Source of the DNA: Candidatus Eremiobacterota bacterium
Lineage (GTDB): Bacteria > Vulcanimicrobiota > CADAWZ01 > Ess09-12
Direction of reading: 5' to 3'
Assembly: GCA_031082125.1 (NCBI GenBank)
Contig: JAVHLM010000024.1
Location: 25,801 to 89,800 of the forward strand
Length of the DNA: 64,000 nt
In this document: piece by piece, positions 1 to 64,000 of the stretch
Layout of the letters: every line of letters begins with the position of its first letter
Numbering within the stretch: the stretch's first letter is position 1
The notes under the pieces: generated by a model
The model's database searches: none
Told to the model about the DNA's origin: nothing
The model's input: the letters and a program-made list of their open reading frames with translations, nothing else
Program-made: the position numbers and the translations under genes

Positions 1-180
1 GGTAGCCGCCCTGTCCTCCGGGCCCCTGCTGGTAGCCGCCCTGTCCTCCGGGCCCTCTCATGCCTCCCTGCTGGTAGCCGCCCTGTCCTCCGGGCCCTCT
101 CATGCCTCCCTGCTGTCCTCCCTGCCCTCCGGGTCCCTGCTGGTAGCCGCCCTGTCCTCCGGGCCCTCTCATGCCGCCCT
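1..180 (-). repeat. In-frame Gly/Gln/Tyr tandem repeat array
   Basis: Near-identical units of 30 and 42 nt repeat back to back inside the ankyrin gene. They encode PGGQGGYQQG, with or without an inserted GMR. The DNA copies are almost perfect, so the array probably changes length by slippage or recombination. It continues beyond the window edge. Confidence 0.85.
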
Positions 181-625
181 GCGAGGAACCCCAGGTTCCG
201 CCCAGGAGAAGAGCCACGATCTCTGTTCTGCCCTCTTCGGCGGCAGCATGAAGAGGCGTTTTGCCGTTGTTGTCCTTCGCATTGATGTCAGCACCTTTTG
301 AGATGAGAAGGCGTGCCATCTCCCTGCGGGAATTGGAAGCAGCGCAATGAAGGGGTGTTTTTCCCGAGGAGTCTTTAGCGCTTACCTCGGCTCCCGCGGC
401 GAGGAGCACCTCAAGGGCCTCTCTTCTGTCCTGCTCCACTGCGAGAAAAAGCGGAGTTCTGCCCTGCTCATTTTTCTTGCTCACAAGGGTGCTGTCCTTT
501 TTAAGAAGATCGCTGATTTTCGCCGAGTCTCCCCTCGCGGCTTCGCTGAAAATGTCCTGGGCCCCCGCCGGGGGGGCCGGGAGCAGGATAAGAACGAGTA
601 TCATCACCGAGATCAATGTTTTCAT
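1..625 (-). CDS. Secreted ankyrin-repeat protein with Gly-rich tail (3' end cut by window)
   Basis: The frame is open from an ATG at 625 to the window edge (208 codons), so the C-terminus is missing. A GGAGGGA ribosome site lies 8 nt before the ATG. The first 22 or so residues are a signal peptide ending in PAGA. Next come about three ankyrin repeats with the usual TPLH and GADINAKD signatures. After roughly residue 140 the protein becomes a low-complexity run of GPGGQGGYQQG and GMRGPGGQGGY units. Ankyrin repeats bind protein partners, and the signal peptide puts them outside the cytoplasm. No enzymatic domain is visible. The gene diverges from the FG-GAP gene at 894. The ankyrin part is secure; the function and the length of the tail are unknown. 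Confidence 0.85.
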   Translation of the reverse strand, partial: MKTLISVMILVLILLPAPPAGAQDIFSEAARGDSAKISDLLKKDSTLVSKKNEQGRTPLFLAVEQDRREALEVLLAAGAEVSAKDSSGKTPLHCAASNSRREMARLLISKGADINAKDNNGKTPLHAAAEEGRTEIVALLLGGTWGSSQGGMRGPGGQGGYQQGPGGQGGQQGGMRGPGGQGGYQQGGMRGPGGQGGYQQGPGGQGGY

Positions 626-893
626 CGAAGGAATCCCTCCTTGGCTCTTGCGGGAATTGCAGGCTTTTATCAATGATTCTCTGTGAAGCCCTGCTCTTTG
701 AAAATACCATCCCGGCCTCTCTCTTTCCTTCAGGGTGCCGGGGGATACCGCGAGAACCTGTGCCCCCGCCGGGAAGTCGAGCTTATGTTCAAAACTCTGA
801 AGTCTCAATAGAACCAGGGCAGGAGCGAAGCCATTTATAAGAGAAGAGGATTACGTCATAATTCCCCATATACATAAAAGGAGAATTACCCCC

Positions 894-3851
894 ATGGCAA
901 AACACAGAGGGCTTATTTTCCTTGCCATACTGCTTGTGGTGTCTTTTGTGATATTCAATAAAATATCCAATGCCGATGGGAGAAATAACCCTTACCGCCG
1001 GCCATCTCCCAGCCCCACAGCTCACCCAACCATTAACCCGACAGCGAGCCCTGGGAGCAATCCATCCGGAAGACCAGTGGTCACTCCTTCGACAAATCCC
1101 TTCAGAAGGCCGACTCCCGGCCCGACGAGTAGTCCCTTAGAAACTCCCTCCAGAAGGCCAACTCCCGGCCCGACGAGTTCTCCTTCCGGCCGCCCTCCGG
1201 TGATACACGAGCTCCCAGAAAGTGTAAAGCTCGAGGTCAAAGTCCCGTCAGCATCAACAGAAAAGTGGGCAGACATGATTACCATAACCTCCCCGGAGAC
1301 TCTTACCTTCCGTTATGTGCCTCATAACATCGCCACGGCGGAAAGCCGCTGGGAGATTTCCTCCAAGCCTTTCGGCAGTGGAGGTCCCCTCATGGACTCA
1401 CAATGGCTTAAGAATCCCGCATCAGGACAGATGGCATGGTTTCAGATTAAAATGTCTCCGTACCTTCCAGGGAAGCCACAGAAGACTGCCACTTTTTATG
1501 CAAGAATAGTTCCTGCCGTAACTAAAGAGGGTGGAGGATATGAAGAGAAACCAGGAATCTCAAATACTGTGACGATTACCTATACTGCACCAGGCGACAC
1601 CACTCAGAAGCTGGATGTTCCCGATGAGCCTTTTTATTACACGAGCAAGCACAAATGGAGAACCGACTTTAACGGGGACAAAAAGGACGATATTATTGCC
1701 TTTGATCGCGAAAAGGGCATTGTGTTTGTGGCTCTTTCTTCAGGCACAAGCTTTCTTAAAAAAGGCGATACATGGCATGAAGGATTCTGCAGAACCGTGA
1801 ATATAGGTGCCTTGTCAGACACAAACGGAGATGGAAAAGTAGATGCAGTGCAGCCTGCCCGCTCTATGAAGATCCCTTCCATGGGAGACTTCAATGGCGA
1901 CAGGAAGGTTGATATTGTAAGCTTTTCCCGTTATGCCGCCCACGGAGATGAAAAGGCAGGGCAGGCAATGGCCGCCCTCTCCAAGGGAGATTCTTTCGGG
2001 CCAAAAGGAGTGTGGCGTGAAGAGTTCTGCACAGGAAACAAGATCCCGGCAGTGGGTGATTTTAATGGTGACGGCATGGATGATGTCGCTTATTTTGTCC
2101 GCAGCAGTCTGACGGGAGACGAGCAAGGCAATGTATATGTAGCGCTCTCTCACGGTACCGGTTTCTCCGAGCCCAAAAAATGGCATGATAGCTTCTGTCT
2201 GGACAAGGAAGTTCCTCTTGTAGGTGATTTTGACGGTGACGGTAAAGATGATGTCGCCTCCTTTGTCCTGGATACCAAGCATGGGGATCCTGCCTGCGGC
2301 AATGTATATGTGGCGCTCTCTACGGGAAAAAGCTTCTCGGGAACAAAGGAGAAATGGCGTGGATTATTCTGTGTTGAAAAATACGAAATTCCTCTTGTGG
2401 GTGATTTCAACGGTGACGGCAAGGATGATATCGCCTGCGTCAAGAGAGGATCACCGGGCGGTAAGGTAGAGGTGGCCATTTCCAACGGAAAGACGGGAAA
2501 AAGCTTCCAGGCCCCTAAAAAGTGGTGCGATTATACATGTGCCTATCAGGAAATACCTGTGGCAGGCGATTTTGACGGAGATAAGATTGATGACATAGCC
2601 ATATTCAGCCACGACGCAAGAGAAAAGGAAAAACGAGGCGATGTGAATGTCATGGTATCCACAGGGGTGGAATTCAAGAAACTGCAGAAGTGGCATGACT
2701 TTTTCTGTATCGGCTCTGAAGTTCCGGACACATTTGCCGCCTTGTATCCATCTCTTGTCTATCTGAAAAACGGAGAGCTCTGCCTCAAGAATCTCTCTTG
2801 CCTTATCACTGAATCCTCGGGTAATGACAAGAGTAAATTATGCATATTTGCAGACGGCAAACTGGTTACCTCGCTCAAGAAAGAAATGGGCAAGAAAAGC
2901 AGCTGGCCTCTTGACCTTAAAGTTCCTTTTTACCAGAATGTAAAGATTGTATTGTGGGATCTTGACGCTCCCGACGCAGACGATCTCCTTGGAACAATTT
3001 ATGTGACCTTGCAGGACACACCGGGAGATACTATTGATAAAACATTCCGCCATGATGATGCGAATTACACCCTTACTTACTCTCTGATGTGCCTGGGCGA
3101 AGACAGGCGCACAATGAATGCCATGGATGCGCTTGAAAACTTCAAGCAATCAAAGGCCCCGGGAAAGTTCACAAAAATTGCCAAAGATGCTCTTATTCAC
3201 GAAATCAGGGCTCGAATTGAGAACCCGACCCTCATGAGGCAGAGCGACCAGTCATTATGCGGTCCCATGGCAATACTTGTTGCTCTTGCCATGAAAGATC
3301 CGGAGCGCTATGTTAGCATGTGCCGCACTATGTTTGAGAAGGGAGAATTTAAAAGCTACAGCGAGGTGATTAAGCCCGGTGCTCATATAACTTCAGCAAA
3401 AGTGCCCGATACAATGGCTCAGGTTGACTGGATGCTGGCCGCAAGCATGAGAGACTATGAAAATGACGTATTTGATTATGAAGAGGACGATGCTACTGTA
3501 GCAATCACTTTCCCCGGGGAAATGAGGATGTGGATGAAATCAATCATCGGATGCACAAACGCCGTCTATACCTCAACATACCTTTACGGTGAAAAATCGG
3601 CGCTCGCAGAGGGCCACTTTGCCGTTGATGCAGGAAATCCCGTGGCTCTTCTGATCGACTCAAAGATACTTCCGGGAGAAGGACCTTGCAAAGTGAATCA
3701 TTTTGATCACTGGGTGCTCCTTCTCGGTGCGGAACCTATTGGAAGCAAGCTTAAGTTCTGGATTTTCACCTGGGGAGAAGTCAGGTATGTCACTCTGAGT
3801 ACTGACACCTTTGAGGATCTTTTCTGGGGAGCGGTATTCGGTTACTATTAA
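894..3851 (+). CDS. FG-GAP/VCBS repeat protein with C2-like and papain-like peptidase domains
   Basis: The protein has 985 residues, with AAGGAG upstream of the ATG. An N-terminal hydrophobic segment (residues 7-21) acts as a signal or anchor. A Pro/Thr/Ser-rich linker (about 30-105) holds repeated RRPTPGPTSSP units. A beta-rich domain follows, then about seven FG-GAP/VCBS repeats with calcium-loop motifs such as DFNGDGKDDI (about 255-610). Around 620-720 a segment with WDLDAPDADDLLG resembles a C2 domain. The last 200 residues look like a papain-fold (C39-like) peptidase: Gln783 and Cys789 in a Q-x5-CGP motif, and His939 in DHW. The Gln-to-Cys spacing of six matches papain. The likely role is an extracellular adhesin with a protease head. 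Repeat and signal calls are firm; activity is inferred. Confidence 0.85.
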   Translation: MAKHRGLIFLAILLVVSFVIFNKISNADGRNNPYRRPSPSPTAHPTINPTASPGSNPSGRPVVTPSTNPFRRPTPGPTSSPLETPSRRPTPGPTSSPSGRPPVIHELPESVKLEVKVPSASTEKWADMITITSPETLTFRYVPHNIATAESRWEISSKPFGSGGPLMDSQWLKNPASGQMAWFQIKMSPYLPGKPQKTATFYARIVPAVTKEGGGYEEKPGISNTVTITYTAPGDTTQKLDVPDEPFYYTSKHKWRTDFNGDKKDDIIAFDREKGIVFVALSSGTSFLKKGDTWHEGFCRTVNIGALSDTNGDGKVDAVQPARSMKIPSMGDFNGDRKVDIVSFSRYAAHGDEKAGQAMAALSKGDSFGPKGVWREEFCTGNKIPAVGDFNGDGMDDVAYFVRSSLTGDEQGNVYVALSHGTGFSEPKKWHDSFCLDKEVPLVGDFDGDGKDDVASFVLDTKHGDPACGNVYVALSTGKSFSGTKEKWRGLFCVEKYEIPLVGDFNGDGKDDIACVKRGSPGGKVEVAISNGKTGKSFQAPKKWCDYTCAYQEIPVAGDFDGDKIDDIAIFSHDAREKEKRGDVNVMVSTGVEFKKLQKWHDFFCIGSEVPDTFAALYPSLVYLKNGELCLKNLSCLITESSGNDKSKLCIFADGKLVTSLKKEMGKKSSWPLDLKVPFYQNVKIVLWDLDAPDADDLLGTIYVTLQDTPGDTIDKTFRHDDANYTLTYSLMCLGEDRRTMNAMDALENFKQSKAPGKFTKIAKDALIHEIRARIENPTLMRQSDQSLCGPMAILVALAMKDPERYVSMCRTMFEKGEFKSYSEVIKPGAHITSAKVPDTMAQVDWMLAASMRDYENDVFDYEEDDATVAITFPGEMRMWMKSIIGCTNAVYTSTYLYGEKSALAEGHFAVDAGNPVALLIDSKILPGEGPCKVNHFDHWVLLLGAEPIGSKLKFWIFTWGEVRYVTLSTDTFEDLFWGAVFGYY

Positions 3852-3888
3852 TCACACAGTCCTTGGTAATAAATTGGGCAAATATGTT

Positions 3889-3903
3889 GCGTAAGCGTTA
3901 CGC
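3889..3903. terminator. Small hairpin between convergent transcripts
   Basis: A 6-bp perfect stem (GCGTAA/TTACGC) with a 3-nt loop lies between the end of the FG-GAP gene and the end of the tRNA-like RNA. Neither side has a good T-run, so it is at best a weak terminator serving both strands. Confidence 0.25.
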
Positions 3904-3913
3904 CCCCTAAAGA

Positions 3914-4050
3914 GCAGATGCCGGGGAACAGGCGACAAGAGCATCGTGCTCTACCATTGAGCTACCCCTCCACGCAGAGGGGACAGGACTTGAACCTGCA
4001 ACCACGTCGTCCAAAGCGAAGTATCTCTTATCTACACCACCGGCATCTGC
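3914..4050 (-). ncRNA. Circularly permuted tRNA-like RNA
   Basis: Numbering the RNA from 4050 downwards, nt 1-11 and 127-137 are perfect inverted repeats. Nt 30-46 form an anticodon arm (CTTCG/CGACG, one mismatch) with loop CTTTGGA, which would give anticodon UUG (Gln). Nt 47-51 are a variable loop. Nt 52-68 are a canonical T arm with loop TTCAAGT. Nt 69-75 (CCCCTCT) are an acceptor 3' strand. After GCGT, nt 80-86 (GGAGGGG) pair with that strand over 7 bp including one G-U. Then come TA and a canonical D arm (GCTC, AATGGTA, GAGC). All tRNA parts are present, but the 3' half precedes the 5' half, with the break near position 26/27. Two further helices (nt 13-16/117-120 and 20-26/110-116) extend the break. 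No CCA is encoded. It is not tmRNA: it has a true D stem and no tag frame. Confidence 0.6.
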
Positions 4051-4057
4051 TTCACTT

Positions 4058-4066
4058 ATTATAGCA
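4058..4066 (-). promoter_or_regulatory. Extended -10 promoter of the tRNA-like RNA
   Basis: On the minus strand the sequence reads TGCTATAAT, a perfect extended -10. Its last base is 7 nt before the first base of the inverted repeat that opens the RNA. That is the right distance for transcription to start at about 4050. No good -35 is present, as is usual for extended -10 promoters. Confidence 0.7.
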
Positions 4067-4126
4067 GAGGCAGTGGCCATTGGGGCGGTTATGACAAAAT
4101 TGTAATACCTGAAATGGGCGATGCCG

Positions 4127-4891
4127 TCAATGGGGCACTTTCGCCACCGCGATGAGGTCCTTTGAAGTCTCTCTCTCAAAGGGGGCGAAGGAAAAATCGC
4201 CGTACCAGGAGACGCCGGCAAAGCCGTTTTCCATCAGGAGGGGCTCCAGCTCCTCCCTGCTCCAAGGGCGAAGAACCGTGGACTCGGCATGGCGCTCCCA
4301 TTGTGACCCGCGCTTTGCAAAAATCAGCACGTCCAGGACCACAAGGCTTCCGCAGAACTCGAAGATCTTCTGGAAGAGCAGCTCTCTTTCACCATCCCTC
4401 ACCACCCTGAGGGGCATGAAGCGGCCTTCCCTCACTGTCAGTGTATGAAAGTTCACGATCTGGAAAAGCAGGGTCCCTCCAGGAGCGAGGATCGCCGCTG
4501 CCCCCCGGAAAATCCCTGTGAGGGCCTCCGCCTCTTTGAACTGCGCGAGGGAATTGCCCAGGATGGTGAGAAAATCAAAGGAATCCTCCCCGAAGGAGCC
4601 TTCAAGGGAGAGAAGGTTTTCACGCACGAACTTGAGCTCCGACCCCTGCGAAGCGGCATGCTTCTTCGCCACGGTCAGAGCGGCCTCTGAGAGGTCTGTT
4701 GCCGTGACAGCGTGGCCGAAGGAATGGAAAAGCAGGGCATGGCGGCCCGTGCCGCAGGCGGCATCAAGTATCCTTTTCCCTGGCAGGCCGAAGACCTTCC
4801 GGTAAAAGGGTTCCTCTCGGGAGAGCCTTGATTCCCATGGGACCATAAGATCATAGAGATGGGCCATGGCGTCAAAAGGATTTTTCTCCAT
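4127..4891 (-). CDS. Class I SAM-dependent methyltransferase
   Basis: The product has 254 residues. The SAM-binding motif I (ILDAACGTGRHA, residues 41-52) and a following acidic ATDLSEA strand mark a Rossmann-fold methyltransferase. The substrate is not evident. An ATG six codons upstream lies inside the ribosome site itself (AAGGAG), so the ATG at 4891, 8 nt after that site, is the start. It follows the CHAT gene by about 50 nt on the same strand and is probably the last gene of that operon. Confidence 0.85.
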   Translation of the reverse strand: MEKNPFDAMAHLYDLMVPWESRLSREEPFYRKVFGLPGKRILDAACGTGRHALLFHSFGHAVTATDLSEAALTVAKKHAASQGSELKFVRENLLSLEGSFGEDSFDFLTILGNSLAQFKEAEALTGIFRGAAAILAPGGTLLFQIVNFHTLTVREGRFMPLRVVRDGERELLFQKIFEFCGSLVVLDVLIFAKRGSQWERHAESTVLRPWSREELEPLLMENGFAGVSWYGDFSFAPFERETSKDLIAVAKVPH

Positions 4892-4942
4892 GTCTGTCAC
4901 TCCTTTCACAGGGTAAGTGGAGCCGCTCTTGAAGGGCCTCCT

Positions 4943-7900
4943 TCAGCGCCAGTCACCGAGGAGGATGAAGCCCGCCCAGTAAAAGGGCGCCGCCGTCTCC
5001 GGGTTTTTCCTGAGCGACTCCTTGGCAAGCCTGAGCGATTCGCTTCTTGAGTGCCCCCGGGCGAGAGCCCGGTAGAACTCTCCGAAGAGGAGGGCTGTCG
5101 AGGAGTCCTCAACTCTCCAGAGCGACGCAACCACCGACGGCGCCCCCGCTATGGTAAAGGCAGATGCAAGACTTGCGAACTCCTTGCCGGGATTTTCTTC
5201 GCCGAGGGCGCTTTCGCATGAGCTCAGCACCACCAGTGAAGCAGCGGGGAGCGTGAGGCCGTAGAGCTCGCCAAGGCTCAGTATCTTCCCGGCGCCGGCA
5301 AACTGTATGGAGCTCTCGTTGATGCGATCCCGCCTGAGGATGCTGTGAGTCGCAAGGTGGATGAGTGCCGCCTGCGGCGCCTCTTTCAGGAAAGATTCCA
5401 CCGTGGCTCCCTCGCCGGTGAGGATTGTGCTCTCGCTGAAAATCGATCCCAGATGCTCTACCTCCTTTTCTGCAAAGGGAAGATCGGCGCCGGAGGGGTT
5501 TCCATAGGCCAGGAGCCTTGAAGCCCCGGTAATATCTTTTTTTCTCTCGGTGAGCAGCTTTATGATGTGAGAGGAATAGAGATACCCGACATTTTTTCCC
5601 TCCAGTAAGCCCTGCCCGTCGGAGAGGGCCTCAAAAGGGACATACCAGAGAAGGCCTCCTGGAATTATCTCCACGTTCTTCGCCTTCTCTATCTCTTCTT
5701 TCACAGGCCTGAGAAGGTGCCGGTAGAGGAGCCCCCCCGAACCGGTCTCCCCCGGTGAGCGCCTCTGGATCTCCTCCCTGTAATTCCGCACAAGCCTGTA
5801 GAGGGCCTGGCGGCTGATGTCAGACTGTTTTATGGAGAAGGAGTCTTTTGTCACCGCGAAAAGGTAGAGGCTCTCCTGGGCAGGGTAGTATTCAAGAATG
5901 AGGGTGTCATCGGGAATGGCAGGCTGGAGGCCTGCGAGCTCCGGGCCCTGGAGGGCGAGAAACTGCTCATAATCGGGATTTTTCTGTTTTATCTGGTTTA
6001 TCACGGAAAAAAAGTCGGACTTTGTCGAGGCAAGGACGCCTGAGAGGTAATCCTTGCGCTCGGTGCTGGCGTTTTTTTCCATGTCATGCTGGAGAAGGCT
6101 CATTTTTTTCTTGAGGGCATCCATTTTCTTCAGCAGCTCGAGGAGCTTTTCGTCTTTTGTGGTGATAGACGAGGGGTCAAAGTCGCCGAAGAGCTCGTAG
6201 GAGCCTGAAAGGTTGAAATACTTGAGGGCCTCGTCATAATGCTGTGTTTTTATAAGGAGCGCTATAGTCTTCTCGAAGAGCCTCCTTGTGGGAGCCATCA
6301 TTGCCGCCCCCCCGGGCTTGTTCCCGGGATTCAGGCGCTCCCTTATTTCGCAGACCTTGTCAAGAGCCTCCCTGTAAAGCGGAAGGGCTTCACTCTCTTT
6401 GCCGGTTTTCTCAAGCACCTCGCCGAGCTCAATGACCACATCGCGCTCCTCCATGACGCTTCCCAGCGAGCGGAAGGTGGCAAGGGCCCTGCGGTAGCAG
6501 GCCTCCGCCTCCCTGCTGTTTCCCATGGAGAGGCAGGTTCTCCCCAGGGAGACCTCGGTGAGGGCTTTTTTCTTTATCTCTCCCGATTTCTCCAGGAGGG
6601 CGCAGGCCTTGAGGAAGGCCTGCTGCGCTTCCTTGCAGGAGCCCATTGAGAAATAGGTGGAGCCCATCCCGGTGAGGGCGAGGGTTTGAAGCCTTTTGTC
6701 CGGTGATCCCCCGGCCCTTTTTGCGGCTTCTTCAAAGTGGTGGAGGGCCTTCTCATTGTTCTTGAGCTCCCGGTGGAGAATCGCCAGGTAGCACTGGATA
6801 TTCACCTCATTGTCAAGGTGGCCTGTGCTCCTGAATAAGGCGAGGGCCTTTTCAAGGGGCTTTATCGCTTCCCCGGGGCAGCCCTTTTCAATAAGAAGCT
6901 GGCCGCTCAAAAAGAGTATAAGGCCCTCGAAAGGCCTGGCCTTGGCCTCTTCAAAGATGGCAAGGGCCCTCTGGTAATTATCTCCGGCCTGCTCGAGCCT
7001 CCCGGCGACATGGAAGAAGAAGCCTGTCATGAAGGTTGCGAGACCCTCTTCCATAGGGTCCTTCTTTTCACGGGCATGGAGGATCCATTCCCTGTACCCT
7101 TCCAGGATTGACGAGAGGAGCGTCTCGTCAAGAGCGATGCCCTTTATGATTTCCGAAGCCGCGGAGTCCTGGAAAGAGATCAGCTTGTCGGCAGTGCTCA
7201 GCTCATCCATGCGGAATGCGGCATTCACGATGGTGTTGATGATCTCATTGTAAGCGATGGCACGGTCAGGCACTTCCTTCAGGGAGCCGATTTCCTTGAA
7301 AGCCCTCCGGATGTCCCGGGAGGCCCTCTCGCTGTCAAAGGTGGCAATGGAGATGCCTATGATTCCTGCGAGGTCCTCGATGAGGGCCCTGGTATCCTGC
7401 GCCTTTTCGTCGGCTGCCAGGGCCTTTTCATAGTAAGCAAGCGCCCTGTCGTATTGTGAGCGCTGGATCGAGAGCATGGCGAGAGCCCTGAGTATGCCGG
7501 CCATGGAGAGTGCATCCGGGGAGGCCTCCGGCTCCTGAGGCGCAAGAGAGAGCGCCTCCTGGTATGAGGCCAGGGCCTTTTCATAATCCCCGGCCCCTTT
7601 ATGAATATCGCCCATCGCTTTCAGGCATTCCATCATTCCCTGGCGGTACGATCCTGCCCGGTAGCATTTCAATGCCTCCTGGTAGGCCTCAAGGGCCAGG
7701 GCGGGGCTGTCTTTCTGGTTCATCAGCACTCTTCCCTCGATTGCAAAAGCCTGCCCCTTCTCGAAATCGTCGGGCGCCTGAAGGGCGGCGCTCCTGAGAG
7801 CCTTGAGGAGCACCCGGTATTCTTCCCTGTCCCTTGTAAAGAAAATGAGGTTGAGGGCCTTCTCACAGGCGGTTATCTGCCCCCTTGCATCATGGGCGCC

Positions 7901-8806
7901 CTGAAAGACCCCGAGTGCCTTTCTGCAGGCGGCGGCGCTCTTGTCCCAGCAGTTCTGCCGCCCGTAAATGCCGGCAATGCCGAGGAGTGCCTCACCCGCG
8001 GCACTTTCATTTGAGATGAGCCGGTAAATCTCACATGAGCCTGAGAGCAAGGTGAGAGCCTTTTCAGACTCCGCCTCCCTGACGGCAAGGTCCGCCTCAG
8101 CCTCAAGAAGCCTGGCGGCAAGGTAGGGCATCTCCCGTTCCGCCATGAGCTCGCGGGCTTCTTTAAGGTCCTGGCGCGCCTTCACGAATTCCCTTTTTTC
8201 CCCGTAAAGAAGGGCCCGCTCCAGAAGGCCCTTGATTCTTCTCAGCATATCCTGTGCCCCGATGGCCCTCTTTATCGCCTCATCGAAATTTTTTCCTGCG
8301 AGATCAAGCTCCCCTTTCTCTCTCAGCAGCTCTCCCCTCAGCAGGAAGAAATCGATGTGGCCCTCAGGGGGGAGCTTTTCAGGAAGCCTGCCTTCCAGTG
8401 AGGAGAGAAACGCATAGGCTTCCTGCTTCCTGTTTCTCCCCGATGCCGATGCTATCAGGGCAAGCCGGGAGGAGAACTCGCCCCCTGATTCTTTCTGGGC
8501 TTTGAACAGGTCCAGGGCTTCAGCGGCCTCCTGGGATGCCTGGAAGAATCTTTTCCCTTCAAGATGGAGCTCCGCCCACCGCAGGTGGCAGAGTGCCTCG
8601 CTTTTTCCGTCGCGGTTTTTTCTCGCCTCGGCAAGCCATTCCCGAAGAGCCTTCTCGCACTCTCCGTACCGGCTTTCTTCAAGTGAGGTGGCGGCCTTTT
8701 TCGCAGGGGACGGCAGGCTTTCCTTCCCCCGGAGGGAGCGGGCAGGAAAAAGAAGGAGCAGCAAAAGAGCAAGCAGGGCAAAGTGAGGGGCGCGGTGCTC
8801 TTTCAT
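4943..8806 (-). CDS. Secreted TPR-CHAT caspase-like protease
   Basis: The protein has 1287 residues. A signal peptide (about 1-25) is followed by a long array of TPR helices (about 40-870, many with A-x-x-x-Y/F-x-x-A-L patterns). A charged coiled-coil stretch follows at about 885-960. The C-terminal domain is a CHAT peptidase, a caspase relative: His1154 in HLATHS and Cys1197 in SSCES form the catalytic dyad, followed by the conserved ASLWRVED segment. CHAT domains cut target proteins once TPR regions sense a signal; the TPR-CHAT of type III-E CRISPR is one example, but no cas genes are nearby. The start lies 8 nt after the serpin stop, so the two are almost certainly co-transcribed. Confidence 0.9.
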   Translation of the reverse strand: MKEHRAPHFALLALLLLLLFPARSLRGKESLPSPAKKAATSLEESRYGECEKALREWLAEARKNRDGKSEALCHLRWAELHLEGKRFFQASQEAAEALDLFKAQKESGGEFSSRLALIASASGRNRKQEAYAFLSSLEGRLPEKLPPEGHIDFFLLRGELLREKGELDLAGKNFDEAIKRAIGAQDMLRRIKGLLERALLYGEKREFVKARQDLKEARELMAEREMPYLAARLLEAEADLAVREAESEKALTLLSGSCEIYRLISNESAAGEALLGIAGIYGRQNCWDKSAAACRKALGVFQGAHDARGQITACEKALNLIFFTRDREEYRVLLKALRSAALQAPDDFEKGQAFAIEGRVLMNQKDSPALALEAYQEALKCYRAGSYRQGMMECLKAMGDIHKGAGDYEKALASYQEALSLAPQEPEASPDALSMAGILRALAMLSIQRSQYDRALAYYEKALAADEKAQDTRALIEDLAGIIGISIATFDSERASRDIRRAFKEIGSLKEVPDRAIAYNEIINTIVNAAFRMDELSTADKLISFQDSAASEIIKGIALDETLLSSILEGYREWILHAREKKDPMEEGLATFMTGFFFHVAGRLEQAGDNYQRALAIFEEAKARPFEGLILFLSGQLLIEKGCPGEAIKPLEKALALFRSTGHLDNEVNIQCYLAILHRELKNNEKALHHFEEAAKRAGGSPDKRLQTLALTGMGSTYFSMGSCKEAQQAFLKACALLEKSGEIKKKALTEVSLGRTCLSMGNSREAEACYRRALATFRSLGSVMEERDVVIELGEVLEKTGKESEALPLYREALDKVCEIRERLNPGNKPGGAAMMAPTRRLFEKTIALLIKTQHYDEALKYFNLSGSYELFGDFDPSSITTKDEKLLELLKKMDALKKKMSLLQHDMEKNASTERKDYLSGVLASTKSDFFSVINQIKQKNPDYEQFLALQGPELAGLQPAIPDDTLILEYYPAQESLYLFAVTKDSFSIKQSDISRQALYRLVRNYREEIQRRSPGETGSGGLLYRHLLRPVKEEIEKAKNVEIIPGGLLWYVPFEALSDGQGLLEGKNVGYLYSSHIIKLLTERKKDITGASRLLAYGNPSGADLPFAEKEVEHLGSIFSESTILTGEGATVESFLKEAPQAALIHLATHSILRRDRINESSIQFAGAGKILSLGELYGLTLPAASLVVLSSCESALGEENPGKEFASLASAFTIAGAPSVVASLWRVEDSSTALLFGEFYRALARGHSRSESLRLAKESLRKNPETAAPFYWAGFILLGDWR

Positions 8807-8814
8807 GGAGGCGC

Positions 8815-10026
8815 CTAGCGGGGTTCAGCCAGGGAGCCCATGAACAGAATCGATTTCGTGCTGCCGTCAACGATGGCAAAGAAAAACGGGCGGTCGGCCT
8901 TGAAGGTGAATTTCTTGGGAGGCTCCATCATGGCCGTATCACGAATCTCCACGGAAGTGACTGCCGCGGCGACGGTGCCTTCCTCGTTCACCTCGACGAA
9001 GCTTTTATGGAGCACGGAGCTTATCGTGAGGAAAGTGTCGCTCATCCTGGAAAACTGCGCCCGGAAGCTGTCAAAGGAAGCCCCCATCCCGAGAGCTTTC
9101 AGGGATTTATTGAGCTCTGCCATGAATTCGCACCTGAAGCGGGGGATTTCCACGGTGCCCTCGGCATCCTCGAATTTTTCCATCCAGGACTTCCACGCCG
9201 TGCTGCTGAGCTTCCCGTGGAACTCGTCAAGCGAGGAGTTCCTGTCCGGCAGGAAGAGATACATGGCGAGCTTTTTGTCTCCGTAGGGAAGGCGCAGCGC
9301 CTGGAACTTGTCGCCGCGGTAATAGAGATATGATCCTGACTGCGCCATGAAGGGGCAGTTCTTTTTCTTTCCGCCTGCCATGGTGAAGGGCTTCTGCGCC
9401 GTGAGCTTTTTATCGAATCTCTGTGACCATGCCCCCTTGAAATACACGGCGTTTATAATATAGAGCACGGCGTTGGGGGGCACCTTGTCCACGATGGAGG
9501 TGATTTTCCCCTTGGTGTTCTTTTTCACCCACTCGTTGATGAGGGCCGCATCGATACCGACCTTTACCTCTGCGCTGTATGACTCCCTGGCCTTCTTGAT
9601 AAACTGCGGGCTGAAGGACATTCCCGTGCGCAGCCAGAGAGAGTTGGCTATGGCGATGTCTACTTTGGGATCGGCCTTTTTCAGAGAATTAATGAGGAGC
9701 TTGTTGAGGGCGTTTACCTCGTTTTCCGGCATTCCATAGATGGTGAGGACCTTGGCGATGCCGTTCATTGTCTCTCCCTGGGCGCCGTTCCAGGCGATAG
9801 CCAGGGCAAGCGCGATGCTCGTGGGAGAGATAAAGACGTTCTTGTGCTTGTTTTCCTTCAGGAGATCGGAGTAAAGGGAGAAGCCGAAGGTGTTATAGCT
9901 TGCGGCAATCTTATCCGGCCCGCTCTGGCTTTTAGCGGCCGCCTCTCCCGGCCCTGCCGCGGCCATGGCGGCGAAGGCAATCGAAATGAGCAGGATCAGC
10001 AAGAGAGCAATTCTTCCTGTGCGCAT
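8815..10026 (-). CDS. Secreted serpin (serine/cysteine protease inhibitor)
   Basis: The product has 403 residues with a signal peptide ending near residue 24. The whole serpin fold is recognisable: NVFISPTSIALALAIAWNGA early, then NAVYFKGAW, and a C-terminal DRPFFFAIVD followed by ILFMGS. The hinge EEGTVAAAV (348-356) has the small residues that inhibitory serpins need for loop insertion, so this one is probably inhibitory. Counting from the hinge puts the P1-P1' bond near Thr364-Ala365, with Arg362 just before it. It sits directly upstream of a CHAT protease, which suggests a protease-inhibitor pair. Confidence 0.92.
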   Translation of the reverse strand: MRTGRIALLLILLISIAFAAMAAAGPGEAAAKSQSGPDKIAASYNTFGFSLYSDLLKENKHKNVFISPTSIALALAIAWNGAQGETMNGIAKVLTIYGMPENEVNALNKLLINSLKKADPKVDIAIANSLWLRTGMSFSPQFIKKARESYSAEVKVGIDAALINEWVKKNTKGKITSIVDKVPPNAVLYIINAVYFKGAWSQRFDKKLTAQKPFTMAGGKKKNCPFMAQSGSYLYYRGDKFQALRLPYGDKKLAMYLFLPDRNSSLDEFHGKLSSTAWKSWMEKFEDAEGTVEIPRFRCEFMAELNKSLKALGMGASFDSFRAQFSRMSDTFLTISSVLHKSFVEVNEEGTVAAAVTSVEIRDTAMMEPPKKFTFKADRPFFFAIVDGSTKSILFMGSLAEPR

Positions 10027-10218
10027 GAGCAGTTCTCCTTCCGGTTCCTTTCCGGCTTACTTGTCAAGAAGGGTGAGATGGGGGGCGGGGAGCGTGTCCT
10101 TCTTTGCCGGCTTCATGGGGTTCAAAGGTTTTTTCAATGCCTCTCACTTCTTCGCCGTCATGGATATTCCTTCTTCCGGTTCATTCCTGCGGCGGTGTCA
10201 TTGAAAGGCCGTGAAGCG

Positions 10219-10896
10219 CTATTCGCCGCCGCCCTTTGAGCGGATGAAAGCGGCAATCTCCTTATGGGAGTGGATAAGGGCGCATTGCAGGGGAGTCTGT
10301 CCTTTCTTGTTCCTGGCGTTGATATCGGCCCCCCGGGAGATGAGGAACTCCGCAAGATCGCGGTAGCCTTTAATAGCCACCTCGTGGAGAGGCGTATTGC
10401 CATGTTTTGAAGGGGCGTTGACGTCGGTGCCGGCCTGCACCAGCACCCTCACGATGTGGCGGTAGCCCTTTGCAGCCGCGCCCTGGAGTGGAGTCTGCCC
10501 GGTTTTTGTCTTTGCATTGACACTGGCGCCCCGGGAGTAAAGAAGCGTCACCATGTCAAGATGGCCTCCTGAAGCGGCGCTGTGGAGAGGGGTAAGACCG
10601 GCCTTTGTCTTGGCGTTGACATCAGCGCCCCTGGCGACGAGAAGCTCGGCGATCTTCTGGTGCCCTCCCACGGCAGCGCTGTGGAGCGGCGTCGAGCGCA
10701 CGTTGGTCTTTGCGTTGATGTCGGCGCCGAAGGAGGTGAGGAATTCCACGACTTGGTAGTGCCCCCAGAAGGAAGCCCAGTGGAGGGGCGTCATGTTGAA
10801 GCTGTCTCTCTTGTCGATGTTTTTCTTATCGACTACGGCCAGCTCCTTGATTTTTTCGAGATTGCCGGTAGATGCGTAATCGTGAATCTCTGCCAT
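10219..10896 (-). CDS. Cytoplasmic ankyrin-repeat protein
   Basis: The product has 225 residues and is made almost only of ankyrin repeats, about six of them, each about 33 residues with TPLH...A..GH and GADINAK motifs. There is no signal peptide, so unlike the ankyrin protein at the window start it should stay in the cytoplasm. A GGGAG site precedes the ATG by 5 nt. It lies 192 nt upstream of the serpin on the same strand and could be the first gene of that unit. The role is protein binding; the partner is unknown. Confidence 0.88.
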   Translation of the reverse strand: MAEIHDYASTGNLEKIKELAVVDKKNIDKRDSFNMTPLHWASFWGHYQVVEFLTSFGADINAKTNVRSTPLHSAAVGGHQKIAELLVARGADVNAKTKAGLTPLHSAASGGHLDMVTLLYSRGASVNAKTKTGQTPLQGAAAKGYRHIVRVLVQAGTDVNAPSKHGNTPLHEVAIKGYRDLAEFLISRGADINARNKKGQTPLQCALIHSHKEIAAFIRSKGGGE

Positions 10897-11027
10897 GGTG
10901 CTCCCTGCGGTCCGAGGTTAAGATCTCTATAACTATTCAACAGGTGCCATAGGAATCTCCTCTGTCCCGGTCGCCTCCCATGAGGCATAATTCCCCGTTC
11001 TGTCGCTGAAAGGCCGGCACGGGCCTT

Positions 11028-13685
11028 TCAGCGCATTACGCATGAAAAATGCTCATTGACAAAGGGATGGTGTGAGATTTTTTCAACAGCCGCCTCGAGG
11101 CGCTCAAGGGGAGCTTTCTTGAGGGCAAGCATCACATGGGCTCCCTGGCGTCCCGGGAGCTCTTCCTGCATGACCTGCCTTATGGAGAGCCCGCTCTCTC
11201 CCAGTATTGTGGCTATCTTTCCAAAAACGCCGGGCTTGTCCTGCACCGTGAGCCTCACGTACCAGTCTGCCTCGAAGGAGGCCTGGTCCTCCCTGTGGCT
11301 TCTCGCCTTCACCTTGAAGAACCCCGGGAGGTTCACCATGTAAGCTCTCGATTTCCTGGATACTTCCAGAATGTCCCTCACGATTGATCGCGCCGTGGGA
11401 ATGGCGCCGGCGCCCTTGCCGATATGAGTGATGGGCTCCTGTCTCCCCTTGAGATAGAGAGCCAGGGCGTTATTCTCTTCTCTCACTGCCGCAAGGGGGT
11501 GGTGAGAAGGGACAAGGGCCGGTGACACCACGAGGGTGAGGGCCGATCCTTCACTTTTTGCAAGCACCAGGGGCTTGATGGTGACGCCCCACTCCTGGAA
11601 CGCCATGCGGTCGGCGGGGATGAGTCCTTCAATACCTTTCCTGTAAATATCCCTGTAATTGACGGGCTCGTTGAAAAGGATAGAGGCAAGGATGGCAAGC
11701 TTCTGTGAGGCGTCGGTGCCCGATATGTCAAGGGTGGGATCGGCCTCGGCGAAGCCCTTCTGCTGGGCAATCCCGATGGCCTCATCGAGTGCCATGCCTT
11801 CCATGAAGCGGGTAAGGACGTAGTTGCTTGTCCCGTTCACGATCCCTTCGATTCCTTCTATGTCATGGAGGCCTGGAAACTTGAGCAGATCGTCCACAAT
11901 AGGGATCTCTCCGCAGACACTCGCTTCAAAGCCAAGGTTTCTCCTGGAGCGGTCCGCTGCCTGGAAGATCTCCACGCCGCATTCCGCGAGGAGCGCCTTG
12001 TTTGCCGTCACGACATCTTTCCCCTTCGCGAGGGCTTCCAGCACGAATGTCCTTGCCGGCTCGATCCCTCCCATCACCTCGAGCACGATGTCCACGGTGG
12101 GATCGTCCAGGATATCGGCGGCATTGCCGGTGAGCTTTATGCCGGTTACGCCCTTTCGCTTCTTTTTCTCGTTTTTCACCAGCGCCAGCGGGAAGTGAAG
12201 GTCAAAGACGCCTTTTTCGTGGCTGTAGAGGTCCCTGGCATAATGGAGCACGCCGCCTCCCACGGTCCCGAGCCCCATCATGCCCACGACGACGGAGCGG
12301 TCCATGAAAAGCCCTTTGTAGAGAGCCATCAGAATGTCGGGGAGCCCCCTCTTTTTTACGAGGAATTCAAAGGTGGTGTCGGTGAGGAGCTGCGGAGACT
12401 TGTGCACTATTGTCATGCCGAATTTTTCGGGATTCTCGGCGGCATGGAGAGTTCTGTGGATCCTCGAGAGGGTCTCGGGGTTTTCCCCAAGGCCGTCGCC
12501 GACGATTTTCACCAGGACCTGGTCCCTTGAGAGATGGCTTGTGAACCTGGACTCAAGCCTCGAGAGATCGGGATGGTACCGGTCCAGCACCAGCGAGAGC
12601 CGCCCGGAGGTCTCCGATGCCATGAGCGTCGAGACGCCCCCGAGGCTGTTCACCCCGCTGCGGAAAGCCTGGGCCTCCTCTTCGCTGCGCGGATAGAGGG
12701 TGAAGAGCTGCGTCCCTTCGAGGCATGTAATGCCGCGGGGCTCACCCAGGTGCCGGTGGACGCTTGATATGACCGTGCCCGGGTGCTCGGGCCTGAAGGT
12801 GTTCTTGATGATAAGCCTTATGTGCTTCCCTTTTTTCACCGCCTGGAAAACGGCGTACATGGCTTTTTCAAAGAGGACCCGGGAGCCGAAGGCCGCCATC
12901 TGGAAGGCCTCCTCGTAGGAGAGCTCGGGGATGGACTCAGGGTGGCCCATGGCGTTAAACTGCGGGGGAAGAAAGGGCGGGGCGATCCGGTAGATACCGT
13001 CCACGTCAGTCCATATCTCCACGTCCTTCTTGAGGGCCGCTCCCAGCACGGCCGCTGTGTAATCGGAGCCGCCGCGCCCGAGGGTGGTCCTCCTCCCGCC
13101 TGCGGTGAAGCCGATGTAGCCTGGAAATACTATGTGATCCTTCGCGGCGATTATGCGGGATGCGATCTTTTCAAGGCTCTCCTCGAGGATATCGGCGTTT
13201 CCAAAGGCGTCGTTGGTCTGGAAGTGGAATTCCCGCGGATGGGCGGCTATGAAGCGAAGGCCTGACGATGCAAGCAGTGAGGCCATTATTTTCGCCGAGA
13301 GTACCTCGCCGAATCCCATGAGGGCGTCATAGGCCTCATCCTTCGAGGCATAGGCTCCCCTCTTCACTTCCTGTACCAGGCCCCTCAGCTCCTGCTCCTC
13401 GGCGCCGAGGACTGACGGGGAGAGGTCAAGGTCTTTCAGGATCCTGTGATGGCGGGCCAGGATGGCCTCAAGGAGCTTTGTGCCCTCCTTTTTCTCCAGG
13501 AGCTGTGACGTGAGATCCTTGAGGGAGTCGGTGATTTTCAGCTCTCCCGGCGCTGCTCCCAGGGCCGAGACGACCACCACAGGATTCAGCTTCATCGACG
13601 AGGAGACTATTGCCGCTACTTTTCTGAAGCATTCGGCGCCTGCAAGGGAGCTTCCCCCGAACTTGATGATCCTCTTGGTATGCAT
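11028..13685 (-). CDS. thrA: Bifunctional aspartokinase/homoserine dehydrogenase
   Basis: The 885-residue fusion catalyses the first and third steps of threonine and methionine synthesis: phosphorylation of aspartate and reduction of aspartate semialdehyde. The aspartokinase half (1 to about 460) has KFGGSS at 8-13 and GRGGSDYTA near 203-211, with degenerate ACT-like sequence at about 320-445. The dehydrogenase half begins at GLGTVGGG (471-478, NAD(P) binding) and has the TANK motif. A further ACT domain sits at the very C-terminus (about 805-885), as in stand-alone Hom proteins but not in E. coli ThrA. An AAGGAG site precedes the ATG. It follows thrB by 44 nt, probably as one operon, and is likely subject to feedback by threonine. 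Confidence 0.92.
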   Translation of the reverse strand: MHTKRIIKFGGSSLAGAECFRKVAAIVSSSMKLNPVVVVSALGAAPGELKITDSLKDLTSQLLEKKEGTKLLEAILARHHRILKDLDLSPSVLGAEEQELRGLVQEVKRGAYASKDEAYDALMGFGEVLSAKIMASLLASSGLRFIAAHPREFHFQTNDAFGNADILEESLEKIASRIIAAKDHIVFPGYIGFTAGGRRTTLGRGGSDYTAAVLGAALKKDVEIWTDVDGIYRIAPPFLPPQFNAMGHPESIPELSYEEAFQMAAFGSRVLFEKAMYAVFQAVKKGKHIRLIIKNTFRPEHPGTVISSVHRHLGEPRGITCLEGTQLFTLYPRSEEEAQAFRSGVNSLGGVSTLMASETSGRLSLVLDRYHPDLSRLESRFTSHLSRDQVLVKIVGDGLGENPETLSRIHRTLHAAENPEKFGMTIVHKSPQLLTDTTFEFLVKKRGLPDILMALYKGLFMDRSVVVGMMGLGTVGGGVLHYARDLYSHEKGVFDLHFPLALVKNEKKKRKGVTGIKLTGNAADILDDPTVDIVLEVMGGIEPARTFVLEALAKGKDVVTANKALLAECGVEIFQAADRSRRNLGFEASVCGEIPIVDDLLKFPGLHDIEGIEGIVNGTSNYVLTRFMEGMALDEAIGIAQQKGFAEADPTLDISGTDASQKLAILASILFNEPVNYRDIYRKGIEGLIPADRMAFQEWGVTIKPLVLAKSEGSALTLVVSPALVPSHHPLAAVREENNALALYLKGRQEPITHIGKGAGAIPTARSIVRDILEVSRKSRAYMVNLPGFFKVKARSHREDQASFEADWYVRLTVQDKPGVFGKIATILGESGLSIRQVMQEELPGRQGAHVMLALKKAPLERLEAAVEKISHHPFVNEHFSCVMR

Positions 13686-13729
13686 GATGCAGCTCCTTCC
13701 ATGGGATTCTATAATCAGTCTTGGCGGGT

Positions 13730-14665
13730 CTATTGAGCCTGGGGGCCTTCCTGCTCAATGATGCGGGCGCCCTCTGCCGTGATGGAGGTGACGCAGGCCC
13801 TGCAGGAGATGCCTTTCTTCCTGAACTCCGAGGCCATGGCCTCGGCGACGGCTTCGCTGCTGCCCCTGCAGAAAGCCAGGACCGTGGAGCCGGAGCCTGA
13901 GAGGCAGGCGCCGAGGGCGCCGCAGGCCAGGGCAGCATCGACGGCTTCCCTGAATCCCCTGATAAGGGGTGCCCGGTAGGGCTCGTGGATCCTGTCGGTC
14001 ATCGCGTCACGCAGATAGGCATGCTCTCCCGTGATGAGGGAGTATATGAGGAGAGAGACGCTCTGGAGCGAGGTCACCACATCAGTGAGGGAATATGCCT
14101 GAGGGAGGACTTCCCTGGCGGCGCTGGTGCTTATCTTGATATCGGGGATGGCAAGGGCCACCTCCAGAGGCGCCCCCAGCGGGACGGAGAGCGGTACGGA
14201 GGAGTCCCCCGATCTCCTTGCGATGACCACGCCGCCGCGAAGGGCCGCAAGGACGTTGTCGGGGTGGCCTTCCATTTCGACGGCAAGCCCTGTGAGGGCT
14301 TCCGGGGTGAGTGTCCCCCCTGAGAGTCTCTGCGCGGCAAGAAGCCCTGCGACCACTGCAGAGGCGGAAGAGCCCAGGCCCCTTGAGGCGGGAATGACGT
14401 TGTGCTGCCTTATGGCGAGGGGTGGAACCTCCTTGCCGGCCAGGCTCATCCCCCTCGAGAGGGCCCTGTAGAGGAGGTTCTGCTCATCGGCGGGAATTTC
14501 TCCGTCTCCCCCTTCGCCTTCCACCGTAATGGTGAGCTTCGTGCCTCCCGGGCAGACAGTACAGGTATTGTACATGGCAAGGGCGATGCCGAGGACATCG
14601 AAGCCCGGCCCGATATTTGCCGAAGTGGCGGGAACCCTGACGGTGAAAGGGGAGTCTTTACACAT
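13730..14665 (-). CDS. thrB: Homoserine kinase
   Basis: A 311-residue GHMP-family kinase that phosphorylates homoserine before threonine synthase acts. The N-terminal VPATSANIGPGFD and the ATP-binding ASRGLGSSASA motif are typical. It is the first gene of a thrB-thrA pair. No clear ribosome site precedes the ATG at 14665, so the start is the least certain part; it is supported by the conserved N-terminal motif lying close behind it. Confidence 0.92.
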   Translation of the reverse strand: MCKDSPFTVRVPATSANIGPGFDVLGIALAMYNTCTVCPGGTKLTITVEGEGGDGEIPADEQNLLYRALSRGMSLAGKEVPPLAIRQHNVIPASRGLGSSASAVVAGLLAAQRLSGGTLTPEALTGLAVEMEGHPDNVLAALRGGVVIARRSGDSSVPLSVPLGAPLEVALAIPDIKISTSAAREVLPQAYSLTDVVTSLQSVSLLIYSLITGEHAYLRDAMTDRIHEPYRAPLIRGFREAVDAALACGALGACLSGSGSTVLAFCRGSSEAVAEAMASEFRKKGISCRACVTSITAEGARIIEQEGPQAQ

Positions 14666-14792
14666 AAGCAGTGATATTCTATGGAAAGCTCACCGAAATC
14701 CTTTCTTGCCGATATCTTCCTCCGGGAGCGGGCCCCGGGCCTGTGAGGGGGGCATGGCATCACACCATGTTGCGGCAAGCTGAGGGGCGCTC

Positions 14793-17174
14793 TCATCTCA
14801 TTGGACGAGGCTTCCTTACCCCCTCTTCATACATGAGGAATGGCTCACCGTCTGACTGCGAGCCGAAGGCGACGGTGAGGCGGTGGGGAGCTTTCCCCCT
14901 TATGGTGAGAGTCCGCAGGCCGTGGAGCAGGTGGAGATGGCAGGCCTCGCAGAGGGTGATGAGGTTCCAGGGGTCATCGGTGCCGCCCTGGGAGCGCCTG
15001 ATGATATGGTGCACGTGGAGGTGCCTGCGGCAGCGACAACCGGGTGACTGGCAGCGGAATCGGTCGCGCTTCAGGATCCTGTGGTGATGGGCAGCCTTCT
15101 GGAATTCGCCCTCGGTGGAGAGGTAGTCCGCCATGAGGGCGGCAAGGAATTGTTCTTCCGGGGGAATCAGGGCATAGGAGGGATGCAAGGTAACCGGCTC
15201 TTTACCCTCTGCTCCGACGGCCTCTGCCTGCATGGTGAGGCATAGAAAAGCCCTGGCGGCAGTGTTCCAGAGTTGATAAAGCTCTTCAGGGAGATAAAAC
15301 CTGATTGCCATGGTGAGTGATGGCCTCCCGGAGGCGCCTTCTCCCTGGAGGATGTCCACAAGGAAGGTCTCTTCGGGATTTTCACCCTCGGGAAGGGTGC
15401 AGATCTGCCGGGCCTCCTCCAGGCTCGCACACAGCACGGAATTTTTTTCAACTTTCATGGCGGCCTCAGCGGTGAGCATTTCGTCAACATCGCTGAAATG
15501 GTTCCAGGGCTCGTCGAAGCGCCTGTCGCGGCTCTCCAGGGAAGCTTCGTCATCCTCGGAAAGAGGCCACGCTGAGACCGCCGAGGGGCCGCCGTACCAG
15601 GACCCGGTCCTGATGCTGTCCCGCACCTCGAAGGGAAGCTCATGATACCGCTCATCACTGAGATAGCGGAAGCCGGGGAGGAGGGTATAGCTCACCGCGG
15701 CGAAGCTGTCATACTCGATGATCCGGGCGATGCGCCCCGCCTCTTCCCTGAGGTCCGCCGTAGGGACAGACGCGGCATATTCTATCCAGGCCTCCTCGTT
15801 TTTCCCGTTCACCAGGGGGAGGATGAGCCTTGCCTGCTCCCTCGTGATGGTGCGGCTCCTGAAGGCCTTTTCGGTGAGGGAGTGGCGGCGGAATCCATTG
15901 GCTACCATGATAAACTGGCGGGCCTGCGCTTTTGAAAGGCCGCACCGTGTCTGTGCATATTCCTCGATTGATTCAAAGCCGAAGCGGGTGAAGAGCTGCC
16001 TGGCGTGCATTGCCCGCAGCAGCATTCCAGTGGCGACTTCAAGCCTCTGGCGCATCACGGCGGCCCTGATGAGCCTCCCTGCGACGGCCTTGACGGAACA
16101 GCTGCCGGGCTCCCCGCCCCGCCGGGTCTCCTCCAGCCACGAGGGGAAAAAGATATCCCAGGGCATCTCCCACGGTGAGCTCTCTGCCTCAGGAGTGTCA
16201 TCCCCTGTGCCTTCCGAAAAGGCCTCTCCCTGAGCATCGCCTTTGACGGCCTCCGTTACGGGAATGGAGCCCTTCCCGGCCTCCCTGCCCCTGTAAAATA
16301 CCGGGAGGCTTCCCTCCTCATCGAGGGGCGCAGGACCATGAGCGCACTTTCCCGAGGCCGTCCAGTTGGCGAGGAGGGCCTCGATGAAGCCTGCAACAGG
16401 CCCTTCATAGTGCTCCCTGTCCCGGAACATGGAGAGGGCGAAGTCCCAGGTGAGGGCAAGCGTCGGTGATACGCGGAAATGCATCATCACTCCCTCATTA
16501 CCCTGCTCATCAGCAGCAGAGCCTGTGCCTTCATCGCGCTCCCTTTCTGCAAGGATCTTCCTTACCTCCCTCTCAAAGCCGCCCACTGAGAGCTTCTGAG
16601 CCCTGGCAAGCACTCCGGCCTCGTTCTCTGGTGTGGCCACCCTCGAGAGGTGCCTGAGTGCGCTCTTCGCGATTTTCCCCTGCAGGTACGCCTCTCTGGT
16701 GAGGGGAAGGGCCTCGAGAAGCTGGAAATTGTGCATCAGCTCTGATGCCGTGCGGCCCGACATCGAGAGATGCTCCACGGCAAAGGTCGCCATGGAGCGG
16801 TAGCCCAAACGATCAACTCCTTTCGTTTTGAGAGTGACAAGAAAGCCGCCCAGAACCAAGTCAAGGGCGAGTCGGCCTCTGACTGCCTGGCAGAGGGTGA
16901 AATCCAGCCGTGAGGCCCGGTTATCCCTGTCGATGAGCGGGGGCCCCCAGGCGAGTTCCTCGGTGAGCTTTTCCGCCTCGGTGAGAAGGCCTTCCCCGGT
17001 GATCTTCACCATGCGCTTCGCCCTGTCACGGGCCTCGGCGGGAAGCTCATAAGGCTCCGGGAGGAGGAGCATGTCCTCGTAATCATGGCAATACAATGGA
17101 TCACCGAGGTGAAGAAGCTCTTCTTCATCGGGGAGGAACATATCGGAGATTGAGTGGGTCTCATGTGTATCCAT
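14793..17174 (-). CDS. HNH endonuclease-domain protein
   Basis: The product has 793 residues. The last 90 or so carry an HNH nuclease: paired Cys (CQSPGCRCRR), HVHHIIRRSQGG, NLITLCEACH. The long N-terminal part is mostly helical, and two segments (about 100-190 and 350-430) share patterns such as LTREAYLQGKIAKSALRHL and LTEKAFRSRTITREQARLI. This suggests an internal duplication of the helical region usual in DUF222/HNH proteins. Such proteins are common in selfish or defence contexts, but no partner is visible here. The gene has no ribosome site, and its promoter places the transcript start at the ATG. Confidence 0.8.
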   Translation of the reverse strand: MDTHETHSISDMFLPDEEELLHLGDPLYCHDYEDMLLLPEPYELPAEARDRAKRMVKITGEGLLTEAEKLTEELAWGPPLIDRDNRASRLDFTLCQAVRGRLALDLVLGGFLVTLKTKGVDRLGYRSMATFAVEHLSMSGRTASELMHNFQLLEALPLTREAYLQGKIAKSALRHLSRVATPENEAGVLARAQKLSVGGFEREVRKILAERERDEGTGSAADEQGNEGVMMHFRVSPTLALTWDFALSMFRDREHYEGPVAGFIEALLANWTASGKCAHGPAPLDEEGSLPVFYRGREAGKGSIPVTEAVKGDAQGEAFSEGTGDDTPEAESSPWEMPWDIFFPSWLEETRRGGEPGSCSVKAVAGRLIRAAVMRQRLEVATGMLLRAMHARQLFTRFGFESIEEYAQTRCGLSKAQARQFIMVANGFRRHSLTEKAFRSRTITREQARLILPLVNGKNEEAWIEYAASVPTADLREEAGRIARIIEYDSFAAVSYTLLPGFRYLSDERYHELPFEVRDSIRTGSWYGGPSAVSAWPLSEDDEASLESRDRRFDEPWNHFSDVDEMLTAEAAMKVEKNSVLCASLEEARQICTLPEGENPEETFLVDILQGEGASGRPSLTMAIRFYLPEELYQLWNTAARAFLCLTMQAEAVGAEGKEPVTLHPSYALIPPEEQFLAALMADYLSTEGEFQKAAHHHRILKRDRFRCQSPGCRCRRHLHVHHIIRRSQGGTDDPWNLITLCEACHLHLLHGLRTLTIRGKAPHRLTVAFGSQSDGEPFLMYEEGVRKPRPMR

Positions 17175-17209
17175 AGTTATATGATATCATATCGATTATG
17201 AAATATCAA
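17175..17209 (-). promoter_or_regulatory. Promoter with embedded palindrome; leaderless start of the HNH gene
   Basis: On the minus strand a TTGATA -35 (17204-17209), a 17-nt spacer and a TATCAT -10 (17181-17186) are followed by six bases and then the ATG at 17174, so the mRNA would start at the A of the start codon. A perfect 14-bp palindrome, ATATGATATCATAT (17179-17192), covers the -10 and is a plausible operator. Confidence 0.55.
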
Positions 17210-17689
17210 ACAGGCTACCCCTCAAAAACCCATTCACCGCAACGATAAAAGGACGTCGCCAGATGCCTTCCAGATGGCCTGATAGGGTTGAAGAGGTCAA
17301 AAATGACCCTGAGGCTATTGAATGGCTGTTATCTGTGCGATGAGCCCCTCATGCGTCCATTCTTCAGCCCTCTGGTCAGCGGGGGAAGGCGATATATCTT
17401 TTTTTTATAGGTGCCTCCGAAGGAGCTGCTTCAATTCCCCGGGAACACGCCCCCAGGCTCTCATTCCGGATCTTAGCTCCTGGTGGCGGAATGTAATGCT
17501 TTCTCTCCCCGTGACATTGAATTCAGAAAAGGGGAGCCACAGAATTGCGCCCACCAGGAACTATCTGCTATAATCTCCTCATGCGCAGAACTTTCATTCC
17601 CCAACGGGAGCCTTTACGAGAGCCCTGCCCACCGGCAGGGGTGCGCCAGGCTGCCTGAGAGTCCTGAAGAGAACACGGGAGAAGTCTCT
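17210..17689. other. Intergenic region with no recognised gene
   Basis: About 480 nt separate two divergent genes. An open frame runs through from 17483, but that stretch has no protein-like sequence and the signal peptide of the next gene starts only at 17690. I see no RNA, terminator or clear promoter here. Confidence 0.6.
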
Positions 17690-19756
17690 ATGAAAAATTG
17701 TGTAAATACCGTAAAATATGCGCTCCCACTCATTGTCCTTGCGATTATCCTCTCCGGTGCCTCTCCCTCGTACCCGGAGGAAAAACTCTGCGACTTCTCC
17801 ATTGAGAAGGAAAAGATGGTGATGAAGGACGGCACGGGAATCGCGATGACGTACTATCTCCCCAGGGCAGCCGGGCCGGGAGAGCGCTTTCCCGTGGTGT
17901 TCGAGCTGCTCCCTTATCGCAAGGACGACATTTTTGCCATGAGAGATTTCTCGCTCTACGCCTATTTCGCCAGGCGCGGTATTGTGATGGCGAAGGCCGA
18001 TGTGAGGGGGACGGGTTCCTCCGACGGCGCCATCCCGGAAAAAGAGTATTCCGACCAGGAACTCGACGATGCCGTCGAGCTGATTGACAGACTTTCAAAG
18101 AAGCCATGGTCAAATGGCAGGGTGGGTATGTGGGGCATCTCATGGAGCGGCTTCAATGCCATCCAGGTTGCGATGCGCAGGCCCCCGGCCCTGAAGGCCA
18201 TTCTCGCTGCCGATGCCTCCGATGATCTCTATCACGATGACGTGCACTATATCGACGGGATTTTTCATATCGACGAGTACGAGCTTTCCATAGAGAATGA
18301 CCTGATCCTTCCCCGGTCTCCCCTCTATCCTGTTGACGAAGACTATTTCCGTGACAGGTTCGAGCGGTATCCGTGGTTTCTCACCTACAAAAAGAACCAG
18401 ACCGACGGCCCTTTCTGGCGGCGGAATTCTCTCCGGTGGCAGTATCAAAAGCTCGCTGTCCCCGCATTTCTCATCGGGGGCCTTGCCGACGGATACCGCG
18501 ACAGTATTCCCCGGATGCTTACCCACTGCACAGTTCCCATGAGAGCACTCCTCGGCCCGTGGAACCATGCCTGGCCCGATGATGGGGTTCCGGGCCCCGT
18601 TATCGAGTGGCGTGATGAAGCAGTGCAATGGTGGAAGAGCCTCCTCGGGGAAGGGAAAGAACTCGCATCCCCACTCTCGCCCCTTGCAGTGTACGTGAGG
18701 CATGGAGATCCTCCCGATGAAAAACTCGAAAGTGCAAAGGGAAGCTGGGTGGCGGAGCGGTATCCTCTTTCAGAAGTGCGATGGAAAAGACTTTACCTGA
18801 ATGGTTCTCACACTCTTAGAGCGGCGCCGGAGAAAAAGATGGTTCACAGGCTTTCCTACAGGCCGGGGGCGGGCACGGCCTGCGGCTACTGGTGGGGTGA
18901 AGCTACGGGAGATATGAGCCGCGATGACGGCGCTGCGCTTGTGTATGACAGCGAAGTGCTTGCAAAAGATATTGAAATAATCGGGATCCCGCAGGCTCAT
19001 CTGCGTGTCTCCTCATCTGCGAAGCTTGCCCATTGGGTGGTGAGGCTTGAAGACATATTTCCTGATGGCCGCGTGGCGCTTGTGACGGGAGCCGTGCAGA
19101 ACGGGTCACAGATCAAGTCAAGAGTGAGCCCCGGGTATCTTGAGCGGGATAAAACCTATGATATAAATCTGCCTCTGCACTTTACCACGTGGACTTTCAG
19201 GCCGGGGCACCGGATTCGCGTGGCCGTCACCAATGCCCAGTTTCCCATGATATGGCCCACCCCTTACCCCATGACAACCTGCCTCGTCATGGGAAGCGGA
19301 GCGACAAGCATCGACCTGCCGGTGACATCGGGAAATGCCCATAAGGGACTGTCCTTCAAGAGCCCTCAGCCACGGGAAGAGATGCCCTTCAGCAAATATC
19401 TCCCCGCAAAATGGCCTAAGAGCCACAAAGTCATTGATAATCTTGAAACCTCCGAGATCGCCATTGAATTTGAAGGAGAGAGGGCTCTGGAGCATGAAGG
19501 CAATACTTACTCTACCCTGGTGAAAACGATATACAGTACCAATGAGCGAAACCCTGCAGATTCAAGCTTCCACGGCGAGGCCGAAAGCGACGTAAAGCTT
19601 CTCACGGGTAATCGAAGACTTTCCGTGAGCACCTTCATCGATGTAAGCTCCGATGAGCGCTCTTTTTTAATCACCTTCACCCGAAGGATATCTGAGAATG
19701 GCGAGCTGAAAAGGGAGAAGACCTGGAAGGAGTCAATCCCCCGCATGTTCCAGTGA
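17690..19756 (+). CDS. Secreted CocE/NonD (S15-type) acyl hydrolase or peptidase
   Basis: The product has 688 residues. The start is the ATG at 17690, after a GGGAGA site and directly before a signal peptide (MKNCVNTVKYALPLIVLAII); the open frame extends 69 codons further upstream without protein-like content. The alpha/beta-hydrolase core has nucleophile Ser151 in GISWSG, an Asp in GGLADGYRD and a His in GPWNHAW. A C-terminal beta-sandwich (about 480-600) with RPGHRIRVAV is typical of X-Pro dipeptidyl-peptidases and cocaine-esterase relatives. The substrate could be an acyl ester, an N-terminal peptide or a beta-lactam amide; sequence alone does not decide. It is convergent with the next gene, with 8 nt between stops. 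Confidence 0.88.
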   Translation: MKNCVNTVKYALPLIVLAIILSGASPSYPEEKLCDFSIEKEKMVMKDGTGIAMTYYLPRAAGPGERFPVVFELLPYRKDDIFAMRDFSLYAYFARRGIVMAKADVRGTGSSDGAIPEKEYSDQELDDAVELIDRLSKKPWSNGRVGMWGISWSGFNAIQVAMRRPPALKAILAADASDDLYHDDVHYIDGIFHIDEYELSIENDLILPRSPLYPVDEDYFRDRFERYPWFLTYKKNQTDGPFWRRNSLRWQYQKLAVPAFLIGGLADGYRDSIPRMLTHCTVPMRALLGPWNHAWPDDGVPGPVIEWRDEAVQWWKSLLGEGKELASPLSPLAVYVRHGDPPDEKLESAKGSWVAERYPLSEVRWKRLYLNGSHTLRAAPEKKMVHRLSYRPGAGTACGYWWGEATGDMSRDDGAALVYDSEVLAKDIEIIGIPQAHLRVSSSAKLAHWVVRLEDIFPDGRVALVTGAVQNGSQIKSRVSPGYLERDKTYDINLPLHFTTWTFRPGHRIRVAVTNAQFPMIWPTPYPMTTCLVMGSGATSIDLPVTSGNAHKGLSFKSPQPREEMPFSKYLPAKWPKSHKVIDNLETSEIAIEFEGERALEHEGNTYSTLVKTIYSTNERNPADSSFHGEAESDVKLLTGNRRLSVSTFIDVSSDERSFLITFTRRISENGELKREKTWKESIPRMFQ

Positions 19757-19764
19757 AGACTGCC

Positions 19765-20598
19765 TTACGGCGAGACCACCTTGATGCAGTTGCTTCCCTG
19801 GATTATCTGCATCTTTATCTCCTTGCCGCCCGAAGTGCCGTAGCCCGACACGACCGGCGGGCCGCCGCATCCTCCTATCGTGGGAAGGGTGGAGGTCTTC
19901 ACCGTCTTTCCCCAGTCCTCGTATTTTGTCGTGCTCACCTTCTCGGTCCAGTTTTCCGGCGCCTTGAGCACTTCCTGGGCATTGCGGTTAGTCGTGGCGC
20001 TGCCCTGCTGCGTTGACTGGCCCTGTGAGGATGAGCCTGAGCTTTTTGCAGTGGTGCTCCTGCAGTAGAACTCATGGGTCTTGCCCTGACAGACGGCATA
20101 ATGGTCGGTTTCGTTGAAGTTGCTCAGGAAGGACCGCTCGATCTGGAGGCCGCACTTTGAGCAGCACACCATGTTCGACTTCCCCTCGACGTTCTTGAAA
20201 AGGCCCAGGTAGGTGACGTGGGAGAGCACCTCGCGGGGGAGCTCCTTCTTGTGCCTCACGAAGCGCACCACGTCGCCCGGCTGAACCTCCCCGGAAGGGG
20301 TGCCTTTTATGGATATGACGCAGTTCCGGGAATCAGTTGACACGAGGTAGGCTTCGGCGATGACCTTATCGCCCCGCATGATCGTAAAGGTGTCGCCGAA
20401 CTTGATCCCGTCGGCACCCTTGAGGGAGATCCTGAAGGCATCAATCATGCTTTTGTCGGGAGCGATGATTTTCCCGTCGGGGATGGATTCGATGTGAGCG
20501 GCAGCACTTTTCTGTGTCTCTTCTGAGTATAAGGGCAGGGAGAAGCATGGCATCAGGAGGGAAAAAGCAAGGCACAGGCAGAAAATCCAGTATCTCAT
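19765..20598 (-). CDS. Secreted Cys-rich protein of unknown function
   Basis: The product has 277 residues. The chosen ATG follows an AGGAGAG site and opens a signal peptide; an upstream ATG is possible but unsupported. After the signal comes a beta-rich domain (about 40-130, with FGDTFTIMRGDKV and EVQPGDVVRF). A Cys cluster (CCSKCG, later CQG and FYC) then resembles a metal-binding ribbon. A Ser/Gln-rich linker leads to a C-terminal segment with GGCGGPP. No family is recognised. It diverges from the DUF4160/DUF2442 pair, with its own -10 at 20634. Confidence 0.7.
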   Translation of the reverse strand: MRYWIFCLCLAFSLLMPCFSLPLYSEETQKSAAAHIESIPDGKIIAPDKSMIDAFRISLKGADGIKFGDTFTIMRGDKVIAEAYLVSTDSRNCVISIKGTPSGEVQPGDVVRFVRHKKELPREVLSHVTYLGLFKNVEGKSNMVCCSKCGLQIERSFLSNFNETDHYAVCQGKTHEFYCRSTTAKSSGSSSQGQSTQQGSATTNRNAQEVLKAPENWTEKVSTTKYEDWGKTVKTSTLPTIGGCGGPPVVSGYGTSGGKEIKMQIIQGSNCIKVVSP

Positions 20599-20633
20599 GG
20601 GGGCTCTCCTTCCGGCTGAAGAGTGATACATTT

Positions 20634-20639
20634 ATTATA
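20634..20639 (-). promoter_or_regulatory. -10 element for the secreted Cys-rich protein
   Basis: A perfect TATAAT on the minus strand lies about 36 nt before the chosen ATG at 20598. The -35 match at 17 bp is poor. It sits back to back with the promoter of the divergent DUF4160 gene. Confidence 0.45.
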
Positions 20640-20655
20640 TCATGGATTATGATTA

Positions 20656-20684
20656 TTGCATCAGGGCGTGCAAAAGGTTATAAT
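20656..20684 (+). promoter_or_regulatory. Sigma-70-type promoter of the DUF4160/DUF2442 pair
   Basis: TTGCAT (20656-20661), a 17-nt spacer and a perfect TATAAT (20679-20684) put the transcript start near 20691, about 20 nt before the ATG. Confidence 0.7.
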
Positions 20685-20710
20685 AGCAAGGAGAGAGGGC
20701 AGATCCTTCA

Positions 20711-20971
20711 ATGCCGGAAATAAGCAGATTTTACGGGATAGTGATAAGAATGTTTTACGAGGATCACAATCCCCCTCACTTTCATGCAATTTATGGAAAA
20801 CAGGAAGCCATGATTTCAATATCTGAGCTGAGAATTCTTGAGGGCAGAATTTCTAAGAGAGCGCTCTTAATGACTCTGGAATGGGCGATACAGTATCGTG
20901 AAGCCCTTATGGAGAGCTGGCAGCTCGCAATGAACAGTCAGCCGCTGAAAAGCATTCCGCCGCTCAAATAG
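20711..20971 (+). CDS. DUF4160 family protein
   Basis: The product has 86 residues. The family signature is clear at the N-terminus: PEISRFYGIVIRMFYEDHNPPHFHA, here split as PEISRFYGIVIRMF and then EDHNPPHFHA. These small proteins usually sit next to a DUF2442 gene, as here with 13 nt between them. The pair has been suggested to be toxin-antitoxin-like, but I cannot assign either role from sequence. It has a strong promoter of its own. Confidence 0.88.
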   Translation: MPEISRFYGIVIRMFYEDHNPPHFHAIYGKQEAMISISELRILEGRISKRALLMTLEWAIQYREALMESWQLAMNSQPLKSIPPLK

Positions 20972-20984
20972 CAGGGAGGCACTG

Positions 20985-21257
20985 ATGCTCACAAGAGTGA
21001 GAAAAGTCAAATATCTCAAGGAGTACAAACTGCTCATCTCGTTTACTGATGGCAGTGAGAAAGTCTTTGATATGATGCGGTGTATTGAGAAGGGCGGAGT
21101 ATTTACCCCTCTCAGGGATATCGAGTATTTCAAAAGGGTCTCTGTGAATCCTGAATCCAGGACGATAGAATGGCCGAATGGCGTGGATATCTGTCCCGAT
21201 ACGCTTTATAAGGATGGGACGGAATTAAAATCAGCAAAGAAAAAAGCATCTGCCTGA
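20985..21257 (+). CDS. DUF2442 family protein
   Basis: The product has 90 residues. It has the typical DUF2442 pattern: a basic N-terminus, LISFTDGSEKVFD in the middle, then a region ending in WPNGVDICPDTLY. It is co-transcribed with the DUF4160 gene before it. The stop lies 10 nt from the stop of the convergent thrC. Confidence 0.88.
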   Translation: MLTRVRKVKYLKEYKLLISFTDGSEKVFDMMRCIEKGGVFTPLRDIEYFKRVSVNPESRTIEWPNGVDICPDTLYKDGTELKSAKKKASA

Positions 21258-21267
21258 TGGCAGCCTG

Positions 21268-22350
21268 CTACTTCGCCAGGGCCTCCAGGACCTTCTCTAA
21301 GCTATCGGGGCACACCGCGGGCGCCGCGCTCTCCTTTATCGCGGCATCGGGATCCTTGAGGCCGTGGCCCGTGTTCACGCAGACAATGGTGCTTCCTTCC
21401 GGGATCTTCCCTTCGCGGGCGTACCGGAGAAGCCCTGCCACCGAGGCCGCCGATGCGGGCTCGACAAAGACTCCCTCGGAAGTGGCGAGGAGCTTGTAAG
21501 CGTCAAAGATCTCCTTCTCGCTCACCATGTCAATCACGCCGCCGGAGTCTTTCCCTGCCGCCGCCGCTTCCTCCCACCGTGCGGGGTTGCCTATGCGTAT
21601 GGCGGTGGCCCTTGTCTCCGGCTTCTCCACCACGTGGCCCCGCACGATGGGTGCGGCGCCTTCGGCCTGGAATCCCATCATTCTGGGGAGCCTGGTGCTG
21701 TGGCCTTTTGAGTGATATTCACGGAATCCCCGCCAGTAAGCGGTGATATTCCCTGCATTGCCCACGGGAATGAAGAGGTAGTCGGGAGCGTCACCGAGTT
21801 CGTCGCATATCTCGAAGGCAGATGTTTTCTGGCCCTCGATGCGGTGCTCGTTGAGGGAGTTCACCAGGGTGTAGGGATATTTTGAAGAGATTTCCTTTAC
21901 AAGAGAGAGAGCCTGGTCAAAGTTCCCCTTGAGGGCAATAACCTTTGCTCCGTAAATGAGCGCCTGGGCGAGCTTGCCCAGCGCTATGGCATTGTCAGGG
22001 ATCAGCACGGCGCATACGATAGATGCCCTTGAGGCATAGGCCGCCGCTGAGGCTGAAGTGTTTCCCGTTGAGGCGCAGATGACGGCCTTGTGGCCCGCCT
22101 CGACGGCCTTGCTGATCGCCAGCGTCATCCCCCTGTCCTTGAAGCTTCCCGTGGGATTGAGGCCCTCGTATTTCAGGTACACCCTTGATCCCGCGATGAG
22201 CTTTTCCAGGGAGAAAGCCCTGATCAGGGGGGTATTCCCCTCTCTCAGAGTAATGACGGGAGTCTTCTCGCTCACGGGGAGAAATTGCCGGTAGCGGTCA
22301 ATGACGCCGCGGTATGGGGAAGAAAGAGCATGCGTGGTATCAGATTTCAT
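21268..22350 (-). CDS. thrC: Threonine synthase
   Basis: A 360-residue PLP enzyme that converts O-phosphohomoserine to threonine. The PLP lysine lies in GSFKDRGM, with ASTGNTSASAAAYA binding the phosphate. The ATG at 22350 follows a GGAAAG site; the frame runs ten codons further up without a better site. It lies about 7 kb from thrB-thrA and 86 nt after the glycosyltransferase gene on the same strand, so it may be read through from the polysaccharide operon. Confidence 0.92.
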   Translation of the reverse strand: MKSDTTHALSSPYRGVIDRYRQFLPVSEKTPVITLREGNTPLIRAFSLEKLIAGSRVYLKYEGLNPTGSFKDRGMTLAISKAVEAGHKAVICASTGNTSASAAAYASRASIVCAVLIPDNAIALGKLAQALIYGAKVIALKGNFDQALSLVKEISSKYPYTLVNSLNEHRIEGQKTSAFEICDELGDAPDYLFIPVGNAGNITAYWRGFREYHSKGHSTRLPRMMGFQAEGAAPIVRGHVVEKPETRATAIRIGNPARWEEAAAAGKDSGGVIDMVSEKEIFDAYKLLATSEGVFVEPASAASVAGLLRYAREGKIPEGSTIVCVNTGHGLKDPDAAIKESAAPAVCPDSLEKVLEALAK

Positions 22351-22436
22351 TGATTCTTTCCTTTCTCGGGAGCCTGCCATGGGGTATGTCCTGCCTTATC
22401 CGGGCACCGGGCTCCTGCCTGACGATTGGGCCCTTT

Positions 22437-23744
22437 TTATCTATTCGCTGCTTTATGCCGCTTATCTTCCTCACCGGCCTCCTGATTCTCTGAAACCCTT
22501 TCTGTCTTGATCCATGTGCGCTTGACGCCTGTGATGTCCTGCCATATTGCCGATATGACCACCACGATCCAGGCCTGGCAATAAGTGAAGTAAGAGAGGG
22601 CTATGAGGAAAAGGTGGCTCAGCGAGTCCTCACCCTCGAAGGAGAGCGTGAGAAAGACTTCCAGGATAAAGAGGAGATACCCCAGGGCCCATACCAGGGA
22701 GAAGGGCCCCAGGAGGCTGATGTTCCATATCCCTGTGACGCCGAGAATGAAGACCAGATCGGAGAAAATGACCGCAAGCAGGAATATGTAATAGAGCGAG
22801 AGGGTGTAGAGTAGCTCGAGAGCCAGGGCCTTTGAGCGGAAGCGCGGCAGCTCCTTCAGGAACTTCCAGAGGACGTAGTTGTTTCCCCGCACCCACCTTC
22901 TTCTCTGCTTGTACCATATTTTCATCGACTGGGGCTCCTGCTCCCAGGTCACCGAATAGGGAATGAAGGCGATGCGCATCCCTTTCTGGTAGATCCGGAT
23001 TGAAAGCTCCGAGTCTTCCGTGAGGGCATCTTCATCCCATCCGCCCAGCTCTTCCATCAGCTCCCGGCGCACGACGAAGTTGGTGCCCGGGAGCGTCGAG
23101 AGGCGCATGAGCTTCCAGCGCCCTGCCTGGACAATCCACTGGAAGCCGATTCCCTCTATGTTGATGAACCGCGTGAGGAGGTTCGCGCCCCTGTTGATGC
23201 AGCGAAACATCCCGAGGGCCGCCCCCAGCCCGGGACGGAGCTCCATGGTGGCCGCCAGGTAGCGGAGGGCATTTTTCTCAGGCCTGTTGTCGGCGTCATA
23301 TATGGCGATCAGATCGCCCTTCACCTCCTTCATCCCCAGGTTGAGGGCCCTTGATTTTCCTCTGCCGCCGATGTCGGGAGTGGTGTGGAGGATCCTGAGG
23401 CGCGGCTCGCTCTCACGGAGCTTTTCCAGGAGCTCCCCTGTCCTGTCTGTCGATGAGTCGTTTATCACAAGGAGCTCCATTTTGTCCGCGGGATAGTCGA
23501 GTGCCAGGATATCTCTCACGGTCTTCTCTATGACTTTCTCCTCGTTGTGGGCAGGCACCATGATCGAGATAAAGGGATAAGTAAATTTCCCTTCCCTGTG
23601 GAGCCTGTCGATTTTCTCGCGGTCCTTCCTTGCCGTCAGTGCATAAAGATACCCCGTGAAGGAGAGGAGGAGCTGATAGGCTATCATGAACCATATGAGC
23701 CCTACGGAGAGGGTAAATAGTGATTCAATCACGAGATCAAACAC
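22437..23744 (-). CDS. Processive GT2 glycosyltransferase (PgaC/cellulose-synthase-like)
   Basis: The product has 435 residues. The start is a GTG after GAAGGAG; it overlaps the end of the preceding gene by 8 nt (GTGTTTGA), so the two are coupled. One membrane helix at the N-terminus (about 5-37) precedes the GT-A catalytic domain, with Asp96, DAD at 150-152, TED at 242-244 and QRRRW at 280-284. That motif set marks processive beta-linked polymerases such as PgaC, hyaluronan and cellulose synthases. Several helices follow after about 300. With the two deacetylase/hydrolase-like proteins upstream, it probably makes and exports a surface polysaccharide. The sugar is unknown. Confidence 0.88.
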   Translation of the reverse strand: MFDLVIESLFTLSVGLIWFMIAYQLLLSFTGYLYALTARKDREKIDRLHREGKFTYPFISIMVPAHNEEKVIEKTVRDILALDYPADKMELLVINDSSTDRTGELLEKLRESEPRLRILHTTPDIGGRGKSRALNLGMKEVKGDLIAIYDADNRPEKNALRYLAATMELRPGLGAALGMFRCINRGANLLTRFINIEGIGFQWIVQAGRWKLMRLSTLPGTNFVVRRELMEELGGWDEDALTEDSELSIRIYQKGMRIAFIPYSVTWEQEPQSMKIWYKQRRRWVRGNNYVLWKFLKELPRFRSKALALELLYTLSLYYIFLLAVIFSDLVFILGVTGIWNISLLGPFSLVWALGYLLFILEVFLTLSFEGEDSLSHLFLIALSYFTYCQAWIVVVISAIWQDITGVKRTWIKTERVSENQEAGEEDKRHKAANR

Positions 23745-26700
23745 CTTGTCTTCTCCTTCCGACACGGTGGTAAAGGTAAAGGACAAGGAGGATCCCGCAG
23801 GCAGCAGAGCCAAACAGGACAATGAAGCGCGCCTCGTGGTAGGAGATTACCTCCACGTCAAAAGAGATACGGCCCTCGCCGACAATCTTCACTTTCCGGG
23901 ACCCCGTGGGAAGGGCCACGATGTATTCCCCCGTCCCCATCAGGGGGACTTCATCGTGCCTTGTGTCATCGACCCAGATGCTCCGGGGCTCCTTGTTGAG
24001 AGCTATATAACACCTCGTGGGGCTCATGTAATCGATGAACGCCTCCCCTCCCCGCTCGTCAATCATGAGGAGGTCGCCGCTTGCCCATTTTATCTTGATG
24101 GGCTCGATGAGATCTTTTGAGGGCGAAGGAAATACGGCGCCTTCGGGGGCCGAGAGGGCATACTGGCAGAAGGGCATGTCGCCCTCGGGAATAGAAGATT
24201 CGGCATAGGCTACCACCCTGAGGCCTCCCTGTGATGCGTTGCGGAGTATCGAGAAGAGCTCTGCGCCTGTCTGCCGCCTGCAGGCAAAGCCGTCTTTCTG
24301 GGTATGCACATCGACTATGTTCAGGTCCATGGCGAGCCTGTCAAAGGGGACTCCGGCATCAAGGTAAGCCTTGCACAGGTCGCGGTAACGGTCGGGAGGC
24401 CTGTTCCACATGATCTGCGGATCTTCCACCGAGAGGGTGAAAGGATACTCCTCCATAAGAGGAATGATCCTCCGGGCATTGACTCCCCACAGGTTTCTGA
24501 TCACAGGGGTCTTGATGCTGTCCACGACAGTCACCACGATGTCAAAGTCACCCTTTTTCTCCTTTATTTCGTTTAAAAAAATGAGCATATCCCTGTGGAG
24601 GGCCGTCACGAGGTCCTCGCGGAACTGGTAGAAGGCTTCCATGGATTTCGGGTTTTTTCCCCAATAGTGGGGTGAGCGGTCGTTGAAAAGCTCCCTCATG
24701 TCAAATTTCCATGCACTCTTGAAGGCCTTCTGTGCCGAGGGGTGGAAAGGCGCCATCATCTCGGGCTTCCCTGGCCCCTCGCCTTCCAGATAGATTTCGG
24801 CAAGATTTACCCCGTCGAAGTCATAGTCAGTGAAAAGGCGCTTGAGATCCTCCTTGACCAGGTCCATGCAGGTTTTGTCCTCAAGAGCCACAGGAAGCCT
24901 CCAGGCCCCCTTCAGATCGCGACCGAGATAGTTCTTTTCCCGGAATCCCCTGTGGCGCTCCCAGAACTCCGGCGTATGGTAGGGGAGCTCAAGCCACGCG
25001 TAAACGGCAATGCCGGACTTGTGGCACACGCCGATGAGGCGGCGGTAGTCGAACTTGTACGAAGGGTAAAAGTGCCATGCTGCCGCGTGGATGGCGCGGA
25101 TCCCCAGCCTTCTCCACCTCTGGGCAAGCACTTCCACGCTCATGTTCTGCCTGAACCCCGGGTCAAAAAATGCTTCGAGGCGGGGAACCGCTGAAGGGGG
25201 GAGAAGGCTGAAATGGTCGAGGACGATGGGAATGAGGGTGGGGAAGCGGTTGTAGCCCTTTCCGGCGACAGGATCATAGAGCGTCGAGAGGAAGCATATT
25301 CCCCCCTCCTTCTCCTTCCTCACGACGCCGAGAGGAAAGCCGTCAATGCTCTGGTAAATCACCTTGTCATCTTCCCGGGGAGCCACAATGTCCATCGCTC
25401 CCGCAGTAAAGAACTCCAGGCCGTTGTAGACATCTTTCACCCCCTTCACCTCCACCTTGCCGGCCCTTGAGAAGCACAGGGCGCGCGAGAGCTCGCTCAT
25501 CCCGTCCAGCACCAAGATACCCCCTCTCTCGAAGAAGGTCTTGGAAAGGGCCTGGAGATCGGCCTGCGGCGCGCTCCCCGAGGGAATCACCACGAGGTTC
25601 TCGTCATGGAGCGATGAGAGGGCGCTCACTTTACGGGGAGTGATTCCCAGGGCTTCAAGGGACTCCAGGAATGCCTGCTGATCGCTCAGCGCTTCCCTTG
25701 AGACTTTGTCGTTCCAGAGCATGGCGGCCTTCACGGTTCTCTTTTCCCCGTTGTGGCGGGGCGTGAAGCGGTGCGCAATCTCCGTCACGAAGCCCTTCAT
25801 CCTTCCCCCCGGCCGGTCATCGATGCCTTCCGCCGCATAAATCCACCGGGGACGGCAGGCAATGGACCTTTTCACCGTGGCGGTCACCTTGCCCCTGGTG
25901 ACTTTCTCTTTCCTGAGCCTCCCGTTTTCGTCGAAGAAATTCTCCTTGAGGAATTTTCCCTTGACGGTGAGGCGCACCTCGCCACGCCCCGACACGATGG
26001 CCTTGTCCTGGAAAGTGACGGTGTTGTTGAGATCCCGCACATCAAGAAAAGTATATCCCAGCCTGGCGAGTCCCCTGACAAGCTCTTTCAGCACCGAGGA
26101 ATCGACAAAGGGGTGGAAGAAGAAGCCCGCCACTCCGTCGCGGAGGCATTTCATTTTCCTGGCGATCTCAAGCAGCTCTTTTACATGACCGAGCTCGCCT
26201 TCAATATCCTCTTTGCCTTCCTTGGTGAGGAAGGGAATATAGCCAAGGTATTCAGGGACTATGCGCTGGCCGTAGAAGTCTTTCTCAATGAGGAAAGGAA
26301 AGGACTGGTTGAGGGAATACTGGTTGAAGAACATTCTCCGCTCCATCACTGTCGAGAAGTGCCGGGCGATAATGCCGTAGTCCACCGTTGAGGCGACATA
26401 CTGGGGCGTCTCCCACAGGAGGGGGTAGAGGTTGCAGGTAAAGCACTCGTTGAGGGCCCGGGTAAGGCGTTTTTCCACGAAGGCCGTCGAGTCCTCCTCC
26501 ACGGGCGTTCCCCTGTTCCCGTCCCAGAATTCGGAGTCTATGGCTGTTTTCCCCTTATACTGGTGGGTGCATCCGTGGAGCGCCATGGAGCCGCCGCGGG
26601 TTGCCGCGTAGCGGAGGGCTCTCACAAGGCGCAGGCGGTTCGTGAGGGGGATCTCATGGCCTGTGTCGGGATCGATGAAGAGGGGCACCAGCGAGATAAT

Positions 26701-27492
26701 GAAGGGGATTTTCTCCTGGGAGAGCATGTCGGCGATCTCTTTTATCCTCTCGGGATCAGAGGTGGGGTTCACATCTTCAATACGGACGGCGGCCTGGTGC
26801 TTTTCCCCGTGGGGTGTGCCCAGGAAGTCGTGGAGTGTGTCGCAGAAGGCAAGGTAGCGGTCGCCCTCAGAGACATAGGAGAAGGGGATATCGGCGATAT
26901 ACCAGAACGACCCGTTCCTGAGGATATAGGGGTGCTTCTCACCCGGCGCCGAAAATCCCCAGGCGCTCACCTTGACCTTTTTTCCCTGCTTCAGGATATT
27001 GAGGGGCGGAAGAAGGGGTTTGTCAAGCAGCGTCCCCCTGTACTCCACCAGGTTCACCTTGTCTGATCTTCCCTCAAAGCAGAGATCGAGCTTTTTCTCG
27101 CTGTCCCTCGCAAGGAGCTGCTCAATATGGTTCCCTATCCAGAAGAATGAGCCATTGTAGGCGAGAATCTCATCGAGGAGGCCCGCGGGAAGCGAGTACT
27201 CTTTCTGGCATCCCGCGAAAAAGGCGCAGGAATATTTCGCCAGGTCGCCTTTTTCATAGAAGGAGACGGGCTCAATGTACGTGGGCATCCTGAAGTGTCC
27301 AAGCAGGTTTGCCACCTCCACGGCGCCGGCTCTTGAAACCACGTCTCCCTTGCTGTCATCGAAGAGGATGAGGGCTCCCTTTTTAGGGGCTGCGCCAAGG
27401 GGGGCTGCCAGAAGCAGGCTAAGGGCGAGCAGCGTTGCCGTGACGGTGCATAGAAGGCGCCCTGTGAAAAAATGATGCTCACCGGTGTTCAT
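23737..27492 (-). CDS. DUF2334 deacetylase-like plus TIM-barrel hydrolase-like membrane protein
   Basis: The product has 1251 residues. A signal peptide (about 1-35) is followed by a beta domain, then a DUF2334 (polysaccharide-deacetylase-fold) domain with RIEDVNP at 237-243 and HGCTHQY at 306-312, the Asp and His of the metal site. Further down come a glutamine-amidotransferase-like segment, then a C-terminal alpha/beta barrel with AWHFYPSYKFDY, YAWLELP and DFDGVNLAEIY, similar to GHL glycosidases. One membrane helix and a basic tail end it. The order deacetylase then glycosidase resembles PgaB of the PNAG system. The ATG follows GCAGGGAG and overlaps the upstream gene by 14 nt. Activities are inferred. 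Confidence 0.82.
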   Translation of the reverse strand: MNTGEHHFFTGRLLCTVTATLLALSLLLAAPLGAAPKKGALILFDDSKGDVVSRAGAVEVANLLGHFRMPTYIEPVSFYEKGDLAKYSCAFFAGCQKEYSLPAGLLDEILAYNGSFFWIGNHIEQLLARDSEKKLDLCFEGRSDKVNLVEYRGTLLDKPLLPPLNILKQGKKVKVSAWGFSAPGEKHPYILRNGSFWYIADIPFSYVSEGDRYLAFCDTLHDFLGTPHGEKHQAAVRIEDVNPTSDPERIKEIADMLSQEKIPFIISLVPLFIDPDTGHEIPLTNRLRLVRALRYAATRGGSMALHGCTHQYKGKTAIDSEFWDGNRGTPVEEDSTAFVEKRLTRALNECFTCNLYPLLWETPQYVASTVDYGIIARHFSTVMERRMFFNQYSLNQSFPFLIEKDFYGQRIVPEYLGYIPFLTKEGKEDIEGELGHVKELLEIARKMKCLRDGVAGFFFHPFVDSSVLKELVRGLARLGYTFLDVRDLNNTVTFQDKAIVSGRGEVRLTVKGKFLKENFFDENGRLRKEKVTRGKVTATVKRSIACRPRWIYAAEGIDDRPGGRMKGFVTEIAHRFTPRHNGEKRTVKAAMLWNDKVSREALSDQQAFLESLEALGITPRKVSALSSLHDENLVVIPSGSAPQADLQALSKTFFERGGILVLDGMSELSRALCFSRAGKVEVKGVKDVYNGLEFFTAGAMDIVAPREDDKVIYQSIDGFPLGVVRKEKEGGICFLSTLYDPVAGKGYNRFPTLIPIVLDHFSLLPPSAVPRLEAFFDPGFRQNMSVEVLAQRWRRLGIRAIHAAAWHFYPSYKFDYRRLIGVCHKSGIAVYAWLELPYHTPEFWERHRGFREKNYLGRDLKGAWRLPVALEDKTCMDLVKEDLKRLFTDYDFDGVNLAEIYLEGEGPGKPEMMAPFHPSAQKAFKSAWKFDMRELFNDRSPHYWGKNPKSMEAFYQFREDLVTALHRDMLIFLNEIKEKKGDFDIVVTVVDSIKTPVIRNLWGVNARRIIPLMEEYPFTLSVEDPQIMWNRPPDRYRDLCKAYLDAGVPFDRLAMDLNIVDVHTQKDGFACRRQTGAELFSILRNASQGGLRVVAYAESSIPEGDMPFCQYALSAPEGAVFPSPSKDLIEPIKIKWASGDLLMIDERGGEAFIDYMSPTRCYIALNKEPRSIWVDDTRHDEVPLMGTGEYIVALPTGSRKVKIVGEGRISFDVEVISYHEARFIVLFGSAACGILLVLYLYHRVGRRRQGV

Positions 27493-30400
27493 TGCAGGCT
27501 CCCTGCGGGCTCTTTCTGATGACTGCTTTATGGGTTCCCGAGGGGAGGCAGAGAATCCATTCTTTTTCTCCCTCTATCAGAGGGCATTGCTGTTTTTTCC
27601 CATCGATGACTATCTCGCCGGGTTTCTCCGGCAGTGCCACATAGCATGTGGCCGGTGCTTCATAGGAGAGGGAGAGCTCCTTTCCCGTATTTCTCAATCC
27701 GTAAAGCTCCCCGTTTATCCAGCGGGGTGCAAAGCCGTCGCCCGGCGCCTCAGGATCAAGGAGAAGAGCCTTGCCCGGCGCCTCCATCACGAACCCTAAG
27801 AGGGAAGTGTCGTGGGGATAGAGAGTTGACTCGGCATAGAGGATCACCCTGTGGCCCTTTCGTGACGCAGCTCGCAGCATCTGGAAAAGCTCCGAGCCTG
27901 TCTGCCGCGGACAGGCAAACCCGTCCTTCTTTTCGTGAAAATCCACCACGTTAAGGTTAAGGGCGAGCCTGTACCAGGGAACCCCCTTGTTCAGGTATGC
28001 CTTCTTGATACGCTCATAGCGCTCGGGGCCAAGATTCCACATGGTATAAGGGTCTTCCACCATGAGGGTAAAAGGGGTCCTCTCCATGTACAAGGCTATT
28101 TTTGCCGCGTCAACGCCCCAGTTTTCCACTGCCCGGGGGTATGTGAGGCTGTCCACGACGGTGATGACGATGTCGAAGTCTTTTTTCCCTTTTCTGACGG
28201 TATCCAGGAAGCTTATGAAATCGCCGTGAAGCTTGTAAATGAGCCGGGCCCTGTATTCGGAGAAGTCCTTGAGGGACTGGGGCCTGCTTTTCCAATAGTG
28301 CTCCTTGCATTCCGTAAAGATATCTGCTGAGTCATAGCCGTACTGTGTGCTGAAGTCTTCGCGGGCCCACCGGTGGAAAGGCGAGACCGTCTCGGGCTTG
28401 CTCGGGCCTTCTCCTTCGTTTTCAAAGTAAAGCTCGGCGAGATTCACGCCGTCGAAGTCATACCGCCCGAAGAACGTGGCCAACTCCTCGAGGACCGCCT
28501 TGCGGCAGGCAGGATCCTCAAGGGCAAGAGGATAGCGCCAGAAGTTCTGCACGTCGCCATCCTTGTAATTCTTCTCTCTGAACTCTGGATGCCTCTCCCA
28601 GAAGTCCTTGGAAAGATAGGGGAGCTCCAGCCAGGCATAGACGGTGATGCCTCTGCGGTGGCATTCATCGATAAGGCGCTTGTAATCGTAGGTATAGGAA
28701 GGGTACATGTGCCATGCCCCTACATGGATGGCTCTTATGCCGATCTCTCTCCACCTTTTCGCCAGCTCTTCGATGCTGATATCCTGGCGGAGGCCCGGGT
28801 CAAAATAGGCCTCTATTCTGGGCACAAATACGGGGGGGGCAAGGCTGAAAGCCGAGAGGATATTGTTCACAAGCGTGGGAAAGCGGTTGTAGCCTCTCCC
28901 CCCCGCAGGATCATACTCCGTCGAGAGAAACACGATGCCGCCCCTTTTCATTTTCCTGACAAGTCCCACACAGGCCCCGTCGGGCGATACATACATGGGG
29001 AGATCACCCGGGAAAGGCATCACGGTCTCCATTTTCCCGTCAGTAAAGAGCTCGAGCTGATTCATTACGTCCTTCAGGGAAGGAACCTCTTTTTTACCGC
29101 TCTTTTCGAAGCCCAGGGCCCCAGAGAGAGCGGTGAAGCCGTCGGTGACCACCACTCCTCCTTTTTCCACGAAGGACTTGAGCTCCATGGCCTTCGTGAG
29201 CGGGGCCCTGGCAGCGGCCTCGTAAGGAATTATCAGAATCTTCCGGGAAGGCATCCTGTCCTGCCATGAAATCTTTTCGGCCTTTATCCCCAGGCTTTCC
29301 ATGGAATGATAAAAGGCTTCCTGGTCTTTCTGCCCTCTTCCCCGGGCTTTTTCATCCCATAAGAGGGCGCAGGTCGCCTTCTCCCTGCCTTCCACGCCTT
29401 CGGCCACATACATCCATCCAGGGGGAAGGGAGATTTTCCTCATCACTTTCCCGAAGAGCTTTTCACTTCCCCTGCGGCATTTCCGGACCGTACCGGAAGG
29501 GTCAATGAAGGACTCTGAGAGGAATTCCCCCTCGAGAGTGAGGGTCACCTGGCGTGACCCCGAGACCACGGCCTTGTCGCCGGAGAGCACGGCGTTGGGA
29601 AGGTTCCTCACCTCCAGGAAGACGTACCCCAGCCCTTGCAGGCCCAGAACTAGCTCCCTCAGGAGCGAGAGATCCATGAAGGGGTGAAAAAAGAACCCGG
29701 CACAGCCGTCACGGATGCACTTGAGGCTCTTTGCCGTGTCGAGCATGGCATTCACATACTGCCGCTCGCCGGCAAGGTCTATCGAGCCGTCCTTGACGAG
29801 GTAAGGGACATAACCCAGGTACTCAGGAATCACCTGCTGCCCGTAGTAATCCTTTTCTATCAGGAAAGGGAATGACTGCCGCGAGTGGTAAGTGTCAAGG
29901 AAGATTTTCCTCTCGCTCGCCGTGGAAAAATGCCTGGCAATGACGCGGTAGTCAAGTGATGAGGCCAGTAGATGCGGCGTTTCCCACAGAAGGGGATAGA
30001 TGCCGTTGCGAAAGCACTCATCGAGGCTCTGCTCAATCCTCTCCTCGACGTAAAGAACGGAATCTTCGATGAGCGGCCTGTTTTTCTCCGTGTCCCAGAA
30101 TTCACAGTCGATGGTGGAAGCTCCCCTGTACTGGTGCGTGAAGCCGTGGAGGACAATGGTGCCTCCGTGGCGGGTGGCGTATTGGAGGGCCTTTATGAGG
30201 GCCGGCTTCTGTGAGAGGGTGATATCATTTTTTTTATCACCGCTCCGGTAGACAGGCACGACGGGAACGAGAAAAGGGGCATGGAGCAACGAGAGGAGAT
30301 CGGTGATTTTTATTATCGCTTCAGGATCGGTCAAGGGGTTTACATCCTCTATTCTTATCACGGCATAGTGCTTTTCTCCATGGGGGATTTCCAGGAAGTC

Positions 30401-31024
30401 ATGGAGGCAGTCACAGAAGGCAAGGGCGCACTGCGGCCCATCGTCAAAGGGGAAGGGGATATCGGGGATATGCCAGAATGAGCCGCTGCTCACGATATAA
30501 GGGCTTCTCTCGCCGGAGGGAAGGGAAGCCCAGGCATGGACTTTCACTCCGGGAGCGCACCTCACGGTGCCGAGGGAGGACAGTCCTCTGGTGAGGGTTG
30601 CTCCCCTGTACGAGACCGAGATGGTCCCCTCCATTCTGCCCAGAGGCTCAATGATCTTTTTCACCCCCTCCCGCGAGTTGAAAGAGGCGAGCCCCTCGCC
30701 AATCCAGAAAAACTTTCCCCTGTAAGAGGCGCAGTCGTCGAGCAGCGCTTCTGGCAGCGCCTTGTCGGCTGTGCTGTTTACCAGGAATGCCAGGGGATAG
30801 CCTTGAAGGGTGCCCTTGCGGTAGCTCCCGGCTTCCAGCAGCACGGAAGGGACATTGAAGTGCCCCAGGAGGTTCACGAGGTGGATGCCATATATCCTGC
30901 CGGGAGAGCCTCGCTCCACAATTATGAGAGCCTTCTTGCGGGGCGCTGCACCCATGAGGAAGAGGGCGGCACCTATGATGAGGATCATGCAAAGAGCGCG
31001 GGTGGTGCGACGATATGCGAGCAA
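27479..31024 (-). CDS. Paralogous DUF2334 deacetylase-like plus TIM-barrel hydrolase-like secreted protein
   Basis: The 1181-residue product is a paralogue of the next gene over nearly its whole length: the same RIEDVNP and HGFTHQY metal motifs, the same barrel motifs (AWHMYPSYTYDY, YAWLELP, DFDGVNLAELY), and the same FPFLIEKDYYGQQ segment. Unlike its partner it has no C-terminal membrane helix, so it should be free outside the cytoplasm or held by the N-terminus. The start is a TTG, 8 nt after GGAG and just before a signal peptide. It is the first gene of the polysaccharide operon. I found no convincing promoter in the 140 nt upstream. Confidence 0.8.
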   Translation of the reverse strand: MLAYRRTTRALCMILIIGAALFLMGAAPRKKALIIVERGSPGRIYGIHLVNLLGHFNVPSVLLEAGSYRKGTLQGYPLAFLVNSTADKALPEALLDDCASYRGKFFWIGEGLASFNSREGVKKIIEPLGRMEGTISVSYRGATLTRGLSSLGTVRCAPGVKVHAWASLPSGERSPYIVSSGSFWHIPDIPFPFDDGPQCALAFCDCLHDFLEIPHGEKHYAVIRIEDVNPLTDPEAIIKITDLLSLLHAPFLVPVVPVYRSGDKKNDITLSQKPALIKALQYATRHGGTIVLHGFTHQYRGASTIDCEFWDTEKNRPLIEDSVLYVEERIEQSLDECFRNGIYPLLWETPHLLASSLDYRVIARHFSTASERKIFLDTYHSRQSFPFLIEKDYYGQQVIPEYLGYVPYLVKDGSIDLAGERQYVNAMLDTAKSLKCIRDGCAGFFFHPFMDLSLLRELVLGLQGLGYVFLEVRNLPNAVLSGDKAVVSGSRQVTLTLEGEFLSESFIDPSGTVRKCRRGSEKLFGKVMRKISLPPGWMYVAEGVEGREKATCALLWDEKARGRGQKDQEAFYHSMESLGIKAEKISWQDRMPSRKILIIPYEAAARAPLTKAMELKSFVEKGGVVVTDGFTALSGALGFEKSGKKEVPSLKDVMNQLELFTDGKMETVMPFPGDLPMYVSPDGACVGLVRKMKRGGIVFLSTEYDPAGGRGYNRFPTLVNNILSAFSLAPPVFVPRIEAYFDPGLRQDISIEELAKRWREIGIRAIHVGAWHMYPSYTYDYKRLIDECHRRGITVYAWLELPYLSKDFWERHPEFREKNYKDGDVQNFWRYPLALEDPACRKAVLEELATFFGRYDFDGVNLAELYFENEGEGPSKPETVSPFHRWAREDFSTQYGYDSADIFTECKEHYWKSRPQSLKDFSEYRARLIYKLHGDFISFLDTVRKGKKDFDIVITVVDSLTYPRAVENWGVDAAKIALYMERTPFTLMVEDPYTMWNLGPERYERIKKAYLNKGVPWYRLALNLNVVDFHEKKDGFACPRQTGSELFQMLRAASRKGHRVILYAESTLYPHDTSLLGFVMEAPGKALLLDPEAPGDGFAPRWINGELYGLRNTGKELSLSYEAPATCYVALPEKPGEIVIDGKKQQCPLIEGEKEWILCLPSGTHKAVIRKSPQGACNEHR

Positions 31025-31164
31025 GGTTCTGTCTCCGTTTCAGCGAAAATGACTTTTTCAATTCTCCAGCAGGGGGTTTTATCCTTCCTGGCATCCCGTT
31101 CCCTGGCTGTTCCGGCGTGGAATGGCCCTGCCGCTCTCCAGGTCAGGGCTCTCAGGAGGGTTGC

Positions 31165-31193
31165 TTGACTTTTCAAAGAGACTCTGTTATACT
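31165..31193 (+). promoter_or_regulatory. Sigma-70-type promoter of infC-rpmI-rplT
   Basis: TTGACT (31165-31170), an exact 17-nt spacer and TATACT (31188-31193) give a start near 31200. This leaves a leader of about 190 nt before infC. Confidence 0.8.
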
Positions 31194-31200
31194 GAGTGCC

Positions 31201-31393
31201 AGAAAATCACGATGCCCTGTGCACGTTGAAAGAAGAAGCATTCCGCTTCTCACCTTGAGGCCAAGCCGGCAAGGTTACGTGAAAGAGCCTGTGCTCGCAA
31301 TACGTGTGCGTTGCTCTTTTAATGAAGAAGCGGATTACAGTCCGCTTCTTCATTTTTGGGGGGACGGGCAGGACATTGGAGGAGGTGGCTTAC
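31201..31393 (+). promoter_or_regulatory. infC leader with terminator and competing hairpin (L20-leader-like)
   Basis: A 14-bp perfect hairpin (31321-31354, 6-nt loop) followed by five T lies 37 nt before infC and is a good intrinsic terminator. Upstream, CCGCTTCT (31243-31250) is complementary to AGAAGCGG (31326-31333) in the 5' arm, so pairing of the two would prevent the terminator. A small hairpin at 31234-31250 can in turn hide CCGCTTCT. This is the layout of a transcription attenuator. In other bacteria, L20 represses this operon through its leader; that L20 does so here is inference. Confidence 0.65.
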
Positions 31394-31915
31394 ATTTCAA
31401 AGGATCTTCGGATCAACAAAGAGATCAGGGCAAAACAGGTAAGGGTAATCAGCGATGCGGGCGAGCAGCTCGGAATACTCGGGACAAAGGAAGCTCTTGC
31501 AATCGCCGAGGAAAAGGATCTTGATCTGGTGGAGGTGTCGCCAAACACCGATCCTCCAGTCTGCAAGCTCATGGACTACGGCAAGTTCAAATATGAGCAG
31601 GCAAAGAAAGAGAGAGACTCAAAGGTCAAGCGCAAGACTCTGGAAGTGAAGGAAGTAAAGCTCCGCCCCAAGATTGACGAGCATGACTTTCAGGTAAAGA
31701 GCAAAATAGCCGAGCGGATACTCAAGGGTGGTGACAAAGTGAAGGTCACCCTGATGTTCCGGGGAAGAGAAGTGGTCTATACCAAGCTCGGCGAGAAGCT
31801 CATGGAGCGCCTCTTTGAAGAGGTGGCCCCCCTCTGCCTCGTGGAGAAAAAGCCCAAGCTGGAGGGGAGAAACATGATCATGATACTTGCTCCCAAGGCC
31901 ACTCCTGCTCCCTGA
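31394..31915 (+). CDS. infC: Translation initiation factor IF-3 (AUU start)
   Basis: The product has 173 residues and keeps fMet-tRNA selection accurate on the 30S subunit. The N-domain (SKDLRINKEIRAKQVRVI), the linker and the C-domain (LRPKIDEHDF, VTLMFRGRE) are all typical. There is no ATG, GTG or TTG at the right place: a very strong GGAGGAGGT site lies 7 nt before an ATT codon at 31394, exactly where IF-3 proteins begin. E. coli infC also starts with AUU, which lets IF-3 limit its own translation. The open frame upstream of 31394 runs through the leader hairpin and is not protein. Confidence 0.92.
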   Translation: MSKDLRINKEIRAKQVRVISDAGEQLGILGTKEALAIAEEKDLDLVEVSPNTDPPVCKLMDYGKFKYEQAKKERDSKVKRKTLEVKEVKLRPKIDEHDFQVKSKIAERILKGGDKVKVTLMFRGREVVYTKLGEKLMERLFEEVAPLCLVEKKPKLEGRNMIMILAPKATPAP

Positions 31916-31972
31916 TAATCGATTCTTACGCAGGCATTCGGAAGAGATAATCATATAAGAGGTGTGATAACT

Positions 31973-32179
31973 ATGCCAAAGATTAAAACCAGAAGAGCTG
32001 TTGCAAAGAGAGTGAAGGTGACCGGTTCCGGGAAGATAAGGAGAATGAAGCAGTTCAGCGGATGCAAGCACATACGCGAGAAGAAGTCTCCCAAGAGGGT
32101 GCGCAATATTCGCAAGACTGTCATTGCTGCCGCCACTGATGTGCCCAACATCGAAAAAAACATCCCCTACATGCTGTAA
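31973..32179 (+). CDS. rpmI: 50S ribosomal protein L35
   Basis: The product has 68 residues. It begins PKIKTRRAVAKRVKVTGSGK, the conserved L35 N-terminus. The ATG three codons into the open frame is the start, preceded by GAGG. It stands second in the usual infC-rpmI-rplT order. Confidence 0.95.
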   Translation: MPKIKTRRAVAKRVKVTGSGKIRRMKQFSGCKHIREKKSPKRVRNIRKTVIAAATDVPNIEKNIPYML

Positions 32180-32236
32180 ACACCGCAATCAGCAGGGCAG
32201 CAGAAGTCCCTCTCGGGAGAATAAGGAGGTTTTACA

Positions 32237-32605
32237 ATGCCAAGAGTTAAAAGAGGAACAATCGCGCTTAAGAAAAGAAGAAAGATCATGAAGCTCGCAA
32301 AAGGCTACCGCGGTGCGAGGCATAAGCGCATAAAGAGCGCCCGTGAGGCGGTCATTCACGCGCTCACCTATTCATTCAGGGATAGAAGAGCAAAGAAAAG
32401 AGATTTCAGGAAGCTCTGGATCATAAGGATAAACGCGGCGGCGAGGCAGAACGGTCTTTCATACAGCCGTTTTATCAGCGGCCTTAAGAGCGCCGGCGTC
32501 ACCATCAACAGGAAAATGCTGGCTGATCTGGCCGTTACTGATGCACAGGCCTTTCAGGAGTTTGCGAATCTTGCAAAGAAGCACTGTGCCGCTGTTGCTT
32601 CATAG
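32237..32605 (+). CDS. rplT: 50S ribosomal protein L20
   Basis: The product has 122 residues with the conserved start [15 protein letters not shown] and the [10 protein letters not shown] motif. It binds 23S rRNA early in assembly and is the likely repressor of this operon. AAGGAGG stands 8 nt before the ATG. A clear terminator follows. Confidence 0.96.
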
Positions 32606-32625
32606 AGGAAAACAAGCTCTCATGG

Positions 32626-32651
32626 AAGGGGCATTCCGGTGCCCCTTTTTT
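32626..32651 (+). terminator. Intrinsic terminator after rplT
   Basis: AAGGGGCA and TGCCCCTT pair around a 6-nt loop, followed by a run of T. Confidence 0.9.
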
Positions 32652-32783
32652 ATTTCCCCCCGGAGGAAGAGGGAGTGGGAGAATTGTGGTAGAAATTCTG
32701 TGTACGTCCAGGAGGATTCCGGGAAGAGAGAGTGCCGCCCCAGGTGATCAGTGCCTCAAGGGCGTAACGGAGTGGATCGCTTT

Positions 32784-35700
32784 ATGAATTGTCCCTATTG
32801 CCAGACACCGCAGAAGGATGCCGCAAAGTTCTGCAACCATTGTGGCGCTTCTCTGGAATCAGGGGAGCTCAAAAAGGGATCCCTCATCGACAACCGCTAC
32901 GAGATAGTCTCCCTCGTGGGGAAGGGCGGGATGGGCGCCCTTTACAAGGTGAAGGATCACCGCCTCATGGATACACACTATGCCCTCAAGGAGATGCTGG
33001 ACAATTTTTCTGATCCCAGGGAGCGCGCCGATGCCATAAGCTGGTTCAAGCGCGAGGCCGAGATCCTCTGCAGGGAGCTCCGCCACCCCAACATTCCCGT
33101 GGTGAAGGATTTTTTCATAGAAAAAGGGCGCTATTATCTTGTCATGGACTTCATCGAGGGACATGACGCGGATTCCCTTACCCTTCCCTTAGCAGAGAAG
33201 GATGCCCTTGAGTTTGCGAAGACCGCCATTGATATAATAGAGTATCTCCACGGCAAGAAAGTGATCCACCGTGACATCAAGCCGGAAAATTTTCTCAAGG
33301 AGAAAGCCACGGGGAAGCTTTTCCTTGTGGACTTTGGAACGGCCACTGTTTTCAGCAGGGGAAGAACAAAGACGGCCATCGGCACCGAAGGCTATGCCTC
33401 ACCGGAGCATTACGAGGGGAAGGCCGACGAGCGCTCGGATCTCTACTCCCTGGGAGCGACACTTCACCGCCTTGTCACCGGCGCCGATCCCAAAGTGCGC
33501 CCGCCCTTCGCCTTCGAGCCCGTCAGGAAGCTCAACGGGAAGATTTCGGAAGACTTCGCCAGGATCATTGAAAAGGCGATCCAGTATAAGCCGGAGAACC
33601 GTTATCAGAGCGCCTCAGAGATGGAAAAGGACATCCGGGCCCTCATTGAAAAGCGTGAAAAGGGCCAGACCCCCGCAGCGGCTCTGCAGGCTGCTGCTCC
33701 CTCACCCGCGGCGCTGGTGACTCATCTGATGGCCCAGCCTCCCGCGGCCCTCTTCGCCGGTGATTCCCTCTTCATAAGGGCCCACCGCGGTATTGCCAAT
33801 GCCGTGGCCTTTTCTCCGGAGGCCGAGAGTCTTGCCACAGGAGGGAGCGATAATGCCGTGCGGCTCTTCAGTCTCTCGTCGGGCACCGAGCTTCAGGCCT
33901 GGCAGGAGCATTACTCTGAAGTGACCTCCGTGGCCTTTTCGCCCGATGGAGCCTTCATTGCGTCAGGCTCAGGCGACACCTCGGTGAAAGTGAGGAGAGC
34001 GGTGCCGGGCGAGAGGACCGTCTCCCTGGCGGGCCACGCCGGCAAAGTCATGAGAGTGCTTTTTTCGCCCGGAGGGACGCTGCTGGTCTCGTGTGCCGCC
34101 GACATGATGATCATCGTGTGGGATGCCAAAACGTGGACCAAGAAGGTGATCCTCGATGAGCACCGGAGCTGGAAGGATATCTCCTTTTCCCGCACAGGAA
34201 AGGCCCTGGCCGCCGTCTCTGCCGACGGCACCCTCACCCTCTTCAACATGAAGACTTGGCAGTTCCTCCTCAAGATCGAGGCGGGCTTTGATGTGGTCCA
34301 CTCCTGTGCCTACTCTCCTCTGGACAATTTTGTGGCCTGCGGCATGGAGGATGGCTCGGTGGTCCTCTGCGACACCCAGCAGGGGAAGGCGGCAAGAACG
34401 CTCAAGGGGCACCAGGGAAGCGTCTTCTCCCTTGCTTTCGCTCCCGACGGCATGTCCCTTCTCTCGGGAAGCAGGGACAAGACAGCGCGCCTCTGGGATG
34501 CGGCATCGGGAAAATGCCTGAAGGTGATCGGCGGCCATGGCGGCGAAGTCCATTCCGTCGCCTTCTCCCGCGACGGCTCTCTCTGTGCCACTGCCTGCGC
34601 CGACAGCATTGTGAGAATATGGAAGGTGCCCTCATTGACAGCCGCCCCGCCGCAGAAGCCGCCAGCGCCCCAGGCGACACCCGCCGCAGCTGCCGCTCCA
34701 TCAGCGTCTCCGCCAGCACCTGCGTCAGCGTCTCCGCCAGCGCCTCCGTCGGCGCCTCAGCCGGCAGTATCCCCGGCAACGACTCAGGCCCCGGCTCCGG
34801 AAACGGCTCCGGCTGAGCCTCCTGCAGCGGCCGGAACGGAAAAATCCACTCCGCCTGCACCCCCAAAGGCGCCGGGCGCCCCGGGAAAGCCTCTCACGGT
34901 GAAATCCATGGTGAGGACCTTTGAAGGCCACGAAGGAGGCGCGCAGTGCCTTGCCTTCTCAAGAAAAGGCCGGCATCTTGCCGTGGGGACCGGTGAAGGC
35001 GATGTGGCACTGTGGGATATTGCCACGGGGAACCGCGAGGACATAAAGAGAACCCAGAAATCTCTTGTTGACTCTGTGGGAACGTGGATCAAGGGGGCCT
35101 TTGTGGGCCATTCTGCCAATGTAAGCGCTGTCATCTTCACCGTCCTCGATGAATACCTTATCACGGCATCGCGGGAGCATTATCTCATGGTCCGTCCCCG
35201 TGGCGCAGGCAGCGGGGAGCCCTGCATGTACACCTACGAGGAGGAGATCCTTTGCGCCGACCTCTCGAAAGATGGCGCCAGGCTTGCGGCAGGGACGAAG
35301 GGTGAGATTCTCCTTTTTGCCTTTGCCCTTGGCGAGCTCACCGAGGCCGGGAGCCTTAGGAAAGGGAAGGACTGGATAAATGGCGTGGCGATATCGCCAG
35401 ACGGGAAGCTTCTTGTTTCCGGTGACAACGGGGGAGCCTCCTGGCTGTGGGACCTGTCCTCCCGCAAGGAGCTCAGGCCCCTCATGGGCCATACGAAAAA
35501 GGTCTTCTCCGCAGCCTTTTCCCATGACGGGAAAGAAGTGGCGACAAGCTCGCAGGATGGCACCATAAGGCTGTGGAGCGCGGCAACAGGGGAAAACCGC
35601 CTTACCATTCATGATCCTCCCGGGAATGATCCCCATGACGGGATATTTGTCGTAAGGTACGCCCCTGGCGGCCTCACGATAGGATCGGCAGGAGAGGACA

Positions 35701-35864
35701 GGACGGCCAAGCTCTGGGACCGTACCGCAGGCCGGCTCCTTGTCATCTACGAGGGCCACACGAAGAAGATCAATGATATGGCCTTTTCACCCGATGGAAA
35801 ATTCATGGCCACATGCTCTGACGACGGTACAGCCCATCTCTGGGAGGTGCCCCCTTCCCTTTGA
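32784..35864 (+). CDS. Zinc-ribbon serine/threonine kinase with two WD40 propellers
   Basis: The product has 1026 residues; the start is the ATG eleven codons into the open frame, directly before a zinc ribbon (CPYC at 3-6, CNHC at 17-20). A Hanks-type kinase follows (about 38-300) with GKGGMG at 46-51, Lys69, HRDIKPEN at 162-169 and DFGTA at 183-187, so it should be active. Seven WD40 repeats (about 340-625) form one propeller; an Ala/Pro-rich linker leads to seven more (about 710-1026). No membrane helix is seen, so it acts in the cytoplasm. The propellers probably dock substrates. It lies apart from the ribosomal operon and its terminator, with its own unseen promoter. Confidence 0.9.
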   Translation: MNCPYCQTPQKDAAKFCNHCGASLESGELKKGSLIDNRYEIVSLVGKGGMGALYKVKDHRLMDTHYALKEMLDNFSDPRERADAISWFKREAEILCRELRHPNIPVVKDFFIEKGRYYLVMDFIEGHDADSLTLPLAEKDALEFAKTAIDIIEYLHGKKVIHRDIKPENFLKEKATGKLFLVDFGTATVFSRGRTKTAIGTEGYASPEHYEGKADERSDLYSLGATLHRLVTGADPKVRPPFAFEPVRKLNGKISEDFARIIEKAIQYKPENRYQSASEMEKDIRALIEKREKGQTPAAALQAAAPSPAALVTHLMAQPPAALFAGDSLFIRAHRGIANAVAFSPEAESLATGGSDNAVRLFSLSSGTELQAWQEHYSEVTSVAFSPDGAFIASGSGDTSVKVRRAVPGERTVSLAGHAGKVMRVLFSPGGTLLVSCAADMMIIVWDAKTWTKKVILDEHRSWKDISFSRTGKALAAVSADGTLTLFNMKTWQFLLKIEAGFDVVHSCAYSPLDNFVACGMEDGSVVLCDTQQGKAARTLKGHQGSVFSLAFAPDGMSLLSGSRDKTARLWDAASGKCLKVIGGHGGEVHSVAFSRDGSLCATACADSIVRIWKVPSLTAAPPQKPPAPQATPAAAAAPSASPPAPASASPPAPPSAPQPAVSPATTQAPAPETAPAEPPAAAGTEKSTPPAPPKAPGAPGKPLTVKSMVRTFEGHEGGAQCLAFSRKGRHLAVGTGEGDVALWDIATGNREDIKRTQKSLVDSVGTWIKGAFVGHSANVSAVIFTVLDEYLITASREHYLMVRPRGAGSGEPCMYTYEEEILCADLSKDGARLAAGTKGEILLFAFALGELTEAGSLRKGKDWINGVAISPDGKLLVSGDNGGASWLWDLSSRKELRPLMGHTKKVFSAAFSHDGKEVATSSQDGTIRLWSAATGENRLTIHDPPGNDPHDGIFVVRYAPGGLTIGSAGEDRTAKLWDRTAGRLLVIYEGHTKKINDMAFSPDGKFMATCSDDGTAHLWEVPPSL

Positions 35865-35909
35865 ATCATTGCCGTCGGTATCATCATACCCTCAAAAGGA
35901 GGAGTTCCT

Positions 35910-36605
35910 ATGAAAGCGGTGTTTTTTGTGATTATCCTCTGCGGTCTCACCCTTGCGGCCTTTGCCCAGGAGAGCCCCGTGGCCGTTGAGCAGAAATATA
36001 TCAGGTACGGCCTCCTGCCCCTTACGGAAGGCCCCGGTGAAGATGAGCAGGATTACCGTGTCTGGCAGAATGCCTGTGATGCCCTTCTCAAGATGGATGG
36101 CGCCCTTGCCTCCGACGCAAGGTGGGCTCAAGAGGGAGGCCGCGAGCGGCTCATCCAGGACATGCTGAAGCAATACCAGGTCAATGAGCTCGTAAAGCTC
36201 TTCAACCTTGGCCATTACGGGAACCGCTACTATTCGGCCTTTTCCGGCCCCCGCAGCGACGGCGCCACCACCTGGAAAGCGAAAGCCTGGTTTCTCAACA
36301 ACCCCCGTGATCGCAAGGAAGTAGGGCCCCGCTACAAGTACCGGGGCACCATTCTCTTTTCCATCAGCGGGAGCACCGTGAAAGGCGAGCTCAGAGACGG
36401 GGACAGCACTGTGGGTGAGCTCACGGGAACACTCAGCGACAAGACAATAGACTACACGCTCACTTTCAGGAGCGGTGAAAACATCAAGAAGGGATCACTC
36501 ACCGTAGTGTCGCCCACCTATCTCTCAGGGACCTGGACCGACGAGAGGGCCCTTCCCAGGGATGCCCATGGCGAGTGGGAAGTAATCAAGATATTTGAAG
36601 AGTGA
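35910..36605 (+). CDS. Secreted protein of unknown function
   Basis: The product has 231 residues. The ATG follows AAGGAGG and opens a signal peptide cleaved near AFAQE. The mature protein has a helical first half and a beta-rich second half (ILFSISGSTVKGELRDGDSTVGELTG, here given as ILFSISGSTVKGELRDGD and STVGELTG). No family is recognised. It is 45 nt after the kinase gene and 3 nt before a radical SAM gene, so all three may be co-transcribed. Confidence 0.75.
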   Translation: MKAVFFVIILCGLTLAAFAQESPVAVEQKYIRYGLLPLTEGPGEDEQDYRVWQNACDALLKMDGALASDARWAQEGGRERLIQDMLKQYQVNELVKLFNLGHYGNRYYSAFSGPRSDGATTWKAKAWFLNNPRDRKEVGPRYKYRGTILFSISGSTVKGELRDGDSTVGELTGTLSDKTIDYTLTFRSGENIKKGSLTVVSPTYLSGTWTDERALPRDAHGEWEVIKIFEE

Positions 36606-36608
36606 ACC

Positions 36609-37475
36609 ATGCGTTATGTAGGTCATGTCATAAGGCCTCCCTCTGAGGCGGACTCACTTATCCTTCAGGCCACCATCGGATGCGCCCACAACAGGTGCAC
36701 CTTCTGCGGGACTTACCGTGACGAGCCTTTCCGCTTGAGGGACCTGGATGAGCTCTTCGAGGACATCGCCATGGCAAGACGCTGCTACGGTGAGGTGCGC
36801 AGGATTTTCCTGGCCGACGGCGATGCCATTGTGATGCCTTCCGAGCGCCTGCTGCGGATACTGGTAAGGCTGAAAGAGACCTTTCCTGAGCTTCAGCGCG
36901 TCGGCATCTATGCCCGCGCCACCGACGTCCTCATGAAAAGCGGGGATGAGCTCACAGAGCTTTATCATCATGGGCTTAAAATACTTTATGTAGGCCTTGA
37001 AAGCGGAGCTGACAGGGTTCTTCGTTTTATAGAGAAGGGCTATACCTCCGAAGAGGCCATTGAAGGGTGCCTCCGCGCCCAGAAGTCCGGCATGAAGCTC
37101 TCGACCATTATTCTTCTGGGCGTGGGAGGGAAGGAATGGTCTTCCGAGCATGCCCGGGAGTCGGCGCGCATGATAAACGAGGTGAAGCCCCGGTATCTCT
37201 CGGTCCTGACCCTCATGGTCCTGAAAGGTACCCCTCTCGCCGCCAGGGTGGAGCAGGGGGAGTTTTCACTCCCCGGCCCGGAGGGGATGCTTGAGGAGAT
37301 GAAGCTTTTCATTGACGGCCTCACTGTTGATCACTGCATTTTCCGGTCAAACCACGCCTCCAACTATGTGGCCCTCTCGGGAACCCTCAGGAAAGACAAG
37401 CAAAGGCTCATGGCCCTCGTGGAGCAGGCCCATCTCATGGGAGCTTACCGGCCCGATTTTTTCAGAGCCCTCTGA
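36609..37475 (+). CDS. Radical SAM protein
   Basis: The product has 288 residues. Cys25, Cys30 and Cys33 form CAHNRCTFC, a C-x4-C-x2-C variant of the cluster motif. GLESGAD near 135-141 and the later barrel strands are as in Elp3/HemN-like enzymes. The substrate is not evident. It begins 3 nt after the preceding secreted protein gene. No auxiliary cluster motif stands out. Confidence 0.85.
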   Translation: MRYVGHVIRPPSEADSLILQATIGCAHNRCTFCGTYRDEPFRLRDLDELFEDIAMARRCYGEVRRIFLADGDAIVMPSERLLRILVRLKETFPELQRVGIYARATDVLMKSGDELTELYHHGLKILYVGLESGADRVLRFIEKGYTSEEAIEGCLRAQKSGMKLSTIILLGVGGKEWSSEHARESARMINEVKPRYLSVLTLMVLKGTPLAARVEQGEFSLPGPEGMLEEMKLFIDGLTVDHCIFRSNHASNYVALSGTLRKDKQRLMALVEQAHLMGAYRPDFFRAL

Positions 37476-37621
37476 GGGATGAGAAGCCGCCCCATGGGCC
37501 GCCGGAAACCCCGGACCCGGGAACCCCGAGATCTCAGTGTTAACAAATTGTAACATTTATAGACAAGCAGAGGAATTTAAGGTAAAATAGAAGTGAGAAT
37601 TGTGAAGGGGAGAGAGCCACT

Positions 37622-38329
37622 ATGAATATCGAAGGACTCCAGTCAATACAGAACAGGATAGGCCAGATCCAGTCAATGGTCCATGGCCGCGTTTCCTCGA
37701 TCAACAGCAAGCTTTCCTCGGTGCCTCTCAATTTCCAGGATGTGCTCAACATGAAGCTCGGTGAGCCGGGCCCCTCGTCAACGTCTCCTGCGGGAACGGT
37801 GGACGGCGTGTCAAATCTCAAGTGCCTGGCCCAGAACAACAGCATCTCCTGCGGCCAGACATCGGTGGCAATGGCAGTCAATTCCCTCACGGGGAAAAAC
37901 CTTGTCGACAGCGACATAGATGCCAAATACGGCTTCGGCCTCCTCCAGGCCCTCAACGGGGAATCGCAGGGGGCAGGCATTACCTGGAGGGATGGAGGAA
38001 CGGTCAGCGCCGGCGCATGGAGCCTCATCGAGCAGAAGGTGAACAATGAAAAGATGCCCGTCATCGTGGCCCTCAACGGCCCCGAGTTCTCGCCCTCGGG
38101 AAGGGGCCACATCGTGACCATCACCAAGGTGGAAGGGGACACCGTGACCTTTGCCGACCCTGCCTCGGGCACGATGAAAACCACCACGAAGGATGCTATG
38201 AACAACGCTCCTTCGCATCCTGACGGCAATTTCATATTCTACGGCTCAAGAGAGGGCATACCCCTGCCGCCGGCAGCCATGAATTTCAACCCATTAAGCA
38301 TGCTGAGCCAGATGAACCAGTACAAGTAG
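37622..38329 (+). CDS. C39-like papain-fold peptidase with flagellar-type N-terminus
   Basis: The product has 235 residues. Gln71 and Cys77 (QNNSISCGQ) have the papain oxyanion-to-nucleophile spacing, His163 lies in GRGHIVTI and Asp179 in FADP, so a full catalytic set is present. There is no signal peptide. The first 20 residues (IEGLQSIQNRIGQIQSMV) resemble the N-terminus of flagellar-associated wall hydrolases, hinting at export by a flagellar or type III-like route; this is inference. GAAGGGGAGAG precedes the ATG. A good terminator follows. Confidence 0.78.
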   Translation: MNIEGLQSIQNRIGQIQSMVHGRVSSINSKLSSVPLNFQDVLNMKLGEPGPSSTSPAGTVDGVSNLKCLAQNNSISCGQTSVAMAVNSLTGKNLVDSDIDAKYGFGLLQALNGESQGAGITWRDGGTVSAGAWSLIEQKVNNEKMPVIVALNGPEFSPSGRGHIVTITKVEGDTVTFADPASGTMKTTTKDAMNNAPSHPDGNFIFYGSREGIPLPPAAMNFNPLSMLSQMNQYK

Positions 38330-38354
38330 CTCTGGCGGCACAAAAGGAACACCG

Positions 38355-38376
38355 GGAGGGATACCCCTCCTTTTTT
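38355..38376 (+). terminator. Intrinsic terminator
   Basis: GGAGGG and CCCTCC pair around a 4-nt loop and are followed by six T, 25 nt after the C39-like gene. Confidence 0.85.
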
Positions 38377-38499
38377 GTTTCTGTCGGGCCCTGGGCCCGA
38401 AAACTCTCCCCGGAGCCGCAAAGAAGGTAAGGTCCGGTAAGTGAAGAATCTCCATGGAAAAGGCCACCGGGCCCTCCACAGGAGGAAGCTTCTTCCGCC

Positions 38500-40836
38500 A
38501 TGACCGACGAAGAACAGAGAGCCCTCAATTTCTTCTCTTACCTTGAGAAATACCCTGAGCTGGTGAGACGCTATATAAGGCAGATCATGCAGGATACCCT
38601 TTACCGTGATGATATTCTCAACGAGTTTACCTTTAAGAAGCTCATAGGGAAAAGGGCCATCGAGATTCAGAGCGCCGCGGGGGGAAACCCCTATGAACCG
38701 GCCGAGATCTGGAGGGAGCGCTGCCGTGAAGCGAAAAAGCAGCTTATAGACTTTTTCTTCTCCTCCAATTACTCTCTGGATTACCTCAAGCAGCTCATTG
38801 TGGATCACTCGGGCGAGATTGAATCGGAGCTGAGTATCTCTTTCCCCCTGGACTTTGAGTTTGCCATGGACGTGGAAAAGGTCTCGACGCGGGTACTGAT
38901 AAAGAAAATGGATTACTATGCCTCGCTCCGGCCTGAGGATCAGGAAAAGGTCCAGCATGAGATGAGGGAGCTCAAGGTGGTCCTCATAAGACGCCTTGTG
39001 ACCGACAATCCCGAGCAGGTGAGGATTGCAGAGCGCTTCTTCACCATGGAGCACCTCAGGGAGATACACAGGAGAATGATCGGCACGGGGAAGGTGGGCG
39101 GCAAGAGCACGGGGATGCTCATGGCCTACTATATCGTGAGAATGGCCGAAGAGGAGGACCCTTACAACTTCAGCGAGTTTATCAAGATACCTGACTCCTA
39201 CTATCTCGGCGACGAGGTCTGCATCAACTACCTTGATTTTAACGGCCTCCTGGACTTCAGGAACCAGAAGTTCAAGCCCAATGAGGTGATGGAGCGGGAG
39301 TACGAGGAGATAGAAAAAAAGATCCTCGGGGGGCGCTTTCCCGAATCAATCTGGATCCGCTTCAGGACTCTCATGGAGAAGATGGGAAAAAAGCCCATGA
39401 TAGTGAGGTCTTCAAGCCTTCTGGAAGACAACATCGGAGTGAGCTTCGCCGGGAAGTATGACTCTTATTTTCTTCCCAACCAGGGCACTCCCAAGGAGAA
39501 TCTCAAGAGTTTTGCCATGGCCATAAAGAAGATATATGGCGGTGTCTTCTCGCCCGACGCCATCATTTACCGCAAGCGGAGCAAGATGCAGTATGAATAT
39601 GAGTCCATGGCCATCCTGATCCAGGAGGTCGTGGGCCGCCCGAGGGGGCGGTATTTTTTCCCCGACGTGGCCGGCGTCATATTCAGCGAGAATCCCTATC
39701 TCTGGTCCCGGAGGATCAGGAAGGAGGACGGCATGATGCGCATCGTCCATGGCCTTGGCACAAGGGCCGTGGATCGTGTAGGCGAGGATTACCCGCGCAT
39801 GGTGAGCCTCTCGGTGCCGGAGCTCCGCCCTGAAGCGCAGGCCGACATATTCAAGTATTCGCAGAAATTCATCGATCTCATCGACCTGGAAAAAAACGAG
39901 TTTATCTCGGAGCCCCTTGAGAAGGTGATCGGCGAGAACCCCCTTGCCGCAAGCTCTTATGTGTACTCCGTGAAGACCGAGGACATGATAAGGCCCGTGA
40001 TGACTGTCCTTGATTTTGAAAACCACAGGCCTGTCATCACCTTTGACAGGCTCCTCTCCTCATCAAGATTCCCCCATACAGTCGCCCAGGCCGTAGATAA
40101 GATCAAGCGCTTCTATGGCCTGGAGCTCGATATAGAGTTTGCCGGGAATGTTGACTCAAACGGTGATTTCAAGATCTACCTTCTCCAATGCCGGCCCCAG
40201 AGCACGAGGGAGGAGTTCCAGCACGTGGAAGTCCCCGAAGTGCCTCTTGAAGATATTCTCTTCACCTGCGCGAGCGAGGTTTCAAACGTGAAGATAGAAA
40301 GGATTGACTTCATAGTCTATGTGGATCCAGAGGCTTACGACAAGGTTGCCCGCGTCTCCGACCGCTACGAGATCGCCCGCCTTGTCGGGCGTATCAACAG
40401 GCTCATGGAATGCCGTACCGCAATCCTTCTGGGACCCGGCCGCTGGGGGAGCAACAATATCAAACTGGGAGTGCCGGTGAAGTATAACGAGATCAACAAT
40501 TTCAGGCTCCTGGGAGAGATCGCCCGCAGCAAGAGCGGGATCATCCCCGAGGTGAGCTTCGGGACCCATTTTTTCCAGGACCTTGTGGAGAGCGGTATCC
40601 ACTGCATCCCCCTCTATCCCGACGACTCCCGCGTCATCTTCAACTATGCCTTTTTCCAGAACACTCCCAACAGGTTTCTCGCCCTTGTTGACCCTGAGCA
40701 GTACAGGCGTTTTGAAAAAATCATCAAGGTCTTTGAGTTTGAAGGGCCAAGGAGAGGGGAGATCCGGCTTGACGGCTCTACAGAATCAGGGAAGTGCTAT
40801 CTTGCAGCCTGTCCTGATGAGGAAAAAGGGCGTTAA
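38500..40836 (+). CDS. PEP synthase/PPDK ATP-binding-domain protein
   Basis: The product has 778 residues. The centre is the ATP-grasp nucleotide domain of pyruvate phosphate dikinase or PEP synthase: GGKSTGM at 200-206, RSSSLLEDN at 303-311, VSFAGKYDS after it, and a closing IYLLQCRPQ near 560. The phosphohistidine and PEP-binding domains of true PEP synthase are missing. Instead there are about 190 unique helical residues before and about 200 after, with LLGPGRWGS. It is therefore probably a phosphotransferase for another target. An AGGAGG-like site precedes the ATG. Confidence 0.8.
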   Translation: MTDEEQRALNFFSYLEKYPELVRRYIRQIMQDTLYRDDILNEFTFKKLIGKRAIEIQSAAGGNPYEPAEIWRERCREAKKQLIDFFFSSNYSLDYLKQLIVDHSGEIESELSISFPLDFEFAMDVEKVSTRVLIKKMDYYASLRPEDQEKVQHEMRELKVVLIRRLVTDNPEQVRIAERFFTMEHLREIHRRMIGTGKVGGKSTGMLMAYYIVRMAEEEDPYNFSEFIKIPDSYYLGDEVCINYLDFNGLLDFRNQKFKPNEVMEREYEEIEKKILGGRFPESIWIRFRTLMEKMGKKPMIVRSSSLLEDNIGVSFAGKYDSYFLPNQGTPKENLKSFAMAIKKIYGGVFSPDAIIYRKRSKMQYEYESMAILIQEVVGRPRGRYFFPDVAGVIFSENPYLWSRRIRKEDGMMRIVHGLGTRAVDRVGEDYPRMVSLSVPELRPEAQADIFKYSQKFIDLIDLEKNEFISEPLEKVIGENPLAASSYVYSVKTEDMIRPVMTVLDFENHRPVITFDRLLSSSRFPHTVAQAVDKIKRFYGLELDIEFAGNVDSNGDFKIYLLQCRPQSTREEFQHVEVPEVPLEDILFTCASEVSNVKIERIDFIVYVDPEAYDKVARVSDRYEIARLVGRINRLMECRTAILLGPGRWGSNNIKLGVPVKYNEINNFRLLGEIARSKSGIIPEVSFGTHFFQDLVESGIHCIPLYPDDSRVIFNYAFFQNTPNRFLALVDPEQYRRFEKIIKVFEFEGPRRGEIRLDGSTESGKCYLAACPDEEKGR

Positions 40837-40939
40837 GAAAAAAAATCCCAAAAATTCCCAGAATATGAAGGAATCCTTTACCCCATAAAGAACAACATGA
40901 CTTTACATAAACACTACAATGCATCGTGGAGGTGTAAGA

Positions 40940-42217
40940 ATGGCAGTAGAGACGAAATGTGAAGAAACTCTCAACCCGTTCAAGATTGCCCAGGCACAGC
41001 TTGACGAAGCTGCCCAGCTTCTTGGACTTGATGATGCTACGCGCGAGTTCCTCCGCTGGCCTCAGAGAGAGTTTGTCGTCACCATCCCTGTCAGGATGGA
41101 TGACGGCAAGACAAGGATTTTCAGGGCTTACAGGGTGCAGTACAACAGCTCCCGCGGCCCGACGAAGGGCGGCCTCAGGTGGCATCCCGACGAGACTATC
41201 GACACGGTGAGAGCCCTTGCAGCATGGATGACATGGAAGACCGCCGTGGTGGATATCCCGCTTGGCGGCGGCAAGGGAGGCGTGACAGTGAACCCCAAGG
41301 AGCTCTCCGAGACAGAGAAGGAGCGCCTTGCCAGGGCTTACATCGATGCTGTCGGCCGCATTCTCGGCGTCACCAAGGATGTACCGGCTCCCGACGTGTA
41401 CACCACCCCCCAGATCATGGCATGGATGATGGACGAATATGAAAAGCTCATCGGTGAGGCCCATCCCATGGTGATTACCGGCAAGCCCATACCTCTTGGT
41501 GGATCGCAGGGCCGCGGTGATGCAACGGCACGCGGCGGCATCTTTTGCGTCAGAGAGGCCGCCAAGGTCCTCGGGATTGAGCTGAAAGGCGCTCCCATGG
41601 CCATCCAGGGCTTTGGAAATGCCGGCCAGTTTGCCGCCATCCTGGGCCATGAAATCCTCGGCCTCAAGCTCGTTGCCGCGAGCGATTCAAAGGGCGGCGT
41701 GTACTGTAAGGATGGAATTGATCCTAAGGCCCTTGTCAAGCATAAAAATGACACAGGTTCAGTCGTAGGATTCCCCGGCACCGAGCCAATCTCAAATGAG
41801 GCGCTCCTTGAGCTGGAAGTGACAGTTCTTTTCCCGAGCGCTCTCGAGAACGTGATCACATCGGCCAATGCCGCCAAGATCAAGACAAAGATCTCATGCG
41901 AGCTTGCCAACGGCCCCACTACCCCGGAAGCCGACAAGATTCTGCATGAAAACAAGATCTTCGTCATTCCCGATTTCCTTGCCAACGCAGGCGGCGTGAC
42001 GGTGTCATACTTCGAGCAGGTGCAGAACACTTACAACTTCTACTGGACCCTTGAAGAGGTCCACAAGAGGCTCGATGAGAAGATGACCAAGGCTTTCCAC
42101 GACGTGTATGAGATGCGGAAGAAATACCAGAGCAAGAATATCCATATGCGCCAGGCGGCCTATCTGGTGTCAGTCTCCCGCGTGGCCGAATGCTGCAAGC
42201 TGAGAGGCTGGGTGTAG
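40940..42217 (+). CDS. gdhA: Glutamate dehydrogenase (Glu/Leu/Phe/Val family)
   Basis: The product has 425 residues and interconverts glutamate and 2-oxoglutarate plus ammonia. [11 protein letters not shown] with Lys76, catalytic Lys112 in GGGKGGV, and the Rossmann [10 protein letters not shown] motif are all present. The ATG at 40940 has GGAGGTG 8 nt before it; an ATG seven codons earlier lies before that site and is rejected. Coenzyme preference cannot be read with confidence. A strong terminator follows. Confidence 0.92.
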
Positions 42218-42240
42218 AAGGAGCTTTACAGGGAAATGCG

Positions 42241-42270
42241 AGGGAGAAGCCTCAGGGCTTCTCCCTTTTT
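42241..42270 (+). terminator. Intrinsic terminator after gdhA
   Basis: An 11-bp perfect stem (AGGGAGAAGCC/GGCTTCTCCCT) with a 4-nt loop and a T run. Confidence 0.93.
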
Positions 42271-42295
42271 GATTATATCTTTTCAGCCCTTTTCC

Positions 42296-43468
42296 CTAAT
42301 AGGTGACTCCCATTTTCACGGCCTTGTCCTTGATGACACCGGTCATGAGGGAGTCCAGGTTGTTTCTCGCCGCCCCGTGGCTCACTTTGGATTCTGTCTC
42401 GGAGAGTGCGGCAGCGCCTCCCGGCGCGTCGGCACCGGTGACTTCCCGGGCCTTTTCACTCTTTGCCATCTCGGAGGCCCCTCTCTTCCAGGAGCCGTCG
42501 GAGACGGACTTCTCATCGACGGCATAGCTTCTCCCGCCGGCGTTGAGCATGTAGTGGGTCTCGCCGGTAGGTGCCTGGTAGGTCACCTGGTAGGTGAGGA
42601 AGTCGAACGTCCCTCCCGTCGTTGAGGCTATCTGGCGGAACACCTGCTGGCCCGAGCCCTCTATGCCGCTGCAGCCTACGGTAAATATGCTTATCCCGTG
42701 CCTTGCGGCATCCTTTGCAACTCCTGCATAGACAGGCCCGTTGGCATAGTCCATGTGCGGCCCCGCGTCGCCGATGAGAAATATGAGCTTCTGTGTTGAC
42801 TGGTCGTTATCCCAGCCCATCTCGTTTACTGCCACGTCAAGCGCCTCGTTGACGCTCTCGGGGGTGTCGCCGCCGCCGGCGGCAGAGGCGCTGCTGACCA
42901 GCTTTGAAAAAGCGCCGATGTCTCTGGTGAAGGGGAAGCTTCTTACCACGTACTCGTCACCTCTGTCACGGTAGAGCACAAGCCCGTAGCGCACGTCGGG
43001 GCGGGGCCTGCCGCTTCCTATCTCCGAGGCCATGGCCTGGATCTTCTCTTTGACAGTCTGGATCTCGTCACCCATGCTCCCCGTGGTGTCCAGGGCAAAT
43101 ACCACGTCTATCCGCGGCTTTGCCACGGGGCTGAAAGATACCTCCACGGGAGTCGTGACTCTTGTGACCCGTAAATGGGACATGATGAATACCCCCATGA
43201 AGAGGAGGCTGAGAAGGAGCACGCCGGCAGGGATATGGCGCCTTGTGCCTGCCCCCAGGCAGGAGGTGATAATAGACAGGGTCTCAGAAAAGACGTTCTT
43301 TCCGTGGAGGGCTTTCCCTGTCGTGGGACAGAAGCGCGCCCCGGCGCTGTGGGGAAGATCGCAGAGGGGGCAGAGTTCCTCAAGCTTCGCGCCGCAGGCG
43401 TCACAGTAAGTAAGGACGCCGTCGCAGCTATTCCCGCAGGCTTTGCATGTCACTTTCTTATCATCCAT
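42296..43468 (-). CDS. Zinc-ribbon membrane protein with VWA domain
   Basis: The product has 390 residues. Three CxxC-type pairs in the first 50 residues (CKACG, CDACG, CPLCD) form double zinc ribbons. One membrane helix (about 82-97) follows. The outer part is a von Willebrand A domain with an intact MIDAS motif, DTTGSM, and GGGDTPESV. VWA domains bind ligands through a metal ion. The C-terminus is disordered and charged. The zinc ribbon resembles that of the kinase at 32784, which suggests a lineage-specific way of attaching small ribbons. No partner genes are adjacent. Confidence 0.85.
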   Translation of the reverse strand: MDDKKVTCKACGNSCDGVLTYCDACGAKLEELCPLCDLPHSAGARFCPTTGKALHGKNVFSETLSIITSCLGAGTRRHIPAGVLLLSLLFMGVFIMSHLRVTRVTTPVEVSFSPVAKPRIDVVFALDTTGSMGDEIQTVKEKIQAMASEIGSGRPRPDVRYGLVLYRDRGDEYVVRSFPFTRDIGAFSKLVSSASAAGGGDTPESVNEALDVAVNEMGWDNDQSTQKLIFLIGDAGPHMDYANGPVYAGVAKDAARHGISIFTVGCSGIEGSGQQVFRQIASTTGGTFDFLTYQVTYQAPTGETHYMLNAGGRSYAVDEKSVSDGSWKRGASEMAKSEKAREVTGADAPGGAAALSETESKVSHGAARNNLDSLMTGVIKDKAVKMGVTY

Positions 43469-43539
43469 GGTCTCACACCTTTCAGGAGGTTTTTACTACG
43501 GAGTATCTGTAGCATTTTTTCCTGATTTATTTCACGAGC

Positions 43540-43578
43540 ACGGGGACAGCATCTTTCGCAGAAAGAGCCTGTCCCCGT
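43540..43578. repeat. REP-like palindrome
   Basis: ACGGGGACAG and CTGTCCCCGT form a perfect 10-bp stem, and inside it CTTTC/GAAAG forms a second stem around GCA. The GGGGACAG...CTGTCCCC design is that of REP palindromes spread by RAYT (TnpA-REP) transposases. No transposase is in this window. Confidence 0.55.
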
Positions 43579-43651
43579 CACTTCAGGATATAAGAGGATT
43601 TTCAGCGGTCTTGGTGAAACGAGAGGGAAACCGTCAAGGAGGATGAGTGGT

Positions 43652-44764
43652 ATGGATGCCCTTATGACGAGGCTCGGCGAACTTTACGAGAAACTGGACG
43701 CTGCCTTACCGGCCATTGAGGGGAACCCCTGCAGGGGATGCCTGGGGTGCTGCTCCCTTTCCCATGTCGTGATGCACCGCATCAGCCTTATGGAGCTTAC
43801 GTACATGGGGCGGAAAATTGACAGCGCCAGGCTTGAGCAGTTTAAGGCCTATATTCTCAGAAAAAAGGATGAAAAGGGCGATCCCCTCTTCACGGTCTGC
43901 CCTCTTTATGACGGGGAGAAGGGCCGGTGCTCGGAATACCTTGTGAGGCCCACGTCCTGCAGGCTTTTTGGCCATTATTTTCTCGAGGGGACAAGCGTGC
44001 CTGATGAGTGCATTTTCAAGGACAGGGGCACATGGTTTCGGGCTGGCCGCTATTTTACCCTCATTCCCTTCGCGAAAGAGTTCAGAGCCCTAAACAGGGG
44101 TTTCCGGTCTGTCATGCCTTATACGCAGAAAACGATCACCGAGCAGATGGAGTATGCTGACGGCTTTGTTCCCGAGTCACCTCTCACCGATGAGGAGTTC
44201 CCCGATCCCGTTGACATGGCCCTCCACCTGCAGCTCCTGGGCCGGCGCGACGAGGCCTACCGGCTTTTTGCCGATCACGAGGGCGAGGTGGCTTATTATT
44301 ATTTCTATTATGCCAATCTCTGCGATGAAATGGAAAGATATGAAGAAGCGGTGAAGCTTTTCAGGAAAGCGGTCCTCATCAGGGATGATGATTCCCTTTT
44401 TCATTTCAGGCTGGCCCTTGATCTGGTGATCCTCGGGAAAAAGGAAGAAGCCCTGGAAGAGTTCGGAAAAGTGGTGACTCTGAACGGGGAGAATGCCATG
44501 GCTTACGGCTACCTCGGTTACCTCCACCTGGAGCGCCATGAGGTCAAGGAAGCGGTGCCGTTCCTCGAAAAAGCCCTGTCGCTTGATCCTTCCCAGAACT
44601 TTTTCCGCTTCAGGCTCGGCCTTGCTTACCTTGGGCTTGGAAAGGGGAGGGAGGCCGAGGAGGAGCTTCTGAAGGTACAGCATTTTGAGCCTGTAAAGGA
44701 TGATGTCAAGTATCTGCTTGAAGAGATAGGCCGGATAAAGAATGAAAGCAGTCAGGAATCCTGA
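43652..44764 (+). CDS. YkgJ-type Cys-cluster protein fused to TPR repeats
   Basis: The product has 370 residues. Cys27, Cys30, Cys33 and Cys34 make the CxxCxxCC signature of the YkgJ family, followed by CPLYD...CSEY and RPTSCR, a likely iron-sulfur or zinc site. From about 190 to the end there are four or five TPR repeats. The chosen ATG is 9 nt after AAGGAGG; an ATG abutting that site is too close. Its tail overlaps the convergent DUF2993 gene by 13 nt. The function is unknown. Confidence 0.82.
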   Translation: MDALMTRLGELYEKLDAALPAIEGNPCRGCLGCCSLSHVVMHRISLMELTYMGRKIDSARLEQFKAYILRKKDEKGDPLFTVCPLYDGEKGRCSEYLVRPTSCRLFGHYFLEGTSVPDECIFKDRGTWFRAGRYFTLIPFAKEFRALNRGFRSVMPYTQKTITEQMEYADGFVPESPLTDEEFPDPVDMALHLQLLGRRDEAYRLFADHEGEVAYYYFYYANLCDEMERYEEAVKLFRKAVLIRDDDSLFHFRLALDLVILGKKEEALEEFGKVVTLNGENAMAYGYLGYLHLERHEVKEAVPFLEKALSLDPSQNFFRFRLGLAYLGLGKGREAEEELLKVQHFEPVKDDVKYLLEEIGRIKNESSQES

Positions 44765-45510
44765 GCGTCAATGGTGAAAAGGATTTCCAACTCTCCGTCC
44801 CTCACCTCCACCCCCGTGATGAGCGTTTTCCAGCGGGTCCTCGCCTCCATGGGCAGGTCTTTCAGCAGATACCCGGTGAGATCCCGTGAAGAGAAATCAA
44901 AAACGGGGTTGATGAGGGCAAGCAGCATGTCCACGGTCTTTTTCTCGCCCGGCGTTTTCTCGGGGAGCGTAATATAAAGCTCTGTACCGTTCCTCACGGC
45001 AAGGCCTCCTCTGAGGGAGAGATTCAGAGACCTTGCAAAGGGCGTGGAGATATCAAGGACAATGACCCCGGGATGAAGTGCCGATCTGAGGGTGAAGTGC
45101 TTTGAAACCTTGGCGGCAATGAAGTCCTGGAGATCCTCCCCGGAGACGCTCAGGGAGCCCCTGAGGGAGAGGGTCCTTATGGCGCCCAGCTTTTTTGCAG
45201 GGAAGGCGAGGGGATCGAAGGAGATGTCCCGTGCCTCTACCTCAAGTTTTTTGAGAGGAAGGGCGAAATCCTTAACTCCCTCGGCGGAAAGGCTTATATT
45301 GTCAATGCTGCCGAGCCACATCTTGAAGCGAGGCTTCGCGGTGACCTCCACATGAAGGCGGGAGCACTCATTGAACCTCTCTGCGATGCGCGACGAGAGA
45401 TAGCGCTCACCGTCAAAGAGAAGGACAAAGAGGATGACAAGCGCGAAAAAAGCGCCGCCCACTGCAAGCAGTGAGAGCAGCGCCCTTTTTACTTTATGAT
45501 GAGGCACCAT
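44752..45510 (-). CDS. DUF2993 (LmeA-like) membrane-anchored protein
   Basis: The product has 252 residues. One N-terminal helix (about 8-32) anchors a beta-rich domain with repeated patterns (VEVTAKPRFKMWLGSI, LEVEARDISFDP) typical of DUF2993. In mycobacteria LmeA affects lipomannan elongation; here the role is probably lipid- or envelope-related, by homology only. The gene lies directly downstream of the S26-like gene, 12 nt away. Confidence 0.75.
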   Translation of the reverse strand: MVPHHKVKRALLSLLAVGGAFFALVILFVLLFDGERYLSSRIAERFNECSRLHVEVTAKPRFKMWLGSIDNISLSAEGVKDFALPLKKLEVEARDISFDPLAFPAKKLGAIRTLSLRGSLSVSGEDLQDFIAAKVSKHFTLRSALHPGVIVLDISTPFARSLNLSLRGGLAVRNGTELYITLPEKTPGEKKTVDMLLALINPVFDFSSRDLTGYLLKDLPMEARTRWKTLITGVEVRDGELEILFTIDAQDS

Positions 45511-45522
45511 TGTTACCTGGCG

Positions 45523-45975
45523 TTATTTCCCGAAGATAGCCATCAGATCGCCTACGATTCCCACGGGCATGGCAATGGTCTGCCCATCCCTTTCCAGGGA
45601 GACTATTCTGCCCATGAGCCTGTTCTGTACCACTTCTTTTTTCTCGCTCACAGGGGGCGCCATCGTGACCCTCACCGAGAGGCCCGCCGCCGATACGTTC
45701 ACCCTGTCGATTTTCCCGAGCACCGGTGCCCCGTCAATTTCAAAGACCACGAAGTCACCTGCCTTGTACTGCTCGATTCTCTGTTTCCTGATAAGCATCC
45801 TGTCGCCTGCAGTGATTCGGGGAGGAAATCCTGAAGGGGGAGCGTTCATGAAAGCTTCCCCTTTATTCTGGAGAGCTCCGCGGATAGTCCCTATCTGGTA
45901 AGCTTTCTGCACGGTCTCACGGTCGGTTTCCTCTATAGTGCCCACCTGGCGGGTCTTAAGTGAATCTGCTGCCAT
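45523..45975 (-). CDS. Small protein with peptidase S24/S26-like beta fold
   Basis: The product has 150 residues. RITAGDRMLIRK followed by AGDFVVFEIDGAPVLGKIDRV follows the pattern of the signal-peptidase/LexA beta core. PSG lies where the nucleophile Ser would be, but the spacing is one residue off and no general-base Lys is obvious. There is no membrane helix. It may be an inactive relative or a different beta-barrel protein. AGGGAGG precedes the ATG, with an extended -10 about 70 nt upstream. Confidence 0.5.
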   Translation of the reverse strand: MAADSLKTRQVGTIEETDRETVQKAYQIGTIRGALQNKGEAFMNAPPSGFPPRITAGDRMLIRKQRIEQYKAGDFVVFEIDGAPVLGKIDRVNVSAAGLSVRVTMAPPVSEKKEVVQNRLMGRIVSLERDGQTIAMPVGIVGDLMAIFGK

Positions 45976-46041
45976 GGATGCGGCCTCCCTTTCTTCATCG
46001 TGACTCTGATCGCTGGGGAATATGTTGTCTCTATCTTCTTA

Positions 46042-46050
46042 ATTATAACA
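46042..46050 (-). promoter_or_regulatory. Extended -10 promoter upstream of the S26-like gene
   Basis: The minus strand reads TGTTATAAT (TATAAT at 46042-46047), about 65 nt before the ATG at 45975. It has no good -35. Confidence 0.5.
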
Positions 46051-46106
46051 GATTGATCATGAAAAAGGGAATACTCTGAAAGGGGGAATATTTCTCCTTT
46101 GAGGTA

Positions 46107-46601
46107 CTAGGGCGGGGGCAGGAAGACGAACTTGGTGATTTTTGTCTTTACCGAGCCGTACTCCGCGACATAGCCCTTGGCGGTCTCTACCTCAGATAAG
46201 GTGCCGTCATCGTTCTTGATAATGTATTTTCTGGACCCGTAGCCCGATGCTCCCGTGGGACTGGTCCACCAGTAGATGGTGGCGTCCACCCTCCTGAGGC
46301 TGTTGTTTACGGCGTTGGAGACATTGATATCACAGAGGTAATTGACATTGTTGAGGGACTTTGTGATGCTTATGGGCGTTGAGGGGCCGTAGGTTCCGCT
46401 GTAAATTGCCGCTTCGTTCTGGTAGAGGAACTCCTCGAGCATCAACTCTGCGGCGGCCGTGCCTGCCGTGAGGTCCACGCCCTTTTTTGTGGAGTTGAAG
46501 AGAAAGGTGAAAAGCCCTATGATGAGCAGAAGGCATGTGGAGAGGATAAAGATAGCCACCATCAGCTCGACTATGCTGAATCCTTTCTCTTTCTCTCTCA
46601 T
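46107..46601 (-). CDS. Type IV pilin-like protein (pseudopilin)
   Basis: The product has 164 residues. The prepilin site is textbook: MREKEKG, cleavage, then FSIVELMVAIFILST with Glu at +5. The rest of the N-terminal helix is hydrophobic to about residue 36. A short beta-rich tail follows, with no disulfide pair visible. The ATG at 46601 follows GGAGG; upstream in-frame codons are not protein-like. It is a single gene without other pilus genes nearby, so it probably works with a type IV pilus or type II secretion system encoded elsewhere. Confidence 0.85.
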   Translation of the reverse strand: MREKEKGFSIVELMVAIFILSTCLLLIIGLFTFLFNSTKKGVDLTAGTAAAELMLEEFLYQNEAAIYSGTYGPSTPISITKSLNNVNYLCDINVSNAVNNSLRRVDATIYWWTSPTGASGYGSRKYIIKNDDGTLSEVETAKGYVAEYGSVKTKITKFVFLPPP

Positions 46602-46623
46602 GAAAACTTTCCTCCGAGTATGT

Positions 46624-46632
46624 ATTATAGCA
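46624..46632 (-). promoter_or_regulatory. Extended -10 promoter of the pilin gene
   Basis: The minus strand reads TGCTATAAT, identical to the element before the tRNA-like RNA. It lies about 22 nt before the pilin ATG, leaving a very short leader that begins just before the ribosome site. Confidence 0.6.
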
Positions 46633-46835
46633 TAATTTTTATCAGGAGAAAAGGTGTCGGTTCTTTCCTTCTTTATTGACGGTAAATTCCCTTTTTTTCC
46701 CATGGTTTTCCGCTGCAACGGGGAGAAAAGTATCAATTACGCCTGCCGTCAAAGAGCCGCAAAGCAGGAGAAGGCCCAGTCTGCGGAGAAATCACAATTC
46801 TGTGGGGCACTATACTACCGTCAGGGAGCGATGCT

Positions 46836-47360
46836 ATGCAGAACACCACGTTAAATTTCAAGCTTGTCTCAGAGGAGATAAATCTGATCCTGAGCAACCT
46901 TTACGGCGGCTATATCTCGGGAGGAAGGCCGACAAAGCGCGGCGGCCTTAGGTTCCTTGATATCAAGAGCAATAAGACCTTCGGCTTTGAAAAAACCCGT
47001 GAGACTGATTCGGGCAATCTCCTTATTCTGAGCGCTCCCTTTAACTGGGCAATTGAAGACAAGGAGAAAAGGACAAAGCTGGAAAAAGAGATCCGCAAAG
47101 GCCCCCACCCGGACTTCATCTATGATATTGTCATCAGGCAGAGCCGCGACAAAGGGAAAGAGAACAAGAACTTCATCGAGGTGAAATACCGGATTCCCAC
47201 AGGGGAGCTTCTGCAGAACGAGACCATTGAGGAGTATGCGAAGGAACACAGGATCACGACGGGAAAATATACCGTGAAAAGCATACTGAGGGACTATATC
47301 GATCCCTTTGCGAAAAGCACCATGGACCACCTCATAGAAGTCATAAGGGACTTCAAATAG
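46836..47360 (+). CDS. Conserved-looking protein of unknown function
   Basis: The product has 174 residues and is soluble and basic, with no signal or membrane helix. Features include GGYISGGRPTKRGGLRFLDI near the start and a charged middle. I recognise no family. GGGAG before the ATG and protein-like codon use make it a real gene. It stands alone between the divergent pilin gene and the M28 peptidase gene. Confidence 0.6.
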   Translation: MQNTTLNFKLVSEEINLILSNLYGGYISGGRPTKRGGLRFLDIKSNKTFGFEKTRETDSGNLLILSAPFNWAIEDKEKRTKLEKEIRKGPHPDFIYDIVIRQSRDKGKENKNFIEVKYRIPTGELLQNETIEEYAKEHRITTGKYTVKSILRDYIDPFAKSTMDHLIEVIRDFK

Positions 47361-47393
47361 GCGGCGGGGAGCCCGGTGCGGTGATGTGTGCCA

Positions 47394-48605
47394 ATGGCTG
47401 AAGCAGTGCCTCAGAGCGAAGCTCAATTACGTGCCCATGTCAGTGAGTTTTCCTTTCCACGCTTTGCTGGAGGCGAAGGAGAGCGAAGGGCCCTGTCGCT
47501 GCTCAGGGAGAGACTCCGCTCCTGGGGTATGGCCCCGGAGGAAGTCTCTTTCCAGGTTTCCCGTTTCCCCTTTCTTTTCTTTTTCAAAGCCGTCGTGGCG
47601 CTCTGGGGGGGGGGGCTTGCGCTGTCACTCTCAACCCTTACCCGTTTTCCCCAGCTTTCCCTTGTTTTTATCGCCGTGACGGCTGGTGCCGTGGCATTCT
47701 TCTCACGGTGGCACCCGTGGATGGAAAGGCTTTACAACGTGCCCCTTTTCGGCACCGTGGAATCGGCGACTCTTCATGGGCAGCTTGGCAGTGATCCCGA
47801 TTCAAAAGCTCCTCACCTTGTTTTCATGGCTCATTATGATTCAAAATCGCAGCTTCTCCCCGGCTTCATAAGGGCTCTAGTGAGCTTCCTCGGCCTTTTT
47901 GCTCTTCTGGCGCTCTCGGCGGCATCTCTGGTTGTGGTCTTCCTGCCGGGATGGGGCAGCGGCGTGCCCGCAGTTGTTGCCTATGGGTCGGGAGCGATCA
48001 TGGCGGTGATGATTCTCCTCATGCTCTTCAATCCCTCTCAGGACAAGTCTCCGGGGGCGATGGACAATGCCTCGGGAGTAGCGGTGCTTCTTGCCCTCTC
48101 GAGGCACTTCTCACTTGAGCCTCCCGGCGGCGCCGTACTTCATTTTCTTTTCACCGGAGCCGAGGAGATAGGCCTCTGCGGCTCCTTCAGGTTCCTTGCA
48201 GAGAGGCAGCAGGACTTTCCGCCGGAGAGGACTTACGTGGTCAATCTCGATGGCGTAGGCGGCACTGAAAAGCTGCTTGTCGTTGACAGTTATGGCTTCC
48301 CTCCCTCCATCACCGCCCGGAGGCTTGGAAAATTCATAAGGAACAGGGCACGGGCCCTGGGAGTGAGGCTTCATCGTGCTCCCCTCGTGCTGGGCGCTCT
48401 CTGGGATCATGTCGTATGGGGAGCCCGGGGCTATGAATCGGTGACGCTCAGCGTGGGCGGATGGGACAGGGCAACGCTCAGCGTGCACAGCTCCGATGAT
48501 TCTGAAAGGCATATCAACGCCGGGGCCCTTTCCCTGGCTTTCAAAATCTGTGTCGATTGGGTCTCCTCTGGAGAGGAAATGGAAGGATTCGCACAGAACA
48601 AATAG
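47394..48605 (+). CDS. Membrane-bound M28 zinc aminopeptidase
   Basis: The product has 403 residues. All M28 metal ligands are visible: His in MAHYDSK, Asp in GAMDNASG, the GAEEIG glutamates, Asp in NLDGVG and His in SVHSSDD. Hydrophobic segments interrupt the catalytic domain: two at about 65-105 and two more at about 165-220, between the first and second ligands. This is unusual and makes it an integral membrane peptidase. The start may be GTG two codons earlier; no ribosome site is clear. Confidence 0.85.
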   Translation: MAEAVPQSEAQLRAHVSEFSFPRFAGGEGERRALSLLRERLRSWGMAPEEVSFQVSRFPFLFFFKAVVALWGGGLALSLSTLTRFPQLSLVFIAVTAGAVAFFSRWHPWMERLYNVPLFGTVESATLHGQLGSDPDSKAPHLVFMAHYDSKSQLLPGFIRALVSFLGLFALLALSAASLVVVFLPGWGSGVPAVVAYGSGAIMAVMILLMLFNPSQDKSPGAMDNASGVAVLLALSRHFSLEPPGGAVLHFLFTGAEEIGLCGSFRFLAERQQDFPPERTYVVNLDGVGGTEKLLVVDSYGFPPSITARRLGKFIRNRARALGVRLHRAPLVLGALWDHVVWGARGYESVTLSVGGWDRATLSVHSSDDSERHINAGALSLAFKICVDWVSSGEEMEGFAQNK

Positions 48606-48653
48606 GGTGGTGCCGCCTGTGGCACCTGAAGTTATGTACAGGAGGAAGTCGTC

Positions 48654-49856
48654 GTGAAAATCCTAGTATTGAATTGCGGAAGCTCGTCAGTGAAATTCCA
48701 GCTTTTTGCCATGACCCATGAAGAAGTCATCGCCAAGGGCATTGTGGAAGAAATAGGCTCGGCGAACGCCATAGTAAGATACAAGGCCATCAATAAGGAT
48801 GAGCACAGGGAGATCAGAGAGGTAAAAGACCACGAGGAGGCCCTCTCATGGGTGATTAGGACCCTTCTCCACCCTAAATACGGGGTGATTAAAGATGAAA
48901 GCGCCATTGTGGGCGTTGGCCACCGCGTGGTCCACGGAGGTGAGACCTTCTCGGGCTCCGTGCCTATCACCAAGGAAGTGATAAAAAAGATGGAGGAGTG
49001 CATCGAGTTCGCCCCCCTCCACAACCCTCCCAACCTCAAGGGCATCGAGGCCGCCACCAAGATGCTTCCCAATTCCGTGCAGGCCGGCGTATTCGATACG
49101 GCGTTCCACCAGAAGATGCCCCCCGTTGCCTATATCTACGGCATTCCCTATGACATCTACAAGAGGATGGGAATACGGCGCTATGGCTTTCATGGGACCT
49201 CCCATCTCTATGTCTCGCACAAGGCTGCAGAGTATATGAAAAAGCCCATTGAGTTCCTCAAGATAGTGACCTGCCACCTGGGAAACGGCGATTCCATGGC
49301 ATGCGTGAAAGGCGGCACATCAATCGACACCACCATGGGCTTCACCCCTCTCGAGGGCCTTCTGATGGGGACCCGGTGCGGGGATATCGATCCCTATATT
49401 CCCCTGTATCTTATGGACAAGATGCAAATGACCACCGAAGAGATGAATTCATTTCTCAACAAGAAGTGCGGCCTCAAGGGAATCTCCGGGATGACCAGCG
49501 ACATGCGCGAGATTGAAGAGGGACTCCTTCAGGGCAACGAGCGCTGCATGCTCGCCTTCGATATCTTCTGCTACCGCGTGAGGAAATATATAGGCGCCTA
49601 TGCCTTTGCCATGGGAGGCCTCGATGCCGTCGTCTTTACAGGCGGCATCGGAGAGCACTCGCCCCTTGCCAGGCAGAAGATCCTCTCCGATCTCATCTTT
49701 GCAGGAATCGATATTGACGATGATAAGAATGAAGCCAATGAGCTTCGTATCGGCAAGGGCAAAGTGGAAGTCTTTGTGATCCCCACCAACGAGGAGCTTG
49801 TGATCGCCAGGGAGACAAGAGCGATCATCAGGACCGTCGAGTCGGCAAAGGCGTAA
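48654..49856 (+). CDS. ackA: Acetate kinase
   Basis: The product has 400 residues and makes ATP and acetate from acetyl phosphate. LVLNCGSSSVKFQL, GHRVVHGGE, HLGNGDSMACVKGG and FTGGIGEHS are the ASKHA motifs of AckA. The start is a GTG after AGGAGGAAG. No pta gene is adjacent. It suggests fermentative or overflow metabolism. Confidence 0.95.
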   Translation: MKILVLNCGSSSVKFQLFAMTHEEVIAKGIVEEIGSANAIVRYKAINKDEHREIREVKDHEEALSWVIRTLLHPKYGVIKDESAIVGVGHRVVHGGETFSGSVPITKEVIKKMEECIEFAPLHNPPNLKGIEAATKMLPNSVQAGVFDTAFHQKMPPVAYIYGIPYDIYKRMGIRRYGFHGTSHLYVSHKAAEYMKKPIEFLKIVTCHLGNGDSMACVKGGTSIDTTMGFTPLEGLLMGTRCGDIDPYIPLYLMDKMQMTTEEMNSFLNKKCGLKGISGMTSDMREIEEGLLQGNERCMLAFDIFCYRVRKYIGAYAFAMGGLDAVVFTGGIGEHSPLARQKILSDLIFAGIDIDDDKNEANELRIGKGKVEVFVIPTNEELVIARETRAIIRTVESAKA

Positions 49857-49862
49857 AATGGC

Positions 49863-50801
49863 ATGAATGGTCACAGGGATTCGGGTGCCTGGAAGGCATA
49901 CCGGGGATTTCTCCTTCTTGTGCTCTCCCTTGCCGCAGGGATAGCCCTCCTGTGGGGGATTCTCACGGCGGCCACAGGGGGCCGCTTCTGGCGGGATTTT
50001 ACCGGCCAGCACCTTGAGGGGCCTCTCTCGACGGTCTATATAGCCCTCCTTTATTTCATGGCCCTTTTCATTTTTATAAAATACTGGAACATAGTCTCCG
50101 GGCGGTCTATCAAGGCCGTGGGCATAGAGTCCCTGGACCTGCGCCTCTTTGGAAGAGGGGTGGCCCTTGGAACTGTGGCGCTTCTCTTCTATTTTGTACC
50201 CCTCGTGGTGATGAGGGCCGTGACGCCTGTTGACGGGAAAGCCGTGGCAGCGGAGATGGTGAAGGCCTTCTTCTGGGGCCACATCGCTCTTAACGCACTG
50301 GTCTGCCTGGCCCTGGCCTTTACCGAGGAGCTTGTCTTCAGGGGCGTCATTTTCCAGAGCTTCCTCAAGCATGTCTCACGCTCTCATGCCCTCATCTTCA
50401 CTGGTGTTTTTTTCGCGGCAGTCCACATGTTCTGCTCGGGGTCGCCGGCCTTGAAGGCCATGTATTTTGTCACGCTTTTCTGCTTCAATGCCGCCCTCTG
50501 CTCCATGGTGCTGCTGTCAGGATCCCTCTGGAGCGCCGTGGGATTTCATTTTATTCTTATTTTCGTCATCCTGGTGAGAAATTATCTGAAGGTGCTGGAG
50601 ATAACGCCGCAGGCGGCGGGCGTCATCTTTGGAATCTCGCAGCACCCCATGGCGGGCCTCTGGAGCATCTTCACCTTCCTGGTCACCCTTGCCCTGCTCT
50701 GGCTCCTTTATGGGAAGAGAGGGATAGTCCTGCGGGACTGCGGGCCGCAGGCAGAGGAAGGGAAGGGGACGCCGCTAGAAGCCGAAGAAGAGCTGGCCTG
50801 A
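49863..50801 (+). CDS. CPBP family intramembrane glutamic protease
   Basis: The product has 312 residues and seven or so membrane helices. The CPBP (Abi/CAAX protease) motifs are present: EELVFRG near 160-166, His in FFAAVHMF, and a late FHFILIF. It begins 6 nt after ackA and is probably co-transcribed. Its 3' end overlaps the convergent HD-domain gene by 27 nt. Confidence 0.85.
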   Translation: MNGHRDSGAWKAYRGFLLLVLSLAAGIALLWGILTAATGGRFWRDFTGQHLEGPLSTVYIALLYFMALFIFIKYWNIVSGRSIKAVGIESLDLRLFGRGVALGTVALLFYFVPLVVMRAVTPVDGKAVAAEMVKAFFWGHIALNALVCLALAFTEELVFRGVIFQSFLKHVSRSHALIFTGVFFAAVHMFCSGSPALKAMYFVTLFCFNAALCSMVLLSGSLWSAVGFHFILIFVILVRNYLKVLEITPQAAGVIFGISQHPMAGLWSIFTFLVTLALLWLLYGKRGIVLRDCGPQAEEGKGTPLEAEEELA

Positions 50802-52094
50802 CTCCAGGGCCGGCAGATGGTTTGACTCGCAGAAATACTCCTCGCAGGCCCGGCTGATCATCTTCATTTTCTCCGTGAGGCCCGGCGCGATGAAGACGTA
50901 GAATTTCCAGAGGTCCCGGTGCTTTTCCATCAGCACCTCTATCTCGGGGATCTTGAGCGTCGAGAGCATCCTGGGAGGCGAGGAGTCGATTTTCACCATC
51001 ACGTTGGCCTCCTTGAGGGCCATGTCGGAAGAGGGGCAGTAGATGATAAGCTCGCCTTCCCTGAGGCGGAGCTTCTTGGTGAGAAAATCCTCGGCCTCCT
51101 CGCGGAGATGAATGTTGCGGTGGTAACGGCTTATAAGGTCCTGCTGCTTCTGGGGTCCGAGCCTCCTCGTGAGGATATAGCACCGCTTGTAAAGCTTCCT
51201 TGTCATGAGAAGCTCCAGGAGCATCTGGATGGTCTTCAGCTTCCCGAATTTAATGGAGAGCAGGGAGAGAAGCCCCTCGTCTCTCAGGGGGAAGAGGTCC
51301 CCCTTGGTGAGGCCGTTCTTGACTCCTATCTCGACGGCCTTGGATATCATGGCGCCTGATGCCGTCTTGGCGTGGTGAAAATAGACCCTTTCCGACATGA
51401 AGTAGCGGAGCCTCAGGAGATTGATGATCTCCGAGAGGACATCTTCCCTGATTATCCCCTCTTTCTGGGCATCAAGGAAGAACACGCCGTTCTGTATCCT
51501 GAAATACCGGAAGATACGCTGGTCATAGCCGTGGGAGATTCCGCAGAAATAGCCGTCGCGGGCAAGGTAGTCCAGGAGATCGGCGCATATGGTGCCGTTT
51601 ATTATCTCCGAGAGCGCGGGGTTGCTCCCCGTCCGGTGGAGCACATCGGTGACCTGTGCCGAGATGCCCATGTCGCGGAGCACTTTTGCCACGGTGCCCG
51701 TGTTCAGGAAATAGGCAATCCTGTCAGGCGTGTCATGGCGGTCAAAAATCTGGCGCTCATCCTCAAAGGTGTGGCCGAAGGGGATGTGGGACACGTCGTG
51801 GAGCAGGGCCGCCGCGCGGGCCACGTGCTTTTCCTCATCGGAAAAGAGGCTCTTCCGCTGCTGGCCTTCTATGGTCTCGATGATGCGCTGCGCCACGAAG
51901 CATGTGCCCAGGCTGTGCTCAAAGCGCGTGTGGACTGCCGAGGGATAGACCAGGTGTGCCGTGCCGAGCTGTTTTATGCCCCTGAGGCGCTGCATCTCCG
52001 GAGTGTCAAGAAGGGGGATCTCATGCTCCACATCAAGGGGAATATCGCCATGGATGGGATCCCTTATGATTTTTTCGCTTTTTGGCGGTGTCAT
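50775..52094 (-). CDS. HD-domain phosphohydrolase (SAMHD1/YdhJ-like)
   Basis: The product has 439 residues. RDPIHGDIPL at the start, HTRFEHSLGT, LLHDVSHIPFGHTFED and a later ICADLLDYLARD are the metal and substrate motifs of the SAMHD1-type HD family, which hydrolyse dNTPs or related nucleotides. The last 120 residues are unique. It is the last gene of a long minus-strand array and starts directly after the stop of the preceding coiled-coil gene (TAAAATG arrangement), so it is translationally coupled to it. Confidence 0.85.
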   Translation of the reverse strand: MTPPKSEKIIRDPIHGDIPLDVEHEIPLLDTPEMQRLRGIKQLGTAHLVYPSAVHTRFEHSLGTCFVAQRIIETIEGQQRKSLFSDEEKHVARAAALLHDVSHIPFGHTFEDERQIFDRHDTPDRIAYFLNTGTVAKVLRDMGISAQVTDVLHRTGSNPALSEIINGTICADLLDYLARDGYFCGISHGYDQRIFRYFRIQNGVFFLDAQKEGIIREDVLSEIINLLRLRYFMSERVYFHHAKTASGAMISKAVEIGVKNGLTKGDLFPLRDEGLLSLLSIKFGKLKTIQMLLELLMTRKLYKRCYILTRRLGPQKQQDLISRYHRNIHLREEAEDFLTKKLRLREGELIIYCPSSDMALKEANVMVKIDSSPPRMLSTLKIPEIEVLMEKHRDLWKFYVFIAPGLTEKMKMISRACEEYFCESNHLPALESGQLFFGF

Positions 52095-52095
52095 T

Positions 52096-52797
52096 TTACT
52101 GCTTGTTTTCCGTGACAGAGCCTATGCTCACTGCCTGCTGGTTTATGGTAAGATATGAGGTGGCGCGGGCCATGCGCTCCTCTAAGGCCACTTTCTCCCG
52201 CTTCCACGTCTCAAAGTATTTCTGGTCCTCGTCAATACGCTTCATGTTCTTTTCAATGTGCTGCTGGAGCTCCTTCACCTTCTTTTCCAATTCAGCATTC
52301 TCTGCAGTGAGGCGCTCGGCGCGCTTTGTTATCCTGCTCGAGAGAAAGAGCTCAAACTTGTCCATGGCCTGGTCATGGTTGAAAGCATTGACCAGGAGCT
52401 CCTCGGGCTTGGCCTTGTCCACTTTCATTGCCCCCAGGAGGGCCATTTTCGCGTTGTTTTCCCCCATGGCGAGATTGGTATCCATGTAGTCTACCACCTT
52501 GAAGACGTTCCAGCCGTGTCGGGGAGTCTGGATGTTGGCCTTCTCGAAGATTGTCTCAAACCGGTAGGTCGTCTCGTCGCCTTCGGGGACAAGCTCCTCG
52601 AAGCTGTCCACCTTGAGCTTTTTTGACTGTTTCTTGAGGTCATCGAAGGTCACCACCCTAGTTGACGTGACCTTCACCTTCTTGGCCTCCTGCTTGGAGG
52701 GCGCTGCGGTGTTCTTGATATTTTCCTCGCCTTCTATCTCTCCGGCGATGATGTGGGCTTTCTTCAGCAGGGTGATGAAGGGATTGTCTTTCTTCAT
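52096..52797 (-). CDS. Coiled-coil protein of unknown function
   Basis: The product has 233 residues. It has no signal or membrane helix. The middle (about 60-140) is mixed and contains TPRHGWNVFKVVDYMDTNL; the last 75 residues are a strong coiled coil (LTAENAELEKKVKELQQHIEKN). The ATG at 52797 is 8 nt after AAAGGAG; the ATG two codons before is too close. It lies between the AAA ATPase and the HD gene and may be an adaptor for either. Confidence 0.65.
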   Translation of the reverse strand: MKKDNPFITLLKKAHIIAGEIEGEENIKNTAAPSKQEAKKVKVTSTRVVTFDDLKKQSKKLKVDSFEELVPEGDETTYRFETIFEKANIQTPRHGWNVFKVVDYMDTNLAMGENNAKMALLGAMKVDKAKPEELLVNAFNHDQAMDKFELFLSSRITKRAERLTAENAELEKKVKELQQHIEKNMKRIDEDQKYFETWKREKVALEERMARATSYLTINQQAVSIGSVTENKQ

Positions 52798-52869
52798 GGT
52801 CATATCTCCTTTAAATTCTACTCCAGAGCGAGGCTTTCGGCATCATTCTGCTTGAAAGTATAATGAGCG

Positions 52870-54657
52870 TCAGTGAATCTGCCGCTTGAGCTCCATGAGC
52901 CTTGCATCAATCTCCTCGTTGGGGGTTTTCCGGTATTTTGCCGGGAGGAACCGGCTGTCGGTGCATTCCTTCACCGCCACGAGATCCATGTATTCCAGGG
53001 CCTTCGTGTGGGGGGAAGGGCGGAAATCTTTGCCTATCAGAGCGACGATCTCATCGAGGGGCTTCTTCTCCTCGCCCTCCTTCTGGAGGTCGTAAACCCT
53101 GTTGGCCCTCACCAGGAGGGCCTCCATCTCGTTCCCACCCAGCTCGACTCCCGGGGGAAGCCTGGGAAGCCTGTCCTCGCTTAGTTCCACGCCGAGCTTC
53201 TTGGCCACCACCTTGAAGAGCTCGTTGCGCTCCCCGTCATCCTGCGGCGCGAAGAGAGGAATATGGACATCAAGGCGCCCCTGGCGCTTCAGGTCCACCT
53301 CCAGGAGATCGGGCCTCGACGTGGCGAGGATCCATATGATCTTTCCGCGGTTTCGCGTATCGCTCATCTTCTGGGCAAGCATGGAATACACGCGCCCCGA
53401 GACGCCGGCGTCGCCGCCTCCCGAGTCGCGCTTTCCCGTGGCCTGGTCGGCCTCGTCGATGAAGACCACCACCTGCCCCAGGGCATCGAGGACATTGAAG
53501 ATTTTCTCCAGGTTGCCCTCGGTGGCGCCCTGCCACTTGTCGCGGAAGTTCTTGAACTTCACGAAGGGAATGCCCAGGTCGCCTGCCCAGCACGTGGCAA
53601 GGTAGGTCTTTCCCGTGCCTATCCCTCCCGTGAAGAGGTATCCCATGGGCACGGAGCGTGTTTTTCCGGTCTTGATGAGCTGGGCATCTTCACGGAGCCA
53701 GTTTTTCGCCTCCCTGTGCCCGGCCACCATATCAAGGGTATAGGGGGACTCGATAAACTCGAGCAGCTCATTGCATTCCTTTTCTATCATCTCCTTCTTG
53801 TTCTTTGACAGGAACTCCGGGGTTATCTCGTGCTTGTTGTTCACTGCCAGCGACACGAGGGATCTTATGCCTACCCTCGTGAGGCCCAGGAGCTTCTGGG
53901 ACAGGGCCTCATTGGGCACCTTGCAGTACTGGGGAAACTCGGGGAAATGCTTCTTCAGTGACTCCACGTACTCGGTGATTTCCTCATCGCCGGGCATGGA
54001 AATCTTCAGCTTTGCGTTGTAAGGGCTCTCCACGATGAGCTTGTTGAGGTCGTTCAGGTTCTCCGAGATGAGGCATGTGACGATATTGGCGCCCATTATC
54101 GAGGGGTCACTTCCCCAGTCCAGGATTTTTATAAGGATCTCGCTCGTGTCGCCCAGGAGCTGCATGAGATCCCCTCTTGGCGCCACATACTGGGCGTAGT
54201 CTATGACGACGGCTATTTTGAGGGGATTGGGCACGCTCTTTTTTTCGCTTTTCTCGGGGGCCTCCCTGGCGGCATTGACAAACTGGATGCGCTGGAGGCC
54301 CACCTGGATGAAGCGGTCCATGAGCTCGAGGGCCCGCTTGGGATCCCTGGGGATCTGCCCCGGGAAGGTGGCATAGTTGGTCTGGTTGAAGCTGTCGTAG
54401 ATGGAGAGGTATTTCTGAAACTCCTCCATCCCTTTTTTCACCCGGACCCCCTTGCCACGGTCGTAGAAGATGACCACCTCGAAGGGGGCAAAGAGCGTCT
54501 CTTCCAGGTAATGGCGGAGTGAGACAAACTCCATGTCGTCCTTGTCCTTCCTCGAGGGCACCAGGTCAAAGACATTCCCGTAGAGGATAAACTGGCTCGT
54601 GGTGCCTCCCAGGAAGATCTCGCGCATTTTTTTCGCCCAGTGTACAAGGGTGCTCAT
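52870..54657 (-). CDS. AAA ATPase, Ycf46-like, with degenerate N-terminal AAA module
   Basis: The product has 595 residues. The C-terminal module is a classical-clade AAA domain: Walker A GGIGTGKT (344-351), pore-loop-like KWQGATEG, Walker B VVVFIDEAD (396-404), and a second region of homology ATSRPDLLEVDLKRQGRLD (445-463) with two arginine-finger candidates. The N-terminal half looks like a second AAA fold without a P-loop: IAVVIDYAQYV at 148-158 and a sensor-like IVTCLISENLNDL. This two-part layout is that of cyanobacterial and plastid Ycf46. It probably remodels protein assemblies. Co-transcribed with PspA and an ABC transporter. Confidence 0.88.
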   Translation of the reverse strand: MSTLVHWAKKMREIFLGGTTSQFILYGNVFDLVPSRKDKDDMEFVSLRHYLEETLFAPFEVVIFYDRGKGVRVKKGMEEFQKYLSIYDSFNQTNYATFPGQIPRDPKRALELMDRFIQVGLQRIQFVNAAREAPEKSEKKSVPNPLKIAVVIDYAQYVAPRGDLMQLLGDTSEILIKILDWGSDPSIMGANIVTCLISENLNDLNKLIVESPYNAKLKISMPGDEEITEYVESLKKHFPEFPQYCKVPNEALSQKLLGLTRVGIRSLVSLAVNNKHEITPEFLSKNKKEMIEKECNELLEFIESPYTLDMVAGHREAKNWLREDAQLIKTGKTRSVPMGYLFTGGIGTGKTYLATCWAGDLGIPFVKFKNFRDKWQGATEGNLEKIFNVLDALGQVVVFIDEADQATGKRDSGGGDAGVSGRVYSMLAQKMSDTRNRGKIIWILATSRPDLLEVDLKRQGRLDVHIPLFAPQDDGERNELFKVVAKKLGVELSEDRLPRLPPGVELGGNEMEALLVRANRVYDLQKEGEEKKPLDEIVALIGKDFRPSPHTKALEYMDLVAVKECTDSRFLPAKYRKTPNEEIDARLMELKRQIH

Positions 54658-54681
54658 GGCTCTCTATCCTTTCCCGAAGCC

Positions 54682-55557
54682 TTACGTGGTAGTAGTATCA
54701 GTGCTCTTGAGGCTCTCGATGATGCCGTCAGGGGGGCCGGCAAGCTCCTCCTCGATGGGACCGAAAAGCTCGGCATTGGTCTTCATCCACTCGTCGGTTT
54801 CATTGATCGAGGTGACGGTGCTGTCTATCTTGTCAGAGAGGGTTCCTGACTGGCCGTCAATGGCGGCCACGTTCTGGAGCAGCTCAAGCTGCTCCTCGAT
54901 GCGCAGCAGCTCAAGGTCGATGGTCTTTATCTTCTCGTCGGCAGAGGTGATGTTGCCGAGCCTTTTCTTCATGGTCTCAATGGTGGACTCAAGGGTCTTC
55001 TTTATGCGCTCGTTGCTCTCGTTCTGCATGTTTTTTTCCATGTTGTCTATCTTTTTCTGAAGGTTGTCCCTTGACTCGTTCTTGATGTTCTTGATGATGA
55101 CTTCCCTTGACAGCAGCAGGCGCAGGGCAAGCCAGAGGAGCTGGTTGAGGATTGCAAGGCGCGAGGTGTCCAGGTGGCCTGTCTCAATAGAGGCCGTCTC
55201 GTAGATGCTCACCACGTTCTGGCACTTTCTCTCGAGGTCCTGGTAGCGCGCCCGGGCTCCCTGGGAAAGGCGGTTGAAGATCCTGGTCTTTTTCTGCTCC
55301 CATTGCTCGCGCTTCTTAAGGAGCTCCTTCCCCTGGATGACTTTCTGGAAGCGCGGGTTGGTGCTCAGCATATAGAGGTAGCCCAGCTCCGCTCCGGCGC
55401 CGATGAGAAGCATCGGCCACCCGACGAAAACACCTGCCGCCGCTAAGCCTCCCAGGGCGACCCAGTTGACGGGCACCTTTCCCATGGCAGGCACCTTCAC
55501 CCTCAGGTTGAAGGCTTCCTTGACGTAGTCGCTCCAGGTGAGATTCTCTCTAGCCAT
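54682..55557 (-). CDS. Membrane-anchored coiled-coil protein
   Basis: The product has 291 residues. Two adjacent hydrophobic segments lie at about 30-62, followed by 200 residues of coiled coil (for example NLQKKIDNMEKNMQ and LLRIEEQLELLQNVA). It ends in an acidic and Thr-rich tail. No family is recognised. Sandwiched between the AAA ATPase and the ABC ATPase gene, it could link the two at the membrane. Confidence 0.7.
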   Translation of the reverse strand: MARENLTWSDYVKEAFNLRVKVPAMGKVPVNWVALGGLAAAGVFVGWPMLLIGAGAELGYLYMLSTNPRFQKVIQGKELLKKREQWEQKKTRIFNRLSQGARARYQDLERKCQNVVSIYETASIETGHLDTSRLAILNQLLWLALRLLLSREVIIKNIKNESRDNLQKKIDNMEKNMQNESNERIKKTLESTIETMKKRLGNITSADEKIKTIDLELLRIEEQLELLQNVAAIDGQSGTLSDKIDSTVTSINETDEWMKTNAELFGPIEEELAGPPDGIIESLKSTDTTTT

Positions 55558-55568
55558 ACTCTTCCCTC

Positions 55569-56453
55569 TTAATCGTTAAACTCGTTGAACTTCTGGAATG
55601 CCTCGGTGACAATCATCACATTTTCCTTGAACTCGGCCTTTTCCTGCTCCATAAGAGCCCCGGCCTGCATCTGGGGGAGGTTCCTTATTTCCATCGCAAT
55701 CGTTCCCGGCGAGTTGGTGAAAATCCATATCCTGTCGCCGAGGTACACGGCCTCGGCAATACTGTGGCTTATGATGAACACGGTGGCTTCCACTTCCCGC
55801 CAGAGCTCCAGGATGAGATCCTGCATCACGAGGCGTGTGGGCTCGTCAAGGGCGCTGAAGGGCTCGTCCATGAGTATTATCCGCGGCTTGAGAGCCAGAG
55901 TCCTTGCGATGGCCACGCGCTGCTGCATGCCGCCTGAGAGCTGGTGGGGAAATTTCTGCTCGTTCCCGTCAAGACGCACGCGGTGGATCCACCGCATGGC
56001 ATACTCTTCCATGTTCTGCCTCGTGGGCTCGGCGCCGATGAGCTCTTTCTGGTCCTCCCGGCTCATGAGCTCGATACCGAAGGTGACATTGGAGAGGACG
56101 GTCCTCTGGGGGAAGGAGCTGTATTTCTGGAAAATCATCCCCCTGTCCTTGCCGGGGCCCATGATGGGGCTGTTTCGCACGTACGCCTCCCCTGTCGTGG
56201 GGGGAAAGTGGGGTCCCAGGCCCGCGATGATGTTGAGGACAGTTGATTTTCCGCACCCGCTCGGGCCTATAAGGGCTATGAACTCCCCTTTGCCAGGGAT
56301 GTCATCGACTTCGAAGTTGACATTCTCTATGGCGGTGAACTCCCGGGGAGTCCCCTTGAAAAAGGTCTTGGACACGTTCCTGAAGGTCACCACGGCCGGT
56401 ATGTCGGTGGTTTTTGCAATGACGGGGTTTTCAGTTATCTGGAGAGTGCTCAT
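55569..56453 (-). CDS. ABC transporter ATPase (SsuB/TauB/NrtD-like)
   Basis: The product has 294 residues. Walker A GPSGCGKS (63-70), signature LSGGMQQR, Walker [13 protein letters not shown] and switch His in ISHSIAEA are intact. The family imports nitrate, sulfonates, taurine or thiamine precursors. The ATG shares one base with the TGA of the permease gene, so the 93 in-frame codons before it, which lie inside the permease gene, are not used. Confidence 0.92.
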
Positions 56454-57448
56454 CAGCGCGCCTCCTTGTACCTGAAGAGTGCCCGGTAGCCCAGCTCCCA
56501 GAGCTTGTCTATCAGGAAGGCGATAAGCACTATGACGGTGAGCACGAGATAGACAATAGAGCTGTCGGCTCCCCGTGACTGGGCGTTTTTCAGGATGAAT
56601 CCCAGGCCGCTCTCGGCGCCGATCATCTCGGCCATGATGATCCAGGTGAATCCCACGCCGAAGCCCAGGCGCAGTGAGTTGTAAATCTCGGGGAGCGCGA
56701 TGGGAAAAAGTATCTTCGAGACAATGTGCCACTTGTTCGCCCCGAGGGTATAGCCAGTGTTCAGGAAGACATCGTCAACATCGGAGATGGCCTTTACAAA
56801 AGCCGGCAGCAGGAACACAAAGGTGGCGATGGCAAGAAACCCCACTTTCTGTTTTTCCTCCATGCCGAACCATACAAGGGTGAGGGGCACGAGGGTAGGG
56901 ATGGGGATGTATGAGCCCACGATCATGATAGGGGCAAAGGCCGCCCTGAATTTCGAAAAGGAGCCCATCAGCACGCCAAGAGGCAACGCGAGAGCCGTGG
57001 CGATGAGGAACCCGCCCGTGATCCTTGCAAGGCTCACCAGAATACCGGCGCCGAGCCGTTTCTCAGGGGTCAGGATCTTCGGGATGGCCTGTACGAATTC
57101 CTTGGGGCTCGGCATGATGATTGAGGAAATGACCCTCTGCTCCACGGGCCCCCATGTCACCAGGGTCCAGATTATCACCAGGAGCACAATGGGGATCATT
57201 GAAAGGAGAAAGGCCGTAAAAGGCGATACATCCTCCCTGATGGCAAAGATGCTCCCGGTGAACTTCGCCAATTGAAAGGCTTTCCGCTGCCTGGGAGGAG
57301 CCTCTTCCTGTTTTTTTTCAGGCTTTTCCCTTGCAGGCTTTTCCCGCACGGGCTTGATTTTTTTTACCTTGGTCTCTTTTTTAAAAAAAGCAGGCAGCTT
57401 CAAAACTTTGGAGCCTCCCTTCGGCGGCTTGCTATCACAAGAGCGCAC
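56453..57448 (-). CDS. ABC transporter permease (SsuC/TauC-like)
   Basis: The product has 331 residues. About 60 Lys/Glu/Pro-rich cytoplasmic residues precede six or so membrane helices. The EAA loop that contacts the ATPase is present ([20 protein letters not shown]). The ATG has GGAG 6 nt before it; a TTG 15 codons later also has a good site (AAGGGAGG) and is possible. The long charged N-terminal tail is unusual for the family and might bind the coiled-coil or AAA partner. Confidence 0.9.
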
Positions 57449-57538
57449 ATGGTGCGCTCCACGTCAGCTTTCTTGCGTAAAGCAGAAGTCCCTGCCTGCC
57501 ATGTCCCCATGGCAGGCAGGGCGCGCTGGTACGGAATA

Positions 57539-59293
57539 TTATTTTGCCTCGGGCTGGTACACGGAGATTTCCACTCTCCTGTTTTTCGCATGGTTTTCGG
57601 GGTCGCCGGGATCAAAGGGCTTGTCCCAGCCCGCTCCCTCGACGACAAACTTGTTGGGATCGAACTTGTATTTCTCCACGAGCTCCTTTTTCACCGAGTT
57701 GGCCCTGGCCATGGAGAGCTTTTTCACGGCCTCGTCAGGCACCTGCCCTTTCCGTGACCCGTCGGTATGGCCCACGATGGCGATGGTGGCCGCTTCAAAC
57801 TGCGCGGCGAGGCGGGCTACCTTCTCAAGGGTGGATTTTGAGTTGGGATCATAAGTGGTGTTTGCCAGGGCATTGCCGAGCTCATCATGCTGGGGCTCAA
57901 AGATGTTTGACGAATTGGGATAGAAGTTTATCCTGATGGTCTGCGTGAGAATTGGCGCCTCGGCCTGGACCTTCGAGAAGGAGGTGGGCGCGAAGACTGT
58001 CTTGTAGCTGTCTTTCTGGTGGGCGAAGGTGCCATCCTTTTCAATGTCAGCCATCACGCTGAAATCCATCACCTGGTCAAACTGCACCGGCGCGTCAATA
58101 AGGCCCAGCTCCCTGTACACGAAGCAGATGGTCTTCCATGTCCTCTCGAAGTTGGCGGGGTTGTTGGCGTTCATGAAAAATTCCTTGTTTTCGGCGAAGT
58201 TTGTGGAGTGGGCGTCCTGGAGCATCTTCTTTATCTCGCCTACGTCAAAGCCATAGAGATCGGCCATCCACTGGCAGGCCTGGACCCTGTAGCTCTCGTT
58301 CTGGAGCTTGTCCATTCCTTCAAAAATCCCTGCCACGATGCCCTTGATGATGTCGGGGTGATCCTTGGCGAAGTCTGCGCGGACCGCCCATACGTCGGCA
58401 ATGAGCTTGTTGGCGTCGGCGGTCGTGGAGAGAATCTTGGTGCCCTTCACCTTCTCGGGGATGTTGTAAATATCGGGGGCCCACGAGACGACGGCGTCAA
58501 TCTGATCGGACTTGCCCGTTGAGGCCACGAAGGCGGCTGCCGCTTCAAAGGCGGTGTTGGTGTACTTGTGCTTCACCTCGGAAGGCTGGATCCCGGCGCT
58601 TATGAGGAGGCTGTTGATGTAATACTGGCTCGGCGAGTTCTGGGCATAGACCACGGTCTTGCCCCTCAGATCCTGGACGCTCTTTATCCTGTCCCTTACG
58701 ACGATGCCGTCGCCGCCGTTGGACCAGTCAATCTGCTGGTAGATGCGCGGCGCCGTCCTTGAATCCTTCATCAGCTCGGGGGCGAAGAGGACCATCATGT
58801 CGAGGGTGCCCCAGAGAATATGGCTTTTCCCGGCGGCGAAAGCGTTTCTTGCCGCCACGGGGTCGTCGATCAGGGTGATGTTCATCTGAAAGCCGTACTT
58901 CTTGTAAAAAATGCTTTCCTTGTTGGCCTTGTGCCCATGGTTCGCCGCGATGATGGGGAGCCACCCTATCCAGATGTTGATGGGGAACTCCACGATCTTG
59001 CTGTTCTTGTCCCACTTGTAGCCGCTGATAGCCTTGGGATCGACTGCGGGGAGCTTTTCCTGGGGGACGTACTTGTATTCCTGGACGGTCGTGATGCCCT
59101 TCAGGTCAGGAGCCTCGATGTTGAGCTTGGTCATGTCGATGGTCTTGCCTGGAGAGGGGCCGGTGCTTCCTCCCGTGCCGCCGCCTTTTTTCAAGAACCC
59201 GAAATAGACGCCTGCACCGATGAGGCCCACGATGAATAAAAAGACAATTACCTTTCCGAAGGGAGTAAGCCCTTCCTGTTTATCCTGTGCCAT
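57539..59293 (-). CDS. ABC substrate-binding protein fused to OmpA peptidoglycan-binding domain
   Basis: The product has 584 residues. An N-terminal helix (about 13-33) anchors it in the inner membrane. Residues 95-400 are an NMT1/SsuA-like binding protein (INIWIGWLPIIAANHG, GKTVVYAQNSPSQYYI). The C-terminus (about 460-580) is an OmpA domain: IVGHTDGSRKGQ, LSMARANSVKKEL and NRRVEI bind peptidoglycan. Membrane anchor at one end and wall binding at the other would hold it across the periplasm. AAAGGAGGGG precedes the ATG. Fusions of these domains exist elsewhere, but pairing with PspA and AAA genes is the notable point. Confidence 0.88.
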   Translation of the reverse strand: MAQDKQEGLTPFGKVIVFLFIVGLIGAGVYFGFLKKGGGTGGSTGPSPGKTIDMTKLNIEAPDLKGITTVQEYKYVPQEKLPAVDPKAISGYKWDKNSKIVEFPINIWIGWLPIIAANHGHKANKESIFYKKYGFQMNITLIDDPVAARNAFAAGKSHILWGTLDMMVLFAPELMKDSRTAPRIYQQIDWSNGGDGIVVRDRIKSVQDLRGKTVVYAQNSPSQYYINSLLISAGIQPSEVKHKYTNTAFEAAAAFVASTGKSDQIDAVVSWAPDIYNIPEKVKGTKILSTTADANKLIADVWAVRADFAKDHPDIIKGIVAGIFEGMDKLQNESYRVQACQWMADLYGFDVGEIKKMLQDAHSTNFAENKEFFMNANNPANFERTWKTICFVYRELGLIDAPVQFDQVMDFSVMADIEKDGTFAHQKDSYKTVFAPTSFSKVQAEAPILTQTIRINFYPNSSNIFEPQHDELGNALANTTYDPNSKSTLEKVARLAAQFEAATIAIVGHTDGSRKGQVPDEAVKKLSMARANSVKKELVEKYKFDPNKFVVEGAGWDKPFDPGDPENHAKNRRVEISVYQPEAK

Positions 59294-59356
59294 ATTGCTG
59301 CCCCTCCTTTTATAATAGAGTGATTTCCCCGCCCCGGGGTCGAATATTTCAAGGTG

Positions 59357-60112
59357 TTATATGGTTTCCTCACGCTCCAGGGGACCCATTGCCTTGGTGC
59401 CTGCAGGCGCTTCAAGCGGTGCCTCCATACCCGGCATTTCAATTCCCACGCTTGCGGCAAACTCTGAGAGAGCCTGCTGCTCAAGGGCTTTCATCTCCGA
59501 CTCCTTCATGGAGATTTCAGAGGTGTCGGCCGAGTCCTTGGCCACCATGGCTCTTCCCGTGGCTTCCTCGATGCGCTCGTCAAGGTGCTCCTGGATCCGC
59601 GACATGGTGTCGCCGTCGCTTCCTATCTCGGCGATCATGGCCTGGGACATCTCACGGAGCTCCGCCTCGGCCTCCTTCATCTCCACCTGGGAGAGCTTTC
59701 TCACGAGCTCGTCGATCTTGTTCTTTGCATCCCTGACGGTGACTTCCTTGGTCTTCAGGAGATTTTCATAGACCTCCTTGGCCGACTTGAGCTGCGACCG
59801 GTACTCTACGAGCTGCTCCCTTATGGTTTTCAGCTCCATGGCGTACTTGCCTGCAATGTCCCTGTTCCCCGCCTTGAGGTTCGCCTGTGTTTTGGCGATG
59901 TAGTCGGCCTCTTTTTTCTGCCCCTCGGCAATGAGGCGGTCGAGCCTGGACACAAAGCCGGCCTGCTTGGCCAGGTTCTGGTTGTACTTGGCGACTTTCT
60001 CCCTCAGGGCCTCCTTTTCAGCTTCAATGAGGGCCTTGGGGTTTGAGCTCTCAATACCTTTGATGAAGAGGCTCAGGAAACCCTTGAAAATCTTGTTAAG
60101 TCTTTTCCACAA
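59357..60112 (-). CDS. PspA/IM30 (Vipp1) family protein
   Basis: The product has 251 residues and is almost all helix. The N-terminal amphipathic helix (WKRLNKIFKGFLSLFIKGIE) and the long hairpin coiled coil are those of PspA/Vipp1, the bacterial ESCRT-III superfamily members that coat and repair the inner membrane. A start at TTG fits the GAGGTGA site 6 nt upstream. It is the first gene of the ABC/AAA operon. The C-terminal tail (about 225-251) is a Pro-rich extension that could be the AAA contact, by analogy with ESCRT-III tails; this is inference. Confidence 0.85.
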   Translation of the reverse strand: MWKRLNKIFKGFLSLFIKGIESSNPKALIEAEKEALREKVAKYNQNLAKQAGFVSRLDRLIAEGQKKEADYIAKTQANLKAGNRDIAGKYAMELKTIREQLVEYRSQLKSAKEVYENLLKTKEVTVRDAKNKIDELVRKLSQVEMKEAEAELREMSQAMIAEIGSDGDTMSRIQEHLDERIEEATGRAMVAKDSADTSEISMKESEMKALEQQALSEFAASVGIEMPGMEAPLEAPAGTKAMGPLEREETI

Positions 60113-60255
60113 GTGGAATCACCTCGTTTCTTTATTATATGCCTCCCCGGGAGGCAGTCTGCTGCATGCCGTGCCTCTCTGCAAGCAAGGCACTGAACCT
60201 ATTTCGCCATATAATTAATTATTCCTGTGATACCCGTGCGGGAGGGCCCTGCTCT

Positions 60256-61251
60256 CTATCCTGCTCTCATCAGTTCCTTCCATTTTATTTTGCAGGGGCA
60301 GCTGAAAACAGAAAGGACCTTCCTGTCCTGGGTGGCATTGAACTCCCTGACAAGCTCCCTGGCTTGTTCGTTGCAGAGCTCGCAGTTTTCCGCAGTCCTG
60401 CCCGCGGCAAGCCCTTCATCACTGAGGCCCACCTCTATCTCCACGGGGAGGGAGAAAGTGGCTCTCAGCACTTCGATGACGCTCCACAGCTTCGGCGGGG
60501 TGAAGAGGCCCTTGAAATAGAGCTCTTCCAGGGGGGTATTCTGGGGCACAAAGGTGGGCTGGAGGGCCACCTTTACCTGAATCCCGAGGGACTTCCCGAG
60601 ATCATTGAGGTAATAGATGGAATCAATGGCATCACGGACTGCCTCCCCCTCGCTGAGTCCCGGCGGCTTGAGGAGCACATAGGCAAGAAGATGGATCCCC
60701 AGGGGCGCGAGTACTGCCGCCGCCTCGTTGAACTGTTCCAGCGTGAAGCCCTTCTTGAGGACTTCCAGCCTCAGGTCATCCCGCTTTGTCTCCAGGCCGA
60801 TGCCCACCTCAAGCATCTTGTCGCCAAGGAGGCCCTTGAGCTTCCCAAGCTGGCTCTTTTCAGAGACGATGTATTCAGGCCTTGATTCTATCAATATCTT
60901 TCTTATGTGGGGATGCTCCGATATCTTGGAAAAGATATGCTCTCCCACAGGGGGAGGTATCTCGATCCTGTTGAGAAAGGAGCCTGAGTTGTAGATGTCG
61001 ATCTCGGCGATATCCTCATTGAGCGTATAATGAAGGAAGAGGGCCTTTTCAAACTGGGTGATGATATCAAGCCCGGGAACAGGCATCCCTTTCGTCGAGA
61101 GCTCCTTGAAACCGCAGAAAGCGCATCCGCCGCTGCTTCCGAGGGCATGGCTGCAGCCCCTGGTTCTCAGGATCACCATGAGGCGCTTTCCCTTTTTCCC
61201 CTCTATTCTTGTGGGCGCTATATGAACAAATGCCGGCGTCTTGAGATCCAT
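60256..61251 (-). CDS. Radical SAM protein, TIGR01210/RaSEA-like
   Basis: The product has 331 residues. Cys33, Cys43 and Cys46 in RGCSHALGSSGGCAFCGF give a long first spacing (C-x9-C-x2-C) found in the TIGR01210 family, which includes the archaeosine synthase partner RaSEA. A Cys group near the end (CELC, then CPC) may bind another cluster or zinc. In bacteria the substrate is not known. The AGGAG site overlaps the TAG stop of the carbamoyltransferase gene, so the two are coupled. Confidence 0.8.
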   Translation of the reverse strand: MDLKTPAFVHIAPTRIEGKKGKRLMVILRTRGCSHALGSSGGCAFCGFKELSTKGMPVPGLDIITQFEKALFLHYTLNEDIAEIDIYNSGSFLNRIEIPPPVGEHIFSKISEHPHIRKILIESRPEYIVSEKSQLGKLKGLLGDKMLEVGIGLETKRDDLRLEVLKKGFTLEQFNEAAAVLAPLGIHLLAYVLLKPPGLSEGEAVRDAIDSIYYLNDLGKSLGIQVKVALQPTFVPQNTPLEELYFKGLFTPPKLWSVIEVLRATFSLPVEIEVGLSDEGLAAGRTAENCELCNEQARELVREFNATQDRKVLSVFSCPCKIKWKELMRAG

Positions 61252-61263
61252 TCCGGTGCGCTC

Positions 61264-63015
61264 CTAGCGTTCGCAGATGAAGTTTCCCATCACAAGTACA
61301 TCGAACCGGGTGTTGAGGAACGTGCGCACGGCATCTTCCGGAGTTGCCACTATGGGCTCCTGGGAGTTGAAAGAGGTATTCAGGATAAGTGGGAGACCCG
61401 TGATCTCATAAAATTTCTTGATAAGCTTGTAGTAACGGGGATTCTGCCGCTCGCTCACCGACTGGATACGGCTTGTCCGGTCGGTATGGGTCACGGCATC
61501 AATCAAACCCAGCTTCTCGGGCCGCACGTCAAAAATCATGAGCATGTATGGCGAGGGGTAGAGGCAGTCAACCCACTCACCTGCGTGCTCTTCCAAGATG
61601 CTCGGGGCGAAAGGCCTGAATTCCTCCCTGTTCTTGATGCCCATGGCATTGATTTTCTCCTTGATCCTCCCGTCGGTGGGGTTGGCAATGAGGCTCCTGT
61701 TCCCCAGGGCCCTGGGGCCTATCTCGAGCCTTCCCTGGAACCAGCCGATGATTTTCCCGTCTTTCAAAAGGGTGGCCGTTTTTTCAGTGAGCTCGTCGAA
61801 GTTCTCATATTCCCTGTGCTTGAGCCGGTAATCCTCGATGACGGCCAATATCTGCTCCCTGGTGAACTGGGGGCCATAGTAGGGCGCGACAAGGATCTGC
61901 TCGTCCACCTTGGGGTTGCCAAGGACCATGTTCCAGAGGTAATAGGCGGCGCCCACGGCCGTGCCGGCATCATGGGCGGCGGGCTGGATAAAGATGTTCA
62001 TTTTCGGGTATTTTTTCTGGATTTTCGCATTGGCCACTGAATTGAGGGCGACGCCCCCTGCCATGCAGAGGTTGAGGCATTTGGTCTTTGAGACGAGATA
62101 GTCCACCATGTGAAGAATCACTTCCTCGGTCCTTTTCTGGAGGGCTCTTGCTATCATCATCTCCTGTATGGTCGCCGTGGGATCTATGGCCTTGTCACGG
62201 CGCTCCTTGAAGAACCTCTTCGCAAGCTCGGAATAATCCTCGTTCCTGAACTTCATGATGGTATCGTCGATTTCAAAGCCCCCGTCGGGCAGGATCTTCA
62301 CGATCTCCTCGAAGGTCTCGACGATATATTTCGGGAGGTACATTTCAGCCGACGTGGCGAGGCCCATCACCTTGCAGGCATCGTATTCGGAGAAGCCGAA
62401 ATACTTGGAGAATTTTTCCCAGAGGAACCCCAGCGAAGACGGGTAGTCAACCTCCTTTATCCTTTCGAGCTGGTTCCCTTTCCCGAAGCCGAGCCATGTG
62501 GAGGCGAATTCCCCTATTCCGTCCACGGCAAGAATGTTGGCCTTGTCAAAGGGAGACATATAAAAGGCGCTCCCTGCATGGCAGATATGGTGGGGAATGA
62601 AGCGGAAAATACTCCTGATATCCCTTCCTGCAATCGCCGAGAGCTTGCCGGGCACCTGCTTAAGCTTGTGGAAGTAAAGCTCCTCTCCCTCCCTGCTCCC
62701 GAAGTCCATCGTGGCAATCCTGTAGGGATGCACATGGGCGGTATTCCTGCGGAACCGCTCCTCAGGATCGAGAGAGAACCCTATATGGTCAATATCGTTC
62801 CATGTAATCCTCCCATAGCGGAGACAGAACTCCATGGCCTTCACGGGCAGCTCGTCGGGATTGCTGGTGAGAGCTTTTTTCCCATGCTTTTTCCTGTTGA
62901 ACCTTTCCTCCTCTGCACAGGCAATGATCCTGCCGTTCTCAAGAAGGCATGCCGATGATTCGTGATAGGCTGAATTGATGCCGAAAATATAGGTTTTTTT
63001 CTCTTCCTGTGTCAC
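61264..63015 (-). CDS. Carbamoyltransferase, NodU/CmcH (TobZ) family
   Basis: The product has 583 residues. YIFGINSAYHESSACLLENGRI is the start of the Kae1-like domain, here given as YIFGINSAYHESS and ACLLENGRI; FIPHHICHAGSAFY carries the metal His residues, and EIGPRALGNRSLIANP lies in the C-terminal YrdC-like part. The family puts a carbamoyl group on antibiotic or sugar hydroxyls. The start is a GTG 8 nt after GGGAG; the open frame extends upstream without meaning. No other biosynthetic genes are visible, so the acceptor is unknown. Confidence 0.9.
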   Translation of the reverse strand: MTQEEKKTYIFGINSAYHESSACLLENGRIIACAEEERFNRKKHGKKALTSNPDELPVKAMEFCLRYGRITWNDIDHIGFSLDPEERFRRNTAHVHPYRIATMDFGSREGEELYFHKLKQVPGKLSAIAGRDIRSIFRFIPHHICHAGSAFYMSPFDKANILAVDGIGEFASTWLGFGKGNQLERIKEVDYPSSLGFLWEKFSKYFGFSEYDACKVMGLATSAEMYLPKYIVETFEEIVKILPDGGFEIDDTIMKFRNEDYSELAKRFFKERRDKAIDPTATIQEMMIARALQKRTEEVILHMVDYLVSKTKCLNLCMAGGVALNSVANAKIQKKYPKMNIFIQPAAHDAGTAVGAAYYLWNMVLGNPKVDEQILVAPYYGPQFTREQILAVIEDYRLKHREYENFDELTEKTATLLKDGKIIGWFQGRLEIGPRALGNRSLIANPTDGRIKEKINAMGIKNREEFRPFAPSILEEHAGEWVDCLYPSPYMLMIFDVRPEKLGLIDAVTHTDRTSRIQSVSERQNPRYYKLIKKFYEITGLPLILNTSFNSQEPIVATPEDAVRTFLNTRFDVLVMGNFICER

Positions 63016-63148
63016 AGGTGAAACTCCCTTCGCGGTATTTTTAGTGTGGCCCCTATGATTCTTTCCATAGTATTCCCCACCGGTTATTTTTCCCCTTTTT
63101 GCGGGAGTGCCCCGCCGGGAGGTGAAAAAGTCACGGCGACCCATTGAC

Positions 63149-64000
63149 ATGGTTTCTCTCCCATGGGATGATCTCCTTATGAAACACTTTCTTCCCTTCG
63201 AGCAGGTGCGGCAGTCCCATGGGAGCACCCTTGGGAATAAAGGGTACACGCTGGCCCTTCTCTACAGGAAGGGGTTTCCCGTGCCCCGGGGATACTGCCT
63301 TCCCTCCACGGCAGGGAAGGAATTCATGGATCCCCTGGTGGCAGCGCATGAGCTTTATCTTCTTCCTACCGGGGAGCAGCGGCGCCGCCTTGGCGCTCTT
63401 CGTGACTCCATCAGGGGGAGCCCTGTGCCTCCTGGTATCGCCGCTGATATCACCGAGCTTTTCTCCCTTCTTGAAGGTCCTTTCATCGTGCGCTCTTCGG
63501 GATCCGATGAAGACGGGACCCTTGCCTCCTTCGCAGGGGTTTTCACTACGGTAAGCCCCGTCTCTTCTCCCGGGGAACTGGAGGATGCCATACGGCATGT
63601 GTGGGCATCGCTCTGGTCCCATGAAGCTTTTGTGTACCGGGAGGTCCACCATATCCCTCCCATGAGCGCTTCAATGGCGATAGTGGTGCAGAAAGAAATC
63701 AGCCCCGCTCTTTCCGGGGTGCTCTTCACGGTAAATCCATTGAGCGGTGACCATGAAATGGTGATCAATGCCCATGAGGGTCACGGAAGGCTCATAGCCG
63801 AGGGAAGCGTAACCCCCACGGAATATCTTTTGAGAGCGCAGGCGCCCCCGGGGACTTGCCCGGTTGAAAGAAGAGGGAAGCTTGAGCTCCCCGGTGAGCT
63901 TGTTGAATCGCTTGCCGGGACGGGGAGATCTCTTGAGAGGCTTTTCGGCTGGCCCCAGGATATAGAATGGGGCTATGACGGCACCCTCTGGATCTTCCAG
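63149..64000 (+). CDS. PEP synthase/PPDK-like ATP-binding protein (cut by window end)
   Basis: 284 codons are open to the window edge. GSTLGNKGYTLALLYRKGFPVPRGY, here as GSTLGNKGYTLA and GFPVPRGY, then RSSGSDEDG, ASFAGVFTT, GVLFTVNPLSG and DIEWGYDG are the ATP-grasp motifs of PEP synthase. It is shorter between motifs than the protein at 38500 and closer to standard PEP synthase or rifampicin phosphotransferase. The start is uncertain: ATG at 63149 or 63179, or GTG at 63122; none has a well-placed ribosome site, though a strong GGGAGGTGA lies at 63117-63125. Confidence 0.82.
   Translation, partial: MVSLPWDDLLMKHFLPFEQVRQSHGSTLGNKGYTLALLYRKGFPVPRGYCLPSTAGKEFMDPLVAAHELYLLPTGEQRRRLGALRDSIRGSPVPPGIAADITELFSLLEGPFIVRSSGSDEDGTLASFAGVFTTVSPVSSPGELEDAIRHVWASLWSHEAFVYREVHHIPPMSASMAIVVQKEISPALSGVLFTVNPLSGDHEMVINAHEGHGRLIAEGSVTPTEYLLRAQAPPGTCPVERRGKLELPGELVESLAGTGRSLERLFGWPQDIEWGYDGTLWIFQ

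Follow-up and report, generated by a model that had tools for sequence, protein, structure and literature searches.

A stand-alone gene that very probably encodes a bacterial Y RNA with a circularly permuted tRNA mimic at its tip

The window (the whole stretch of DNA that was analysed, 64,000 nucleotides from a Candidatus Eremiobacterota bacterium) contains a small-RNA gene of 137 nt on the minus strand, which occupies the gap between a gene encoding an FG-GAP repeat protein (894-3851, plus strand) and a methyltransferase gene (4127-4909, minus strand). Its features are collected in Table 1. Read from 5' to 3', the RNA runs GCAGATGCCGG-T-GG-TGTA-GATAAGAG-ATACTTCG-(75-nt tip)-CTCTTGTC-GCCTGTT-CC-CCGGCATCTGC, and its folding energy beats that of 200 of 200 shuffled sequences (z -3.2). 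Hexamers resembling TATAAT precede most other Y RNA genes of the host genome at a similar distance; in the promoter scan of the window copy the -10 hexamer was good, and no full promoter consensus, no clear -35 element and no clear terminator were found. The neighboring FG-GAP repeat protein has 985 amino acids and carries in its C-terminal part the stretch QSDQSLCGPMA, which, judged by eye only, is suggestive of a C39/papain-like cysteine protease.

Table 1. Positions in the window of the predicted Y RNA, its probable promoter element and its structural parts.
Feature	Position	Strand	Basis
Whole predicted Y RNA, 137 nt, basal stem end to end	3914..4050	-	sequence; stem model R1; same stem elsewhere in genome
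Probable -10 element TATAAT, 7 nt upstream of stem	4058..4063	-	sequence; similar hexamers at other Y genes
Basal helix, 5' strand (11 bp, bulged U, then 2 bp)	4037..4050	-	folding; covariation
Basal helix, 3' strand	3914..3926	-	folding; covariation
Second helix, 5' strand GATAAGAG	4025..4032	-	covariation in 149 relatives
Second helix, 3' strand CTCTTGTC	3934..3941	-	covariation in 149 relatives
Asymmetric internal loop (3' side GCCTGTT, 5' side TGTA)	3927..3933 (3' side); 4033-4036 (5' side)	-	TGTT largely conserved in relatives
Conserved Y motif ATACTTCG	4017..4024	-	found in Y RNAs whether or not the head is a tRNA
tRNA-like tip, 75 nt, permuted, apparently opened between 31 and 32	3942..4016	-	ARAGORN after rotation; YrlA match 3945-4006
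Anticodon-loop residues 32-38, CTTTGGA (UUG triplet), apparently opened on 5' side	4010..4016	-	17-nt spacing to T stem
Opened anticodon stem, 3' strand CGACG (39-43)	4005..4009	-	comparative pairing
T arm GCAGG-TTCAAGT-CCTGT	3983..3999	-	YrlA match; ARAGORN after rotation
Acceptor 3' strand CCCCTCT	3976..3982	-	folding; ARAGORN after rotation
GCGT loop closing acceptor stem	3972..3975	-	sequence; folding
Acceptor 5' strand GGAGGGG	3965..3971	-	folding; ARAGORN after rotation
D arm GCTC-AATGGTA-GAGC	3948..3962	-	folding; ARAGORN after rotation
Opened anticodon stem, 5' strand CGATG (27-31)	3942..3946	-	comparative pairing

The tip, which reads 5' to 3' CTTTGGA-CGACG-TGGTT-(T arm)-CCCCTCT-GCGT-GGAGGGG-TA-(D arm)-A-CGATG, contains a full tRNA in permuted order. 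When it is cut in the acceptor loop and its ends are joined, the rotated sequence (GGAGGGG TA GCTC AATGGTA GAGC A CGATG CTTTGGA CGACG TGGTT GCAGG TTCAAGT CCTGT CCCCTCT G CGT) is called by ARAGORN as a 73-base tRNA-Gln(ttg) whose anticodon stem contains an A-A mismatch. The Rfam covariance model YrlA (Y RNA-like A) matches the tip with E 1.1e-7 in 401 bases and 4.9e-7 over the whole genome; this match is confined to the tip and reaches 40.5 bits against a gathering score of 69 for RF02553, and the stem sequence of the window copy is unlike the Rfam YrlA stem. At standard thresholds ARAGORN found no tRNA and Rfam no family in the window, YrlA being named only at a relaxed threshold, and the best single-sequence fold of the RNA lacks the T arm. 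Much of what had been read from the letters of the window is nevertheless upheld. The order T arm, acceptor 3' strand, acceptor 5' strand and D arm is confirmed by the minus-strand sequence, the YrlA match and ARAGORN; the acceptor strands, only 4 nt apart, pair over 7 bp across the GCGT loop; the ends of the RNA pair by 11 perfect bp with further helices above, as seen in sequence and folding; the D and T arms are canonical in sequence; and G73 and a weak 1-72 pair fit tRNA-Gln, which agrees with the ARAGORN call. The possibility that the tip is a recent copy of the genome's own tRNA-Gln was ruled out by the lack of a close match, as out of about 72 positions the tip matches the two tRNA-Gln genes at 49 and 51 and a tRNA-Thr at 56.

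Where the tRNA chain is opened was the point on which the original prediction had to be revised, since it had placed the break near 26/27. Of the two strands concerned, CGATG (27-31) lies after the D arm and CGACG (39-43) before the T arm, and in relatives they form on average 3.37 of 5 bp, compared with 2.36 for shuffled partners (maximum of 1000 shuffles 2.79). The pair 28-42 shows a C-G/G-C exchange across relatives and is formed in 92% of 38 distinct cases, as against 68% for the equivalent pair of the arm proposed originally. The opened anticodon helix weakens away from the D arm (55% for 29-41 and 29% for 31-39), therefore probably only two or three of its base pairs are real. The distance from the anticodon-loop part to the T stem is 17 nt in the window, and relatives peak at 17-18 nt. 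Spacing and comparative pairing thus indicate an opening within the anticodon loop, between 31 and 32. The UUG anticodon had been read from a best fold with a CTTCG/CGACG arm; the UUG triplet does lie within loop residues 32-38, but that arm is missing from the unconstrained best fold. If the tRNA arms are forced, single-sequence energies favor the CTTCG/CGACG arm by 3 kcal/mol over the opened-loop helix. CTTCG is the end of the motif TACTTC[G/A], which occurs at the base of heads of all kinds, including Y RNAs without a tRNA tip. For the opening position the comparison was trusted over the single-sequence energy, which does not settle it.

The stem places the RNA in a large family. GTDB genomes were scanned once with the 5' motif, which yielded 83 stretches, mostly from Acidobacteriaceae, with some from Hyphomonadaceae, other Alphaproteobacteria, Desulfobacterales and others. 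A stem covariance model, R1, was trained on four sequences, one of which was the window copy. Applied to 80 loci, it matched 262 times at E<=1, almost always below 0.01 and often in arrays, and the stem is common to about 250 RNAs, many of which lack any tRNA tip. In an alignment of 149 stems, which was fitted to the model and so leans towards structure, 96.6% of the cells are paired compared with 73.3% after shuffling, and the covariation score is 0.621 compared with 0.174 when shuffled and at most 0.13 when slid, so that the contrast with the controls is still large. Compensatory changes were found at 14 of 15 stem pairs of this alignment. The acceptor strands of relatives, placed by sequence anchors alone, pair at 6.13 of 7 positions compared with 3.82 for shuffled partners. 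A gene encoding Ro60 (TROVE) lies on the same strand, usually just downstream, in 52 of the 69 loci with parsed Y RNAs, and in 0 of 11 control loci with a motif match and no parsed Y RNA. In 18 loci full of Ro60-linked relatives (L137, L168, L160, L140, L175, L149, L202 and others) YrlA gave no match at the gathering score, which shows that the Rfam model does not cover this clade; the sub-threshold score of the window copy reflects the reach of the model and not a biological trait by which Y RNAs are defined. Arrays of Y RNAs with the same stem were also observed on viral contigs (L209-L220; 26 matches in the 12 contigs searched), and an unannotated stretch of Ruegeria phage RpAliso (OR257569.1, 3392-3459) resembles the permuted tip of the window.

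Ro60 genes were searched for in the host genome because Y RNAs are partners of Ro60. Two Ro60/TROVE genes were found, one on contig C29 and the other on C11, and none of the five genomes of the order lacks such a gene; genomes of the same genus or family were absent from the relatives searched. R1 has six matches in the host genome: besides the window copy these are a single gene preceding Ro60 on C29, a tandem pair preceding Ro60 on C11, and stand-alone copies on C1 and C3. Three of the six Y genes thus lie directly upstream of the two Ro60/TROVE genes, and the window copy adjoins none. The copy directly upstream of the C29 TROVE gene is a stem with a short loop, GCCGGTGGTGAAGGAGCGGGATACTTCG...CCTGCTCCGCCTGTTCCCCGGC. 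The heads of the five other Y genes (among them L121:1501-1604, L123:1501-1629, L119:1501-1688 and L124:1501-1562) comprise short loops, a T arm with a GNRA hairpin and a long unassigned head; the C1 copy has a canonical T arm, and among the six only the window copy has the full permuted tRNA. In genome G002 of the same order, three tandem small-RNA genes have the same ends, without a tRNA tip, and each has its own promoter-like sequence and T run. The host genome further encodes PNPase, known as a partner in Deinococcus, an RtcB ligase that is not near the Y genes, and 46 ordinary tRNA genes, including tRNA-Gln with TTG (C23) and CTG (C22) anticodons.

Across the family, the heads carried by the stem are diverse. 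A canonical T arm is present in 124 of 215 parsed heads (shuffled mean 1.0), and ARAGORN finds a tRNA after rotation in 57 of the 157 heads of at least 60 nt, compared with 0, in any rotation, when these are shuffled. By sequence-based sorting, 78 heads have the order T arm, acceptor, D arm, as in the window. Among 69 anticodon-loop-opened heads, 27 show a loop-like signature (shuffled mean 2.0); the triplet varies so widely that almost any occurs, and the anticodon stems are poorly paired. About a dozen heads (15 are listed, some of them loosely defined) are instead opened in the D loop and contain a whole anticodon arm; their anticodon loops have mostly 4-6 nt, which is an argument against decoding. 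In the arrays of Acidobacteriaceae the D-loop-opened head usually follows the anticodon-loop-opened head and lies nearest Ro60, and both permutations stand side by side in L140, L142, L150, L159, L160, L162, L176, L187, L188 and L198, which are mostly from Acidobacteriaceae. In L146 (4821-4949) a Y stem bears an unpermuted tRNA head joined via its acceptor ends, which ARAGORN calls as tRNA-Ile(tat) with no rotation needed. The Rfam tRNA model scores above threshold inside two Y RNA arrays (L166:6760-6902 and L175:1589-1659), therefore automatic annotation may list heads of Y RNAs as tRNA genes. It is conceivable, if rather doubtful, that the Y stem is a display scaffold on which the tRNA fold, whether unpermuted or opened in either the anticodon loop or the D loop, would serve different Ro60 partners or act as a decoy for tRNA-cutting enzymes.

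Bacterial Y RNAs are modular RNAs of 90-150 nt, in which a paired-end stem is joined to a tRNA-like domain resembling the D, T and acceptor arms; Rsr is bound at the stem and PNPase at the tip, and the RNA is modified by DusA and TruB (PMC8394870). The Y RNA structure 6CU1 superposes on tRNA with a circular permutation, and bacterial Y RNAs are known permuted tRNA mimics (PMC11472068). The window RNA resembles YrlA (RF02553; Salmonella YrlA, PDB 6CU1) in its length, in its paired-end stem with an asymmetric internal loop, in a tip where T arm, short acceptor hairpin and D arm follow in circularly permuted order, and in the presence of Ro60 genes in the genome together with the family-wide Ro60 linkage. 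It differs in that its stem sequence and TACTTCG motif depart from the Rfam consensus, that strand 39-43 and the 3' portion of the anticodon loop, both absent from that consensus, are retained in its tip, and that it scores below the gathering threshold and does not lie beside a Ro60 gene. Chen et al. reportedly described in 2014 likely Y RNAs near Ro60 from over 250 species of bacteria and phages, each of which had one or more that were tRNA-like. Our literature search found no paper combining Ro60, Y RNA and Acidobacteria. Algae and archaea have permuted tRNA genes in which, as here, the 3' portion of the tRNA is encoded ahead of the 5' portion; it is established for these genes that the flanks are removed and a working tRNA results (PMC3978253), whereas the ends of the window RNA are held by the conserved Y stem and the genome has tRNA-Gln genes of its own. 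With two-piece (permuted) tmRNA the window RNA shares an acceptor stem whose 3' strand comes first and is separated from the 5' strand by a short loop, but its 137 nt are too few to accommodate a tag reading frame or tmRNA pseudoknots, and its D stem is a normal one of 4 bp. A tmRNA was ruled out, as there is no tmRNA match around the locus.

The original prediction had read the locus as a permuted tRNA gene, of which none was known to it from bacteria. The permuted tRNA fold on which this reading was built is present, and the claim of novelty fails with the permuted tRNA mimics already known as bacterial Y RNAs (PMC11472068; PMC8394870). The transcript of a real permuted tRNA gene would be cut within its acceptor loop, by RNase P and by 3' trimming, and would receive CCA, and the resulting two-piece (or ligated) tRNA-Gln(UUG) would decode CAA. 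The complete 73-nt tRNA-Gln(ttg) obtained on rotation, whose anticodon loop has 7 nt and which carries G73 and a weak 1-72 pair, agrees with this reading, as does the presence of RtcB, and the missing CCA at the tip says little because the genome's tRNA-Gln genes are also without an encoded CCA. The frame around the fold is, however, the Ro60-linked Y stem, which is used with many other heads; the ordinary tRNA-Gln genes with TTG and CTG exist, so the locus is not the main source of this isoacceptor; and neither the almost arbitrary triplets and poorly paired anticodon stems of relatives nor the short anticodon loops of most D-loop-opened relatives suit a decoding RNA. On the tRNA complement and the other heads of the family a decoding permuted tRNA gene was rejected, and we consider a working two-piece tRNA highly improbable. 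Processing by RNase P with CCA addition would be possible in principle, although nothing here supports it.

A tip that acts mainly as a decoy for tRNA-binding or tRNA-cutting enzymes, e.g., anticodon nucleases, and not as a tether for PNPase, is a less remote alternative that we still regard as unlikely. It would account for the retention of half an anticodon loop with many different triplets, a decoy role has been suggested for the tRNA-like domain of YrlA in Salmonella (PMC7790460), and RtcB is encoded in the genome. On the other hand, a loop-specific nuclease may not recognize the tip because the anticodon loop is open, the RecA-dependent nuclease leaves Salmonella YrlA uncut (PMC7790460), and the RtcB gene lies away from the Y genes. 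Hardly any weight is given to a functionless tRNA fossil, in which the 3' half of one tRNA gene has come to lie beside the 5' half of the next. Tandem tRNA genes do place a T arm before a D arm and do yield weak YrlA-like matches, but such a relic does not explain why both acceptor strands pair over 7 bp, in the window and, far above shuffled partners, in relatives, or why the flanks are the conserved Y stem; it was rejected on the acceptor pairing together with the flanking stem.

Taken together, the locus very probably encodes, as a stand-alone gene, a bacterial Y RNA of the YrlA kind whose tip is a tRNA mimic; the permuted tRNA fold is present, but as the effector module of a Y RNA. The long stem formed from both RNA ends, with its basal helix and bulged U, asymmetric internal loop, 8-bp helix and TACTTCG motif, is where Ro60/Rsr, in one or both of its copies, would be expected to bind. 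The tip would present a complete tRNA fold, and its order is circularly permuted because this fold is opened in the anticodon loop and closed at the acceptor end. By analogy with Deinococcus and Salmonella, the stem would tether Ro60, and the tRNA-like tip would recruit or gate a partner such as the exonuclease PNPase and would carry tRNA-type modification. For the window RNA, we infer transcription, Ro60 binding, the partner and the function.

The striking claim of a first permuted tRNA gene in a bacterium therefore gives way to a secure Y RNA assignment, and as tRNA mimicry in bacterial Y RNAs was already known, the window gene is a new and well-supported example and not the first permuted bacterial tRNA gene. 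A large clade of Y RNAs, common in Acidobacteriaceae and some Alphaproteobacteria, escapes the Rfam YrlA model; an updated model would add it. The heads suggest that the tRNA fold is joined to the stem by at least two openings, which may help to define which face of the mimic matters. In the host, one genome holds six Y RNAs and two Ro60 proteins, with a full tRNA mimic on only one of the Y RNAs.
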